A stretch of DNA of 16,364 bases from Chloroflexota bacterium (GTDB taxonomy: Bacteria; Chloroflexota; Anaerolineae; Anaerolineales; Villigracilaceae): assembly GCA_021796315.1 (NCBI GenBank), contig JAJYOH010000069.1:1-16364 (forward strand), written 5' to 3'. The notes under the pieces were generated by a model. It saw only the letters and a program-made list of their open reading frames with translations, searched no databases and was not told the DNA's origin. How positions within the stretch are numbered: the first letter of the stretch is position 1; each line of letters starts with the position of its first letter. Shown here one piece after another: positions 1 to 16,364 of the stretch. The position numbers and the translations under genes are program-made.

Positions 1-62
1 CAGTCCGGCCATGTTGCGAACATGCCGGATGCTTTGAGAAAATCTCTACGGTTAATTGTCAT
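1..62 (-). CDS. Partial CDS: N-terminus of a Tat-exported protein
   Basis: An ATG at 60-62 opens a frame that stays open to the left edge, giving only 20 codons. The peptide begins MTINRRDFLKASG, with a twin-arginine motif (N-R-R-D-F-L-K) at residues 4-10, as in signal peptides exported folded by the Tat pathway. A strong Shine-Dalgarno (AAGGAGG) sits about 5 bases before the ATG, so the start is well supported. The mature protein is outside the window, so its function cannot be called. Tat substrates are often cofactor-containing oxidoreductases or PhoD/PhoX phosphatases. The direct repeats just upstream, at 125-142, would fit a phosphate-regulated gene, but that is inference. Confidence 0.75.
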   Translation of the reverse strand, partial: MTINRRDFLKASGMFATWPD

Positions 63-124
63 CGTGCCTCCTTGAAAGGCTAATGACAATTGTAGGATCA
101 GCGCTTTATCCCCCGATTACAGAC

Positions 125-142
125 GTGTAAATTCTGTGTAAA
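125..142 (-). promoter_or_regulatory. 11-bp-spaced TTTACAC direct repeats (Pho-box-like)
   Basis: Read on the minus strand, TTTACAC occurs twice (142 to 136 and 131 to 125) with start points exactly 11 bp apart, one helical turn. OmpR/PhoB-family response regulators bind 6-7 bp direct repeats at this spacing, and the Bacillus PhoP half-site is close to TTAACA/TTTACA. The repeats lie about 65 bp upstream of the Tat-signal gene start, and a weak -10-like TAAAGC follows. The repeat is seen directly; the identity of the regulator is inference. Confidence 0.35.
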
Positions 143-190
143 AAATTTCCGTTCCGTTATGTCCCGTTTCTCTCAGAGTTGGAAAACGAA

Positions 191-247
191 TCGCGAAAAA
201 CGCAAAGCGCACCAAGAAAACCTTAGCGCTCTTTGCGAGCTTCGCGG
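191..247. repeat. 57-bp imperfect palindromic intergenic repeat
   Basis: The two halves are near reverse complements. The left half reads CGCGAA-nnn-CGCAAAG-n-GC-nnn-AAG and the reverse complement of the right half matches the same pattern, so the short blocks agree while the spacers vary. It lies between the 3' end of the nicotinate phosphoribosyltransferase gene and the promoter region of the Tat-signal gene. It contains no credible ORF. The patterned decay resembles the small mobile or REP-like palindromes of many environmental bacteria. Confidence 0.6.
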
Positions 248-249
248 TG

Positions 250-276
250 AAAAAATAAAGTGCGGATACCATCCGC
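250..276 (-). terminator. Rho-independent terminator after nicotinate phosphoribosyltransferase
   Basis: On the minus strand a perfect 6-bp stem (GCGGAT / ATCCGC, loop GGT, 262-276) is followed by ACTTTATTTTTT. It begins 10 bases past the TAA stop at 286-288, so it likely ends the NAD-salvage transcript. The stem is short, so efficiency may be modest. Confidence 0.6.
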
Positions 277-285
277 CCCTACGCA

Positions 286-1629
286 TTACCAGACTCTTTC
301 CAGATTTTCGTTCGAGCCGGGCCTGCGTCCCACCTTGCCCATATCGATCCATTTGTCGTGTACTTTCACGCGCACCACGTCGGCGGTGTAGTCGGTGACG
401 GTCAAACTGTTGTTGTTGAAAAGATACGAGCCGACCGCATAAATGTCCACGGGCACGCCCAGCTTTTCGAACTTGCGGATCTTCTCCGGGTTGAAGCCGC
501 CGGACACAACGATCTTCACACTTCGACAAAATTCCTGCGCCCGTTCCTTCCACGCTGTAGGCGGGCTCCAGTTTTCCCAGGCCGAATCCAATCCCTGGCG
601 GACGTTGAACACCAGCCGCGGCGTGACTCCGAGATCGATGCTTGGATCGCCCAGCGGTTGAACGGATACGTCCCGCAGGCTTCCGCTCGTGTCGAGACGC
701 ACGCCGTATAGTTTATATTTTGCTGTTTCTGTATGATCTCCGGCATCTGTCAGCTCGCGGTATTTGTTGAACAAAGCTTCCAGCGTGCGCAATGTATCTC
801 GGACTGAATCATTGCTAAAGTCCACGAGCGCGATGCGTGGAATTTGGGCTGGCAGGATGCGCGCGAATTCCATCATCGCTTCGGCGGTGTCGCCCAGGAA
901 GGATGCGATGGCGGCGTGCGCCACCGTCCCGCCGCCCGCGCCGCCCCACCAGTCGCCCTGCGCGTCCGTCGAAACGAACGGGCCGAGGTCTTTGGCATGA
1001 TCGAGGTTGAAGCGCTGGATGGCAATGTTGTAGGCGTACCCATCCGCGGCCTGGACCTCGTGCAGATCGAAGCGCGCCGGAAAAAATAAAACAGGTTTGC
1101 CGCGCGCAGCGACAAAGGTTTCGTAAACATTGGATGCTACGCGGCTGGAGCGGGTCAGGATGCCGAGCGTAGGCGTTTCCAGCAGAGCGAAATCGCGGTA
1201 ACGTCCATGTACTTTGATCACGGGTTGAATATTGGCTGGGTCGCCATCGTAATGAACGGTCGAGCCATCCTGCACGGCCCACACTTCGAGATTGCTGGAC
1301 GTGTCCACAAAATTCCCGCCGTCAAAATAGCCGGTGCATAACTTGAGCATCTCGAGAGATTTATCTACGCCGACAACGATCGTCGTGCCGGGCCGCCGTG
1401 TGAACCATTGCATTTCCACTTCGATGTCGCCGACCGGGATGTTTTCCGGCGAAACTCCTTCCGGCAAATTATGATATTTTCCCGAATAGGTATAACCCTC
1501 GGAGGAGAGCACGGCCAACATGCGGTTGATGTTCTCGAAATATTTGTCCGAGTACCAGCCGCGGCGCATACGTTCGATATCGAGTTTGAATGTTTCGTTG
1601 GTTAATCGTTTACCGTCAAAAATGCTCAT
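286..1629 (-). CDS. pncB: Nicotinate phosphoribosyltransferase
   Basis: The 447-aa protein resembles the nicotinate phosphoribosyltransferase family, which joins nicotinate and PRPP to make nicotinate mononucleotide for NAD salvage in the cytoplasm. Recognisable segments are LLETPTLGILTRSSRVASN (149-167), GGGTVAHA with the candidate catalytic His238 (the family phosphohistidine position), LVDF (268-271), VRLDTSG (310-316), VVSGGFN (374-380) and YAVGSYL (397-403), which fit the type II PRTase barrel and phosphate-binding loops. The ATG at 1629 has AAGGA 7 bases upstream. The neighbouring upstream gene is a nicotinamidase-like hydrolase, the preceding step of the same pathway. A hairpin repeat fills the gap between them. 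Quinolinate phosphoribosyltransferase is the nearest alternative, but the length and the GT-AH motif favour nicotinate. Confidence 0.88.
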   Translation of the reverse strand: MSIFDGKRLTNETFKLDIERMRRGWYSDKYFENINRMLAVLSSEGYTYSGKYHNLPEGVSPENIPVGDIEVEMQWFTRRPGTTIVVGVDKSLEMLKLCTGYFDGGNFVDTSSNLEVWAVQDGSTVHYDGDPANIQPVIKVHGRYRDFALLETPTLGILTRSSRVASNVYETFVAARGKPVLFFPARFDLHEVQAADGYAYNIAIQRFNLDHAKDLGPFVSTDAQGDWWGGAGGGTVAHAAIASFLGDTAEAMMEFARILPAQIPRIALVDFSNDSVRDTLRTLEALFNKYRELTDAGDHTETAKYKLYGVRLDTSGSLRDVSVQPLGDPSIDLGVTPRLVFNVRQGLDSAWENWSPPTAWKERAQEFCRSVKIVVSGGFNPEKIRKFEKLGVPVDIYAVGSYLFNNNSLTVTDYTADVVRVKVHDKWIDMGKVGRRPGSNENLERVW

Positions 1630-1643
1630 AATTTTCCTTGGCG

Positions 1644-1726
1644 CGTCATTGCGAGGCGGCGCTTTTCCGCTGTGGCAATCTCACTGATGATTTGAGATTG
1701 CTTCGCGAAAAGCGCTCGCAATGACG
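1644..1726. repeat. 83-bp near-perfect hairpin repeat between the two NAD-salvage genes
   Basis: Three blocks pair in nested order: CGTCATTGCGAG (1644-1655) with CTCGCAATGACG (1715-1726), GCGCTTTTC (1659-1667) with GAAAAGCGC (1707-1715), and GCAATCTCA (1675-1683) with TGAGATTGC (1693-1701), around a 9-base loop. The element fills nearly the whole gap between the stop of the upstream gene (1733) and the Shine-Dalgarno of the next (about 1636-1640). From memory, TCATTGCGAG...GCAATCTC palindromes recur in many unrelated bacterial genomes. It could act in RNA stability or partial termination inside the operon. Confidence 0.85.
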
Positions 1727-1732
1727 TTTGAA

Positions 1733-2743
1733 TTAATTATCTAAAAAATCGTCCTTCGAACTGACAATATTCATGCCCGCTTCAAAAAATCTTTCATAGG
1801 CGGCATTGGCCGCGTCGGTAAAGTCTGCGCCGGGGACGACCACGGGCGAGGTGCAGTCTTCGAGTAAATAGATTTTTTGCGCGAGTGATTTATCGGTTGC
1901 GTTGATATCATCCAGCAGGTCGGATACTGTCCATGCCACACAGTGACTCTTGGCCTGCCCGGCGATAATCAATTTATCGGCCTGCTTGAGCATCTCGATA
2001 TATTTTGAGTCGTGTTCGCCGAGCGGTTCGTCCATCGGTCCGCGCAATACTTCAGGGCCGATCACAGAATAATGTTCTGTGAATGGCTTGTTGCCCTTGA
2101 TGTCAAACTCCGGTTGGGACAGGCGCGCCATCGAATGGAAGTAAACGGCTTCTTCAACGGAGGATACCAGTGCGTGACCGATGCCGCCCAGCATGGCGTG
2201 ATACGGCCAGATGGTCAGTGCGTATTTGCCTTTCTTTTCCAGCTCTTCAGCATAATGGATCATCATCTGCTGGCCGTATTCGGGCGCGATGTCGAAGTCC
2301 GGCGCGATGGCGGGATTGAATGTCCATTTACCGGATCTCAATTCATCGGCGTGGATGTCTGTGTAGGGCGCAGGATGCCTGCCGTCTTTGTCAACGAAAA
2401 ATATGGCGTGAAAGACCTGCTGCGCCATGTGTGTGTCCATGGTGGCGGTGATGTTTGTGATGTTGCCGAGATTGCGATAAATAAATTCAGACAACCGAAC
2501 ATTGTCTTCAACTGCGCCGCGGCCGGAACGTCCGGCGACGAAGAGTTCGAATTCCGGGTTGCAGAAAGTGTTTTGCATGTCGATCAGCAGCAGCCAGTTG
2601 CGGCTCTTTGAAACGGAAGCCGCTTCAAGTCCGTGTTGACGCGCCCAGTCGCGCGCCTGACTTGCACGTTCTTCGTAAGGCACACGCCAAACGCTGCCGA
2701 CTTTTTTTGCGTCAAAAAAAGAAGGAATGGGAAGAGTCGTCAT
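1733..2743 (-). CDS. Nicotinamidase-like cysteine hydrolase (isochorismatase superfamily)
   Basis: The 336-aa protein carries the full nicotinamidase signature: Asp55 in LLLIDMQNTF, metal-site residues in MDTH (Asp103, His105) with His112, a WPYHAMLGGIG segment (179-188) like the PncA WP-H-GT-GA stretch, Lys216 in DIKG, and the nucleophile Cys268 in AKSHCVAWT. Nicotinamidase converts nicotinamide to nicotinate, the substrate of the enzyme encoded just downstream, which supports the call. It is much longer than typical PncA (about 200 aa): there is a roughly 45-residue N-terminal extension and insertions between the metal site and the Lys region. Another amide or cysteine hydrolase activity is possible. 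A -10-like TACAAT lies only 6 bases before the ATG, so the transcript may be leaderless. Confidence 0.78.
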   Translation of the reverse strand: MTTLPIPSFFDAKKVGSVWRVPYEERASQARDWARQHGLEAASVSKSRNWLLLIDMQNTFCNPEFELFVAGRSGRGAVEDNVRLSEFIYRNLGNITNITATMDTHMAQQVFHAIFFVDKDGRHPAPYTDIHADELRSGKWTFNPAIAPDFDIAPEYGQQMMIHYAEELEKKGKYALTIWPYHAMLGGIGHALVSSVEEAVYFHSMARLSQPEFDIKGNKPFTEHYSVIGPEVLRGPMDEPLGEHDSKYIEMLKQADKLIIAGQAKSHCVAWTVSDLLDDINATDKSLAQKIYLLEDCTSPVVVPGADFTDAANAAYERFFEAGMNIVSSKDDFLDN

Positions 2744-2768
2744 TTCCTGATTGTAATCGCTCTGAATT

Positions 2769-2793
2769 AAAAAGTCGGGACAAATGTCCCGAC
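2769..2793 (-). terminator. Rho-independent terminator after the ZIP transporter
   Basis: On the minus strand, GTCGGGAC-ATTT-GTCCCGAC forms a perfect 8-bp GC-rich stem with a 4-base loop, followed directly by TTTTT. It lies 23 bases beyond the transporter stop and 26 bases before the hydrolase start, so it separates the two transcripts. Confidence 0.85.
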
Positions 2794-2816
2794 CCGTTTG
2801 GGTAATTTTATTTTAG

Positions 2817-3593
2817 CTACATTCCAACGCTGACCAGGATCAGGTCGGTCAGATAGGCGAACATAAAGCCGATGAAGAATCCAAGCCCTGCCTGGAACTT
2901 TGCGCCGGGACGCCGGTTGATGTAGAACAATTCGCCGAGGATATAGACCAGCGCGCCCGCGGCCAGCGAAAGAAATAATACCGACATGGGTGTGGATGTG
3001 AAAAAGTATCCGATGATGGTTCCGAGAAATGTCGGCCCTCCGCCGATGAGACCGACCAGGCCGAGGAAGCCCCATGACGGTCGTTCGCCGCCAGCCAGCG
3101 GCCCGACGATGCCGAAACCTTCGGTGGCGTTATGCAATCCAAAACCGATGATGAGTACGGTGGCAAAAGCGATCTCCCCGCGCCCGGCGGATTGACCGAT
3201 GGCGAGTCCCTCGGAGAAGTTATGCAATCCGATGCCGGTGGCGATCATCAGCGCCAAACGGACGGGCGATAATCCCTGACTGAGAGCGTTCCTGGCTTGA
3301 GAGAAGCTCCGCTCGAAAGCGATCAACCCCAGTGAGCCTACCCCAAAACCGACGATCAGGATCGCGAGCAGAATCCAGAAGTCGGTATATTTCGCGCCTG
3401 TCAGGGCAGCTTCGATCGGTTCTGCGATTTGGGAAAAAATATCAAAGAATAGGAAGAGCAGGATGCCAGCCGAGATCATGGATAGAAAAGAGCGGGTCTT
3501 ATCCGACATTTTTCTGACACGTCCGATGGGCAGGCCGAGATAAATGGTAAATCCGGCGATGGCGCCGAGCAATATGGTTTGTATAAAATTCAT
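2817..3593 (-). CDS. ZIP-family divalent metal transporter
   Basis: The 258-aa, strongly hydrophobic protein has about eight predicted membrane segments. Both ZIP metal-site motifs are present: GLHNFSEG (His124, Asn125, Glu128) in the fourth helix and GLHNATEG (His154, Asn155, Glu158) in the fifth. A further conserved-looking GALVYILGEL stretch (213-222) follows. ZIP proteins move zinc, iron or related divalent cations into the cytoplasm across the inner membrane. The motifs do not tell which metal, nor do they exclude export. The ATG at 3593 has GGAGA about 8 bases upstream, and the gene has its own candidate promoter and a strong terminator, so it is probably monocistronic. Confidence 0.93.
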   Translation of the reverse strand: MNFIQTILLGAIAGFTIYLGLPIGRVRKMSDKTRSFLSMISAGILLFLFFDIFSQIAEPIEAALTGAKYTDFWILLAILIVGFGVGSLGLIAFERSFSQARNALSQGLSPVRLALMIATGIGLHNFSEGLAIGQSAGRGEIAFATVLIIGFGLHNATEGFGIVGPLAGGERPSWGFLGLVGLIGGGPTFLGTIIGYFFTSTPMSVLFLSLAAGALVYILGELFYINRRPGAKFQAGLGFFIGFMFAYLTDLILVSVGM

Positions 3594-3654
3594 TAAAGAT
3601 TCTCCGTTCTGGTTTTATAAAAAGGCCGGCCTATGGGTGACTGGCTTGAAAAAA

Positions 3655-3683
3655 ATTCTAACATGCAGAAACGGATTTGAGAA
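3655..3683 (-). promoter_or_regulatory. Candidate sigma-70 promoter of the ZIP transporter
   Basis: On the minus strand an extended -10, TG-t-TAGAAT (hexamer 3660 to 3655), lies 17 bp after a -35-like TTCTCA (3683 to 3678). The implied 5' leader is about 55 nt and contains the 10-bp palindrome AGGCCGGCCT (3623-3632). The promoter falls right after the terminator of the upstream operon, which suits its position. Confidence 0.45.
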
Positions 3684-3699
3684 CACAAAAATTACCGGC

Positions 3700-3734
3700 A
3701 AAAAACGAAGTGCGAAGTCTCCAGACTTCGCACT
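3700..3734 (-). terminator. Rho-independent terminator of the primosome operon
   Basis: AGTGCGAAGTCT (3709-3720) and AGACTTCGCACT (3723-3734) form a perfect 12-bp inverted repeat. On the minus strand the hairpin is followed by TCGTTTTTT. It begins 6 bases past the loader gene stop. With the central pairs opened for the loop, the stem is still about 10 bp, a strong terminator. Confidence 0.9.
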
Positions 3735-3739
3735 CCAAA

Positions 3740-5143
3740 TTACTTGGATCTTTGTTTTCGTCCGACCTTGCCGTGAAAGGCTGGGGCGGTGATGCCGATG
3801 ATCCTGCACAAATGCGCATCGAGCAAACGCGAGCGAATGCGCGCATCCAGTTCTTCGAGCGCGTCTGCCGCGATGGTGATGACCGTTGGCAGTTCGGCGT
3901 TGTAGCGGTAGTTGAAGAGTTGATAAAGTTTTTCGCGCACCCAGGGCGTCATGGATTGTGTGCCGAGATCGTCAAGTAAAAGCAATGGGGCGGTGCGAAT
4001 CTCATCGAAGCGATGATCGAACGTGGTTGCGCTATTCGGGCTGAAAGTGGCGCGCAAATGGTCGAGCAGGTCGGGAACCATCACAAACAGCGGCGGGTCG
4101 CCCAGTCCGGCGCGGTGATTTGCAATAGCGGCGGCGAGATGAGTCTTTCCACAGGCGTAATCACCGGTCAGCACCAGCCATCCGCGCGGACGCTGCGAAA
4201 AATTCTGCGCGACCTCGAATGCGTCCTTCAAAGATTTAAGTGCGGGCGCTTGCATGTCCTCATCTTTTCGAAGCGAAAAACTTTCAAACGTTTTATTCGA
4301 TAAAAGATCGAGTGATGATAATTCGGGATGACCCGCGTCAGCCATCGGGCGGCGGAAGTCGGGGGCATTAATTTTGGTTTGTGTGACCAGTTCCGGGTCC
4401 GAAAGACGCGAACGGATTCGAGCTTCGATCTCATCGAGCGCGAGATTCGTTGTTACCACCGTCGGCAGTTTATTGATGTAACGATAATTGACGATCTGGA
4501 ATAATTTTTCCTGTGCCCAGCCGGTGGCATTCTGTGTGCCGAAATCATCCAGCACCAAAAGTTTTGCGTTGCGGATTTCCTCGAAACGCTGCTCGAAGGT
4601 TGTGTCTTCGCTGTCGTATGAAAAACGCAGAGTGTCCAAAAGATCAGGCACCGTCAAAAATAAAGTGGGCACGCCCATGCCGACCGCAAAATTCGCGACT
4701 GCCGCAGCCAGGTGAGTCTTGCCGCATCCGTAACCGCCCTGCAATAAAAGCCAGCCGTTCAAACTTTGCGCGTAATGCCGCGCCTGATTGAAAGCCATTT
4801 CAAGCGAGGTGGCGTGCATCTCGCCCAGCCCTTTGCGTCCGCGCGGCTTGAAGCTTTCAAAAGTTAAATCTTTTAATTCATCGAGATGACTCAACGCGAA
4901 CAAACGCTCGCGCACGGCGTTGGTCACATTGACATGGCGGCAGACACAAACTTGAAGTTTGCCAAAATCGGGATGACCGACCGGAACATCGGAACGTAAA
5001 TAACCCGCGCCGTGGCAGTGCGGGCAGTTCGGGTCACCGGGCAGGTCGTGAACGATCTCAACCGCCGGTGAATTTTTTGATCTTGTCTTCGACGTTGCGC
5101 TGGCGAGATTTTTTATCGTCTCGTCTATTTTGCTTTTCGCCAC
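3740..5143 (-). CDS. DnaC/DnaI-like helicase loader with two tandem AAA+ domains
   Basis: The 467-aa protein has an N-terminal zinc-finger-like segment (Cys40, Cys43, Cys66, Cys68) followed by two complete copies of an IstB/DnaC-type AAA+ ATPase. Copy 1 has TFESF (94), Walker A GGYGCGKT (136-143), Walker B LLVLDD (195-200) and sensor-1-like TTN (231-233). Copy 2 has TFESF (285), Walker A GDYACGKT (327-334), Walker B LLLLDD (387-392) and TIA where TTN would be. The offset is 191-192 residues throughout, so the duplication covers the linker as well as the fold. Known loaders such as B. subtilis DnaI have one such domain and place the DnaB hexamer on DNA. The GTG start at 5143 has a good GGAAGGA and overlaps the DnaD-like gene by 86 bp. 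The role is inferred from its place next to dnaB. Confidence 0.85.
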   Translation of the reverse strand: MAKSKIDETIKNLASATSKTRSKNSPAVEIVHDLPGDPNCPHCHGAGYLRSDVPVGHPDFGKLQVCVCRHVNVTNAVRERLFALSHLDELKDLTFESFKPRGRKGLGEMHATSLEMAFNQARHYAQSLNGWLLLQGGYGCGKTHLAAAVANFAVGMGVPTLFLTVPDLLDTLRFSYDSEDTTFEQRFEEIRNAKLLVLDDFGTQNATGWAQEKLFQIVNYRYINKLPTVVTTNLALDEIEARIRSRLSDPELVTQTKINAPDFRRPMADAGHPELSSLDLLSNKTFESFSLRKDEDMQAPALKSLKDAFEVAQNFSQRPRGWLVLTGDYACGKTHLAAAIANHRAGLGDPPLFVMVPDLLDHLRATFSPNSATTFDHRFDEIRTAPLLLLDDLGTQSMTPWVREKLYQLFNYRYNAELPTVITIAADALEELDARIRSRLLDAHLCRIIGITAPAFHGKVGRKQRSK

Positions 5144-5717
5144 GGCCTTCTTCCTTCCAACGCTTCAAAATTGCTTCGGCGTATTTCCAATTGCGTTTGT
5201 TATTCGTCACTGCCAATTGAATTGCTTCGGCGATCCATTCGGGTTGATAAATTTCTTCGGCATCTTTCAATGCGTCCGCGATCAATGGCGTGAGCGGGCC
5301 GATATTTTCTTCGTACAACTTGAAAACATTCGGACGTTCCATCGGCGCCGCCGACAAAACTTTTGCGGACTCGCGCCAATTGCCTTTTGCGAACGCCTCG
5401 GATGCGGCGCGTCCGCGCGGGGAATTGAGAAAATAAAATACATCCGCTTCGTGCTGTGACTTTATCAGGCTTCCGCGCTGGACGGCTTTTGCAACGCCCG
5501 AGGCGACCTCGTCCGCAGACAGGCCCAAATCTTTTGCGTCAAAATCCGTCTGGCATAACGCGCGGAACGGACCGTCCATGTGTTCGAGCCGCCACAGAAA
5601 ATATGCGGTCACCTTCAACTCGTCCGCGTCTTTGATTTCATTCAACAACCGATGAAAAAAAGAATCGGGGAGTTGGGTGAAAGTTTCTGAGTCGGTAAAG
5701 CCTTTAAATTTAACCAT
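5058..5717 (-). CDS. DnaD-domain primosomal protein
   Basis: This 219-aa protein looks like a short DnaD relative. Residues about 11-100 resemble a winged-helix region. Residues about 130-191 match the DnaD/DnaB_2 domain: NVFKLYEENIGPLTP, Trp161, then NWKYAEAILKRWKEEG, the typical Y-xx-IL-xx-W motif. The last 30 residues are highly basic, a likely DNA-contact tail. In Firmicutes, DnaD helps recruit the helicase and its loader to origins and restart sites, and here it lies between dnaB and the loader gene. The start at 5717 (MVKFKGF) is preferred over an in-frame start at 5741, which would lie inside the repeat; GGTGA lies 7 bases before 5717. Phage-type replication proteins share this domain, but no phage genes are nearby. 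Confidence 0.82.
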   Translation of the reverse strand: MVKFKGFTDSETFTQLPDSFFHRLLNEIKDADELKVTAYFLWRLEHMDGPFRALCQTDFDAKDLGLSADEVASGVAKAVQRGSLIKSQHEADVFYFLNSPRGRAASEAFAKGNWRESAKVLSAAPMERPNVFKLYEENIGPLTPLIADALKDAEEIYQPEWIAEAIQLAVTNNKRNWKYAEAILKRWKEEGRGEKQNRRDDKKSRQRNVEDKIKKFTGG

Positions 5718-5725
5718 AATAATTT

Positions 5726-5804
5726 CACCACAAAGGCACAAAGGTCACAGAGATTTCTTTGTATCCACAAAGAAGAACTTTGTGTTCTCTGTGTCTCTGT
5801 GGTG
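5726..5804. repeat. 79-bp CACCACA palindromic repeat between dnaB and the DnaD-like gene
   Basis: The element runs from CACCAC (5726-5731) to GTGGTG (5799-5804). Its halves, each read inward, give CACCACA-AAG-GCACA-AAG-GTCACAGAG and CACCACA-GAG-ACACA-GAG-AACACAAAG, an imperfect inverted repeat with an internal 8-9 base rhythm. It occupies the gap between the dnaB stop (5809) and the start of the next gene in the operon. Its terminal GGTG, on the minus strand, forms part of the likely ribosome-binding site of that gene. From memory, similar 'CACCACAGAGACACAGAG' repeats are common in diverse bacterial genomes. Confidence 0.8.
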
Positions 5805-5808
5805 CATT

Positions 5809-7188
5809 TTACTGATTCGGATTGAACATCTTCGTCGCGGCATTCTCGAACTTTGCCAGCGCATTGCGGAAGACCAGTTCCACACTGCCGACCGGCCCAT
5901 TACGATGTTTCGCGATGATGATCTCGGCCACATTCTGCTTGACCGTATCTTTCTCGTACTGGTCGGGACGGTAAATGAACATGACGATGTCGCTATCTTG
6001 TTCCAAAGATCCCGATTCTCTCAAGTCCGAAAGGACGGGACGTTTGTCCGAACGTTGTTCGACGGCGCGACTCAATTGCGCGGCGGCAATGACCGGCACA
6101 TCCAGTTCACGCGCCATGACTTTGAGATTGCGTGAAATATACGAAACCTCCTGTACGCGATTGTCAGTGTGCGTGTCGCCGCCCATCAACTGGAGATAAT
6201 CAACGATGACAAGATCGATGTGATGTTCGAGATGCAGGCGTCGGCACTTTGTCCGCAGTTGGAGCGGCGTGATGGCGGGCGTATCATCGAGGAAAATATG
6301 CGTGTCAGACATGACTTCGATGGCGTGTGTGAACAACGGCCATTCGTTTTCCTGCAATTTTCCGGTGCGGAGTCTTTGCGAATCGATTCCTGTTTCCTGC
6401 GCGATCAAACGCTGAACGACCTGCTCGTTCGACATTTCGAGCGAAAAGATCGCCACATGTTTTTTGTGAGTAAGCGCAGCGTTCTTCGCAATCGAAAGCA
6501 GGAAACCTGTCTTGCCCTGGCCCGGACGGCCAGCGATGATGAGCAAATCAGATGGCTGCAAGCCGCTCAACATTTTATCGAGATCGACGAAGCCGGTCGG
6601 GACGCCGTAAATTTCCTCGTCGCGTTTGGCGAGGTCATCGATGCGGTCGTAGTATTCGCTCAATACGGCGGAGATCGGTTGAACGTCGTGTTTGAGGCGG
6701 CGCTCGCTCACGTTGAAGACAGCTTTTTCGGCCTCGTCCATTACGTGGTCGATCGTCGAGCCTTCGTTGTACGCAATCGAAGCGATCGAGTTGGCGGCGT
6801 TGATCATCTTGCGTCGGATCGAATGGCTTTCAACGATGCGTCCGTACGATTCGGCATTGATCGAAGTTGGAACTTGATTGACAAGCGAAGTCAAAAACGC
6901 AGGGCCGCCAATTTCATTGAGTTGATTTTTTCGGTCAAGCTCTTCTGTCAGGGTCAGCAGGTCGACCGGAATGCGCTGCTCATGCAGGCTGGTGAAGGCC
7001 TGCCAGATCCATTGATGGCGATGAATATAAAAATCGTCGGCCTGCAAAAATTGGGCGACGTCATAATAAACTTCGGGGTTAATAAGAACCGCCCCTACGA
7101 CGGCTTCTTCGGCTTCTCGGCTGTGCGGGACTGCCGAAGGACTTTGAGCAGTGGGGGCGATTTCTTCTGGCGGCAGATAATCGGTCAT
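5809..7188 (-). CDS. dnaB: Replicative DNA helicase DnaB
   Basis: The 459-aa protein is a full-length DnaB, the hexameric 5'-3' helicase that unwinds DNA at the fork. The N-terminal primase-interacting domain starts at SREAEEAVVGAVL (23-35). The RecA-like ATPase domain has VPTGF-DLD (196-204), Walker A GRPGQGKT (220-227), SLEMS (249-253), Walker B LVIVDYLQL (326-334), QLSR (371-374), LSDLRESGSLEQDSD (386-400) and an arginine-finger region KHRNGPVG (427-434). No intein interrupts the Walker A region. The ATG overlaps the TGA of the upstream gene by 4 bases, suggesting translational coupling. The DnaD-like and loader-like genes follow. Confidence 0.97.
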   Translation of the reverse strand: MTDYLPPEEIAPTAQSPSAVPHSREAEEAVVGAVLINPEVYYDVAQFLQADDFYIHRHQWIWQAFTSLHEQRIPVDLLTLTEELDRKNQLNEIGGPAFLTSLVNQVPTSINAESYGRIVESHSIRRKMINAANSIASIAYNEGSTIDHVMDEAEKAVFNVSERRLKHDVQPISAVLSEYYDRIDDLAKRDEEIYGVPTGFVDLDKMLSGLQPSDLLIIAGRPGQGKTGFLLSIAKNAALTHKKHVAIFSLEMSNEQVVQRLIAQETGIDSQRLRTGKLQENEWPLFTHAIEVMSDTHIFLDDTPAITPLQLRTKCRRLHLEHHIDLVIVDYLQLMGGDTHTDNRVQEVSYISRNLKVMARELDVPVIAAAQLSRAVEQRSDKRPVLSDLRESGSLEQDSDIVMFIYRPDQYEKDTVKQNVAEIIIAKHRNGPVGSVELVFRNALAKFENAATKMFNPNQ

Positions 7189-7790
7189 ATTTTCTTGGGC
7201 TTGTCTTTATCGTCGTCCTCGGGCTTGTCTTTATCTTTGCCTTTGCCTTTGTCGTCGAGTTTATCGAGATCGAGCTTTCCGAGAAAATCTTCGAAGACGG
7301 ATAAACGGTCGCTGCTGACTTCGCCAACAGGAGCAGCTCGCGTCGGGCCGGACCCTTGAGCGGGCGCCGCGCCGGATGCTTCCATGTCATCCTCAGGCTT
7401 GATCTCGGCCGTCTTCATTACATTTTCGTCCACCAGGATCGGAACGTGTGCGCGGACAGCCAGCGCGATCGCATCGGATGTGCGCGAGTCGATTGTGATT
7501 TCCTTGCCATCCAGATCGGCAATAATGTTTCCGTAAAAAATATCTTCCTTGAGCGAAACGATCTCGATCCGTTTGATCTTGGCATTGAAGGCAGTGAAAA
7601 CGTTTTTGAGGAGATCGTGAGTCAATGGGCGGGAGGTTTCCACTTCCTGCAAAGCCACTGTGATCGCCTCGGCTTCGTAGGGCCCGACCCAGATGGGAAG
7701 AAAACGGTCAGCGCCGACTTCGCGCAAAATTACCAGCCGGTGCGGCGCCATTAAATTAACACGGACACTATCTATCGTCACTTCTATCAT
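7185..7790 (-). CDS. Bifunctional nuclease (BFN/DUF151) domain protein with charged tail
   Basis: Residues 1 to about 130 match the BFN/DUF151 fold: VRVNLMAPHRLVILREV, LPIWVGPYEAEAI, SRPLTHDLL (53-61), IDSRTSDAIALAVR (100-113) and VPILVDENVM. Family members have been reported to degrade DNA and RNA, but the physiological role is poorly defined. After a linker rich in Ala, Gly and Pro, residues 160-175 look helical, and the last 25 are almost entirely Lys, Asp and Pro. That tail is encoded by repetitive DNA: GGGCTTGTCTTTATC on the plus strand occurs at 7197-7211 and 7221-7235. The ATG has GGAG 5 bases upstream. As the first gene of the operon with dnaB, it may be linked to replication, but that is association only. 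Confidence 0.85.
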   Translation of the reverse strand: MIEVTIDSVRVNLMAPHRLVILREVGADRFLPIWVGPYEAEAITVALQEVETSRPLTHDLLKNVFTAFNAKIKRIEIVSLKEDIFYGNIIADLDGKEITIDSRTSDAIALAVRAHVPILVDENVMKTAEIKPEDDMEASGAAPAQGSGPTRAAPVGEVSSDRLSVFEDFLGKLDLDKLDDKGKGKDKDKPEDDDKDKPKKI

Positions 7791-7805
7791 TTTTGCTCCA
7801 AGTGT

Positions 7806-7816
7806 ATCTTATTCTA
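7806..7816 (-). promoter_or_regulatory. Candidate extended -10 promoter of the BFN-dnaB operon
   Basis: The minus strand has TG-a-TAGAAT (hexamer 7816 to 7811), an extended -10 of the same form as the one before the ZIP gene, about 20 bases before the start codon. No good -35 is visible at 17 bp because the terminator U-tract is there. An overlapping TAAGAT (7811 to 7806) is an alternative. Confidence 0.35.
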
Positions 7817-7832
7817 TCACGACAGAGACTGA

Positions 7833-7863
7833 TAAAAAAGAGACCGCTCGTGCGGCCTCTTTT
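7833..7863 (-). terminator. Rho-independent terminator after the C45-family gene
   Basis: AAAAGAGACCGC (7836-7847), loop TCGT and GCGGCCTCTTTT (7852-7863) form a 12-bp stem. The one mismatch on the plus strand becomes a G-U pair on the minus strand, where the hairpin runs into TTTTTT. It separates the C45-family transcript from the BFN-dnaB operon. The plus-strand side is also T-rich, so it may work both ways. Confidence 0.8.
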
Positions 7864-7908
7864 CTTACTCTTAATCTTTATTGGCTCTCCGGGGTTTGCC
7901 GTGATTCT

Positions 7909-7989
7909 GTACACGGATTGAACGGATGCCACAGAATCTCACGGAAAAGCCTTTTAAAAAATCCGCGTTGATCCGTGTAATCCGTGTTC
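7909..7989. repeat. 81-bp imperfect palindrome built of ACGGAT units
   Basis: The left half has ACACGGAT and AACGGAT units (7911-7927) and a later CACGGA (7940-7945). The right half carries the complements ATCCGCGTT, GATCCGTGT and AATCCGTGTTC (7961-7989), which read outward as AACACGGATTACACGGATCAACGCGGAT. The units recur roughly every 9 bases, as in the other palindromic repeats here, but the sequence is a separate family. It lies between the C45-family stop (8033) and its terminator, and so is probably transcribed as part of that mRNA's 3' end. Confidence 0.65.
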
Positions 7990-8032
7990 AAAAGGTTTGA
8001 TCACGGCGATTCCCAATGAGCCTCTTTATTTA

Positions 8033-9145
8033 TTAACCGTCCAAATGATAGGTGTGATACGTGTTCTGGCAGGGATTGCCCCAGCAGATGTGCATCTCGC
8101 GCGCGGTCAGATCGATGACCATTGCATTAATGGTTTTCTCGCGGTCGAGCGGATCGGTCCCCTGGATGTTGTGATTGCAGATCGAGTTCGGCAGGTTGAC
8201 ATGGTCCTTCTGAATGGCCTGCAGAGTCTTGATTGTGTGCGCTGAATTTTGTCTCAGCAATCGGTTGGCGCGGAAATAACGTACGCGTGAAGAGATCAAC
8301 TCCTCGGGGTCGCTTTCGATCTCCTTCATCTGTTTGTCAAGATAATGATTCGTATGCACCATGTAGCCGTCCACCGCATGATGGATCTCGAAGCGTTTGG
8401 CAGAAACTTCAATGGAATACATCTCTCCGCTCTCGTGGGCGATCAGGTGATTGTATCCAGCCGCGCGGTGAGGAACGAGGGCGCGTCCGATGGCGCCGGA
8501 AATGCGGCGGGCGGCCAGCACGGCGCGCGCGACCACCAGGCGCGGGATACCGATGCGCGAATCGGTCGGGTAGACCGAGTCGATTAGTTGAGCGATGCCG
8601 TATACATTGAAACCAACGTTAGGCAGGAGCCCTCCGTACGTCATGGCAAGATAAGGCGGATCATCATTTGGCCGGGCGGAAACCACATAAGTATCATTTT
8701 CATCTTCCGGTACCCAGTCTTCATTATGGGCGATCAAAATGTGTCCGTCCGCGGTGCGTTGCTCATTGACAGCAAAGCTGGTGCAGCGCGTGAGATGCAG
8801 GGCGTCCATGGTCACAGCTTCCATGGTGTTGAGCGTCATAATGTCAATGAAGGCTGCATTGGCTCCTTCTGCGACGCCGCGCATCTCGTCCACGAATTGC
8901 GGATAGCGTTCTTCGGCGAAAGGCAAATATTTGCGGGACTGGATCTGCGCGCCTTCCCACGTCAGTTCGACCTGATCGTAGGATTGTTCGATCAAAATGT
9001 GTGCATTGGCGATGCTGTGCTGAATTTGTTCGCGGCGCGCTTCGCCGATCTGCTGACCCATTTCGCGGTGTGTGCCGGCGATCTCAATTAACGGCGGAGC
9101 GGCGTTATGACTGGGGGTGTTGGGTATTTCTGTTTTGGGCAACAT
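8033..9145 (-). CDS. C45-family peptidase / acyl-CoA:6-aminopenicillanate acyltransferase-like protein
   Basis: The 370-aa protein matches the C45 branch of the N-terminal-nucleophile hydrolases, whose members cleave themselves before a Cys that then becomes the catalytic N-terminus. The likely nucleophile is Cys121 in LTRCTSFAV, preceded by the family-like LNTMEAVTM stretch (105-113) and followed by GHILIAHNEDW (135-145), YLAMTYGGLLPNVGFN and HTNHY. Relatives act on amide or acyl bonds, but substrates cannot be predicted; penicillin-related chemistry should not be assumed. There is no signal peptide. The ATG has AGGAGG 5 bases upstream. The gene stands alone, with a palindromic leader at 9174-9249 and its own terminator. 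Confidence 0.87.
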   Translation of the reverse strand: MLPKTEIPNTPSHNAAPPLIEIAGTHREMGQQIGEARREQIQHSIANAHILIEQSYDQVELTWEGAQIQSRKYLPFAEERYPQFVDEMRGVAEGANAAFIDIMTLNTMEAVTMDALHLTRCTSFAVNEQRTADGHILIAHNEDWVPEDENDTYVVSARPNDDPPYLAMTYGGLLPNVGFNVYGIAQLIDSVYPTDSRIGIPRLVVARAVLAARRISGAIGRALVPHRAAGYNHLIAHESGEMYSIEVSAKRFEIHHAVDGYMVHTNHYLDKQMKEIESDPEELISSRVRYFRANRLLRQNSAHTIKTLQAIQKDHVNLPNSICNHNIQGTDPLDREKTINAMVIDLTAREMHICWGNPCQNTYHTYHLDG

Positions 9146-9173
9146 GTTTCCTCCTGCTGCTTCTAAAATAAAT

Positions 9174-9249
9174 ATTTACAGGCCTGATTGCGAATCCGCT
9201 CAGGCACGAATGACTATTCGGTTTGGATTTTGCGAAGTGAGCTGTAAAT
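9174..9249. repeat. 76-bp imperfect palindrome in the leader of the C45-family gene
   Basis: ATTTACAG (9174-9181) pairs with CTGTAAAT (9242-9249) and encloses two internal stems: GCCTGA (9182-9187) with TCAGGC (9200-9205), and CGAAT (9207-9211) with ATTCG (9216-9220). It can be read as a three-way-junction RNA or as a decayed palindrome like the other repeats here. It ends 28 bases before the start codon, so it is probably in the 5' untranslated region. The length is that of a tRNA, but the arms do not fit one. Confidence 0.5.
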
Positions 9250-9283
9250 CAAACCCGCCCCGGCAAATTATCACCGAGGCGGG
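9250..9283 (-). terminator. Rho-independent terminator of the sigma / anti-sigma operon
   Basis: On the minus strand CCCGCCTCGG (9283 to 9274) pairs with CCGGGGCGGG (9263 to 9254) in a 10-bp stem with one G-U pair and a 10-base loop, followed by TTTGATTT. It lies about 46 bases after the stop of the beta-repeat membrane protein. A weaker AAAGTG/CACTTT hairpin precedes it at 9301-9317. Confidence 0.75.
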
Positions 9284-9329
9284 CTGATTATATCATGCTG
9301 AAAGTGTGCCGCACTTTGACGGATAAAGC

Positions 9330-10343
9330 TTAGGATGCAGGCGGGAGGATGTTATCGGAGGCCGCTGCCGGGGCGGGCGTTGAAGCGCTCATTCCCGGAC
9401 CTGTGGCCGAACGCGTGCCGAACATCGTCATCATGACCGCGCCGGTTCCCACCAATCCAACGATGACACTGGCCAGCCATCCGATGCAAGGCACGCTGTT
9501 GACGGCGCCAACGACGATCATCAACATGAAGGTTCCGAGTCCTGCCGATAGAACGGGTGCCCAGTTTTGGTGAATGGCTTTTGTGAAACGATCACCGAGC
9601 TCAATGCCGATGGCGATGATGCCGAACAGCCAGGCCAGCACCAGCAGGAACACGCCCGCCAGGGCTACAGGGATGAGTATCAAAGTAATCACCAACACCA
9701 CTAAAGCGATGGGAGCGAACATCGCTGTCAGGAAGCCAATCGTGCCGGCCATGAAGGGTTGGGAAACGATGGTCTGCGCCACGCGGTCCAGTTGCGGATG
9801 CAGGAAGAGCATCAGGGTCATGGCAAGTACTGAGACCAGGATGGCCTGGGCCAGGATGCCAAAGATTTGTCCGAATGGGCTGGAACTGATTTCAAAGACA
9901 GGCACTTTGGGAACGCTGGGCGGGTTCGTAGGAATGGCCGGGATCGTGAGGGCAGGCGACAAATTCGTTACTATGTTGCCGCCAATTTCTGCGCCATCTG
10001 CGCGTTGGAGCGATCCGCCAACGGTGACCATATCACGGCCAACTTGCGAAGCTGCGCCCATGGCGGCCACGCCTCCGATCACCACGGCGTCGCCTGTTAC
10101 CTGTCCATCAAGCTTGAGACTCCCGCCGATTAACACCAGGTCGCCTTTTACGATGGCGTTATTTTCAATCACCACTTCTCCACCGATGACAACCAGGTCG
10201 CCATCCAACGTTTCGCCGGACTTCAAAGTAAAGCCCTGGCCGACAACCACGCGGCCATCCATGGTTTGATTCCACGCGTATGCTGAACGAACCGGCAGAA
10301 GCAGCAGCGTCAACAACGCTAAAACGTAAATCAGTTTTTTCAT
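9330..10343 (-). CDS. Membrane protein with signal peptide and bactofilin-like beta repeats
   Basis: The 337-aa protein starts with a signal peptide (likely cut after Ala-Tyr-Ala, residue 23). Residues about 30-125 form four imperfect repeats centred on GDLVVIGG, GDLVLIGG, GDAVVIGG and GRDMVTVGG, the pattern of a right-handed beta-helix like that of polymer-forming bactofilins. A Pro-rich linker (130-150) leads to about five membrane helices between 160 and 308, then an Ala/Pro/Ser-rich tail. Bactofilins are cytoplasmic, whereas here the beta part should lie outside the membrane. The gene follows the anti-sigma gene by 3 bases, with AAGGAG inside that gene's last codons, so it is the third gene of the sigma operon. 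An envelope role is plausible but inferred. Confidence 0.75.
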   Translation of the reverse strand: MKKLIYVLALLTLLLLPVRSAYAWNQTMDGRVVVGQGFTLKSGETLDGDLVVIGGEVVIENNAIVKGDLVLIGGSLKLDGQVTGDAVVIGGVAAMGAASQVGRDMVTVGGSLQRADGAEIGGNIVTNLSPALTIPAIPTNPPSVPKVPVFEISSSPFGQIFGILAQAILVSVLAMTLMLFLHPQLDRVAQTIVSQPFMAGTIGFLTAMFAPIALVVLVITLILIPVALAGVFLLVLAWLFGIIAIGIELGDRFTKAIHQNWAPVLSAGLGTFMLMIVVGAVNSVPCIGWLASVIVGLVGTGAVMMTMFGTRSATGPGMSASTPAPAAASDNILPPAS

Positions 10344-10346
10344 TTC

Positions 10347-10871
10347 TTACACTCCTTGCGGCAATCTGGCAAACCGCGTAATTGAAACAGTCCAGATCAG
10401 TCCAAGCCCGCCGAATATCGTTATAAGAACAACCCAGCCAAGCGGTGAAATAAAGGTTGGGATCACGCGCGCTAGGATAAAACTTACTTCGCTAAAAGTC
10501 TGGATGGATGTTAAAACAAAAAGGAAATAGCCCACCGCCGCGGTAAGCCATTCGGCAGGAGATTGCATCGCTTGCTGGATGAAGGGGCCGGCCAGCCAAT
10601 AGATCAGTCCCAGCCCGCCTATGACCAAAACCAATGTGCCGATAATCTGACGGATGCGCGCTGCTTTACGCTGTGTAACCAGCCGTGTCTGGAAGCGATC
10701 CACAAATCCCGCGGCGGGAGAGACCATCCGCGCTGAATGCAGCGCAAGATTCGATTCGGCGATGGCCGCGCAAGTTGCGCATGTCCGCAGATGAGATTGC
10801 AGTTCGCGTTTTTGTTCAGGTGTCAGAGGCTGGTCTTCCAACAACCAGTCTTCAAAAGGCCGGTGATTCAT
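10347..10871 (-). CDS. Zinc-finger membrane anti-sigma factor
   Basis: The 174-aa protein begins with a short zinc-binding anti-sigma domain: His27, Cys31 and Cys34 form the H-x3-C-x2-C motif of the ZAS/zf-HC2 family. Three hydrophobic segments follow (about 75-95, 108-126 and 147-166), anchoring it in the membrane. Such proteins hold an ECF sigma factor inactive until an envelope signal arrives. The start at 10871 (MNHRPFEDW) is chosen over a longer frame from 10931 because AAAGGAGG lies 5 bases upstream. It overlaps the sigma-factor gene by 20 bases, typical of cognate sigma/anti-sigma pairs. The C-terminal membrane part is unusually long for this family. Confidence 0.85.
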   Translation of the reverse strand: MNHRPFEDWLLEDQPLTPEQKRELQSHLRTCATCAAIAESNLALHSARMVSPAAGFVDRFQTRLVTQRKAARIRQIIGTLVLVIGGLGLIYWLAGPFIQQAMQSPAEWLTAAVGYFLFVLTSIQTFSEVSFILARVIPTFISPLGWVVLITIFGGLGLIWTVSITRFARLPQGV

Positions 10872-11451
10872 GGGGCCTCCTTTCGGGTTTGGAGCGCGGG
10901 GATTCTTCCTGCCACAGACCGGCCAGTTCACGCCGCGCCCGGTGAAGGCGGGATTTGACCGCGCTCACTGTCAGGTGCAAAGTCTCGGCGATCTCGGCCT
11001 CGGAGCAATCGTTCCAGTAGCGCAGGACGATTGCGGCCCGGTCAACTGAATCGAGGTGCTTGAGCATACTTTGCATTCGCGCCTGCTGTTCGCCGTGTAT
11101 CATTTCTGATTCCGGGTTGGGCGCGTCCGCATCCGGTAATTCAAGGCCGCCATCCTCTTCATCATCGTCGATTGAGATCATCGAGAATTTTCTGCGGCGC
11201 AGACGGTCGATGCAATAGTGTGCGGCGATGGATAGCAGCCAGGTCGCAAACGGACGCTTGCTGTCGTAGCGATGCAAATGCTGGAATGCCCTCAGGAAAC
11301 TTTCCTGAGCCGCATCTTCTGCAAGCTCCGGCTCACCCAACATGCGGTAGCAGAGATTGTAGACATGCGTCTGGTAGGCTTCGACCAATTTGGTGAAAGC
11401 TTCTTCATTGCCTTGCTGGGCCTGGACCACCCAGGCCATTTCATCGTTCAC
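10852..11451 (-). CDS. ECF-type RNA polymerase sigma factor
   Basis: The 199-aa protein has the two-domain ECF layout. Sigma-2 spans about residues 20-88 and includes DAAQESFLRAF (46-56) and FATWLLSIAAHYCIDRLRRRK (68-88). An acidic linker follows (about 94-115). Sigma-4 spans about 130-180, with the helix-turn-helix SEAEIAETLHLTVSAVKSRLHRA (about 150-172). It should direct RNA polymerase to a small regulon, under control of the anti-sigma factor encoded next. The GTG at 11451 is chosen because AAGGAG lies 6 bases upstream; an ATG four codons later is the alternative. No autoregulatory GGAAC-type promoter was seen on its strand. Confidence 0.93.
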   Translation of the reverse strand: MNDEMAWVVQAQQGNEEAFTKLVEAYQTHVYNLCYRMLGEPELAEDAAQESFLRAFQHLHRYDSKRPFATWLLSIAAHYCIDRLRRRKFSMISIDDDEEDGGLELPDADAPNPESEMIHGEQQARMQSMLKHLDSVDRAAIVLRYWNDCSEAEIAETLHLTVSAVKSRLHRARRELAGLWQEESPRSKPERRPHESPAF

Positions 11452-11507
11452 GCCTTCTCCTTGGACTTTCTACTTTCTTTACGAGAGAAAACGAAGAAAG
11501 TTGCGCG

Positions 11508-11539
11508 ATTCTTTGTTGGGGAACTTTACCACAAAGAAT
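11508..11539. promoter_or_regulatory. Inverted repeat in the sigma/MFS divergent intergenic region
   Basis: ATTCTTTG (11508-11515) and CAAAGAAT (11532-11539) are perfect complements, and TGG/CCA extends the pairing inside with one bulged base. It lies between the divergent start codons, which are 153 bp apart, and could be an operator shared by both genes. A -10-like TAATAAT (11561-11567) follows on the plus strand, without a clear -35. Function is inference. Confidence 0.3.
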
Positions 11540-11604
11540 GAAAACCAAATGCAAATTGTGTAATAATCAAACCATCCCGCTGGTCGACCGAGGAGAATGC
11601 CGCG

Positions 11605-13050
11605 ATGAAAAAACTTCGCTGGTATGACTATATCACCCTGAATTTATTTTGGTTCGGTTTGAACGTTCGCAACACTGCGCTGGGTTCGATCTTCATGCCG
11701 TATCTGGTGGGATTGTTTGCGCCCGCAGCCATCAAAAATTCCGCGTTGGGCGGGATGCGCGCCGCGGGATTGGTCATTGCCATGCTGGTTCAACCTGCGA
11801 TGGGTTTATTGAGCGACCGATCCACCTCGCGCTTCGGGCGAAGGCGGCCATTCATTTTGGTCGGTGCGTTGCTCGACCTGGTTTTTCTGGCGGCGATTGC
11901 TTTATCGTGGGATTACTGGTCTTTGCTGATTGGCGTTCTGCTCATTCAATTTTCCTCGAATATTTCACATGGTCCGCTGCAAGGATTGATTCCCGATCTT
12001 GTCCCGGACGATGAACGGGGACGCGCTTCGGCGATCAAAGCCATCCTTGAGCTTCTTCCGTTAATCGTGGTTGGACTGACCATTGCAAAACTGGTCGGCG
12101 CGGGACAACTGGGGTGGGCCATCTTTGCCACTGGCGCGACGTTGCTTGCGGTCACGATCATCACCGTGCTATTCATCCACGAAGAACCACTAACCGAAAA
12201 ACCTAACACGCCGTTCTGGCCTCCGATGATTCGCGTGCTTGGTATGTTGGCTGGGATTATCATCGGTGGCCTGGCCGGATTAATCGGCGGCGGAATTATT
12301 GGCGGACTCATTGGTCTGGTCGCTTTGCCTTTTGCAGATAAAGTCATGGCTTTGGAAATCGGGGTTGGCGTGGGCGGCGCGGCTTCAATGGTCGTGGCGG
12401 TGATCGTCGGCGTTTGGGTTGGCGCGTTGGCAACACTGGGAAACGATGCGCGCAAACAATCCTCCTTCACGTGGTGGATCATCAATCGTTTGATGTTTTT
12501 GGCGGCGGCTACTTCGCTGCAAGGTTCGGTTTTTTATTTCGTGATGTTTGCCTTCAAACTCAGCAGCGAAGATTCTTCCGTGCTGACTGGCAACTTGACC
12601 ACCGTGATCGGCATTTTTATTTTGGTCACAGCTTTGGCGAGCGGCTGGCTCGCGGACCGCATTGGACGCAAACGTTTGGTCGGCATCAGCGGCATTATCG
12701 CAGCGATTGGAAATTTTATTCTGTTGAGCGCGATCTTTGTTCCCAATATTTTTATGGTTTATTTTGCCGGAATTATCATCGGTCTCGCCACCGGATTATT
12801 CATGACGGCCAATTGGGCGTTGGGCACCGACCTTGTTCCTTCAGCGGAAGCGGGTCGTTATCTCGGCGTTTCGAATTTGGCGGGTGCGGGTTCGGGAATT
12901 GTCGGCGCGGGCATCGGCGGGCTTATCGCCGATTATTTAAATGGCTATCAACCCGGCCTGGGATATTTTGCAGTCTTCGCAAGTTATGCGATTCTCTTCG
13001 CGCTAAGCGCGGTTAGTTTGATCGGAGTGCGCCAACAACAAGCTACTTAA
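11605..13050 (+). CDS. MFS transporter (SLC45/sugar-cation symporter-like) with extra glycine-rich helices
   Basis: The 481-aa integral membrane protein has two MFS halves. Motif A appears in the first as LLSDRSTSRFGRRRPFI (68-84), closest to the sucrose/GPH-type symporters, and in the second as GWLADRIGRKR (347-357). Between the halves, residues about 211-280 hold two further hydrophobic glycine-rich stretches (IIIGGLAGLIGGGIIGG and EIGVGVGGAASMVV), suggesting 14 rather than 12 membrane segments. The substrate is probably a sugar or other small solute, but it cannot be fixed from sequence. The ATG at 11605 has GAGGAG about 9 bases upstream. The gene is divergent from the sigma operon, and its TAA overlaps the convergent acyltransferase gene by 8 bp. 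Confidence 0.9.
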   Translation: MKKLRWYDYITLNLFWFGLNVRNTALGSIFMPYLVGLFAPAAIKNSALGGMRAAGLVIAMLVQPAMGLLSDRSTSRFGRRRPFILVGALLDLVFLAAIALSWDYWSLLIGVLLIQFSSNISHGPLQGLIPDLVPDDERGRASAIKAILELLPLIVVGLTIAKLVGAGQLGWAIFATGATLLAVTIITVLFIHEEPLTEKPNTPFWPPMIRVLGMLAGIIIGGLAGLIGGGIIGGLIGLVALPFADKVMALEIGVGVGGAASMVVAVIVGVWVGALATLGNDARKQSSFTWWIINRLMFLAAATSLQGSVFYFVMFAFKLSSEDSSVLTGNLTTVIGIFILVTALASGWLADRIGRKRLVGISGIIAAIGNFILLSAIFVPNIFMVYFAGIIIGLATGLFMTANWALGTDLVPSAEAGRYLGVSNLAGAGSGIVGAGIGGLIADYLNGYQPGLGYFAVFASYAILFALSAVSLIGVRQQQAT

Positions 13051-13852
13051 ATTCCCCGCGTAAATGAGCAGGCAACAGGCGTGCGATGTTTTCCATGATG
13101 ACTTTTGCTGCGGTTGAATCTTTTTCATCCGTCGATAAATTGTGCGGAATTTTTAATTCGTAAGATTCGCCGAAGTGCAGACAAAATTCCCCGTCAGCTT
13201 CATAAGCGCCCACTGGCACGAACCTCAACCCCTTCGACGGGCTCACCGTTCGTGCCGTGAGCACGCCGGTGCGAGACGGCAGGGCAGCGCCTCGAGCGGC
13301 GAGCAACAAAGCGAATCGTCCCACGCCTGGAGCGGGCATCGCTAAAACTCCGCCGACTTGATCCCCGCCTTCGGGCGCGAGACCGATGATTGGATTCTTT
13401 GCATGTCCCACAAATTCCAAAACTTTACGCACAGATGCGGCACGCTCTTCGATATCTTTTGCGCGCGGCGGCATGGGAGGCATGGGCGTGAAATCATAAA
13501 CGCGCCCGATGCGGTGCAGCGCAAAATGCGAGAGCATCATTCCAATTGGCGCATACCATTTGCCCGGATACGTCAATTCGCCGGTCATGACCCAATGTAT
13601 GTTCATCGGTATTGCGGCGGAAATGGCAAACGCGAACCAGGGCGCGAAGAAATCAGGCCGGTAATAATGATTGACCGTGATGACGCACGGTCCACTTTGT
13701 GGAATATGTTCTTGATGGAGGATCTTCAGGGGTGGATCAAGCTGAGAAACGGCGGCCAGTGCATCGTCCCGAAAGATGCGGTGGCGTAATAAAATCACAT
13801 CGCGGACGAGTCCATAAATGTTTTCTTCCGGGATGGAATATTTCGGATACAT
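13043..13852 (-). CDS. PlsC-like lysophospholipid/glycerolipid acyltransferase
   Basis: The 269-aa protein has the acyltransferase motif H-x4-D (His62-Asp67, in NHYYRPD) and a second motif PEGG (160-163), as in 1-acyl-glycerol-3-phosphate acyltransferases and related enzymes that acylate lipid head groups at the membrane. Its acceptor is unknown. Residues about 189-209 look like an in-frame insertion between LLLAARG and RFVPVGA; this stretch is encoded by a palindromic repeat (13215-13256) and adjoining bases. The start codon lacks a Shine-Dalgarno: an 8-bp tandem repeat fills the upstream gap to the solute-binding-protein gene, so translation may depend on coupling. The last 8 bases overlap the convergent MFS gene. 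Confidence 0.8.
   Translation of the reverse strand: MYPKYSIPEENIYGLVRDVILLRHRIFRDDALAAVSQLDPPLKILHQEHIPQSGPCVITVNHYYRPDFFAPWFAFAISAAIPMNIHWVMTGELTYPGKWYAPIGMMLSHFALHRIGRVYDFTPMPPMPPRAKDIEERAASVRKVLEFVGHAKNPIIGLAPEGGDQVGGVLAMPAPGVGRFALLLAARGAALPSRTGVLTARTVSPSKGLRFVPVGAYEADGEFCLHFGESYELKIPHNLSTDEKDSTAAKVIMENIARLLPAHLRGEFK
13215..13256. repeat. 42-bp palindromic repeat inside the acyltransferase coding sequence
   Basis: GGCACGAAC (13215-13223) and GTTCGTGCC (13248-13256) are perfect complements around CCCTTCGACGGGCTCACC. From memory, CTTCGAC-GGCTCA-C-GAACG is typical of a palindromic repeat found between genes in many bacteria. Here it is in frame and translated, contributing TARTVSPSKGLRFV on the minus strand. 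Confidence 0.65.
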
Positions 13853-13857
13853 AAAAC

Positions 13858-13889
13858 GTTCAAACTTTTAAACGTTCAAACCTTCAAAC
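13858..13889. repeat. 8-bp tandem repeat (GTTTGAAC units), four copies
   Basis: On the plus strand the units are GTTCAAAC, TTTTAAAC, GTTCAAAC and CTTCAAAC, end to end, with a partial AAAAC before them. They fill almost the whole 43-bp gap between the binding-protein stop and the acyltransferase start. They replace any recognisable ribosome-binding site. Confidence 0.75.
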
Positions 13890-13895
13890 AAAAAA

Positions 13896-15281
13896 TCATT
13901 TGCTCAGATCTCTTGCAGTCGATTCCATCATCGCCAAAATTTCAGCCACGCGCCCGGCGGGCGTGTTGTTGCGGAACATGCTGTCGAAGCCATCGCCCAA
14001 CATCACGCGGACTTTGCGCCACGAGGCCAACTGCGGCTGGATCTGCCCTTTGGGCATCAAGGCAAGCGCCGCGGCCCATTGAGGATGGCTGTTTTTATAA
14101 TCGTTGAGCGAGTCGAGCGACGATGTTCGCAGCGGGAAAAGACCGGTGCTCTCGACCCATTTGGCCTGCTGCTGCGGCGCGAGCATCCAGCGCACAAAAA
14201 GCCATGAGGCCAGTTGTTGTTCTGGCGTGGATTTCAACACAACGAACGAAGAACCATAAATGATCAACCCGCTTTTTACATCGCCGGGAAAACTCAACAC
14301 AGTCCATTCGTCGCTGTTGTTGGCGGTCGCCATGCTGCGCGTGTAAGCGGATAACTCTTCCAGACCTGCCGTCACGAACAGGGCTTGACGCGCCGCAAAA
14401 GCATCGGGCAAATTTGTATCGGCTTGCGTTGACCACGCGCAATTGTCATCGTAAAGTTGTTTGACGAAAGTCAGCGCGGCAATATTTTGGGGAGTCAAAA
14501 AACGATAATCGTTTTCTTCGAGCACGCCGCCGCCGAAAGCTGTCAGCCACGAGAGCGCGGTCATTGGGGTTGTGTCCACCAGCCAGCCGCCCTGACCATC
14601 GTTGCTGCGCGTGGTATCGGTCAACATGAACTGATGCGCGCGGCAGGCCTGCTGGCGGAACTCGTCGGCGGTACGGGGCGGCGTATCAAACCCCAGTTGT
14701 TGTGCCCAGCTAACGTTGTAGAGAAGGAAGCGGGCCGAACGTTCGGCAGGCAATCCCAATTGTTTACCGTCAAAAGAATCCTGAGTCAAAAAGGCGCTCG
14801 GGAAATCTTTTATGTCTGCGCCGCTCATGCCGTACAAAGAATCATTGATGTATGGATTCAAGTCGACGACATAATCATTTGCATTCCATGCGAGCGCCTG
14901 CTCAGGAAGCGCGATCACCAGTTGCGGCCTGTTCGCTGTGGGCAGCGCCGTTGTGGTGTTATCGTAAAGTTGCCCGTAAGTCATCTGGCTTGTGGATTGA
15001 ACGGTGATGCCCCACTCGTTGGTTTGATTGAAATCCTTGACCTGTGATTCGAATAAACTGGATTCGACGCTGAACCACGGATTCCAAACCTGGATCGTTA
15101 CACCTTTGAGCGCATCTTTTGGGACCTCGATCTGGTCCCCCGCATTTGGCGTGGGTGTGGCTGACGGCGTGCTGCTTGCTGACGGCGTTGCCGTTAATTT
15201 TGTTTGCGCTGGCTGGCAGGCTGAGATTGCAAATGTAAAAATAAAGATGAGCGCGAGCCAGCGATTAAAATTTCTAAACAT
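13896..15281 (-). CDS. ABC-type extracellular solute-binding lipoprotein (sugar-type)
   Basis: The 461-aa protein begins with a lipoprotein signal peptide; the lipobox is AISAC with Cys22. A Thr/Ser/Pro-rich linker (about 26-47) tethers the domain to the membrane. The rest resembles family 1 periplasmic binding proteins: VTIQVWNPW early, a hinge-like GKQLGLPAERSARFLLYNVSWA region, WLTAFGGG, and the C-terminal SWLFVRWMLAPQQQAKWVESTGLFPLR stretch (split here only by my reading). Such proteins capture sugars or glycerol-phosphates for an ABC importer. No permease or ATPase gene is in the window, so it is an orphan here. The ATG overlaps the protease gene stop by 8 bases, implying one operon. Confidence 0.87.
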   Translation of the reverse strand: MFRNFNRWLALIFIFTFAISACQPAQTKLTATPSASSTPSATPTPNAGDQIEVPKDALKGVTIQVWNPWFSVESSLFESQVKDFNQTNEWGITVQSTSQMTYGQLYDNTTTALPTANRPQLVIALPEQALAWNANDYVVDLNPYINDSLYGMSGADIKDFPSAFLTQDSFDGKQLGLPAERSARFLLYNVSWAQQLGFDTPPRTADEFRQQACRAHQFMLTDTTRSNDGQGGWLVDTTPMTALSWLTAFGGGVLEENDYRFLTPQNIAALTFVKQLYDDNCAWSTQADTNLPDAFAARQALFVTAGLEELSAYTRSMATANNSDEWTVLSFPGDVKSGLIIYGSSFVVLKSTPEQQLASWLFVRWMLAPQQQAKWVESTGLFPLRTSSLDSLNDYKNSHPQWAAALALMPKGQIQPQLASWRKVRVMLGDGFDSMFRNNTPAGRVAEILAMMESTARDLSK

Positions 15282-16364
15282 TGAAAACCATGAACGGCAC
15301 CGGGCTGAATGTCAGGATGAAAATGATGATCACTAGCAAAGCGACCCATCGGCGGCGCGTATCGAGCTGTGTGATCTGGTCGAGCGGCTCGGCATGGACG
15401 CGTCCGAGCCAGAGCAGGATCACTGCCCAAAGCCACCATCCGCTCCAGAATACACCCAGCAGGGCGAGCGCCCCAAAGATGAACGGGAAGGCCTTGCCGG
15501 CCCTATCGCCAAACAATGCGTAGATCACATGTCCGCCATCCAACGTGCCGGCCGGAATCAAGTTGAGCATGGTCACGAGCAGGCCAGCCCAACCTGCGAA
15601 CGCCACCGGATTAATGAATACATCTGTGCCGCCGAGGGGTGCAGGCTGGCCCGTAAAGAAGAAACGCAGCCAATGAAGCGCAAGCGGCGTACCACTCAAA
15701 CCAAGCGGGGCAGGCAGGAGTTTTCCGAACATGATGAACTTTGCCAGCAGATACAGTACAGAGTTGCCTTCAAGCGAGACCACCCCATTGATAGGCTGGA
15801 CTGTGGTCAACGATGAAAGAGCCAACCCGATGAACAATACCGGGATGGCGATGACCATCCCGGCCAGCGGTCCAGCCACGCCAATATCGAACAACACGCG
15901 CTTGTTCTTGGGCGTGCCCTGCATCAAGATCGCCGCGCCCATTGTCCCAAGCGGACTGAAAGGCAGCGGAATGAAATATGGAAGAGTAGCCGGGGTTTTA
16001 TGATGGCGGCTCATGAAATAATGACCCAGCTCATGTGCCAGCAATATTCCAAGAAGACTAAGTGCGAAAGGCCAGCCTGTAAAAATACTTTTCAAGAGAA
16101 GCAATATTTGTCCGGGAGTATCGCTTGGCATCGGACCTGAAGGCTGCGCGCCTGCCAGCATGACGCTTAACACGGTCAGGATGAAAAGAATAATGTTGAT
16201 CGAAGCGCGCGTCGGTTTTGGCGCGGGCTTGCTGGGTGCGAGATAAACTATCTGTTGGCCTTTTTCCAGACGAAAGAGGGGGGTAATGTTATATTGTTTA
16301 ATGGAATCAGCCAGTTGGTCGTAGGCCGCGGCGGAATCTTCCGAGATCAGATGTCCGCGATACC
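15274..16364 (-). CDS. M50 site-2 metalloprotease, N-terminus beyond the window
   Basis: The frame stays open to the right edge, so the start is missing; a GTG at 16173 is internal, because the 63 codons upstream of it are also open and look like protein. That N-terminal part (16174-16362, reading YRGHLISED..., ITPLFRLEKG, IVYLAPS) resembles the small soluble domain before many bacterial and EGY1-type site-2 proteases. The zinc-binding motif LAHELGHYF (HELGH at 16021-16035) and the later NLIPAGTLDGGHV, which supplies the third ligand Asp, mark an intramembrane metalloprotease. Several hydrophobic helices surround them. Such enzymes cut membrane-bound regulators, including anti-sigma factors. 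The C-terminus has two closely spaced helices. Its gene overlaps the solute-binding-protein gene by 8 bases. Confidence 0.92.
   Translation of the reverse strand, partial: YRGHLISEDSAAAYDQLADSIKQYNITPLFRLEKGQQIVYLAPSKPAPKPTRASINIILFILTVLSVMLAGAQPSGPMPSDTPGQILLLLKSIFTGWPFALSLLGILLAHELGHYFMSRHHKTPATLPYFIPLPFSPLGTMGAAILMQGTPKNKRVLFDIGVAGPLAGMVIAIPVLFIGLALSSLTTVQPINGVVSLEGNSVLYLLAKFIMFGKLLPAPLGLSGTPLALHWLRFFFTGQPAPLGGTDVFINPVAFAGWAGLLVTMLNLIPAGTLDGGHVIYALFGDRAGKAFPFIFGALALLGVFWSGWWLWAVILLWLGRVHAEPLDQITQLDTRRRWVALLVIIIFILTFSPVPFMVFNV

Follow-up and report, generated by a model that had tools for sequence, protein, structure and literature searches.

In the window, i.e., the whole 16,364-nucleotide stretch of Chloroflexota DNA analyzed here, a minus-strand open reading frame encodes a zinc-finger-like N-terminus followed by two full AAA+ domains of the DnaC/DnaI type, D1 and D2 (Table 1). 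The sequence-only reading had claimed such a tandem duplication behind a single zinc-finger-like segment, and this architecture is confirmed: the D1-to-D2 spacings of Walker A (191 residues), Walker B (192 residues) and the TFESF segment (residues 94 and 285, 191 apart) were all reproduced, and the two domains are identical at 95 of 182 positions (52%; E = 1e-61 in a single BLASTP comparison), far beyond chance. The reading we favor, and regard as moderately probable, is that the resident DnaB loader of Anaerolineae-type Chloroflexota is a covalent AAA+ dimer, whose modules would be neighbors within a single ring or spiral, with three chains per DnaB hexamer, a catalytic D1 and a structural D2.

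Table 1. Features of the two-domain loader gene and of the adjoining genes, in window positions.
Feature	Position	Strand	Basis or remark
Two-domain (tandem AAA+) helicase loader, 467 aa, GTG start	3740..5143	-	ORF, motifs, family matches, D1/D2 BLASTP
N-terminal CxxC...CxC zinc-finger-like segment (C40, C43, C66, C68)	4937..5038	-	cysteines unchanged in all 68 rows of alignment A2
AAA+ domain 1 (D1), residues 92-266, all checked catalytic residues present	4346..4870	-	
D1 Walker A GGYGCGKT (136-143)	4715..4738	-	
D1 Walker B LLVLDD (195-200; D199, D200)	4544..4561	-	
D1 sensor I Asn233 (= E. coli DnaC Asn203)	4445..4447	-	profile alignment with DnaC; 125/125
D1 arginine-finger helix RIRSR (R242, R246)	4406..4420	-	finger/coupler assigned by motif
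D1 sensor II Arg264 (= DnaC Arg237)	4352..4354	-	profile alignment; 125/125
AAA+ domain 2 (D2), residues 283-458, sensor I and sensor II lost	3770..4297	-	
D2 Walker A GDYACGKT (327-334)	4142..4165	-	
D2 Walker B LLLLDD (387-392; D391, D392)	3968..3985	-	
D2 sensor I position, Ala426 (lost)	3866..3868	-	profile alignment; Asn in 2/124
D2 arginine-finger helix RIRSR (R435, R439)	3827..3841	-	R439 position kept in 119/124
D2 sensor II position, His457 (lost)	3773..3775	-	profile alignment; Arg in 46/123
DnaD-domain protein (co-loader-like)	5058..5741	-	PF07261, TIGR01446
DnaB replicative helicase	5809..7188	-	TIGR00665, 567.5 bits
Bifunctional nuclease domain (BFN) protein, upstream of dnaB, same strand	7185..7790	-	PF02577

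According to the window ORFs and their family profiles, the minus strand reads, head to tail, BFN nuclease-like gene, dnaB, dnaD-domain gene and loader, the immediate neighbors of the latter being (by Pfam) the DnaD-domain protein on one side and a ZIP-like protein on the other. Frame 1 of the plus strand over 3740..5143 contains many stops. The GTG start is backed by a SKIDETIK-like N-terminus in most rows of alignment A1; the database prediction for the same gene (P0012, 395 aa) begins at residue 73 and thereby loses the cysteines. An 86-bp overlap (5058-5143) between the dnaD-like ORF and the conserved loader start suggests coupled translation of the two. Elsewhere on the minus strand of the window, a nicotinate phosphoribosyltransferase-like and an isochorismatase/nicotinamidase-like gene stand side by side (286-1629 and 1733-2743), an odd NAD-salvage-like pair whose NCBIfam scores fall below cut-off.

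Two stretches of the protein match Pfam PF01695 (IstB_IS21; 105.8 bits vs. a cut-off of 24.1) and NCBIfam PRK08116 (218.5 bits vs. 189), while NCBIfam TIGR00362 (DnaA) stays below its cut-off (75.7 bits vs. 343.9). The nearest solved chains by sequence in the PDB are those of DnaI, DnaC and other helicase loaders, and the loader chains among the PDB matches listed contain one matching stretch each, unlike the two-domain window protein; to our knowledge, described DnaC/DnaI-type loaders have a single AAA+ domain per chain. Across 301 genomes of the phylum searched for both the loader (strong matches of either form) and DciA, the former was found in 183, the latter in 97, both in none and neither in 21, so that DciA occurs in 97 of the 118 genomes without a strong loader match; the DciA model itself matched 7 of 14 control genomes. 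Because strong loader matches and DciA never co-occur, the two-domain protein is very probably the chromosomal helicase loader. This exclusivity agrees with the replacement rule of Brezellec et al. (2016; PMC5109545), whose accessible text states that dna[CI] replaces dciA and describes a resident dna[CI] in Chloroflexi as a single case. Around 150 two-domain loci, some of which end at contig edges, DnaB-like and DnaD-like ORFs are both near in 128, a DnaD-like ORF only in 16, DnaB only in 3 and neither in 3. Thus, the designation as a helicase loader with a duplicated AAA+ domain, originally made from the letters of the window, is now backed by family matches, by dnaB and dnaD-like neighbors and by DciA exclusivity. 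The 21 genomes with neither a strong loader match nor DciA (e.g., G222, G234 and G288) may be incomplete or may use another loading system.

The two-domain form is not confined to the window. The best 120 of 7999 scored database relatives are 395-478 aa long and 71-92% identical to the window protein (100% for its own entry), and their named organisms are Chloroflexota or Anaerolineae. A class sample of 199 genomes, taken from the class of the Anaerolineaceae genome G001 (from L048), contained a loader match in 198, with E <= 7.1e-78 in 176; strong-match loci opened in 35 of those 176 genomes (L084-L113 and L212-L216) were two-domain in all 35 cases, and the genomes outside these 176 consisted of 14 distant-branch single-domain loaders, 1 fragment and 8 weak or missing matches. 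Dehalococcoidia make up the other main two-domain group. In other Chloroflexota, single-domain loaders were found in 46 of 60 regions, chosen to cover both forms, and most of these 46 also score for the N-terminal segment. Lineage mapping, which had been proposed along with the original claim, places the two-domain form mainly in Anaerolineae and Dehalococcoidia and a single-domain form in other Chloroflexota. The 310 loci with a matching ORF, many of which repeat one gene and most of which are best matches per search, comprise 231 two-domain and 79 one-domain cases, the latter including DnaA and IstB cross-matches. The 14 Anaerolineae-class genomes with a distant single-domain loader instead (L218-L231) represent a possible loader replacement within the class; reversion to one domain is not supported for them, as their branches in the tree are distant.

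Two less favorable views of the gene itself have to be weighed against these data. Misassembly can create tandem repeats, and the sequence-only reading had named split genes joined by an assembly error as one finding that would overturn it; all relatives opened proved to be either two-domain genes or single-domain loaders, with no split halves among them. Since two domains are present in each of the 80 best among 566 genome relatives (titled as Chloroflexota), and also in the locus L173 of genome G296, which equals P0122 of Candidatus Dehalogenimonas loeffleri over its length and belongs to a genome in a single contig of 1,772,240 bases (1.77 Mb), an assembly error or accidental fusion of two genes is practically negligible as an explanation, the more so as D1 and D2 of one protein have a median identity of 45% and fall mostly into separate tree groups. 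It is also very improbable, if slightly less so, that the protein is an IstB-like transposon or phage helper rather than a chromosomal loader. Its best Pfam name is indeed IstB_IS21, and a single-domain relative in G293 appears mobile; IstB, however, the helper ATPase of IS21 transposition, has one AAA+ domain, and the window protein scores below the NCBIfam cut-off for it (IS21_help_AAA, 125.9 vs. 200 bits). No istA transposase adjoins the loader, no transposase was detected by Pfam among the 13 window ORFs scanned, and one scan of viral contigs returned only 3 distant relatives (31-33% identical), all of which, together with the dnaB and dnaD-like neighborhood and the DciA exclusivity, argues for the chromosomal loader. 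The G293 relative (L207, 1423-3280), an additional loader of the single-domain form, has a comparable N-terminus rich in cysteines; it adjoins a possible replication protein, perhaps on a mobile element, and is a candidate for the kind of source from which the loader gene was domesticated.

The two ATP sites of the chain are unequal. For site mapping, E. coli DnaC was added to a profile alignment of all domains; the sensor II assignments rest on that alignment, as a three-sequence alignment of DnaC, D1 and D2 left the sensor II end unaligned. Among 125 distinct Anaerolineae-type proteins, D1 has the Walker A lysine, both sensors and the arginine at R246 without exception (125 of 125 each). In D2, the Walker A lysine (124/125) and the R439 position (119/124) are retained as well, whereas sensor I is present in only 2/124 and sensor II in 46/123. 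Among single-domain loaders, the corresponding counts are 45/46 for sensor I and 46/46 for sensor II. In an unguided column comparison, R264, D262, T232 and N233 belong to the 18 positions at which D2 is most relaxed. The mean entropies in that comparison differ little (1.22 vs. 1.42 bits), and of 66 columns conserved in single-domain loaders the Anaerolineae-type D1 keeps 58 and D2 57. It is D1, not D2, that deviates at the position of DnaC Phe146 (Tyr in 95/131) and beside it, and D1 is not simply the conserved domain. Both domains largely retain the positions of the DnaC ssDNA tetrad (K143, F146, S177, Y179), with R, F/Y, T/S and W there (in the window protein, R, Y or F, T and W), a pattern consistent with a single DNA channel that the two modules both face. 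In the profile alignment, R246 lies opposite the coupler Arg216 of DnaC, not the finger Arg220; its designation as a finger rests on the RxxSR motif.

In E. coli DnaC, according to the accessible text of PMC8213410, losing sensor I or sensor II abolishes ATPase activity. With its sensors lost and its nucleotide-binding and ssDNA positions kept, the window protein's D2 is expected to bind ATP and ssDNA yet hydrolyze poorly. The initial guess of one active and one structural site per chain has thereby gained sequence support for the Anaerolineae type. In the Dehalococcoidia type (B-type; 19 pairs, 12 of whose 19 genomes recur in the class of G296, the other 7 being grouped by the N-domain tree), sensor II is reversed, i.e., present in D1 in 0/16 and in D2 in 16/18, and sensor I is patchy (D1 9/19, D2 6/19). 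A sub-branch with L104, L137, L194 and L195 has a longer linker before D2 and a lysine at the D2 arginine-finger position; L194 moreover has Gly in place of the second acid of the D2 Walker B motif, a further step in the decay of this domain.

As to one or two duplications, AU tests rejected none of the arrangements compared (all N rows as one side, p 0.38; all C rows, p 0.39; all A-type rows together, p 0.32). The B-type N and C rows group together with support 82/89, or 92/88 with three single-domain rows inside. In a larger tree, the B-type N rows form one side (97/98) and the B-type C rows fall elsewhere; L130_C and L165_C are placed with A-type N rows, and N or C rows enclose some of the single-domain rows.

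Two AAA+ domains are not the upper limit for loader chains. Of 360 proteins, i.e., the best 120 from each of three database searches (the third with a four-domain query), 355 are two-domain, including P0358 with its second domain split in the count; P0257 has three AAA+ domains, P0138, P0254 and P0344 have four, and P0243 (1224 aa) has six. Pfam places PF01695 six times in P0243 and four times in P0138. Since the domains of P0243 are 36-77% identical to one another, they are not simple assembly copies. Copy number differs between close relatives (P0243/P0344 and P0254/P0257), P0243 corresponding to P0344 with two extra domains after the first and matching domains 82-96% identical. All five multi-domain chains end in a domain that stands apart, with 36-44% identity to the rest, and it is the type before it that has been multiplied. 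These chains are known from database proteins alone (sources jgi, ena and lgn): the 310 loci of the genome samples include no chain of more than two domains, and the matches listed for samples of 199, 301, 400, 56 and 245 genomes include no open frame longer than 700 aa. A viral origin of the multi-domain forms was considered and rejected, the viral-contig scans having returned one relative of P0243 (L311, 41% identical) and none of P0254. All AAA+ domains of P0254 and P0257 have Gly in place of the second Walker B acid, with Tyr or Val at the position of the arginine coupler, and this loader possibly never hydrolyzes ATP. Taken together with the absence of sensor I from both domains in 10 of the 19 Dehalococcoidia-type pairs, the Walker B substitutions imply that hydrolysis may be dispensable there.

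Structure prediction yielded confident domains for both the window protein (AlphaFold, 68-row alignment; pTM 0.52) and the four-domain P0344 (33 rows; pTM 0.36), the linkers having pLDDT <50, and no domain arrangement was taken from either model. Single-domain fold comparison retrieved DnaA, DnaC, IstB and DnaI; whole-length matches have an rmsd of 6-20 A and include p97-type chains at poor rmsd, and the latter were not taken as evidence of a double tier. Helicase loading, N-terminal docking, one-ring geometry, the 3:6 stoichiometry and an inactive D2 are what we infer from the preceding observations. In the proposed mechanism, the one zinc-finger-like N-terminus of each chain presumably docks on DnaB, and D1 and D2 would be adjacent in a single cracked ring or spiral that encircles ssDNA, so that three chains give the six modules for which DnaC needs six chains. 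D1 modules would hydrolyze ATP; D2 modules would bind nucleotide and ssDNA and offer their arginine-finger face to the neighboring D1, with slow or absent hydrolysis of their own, resulting in alternating catalytic and structural sites. The side-by-side placement is proposed because D2 keeps the ssDNA positions and because a six-module chain exists, P0243 being most simply read as a one-chain ring. Three chains per hexamer is plausible by analogy with the Bacillus subtilis-type DnaI, an AAA+ loader that likewise has a zinc-binding N-terminal domain, works with DnaD and, according to the accessible text of PMC3791466, attaches to DnaB in the form of three dimers, within each of which the two monomers differ in how they contact the helicase. 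DnaI differs in having one AAA+ domain per chain, non-covalent dimers and identical ATP sites; the covalent dimer would hard-wire a DnaI-like trimer of dimers with alternating firing and holding sites.

Other geometries are conceivable. The DnaB hexamer has six binding sites, and each chain has a single N-terminal segment, so that six chains could bind as in DnaC, with D1 as the working ring and D2, its sensors lost, as a second tier or an outer regulatory or DNA-holding layer. The top Foldseek rows are double-tier AAA+ proteins (Cdc48/p97), but at TMq <= 0.40 and rmsd 11-20 A; D2 keeps ssDNA-contact and R439 positions for which an outer layer has no obvious need, and a six-domain chain is a bad fit to tiers. 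We therefore consider the six-chain arrangement unlikely. Still less likely, in our estimate, is that D1 and D2 face each other as an IstB-like clamp, an idea prompted by IstB being a close paralogue of DnaC/I that assembles from dimers as a pentamer of dimers (PMC11208146, in its accessible part). According to the same text, the IstB dimer contact runs through the N-terminal region, of which the present chain has only one copy, and tandem chains of 3, 4 and 6 domains are ill-suited to a two-fold clamp. The 3:6 ring has a difficulty of its own in the four-domain chains P0138, P0254 and P0344, which do not divide six; the covalent dimer with three chains per hexamer nevertheless remains our preferred reading.

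With respect to known systems, DnaC of E. coli shares the Walker A/B, sensor I/II and ssDNA tetrad positions that map onto D1; it differs by one AAA+ domain, six identical subunits and no cysteine segment, and window D2 is without its sensors I and II. The Chloroflexi dna[CI] of PMC5109545 is likewise a domesticated loader gene that replaces DciA; the accessible text of that report gives its presence only and makes no mention of tandem domains, asymmetric sites or multi-domain chains. As to the original statement that no loader of this form is known, a resident dna[CI] in Chloroflexi was on record since 2016, and the listings, with the opening lines of abstracts, from an open-access library (subscription papers being mostly outside that scope) included no loader with two or more AAA+ domains, characterized or otherwise. 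New here are the sensor asymmetry between D1 and D2, the opposite loss of sensor II in the Dehalococcoidia type, and the chains with three, four and six AAA+ domains. Dynein and midasin carry several AAA+ modules per chain, which form one ring of catalytic and non-catalytic sites. Their likeness to the six-module chain is one of layout and by analogy only, as they are eukaryotic and of unrelated function.

Tentatively, and with somewhat less than even confidence, these observations may be joined in one picture, in which Chloroflexota weld loader subunits covalently into rings of AAA+ modules, the number per chain rising from one to two (in whole lineages) and further to three, four or six; the six-module chain would be a one-chain ring in which catalytic and structural sites follow each other in a set order, and duplication and sensor loss may have occurred independently in Anaerolineae and Dehalococcoidia, with opposite polarity of sensor II. 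Loader architecture itself differs between large groups of one phylum, to which Dehalogenimonas and numerous uncultured lineages belong. The number of ATP sites that a loader requires, and whether all must fire, is hard to test with the six identical subunits of DnaC. In a natural covalent dimer that pairs an intact with a sensor-less site, the alternation would be fixed genetically, making site roles and the order of DnaB ring opening directly testable, and a six-module chain would allow each of the six positions to be changed singly. If the proposed picture is true, dynein and midasin would have in this six-module chain a bacterial parallel as far as layout is concerned.
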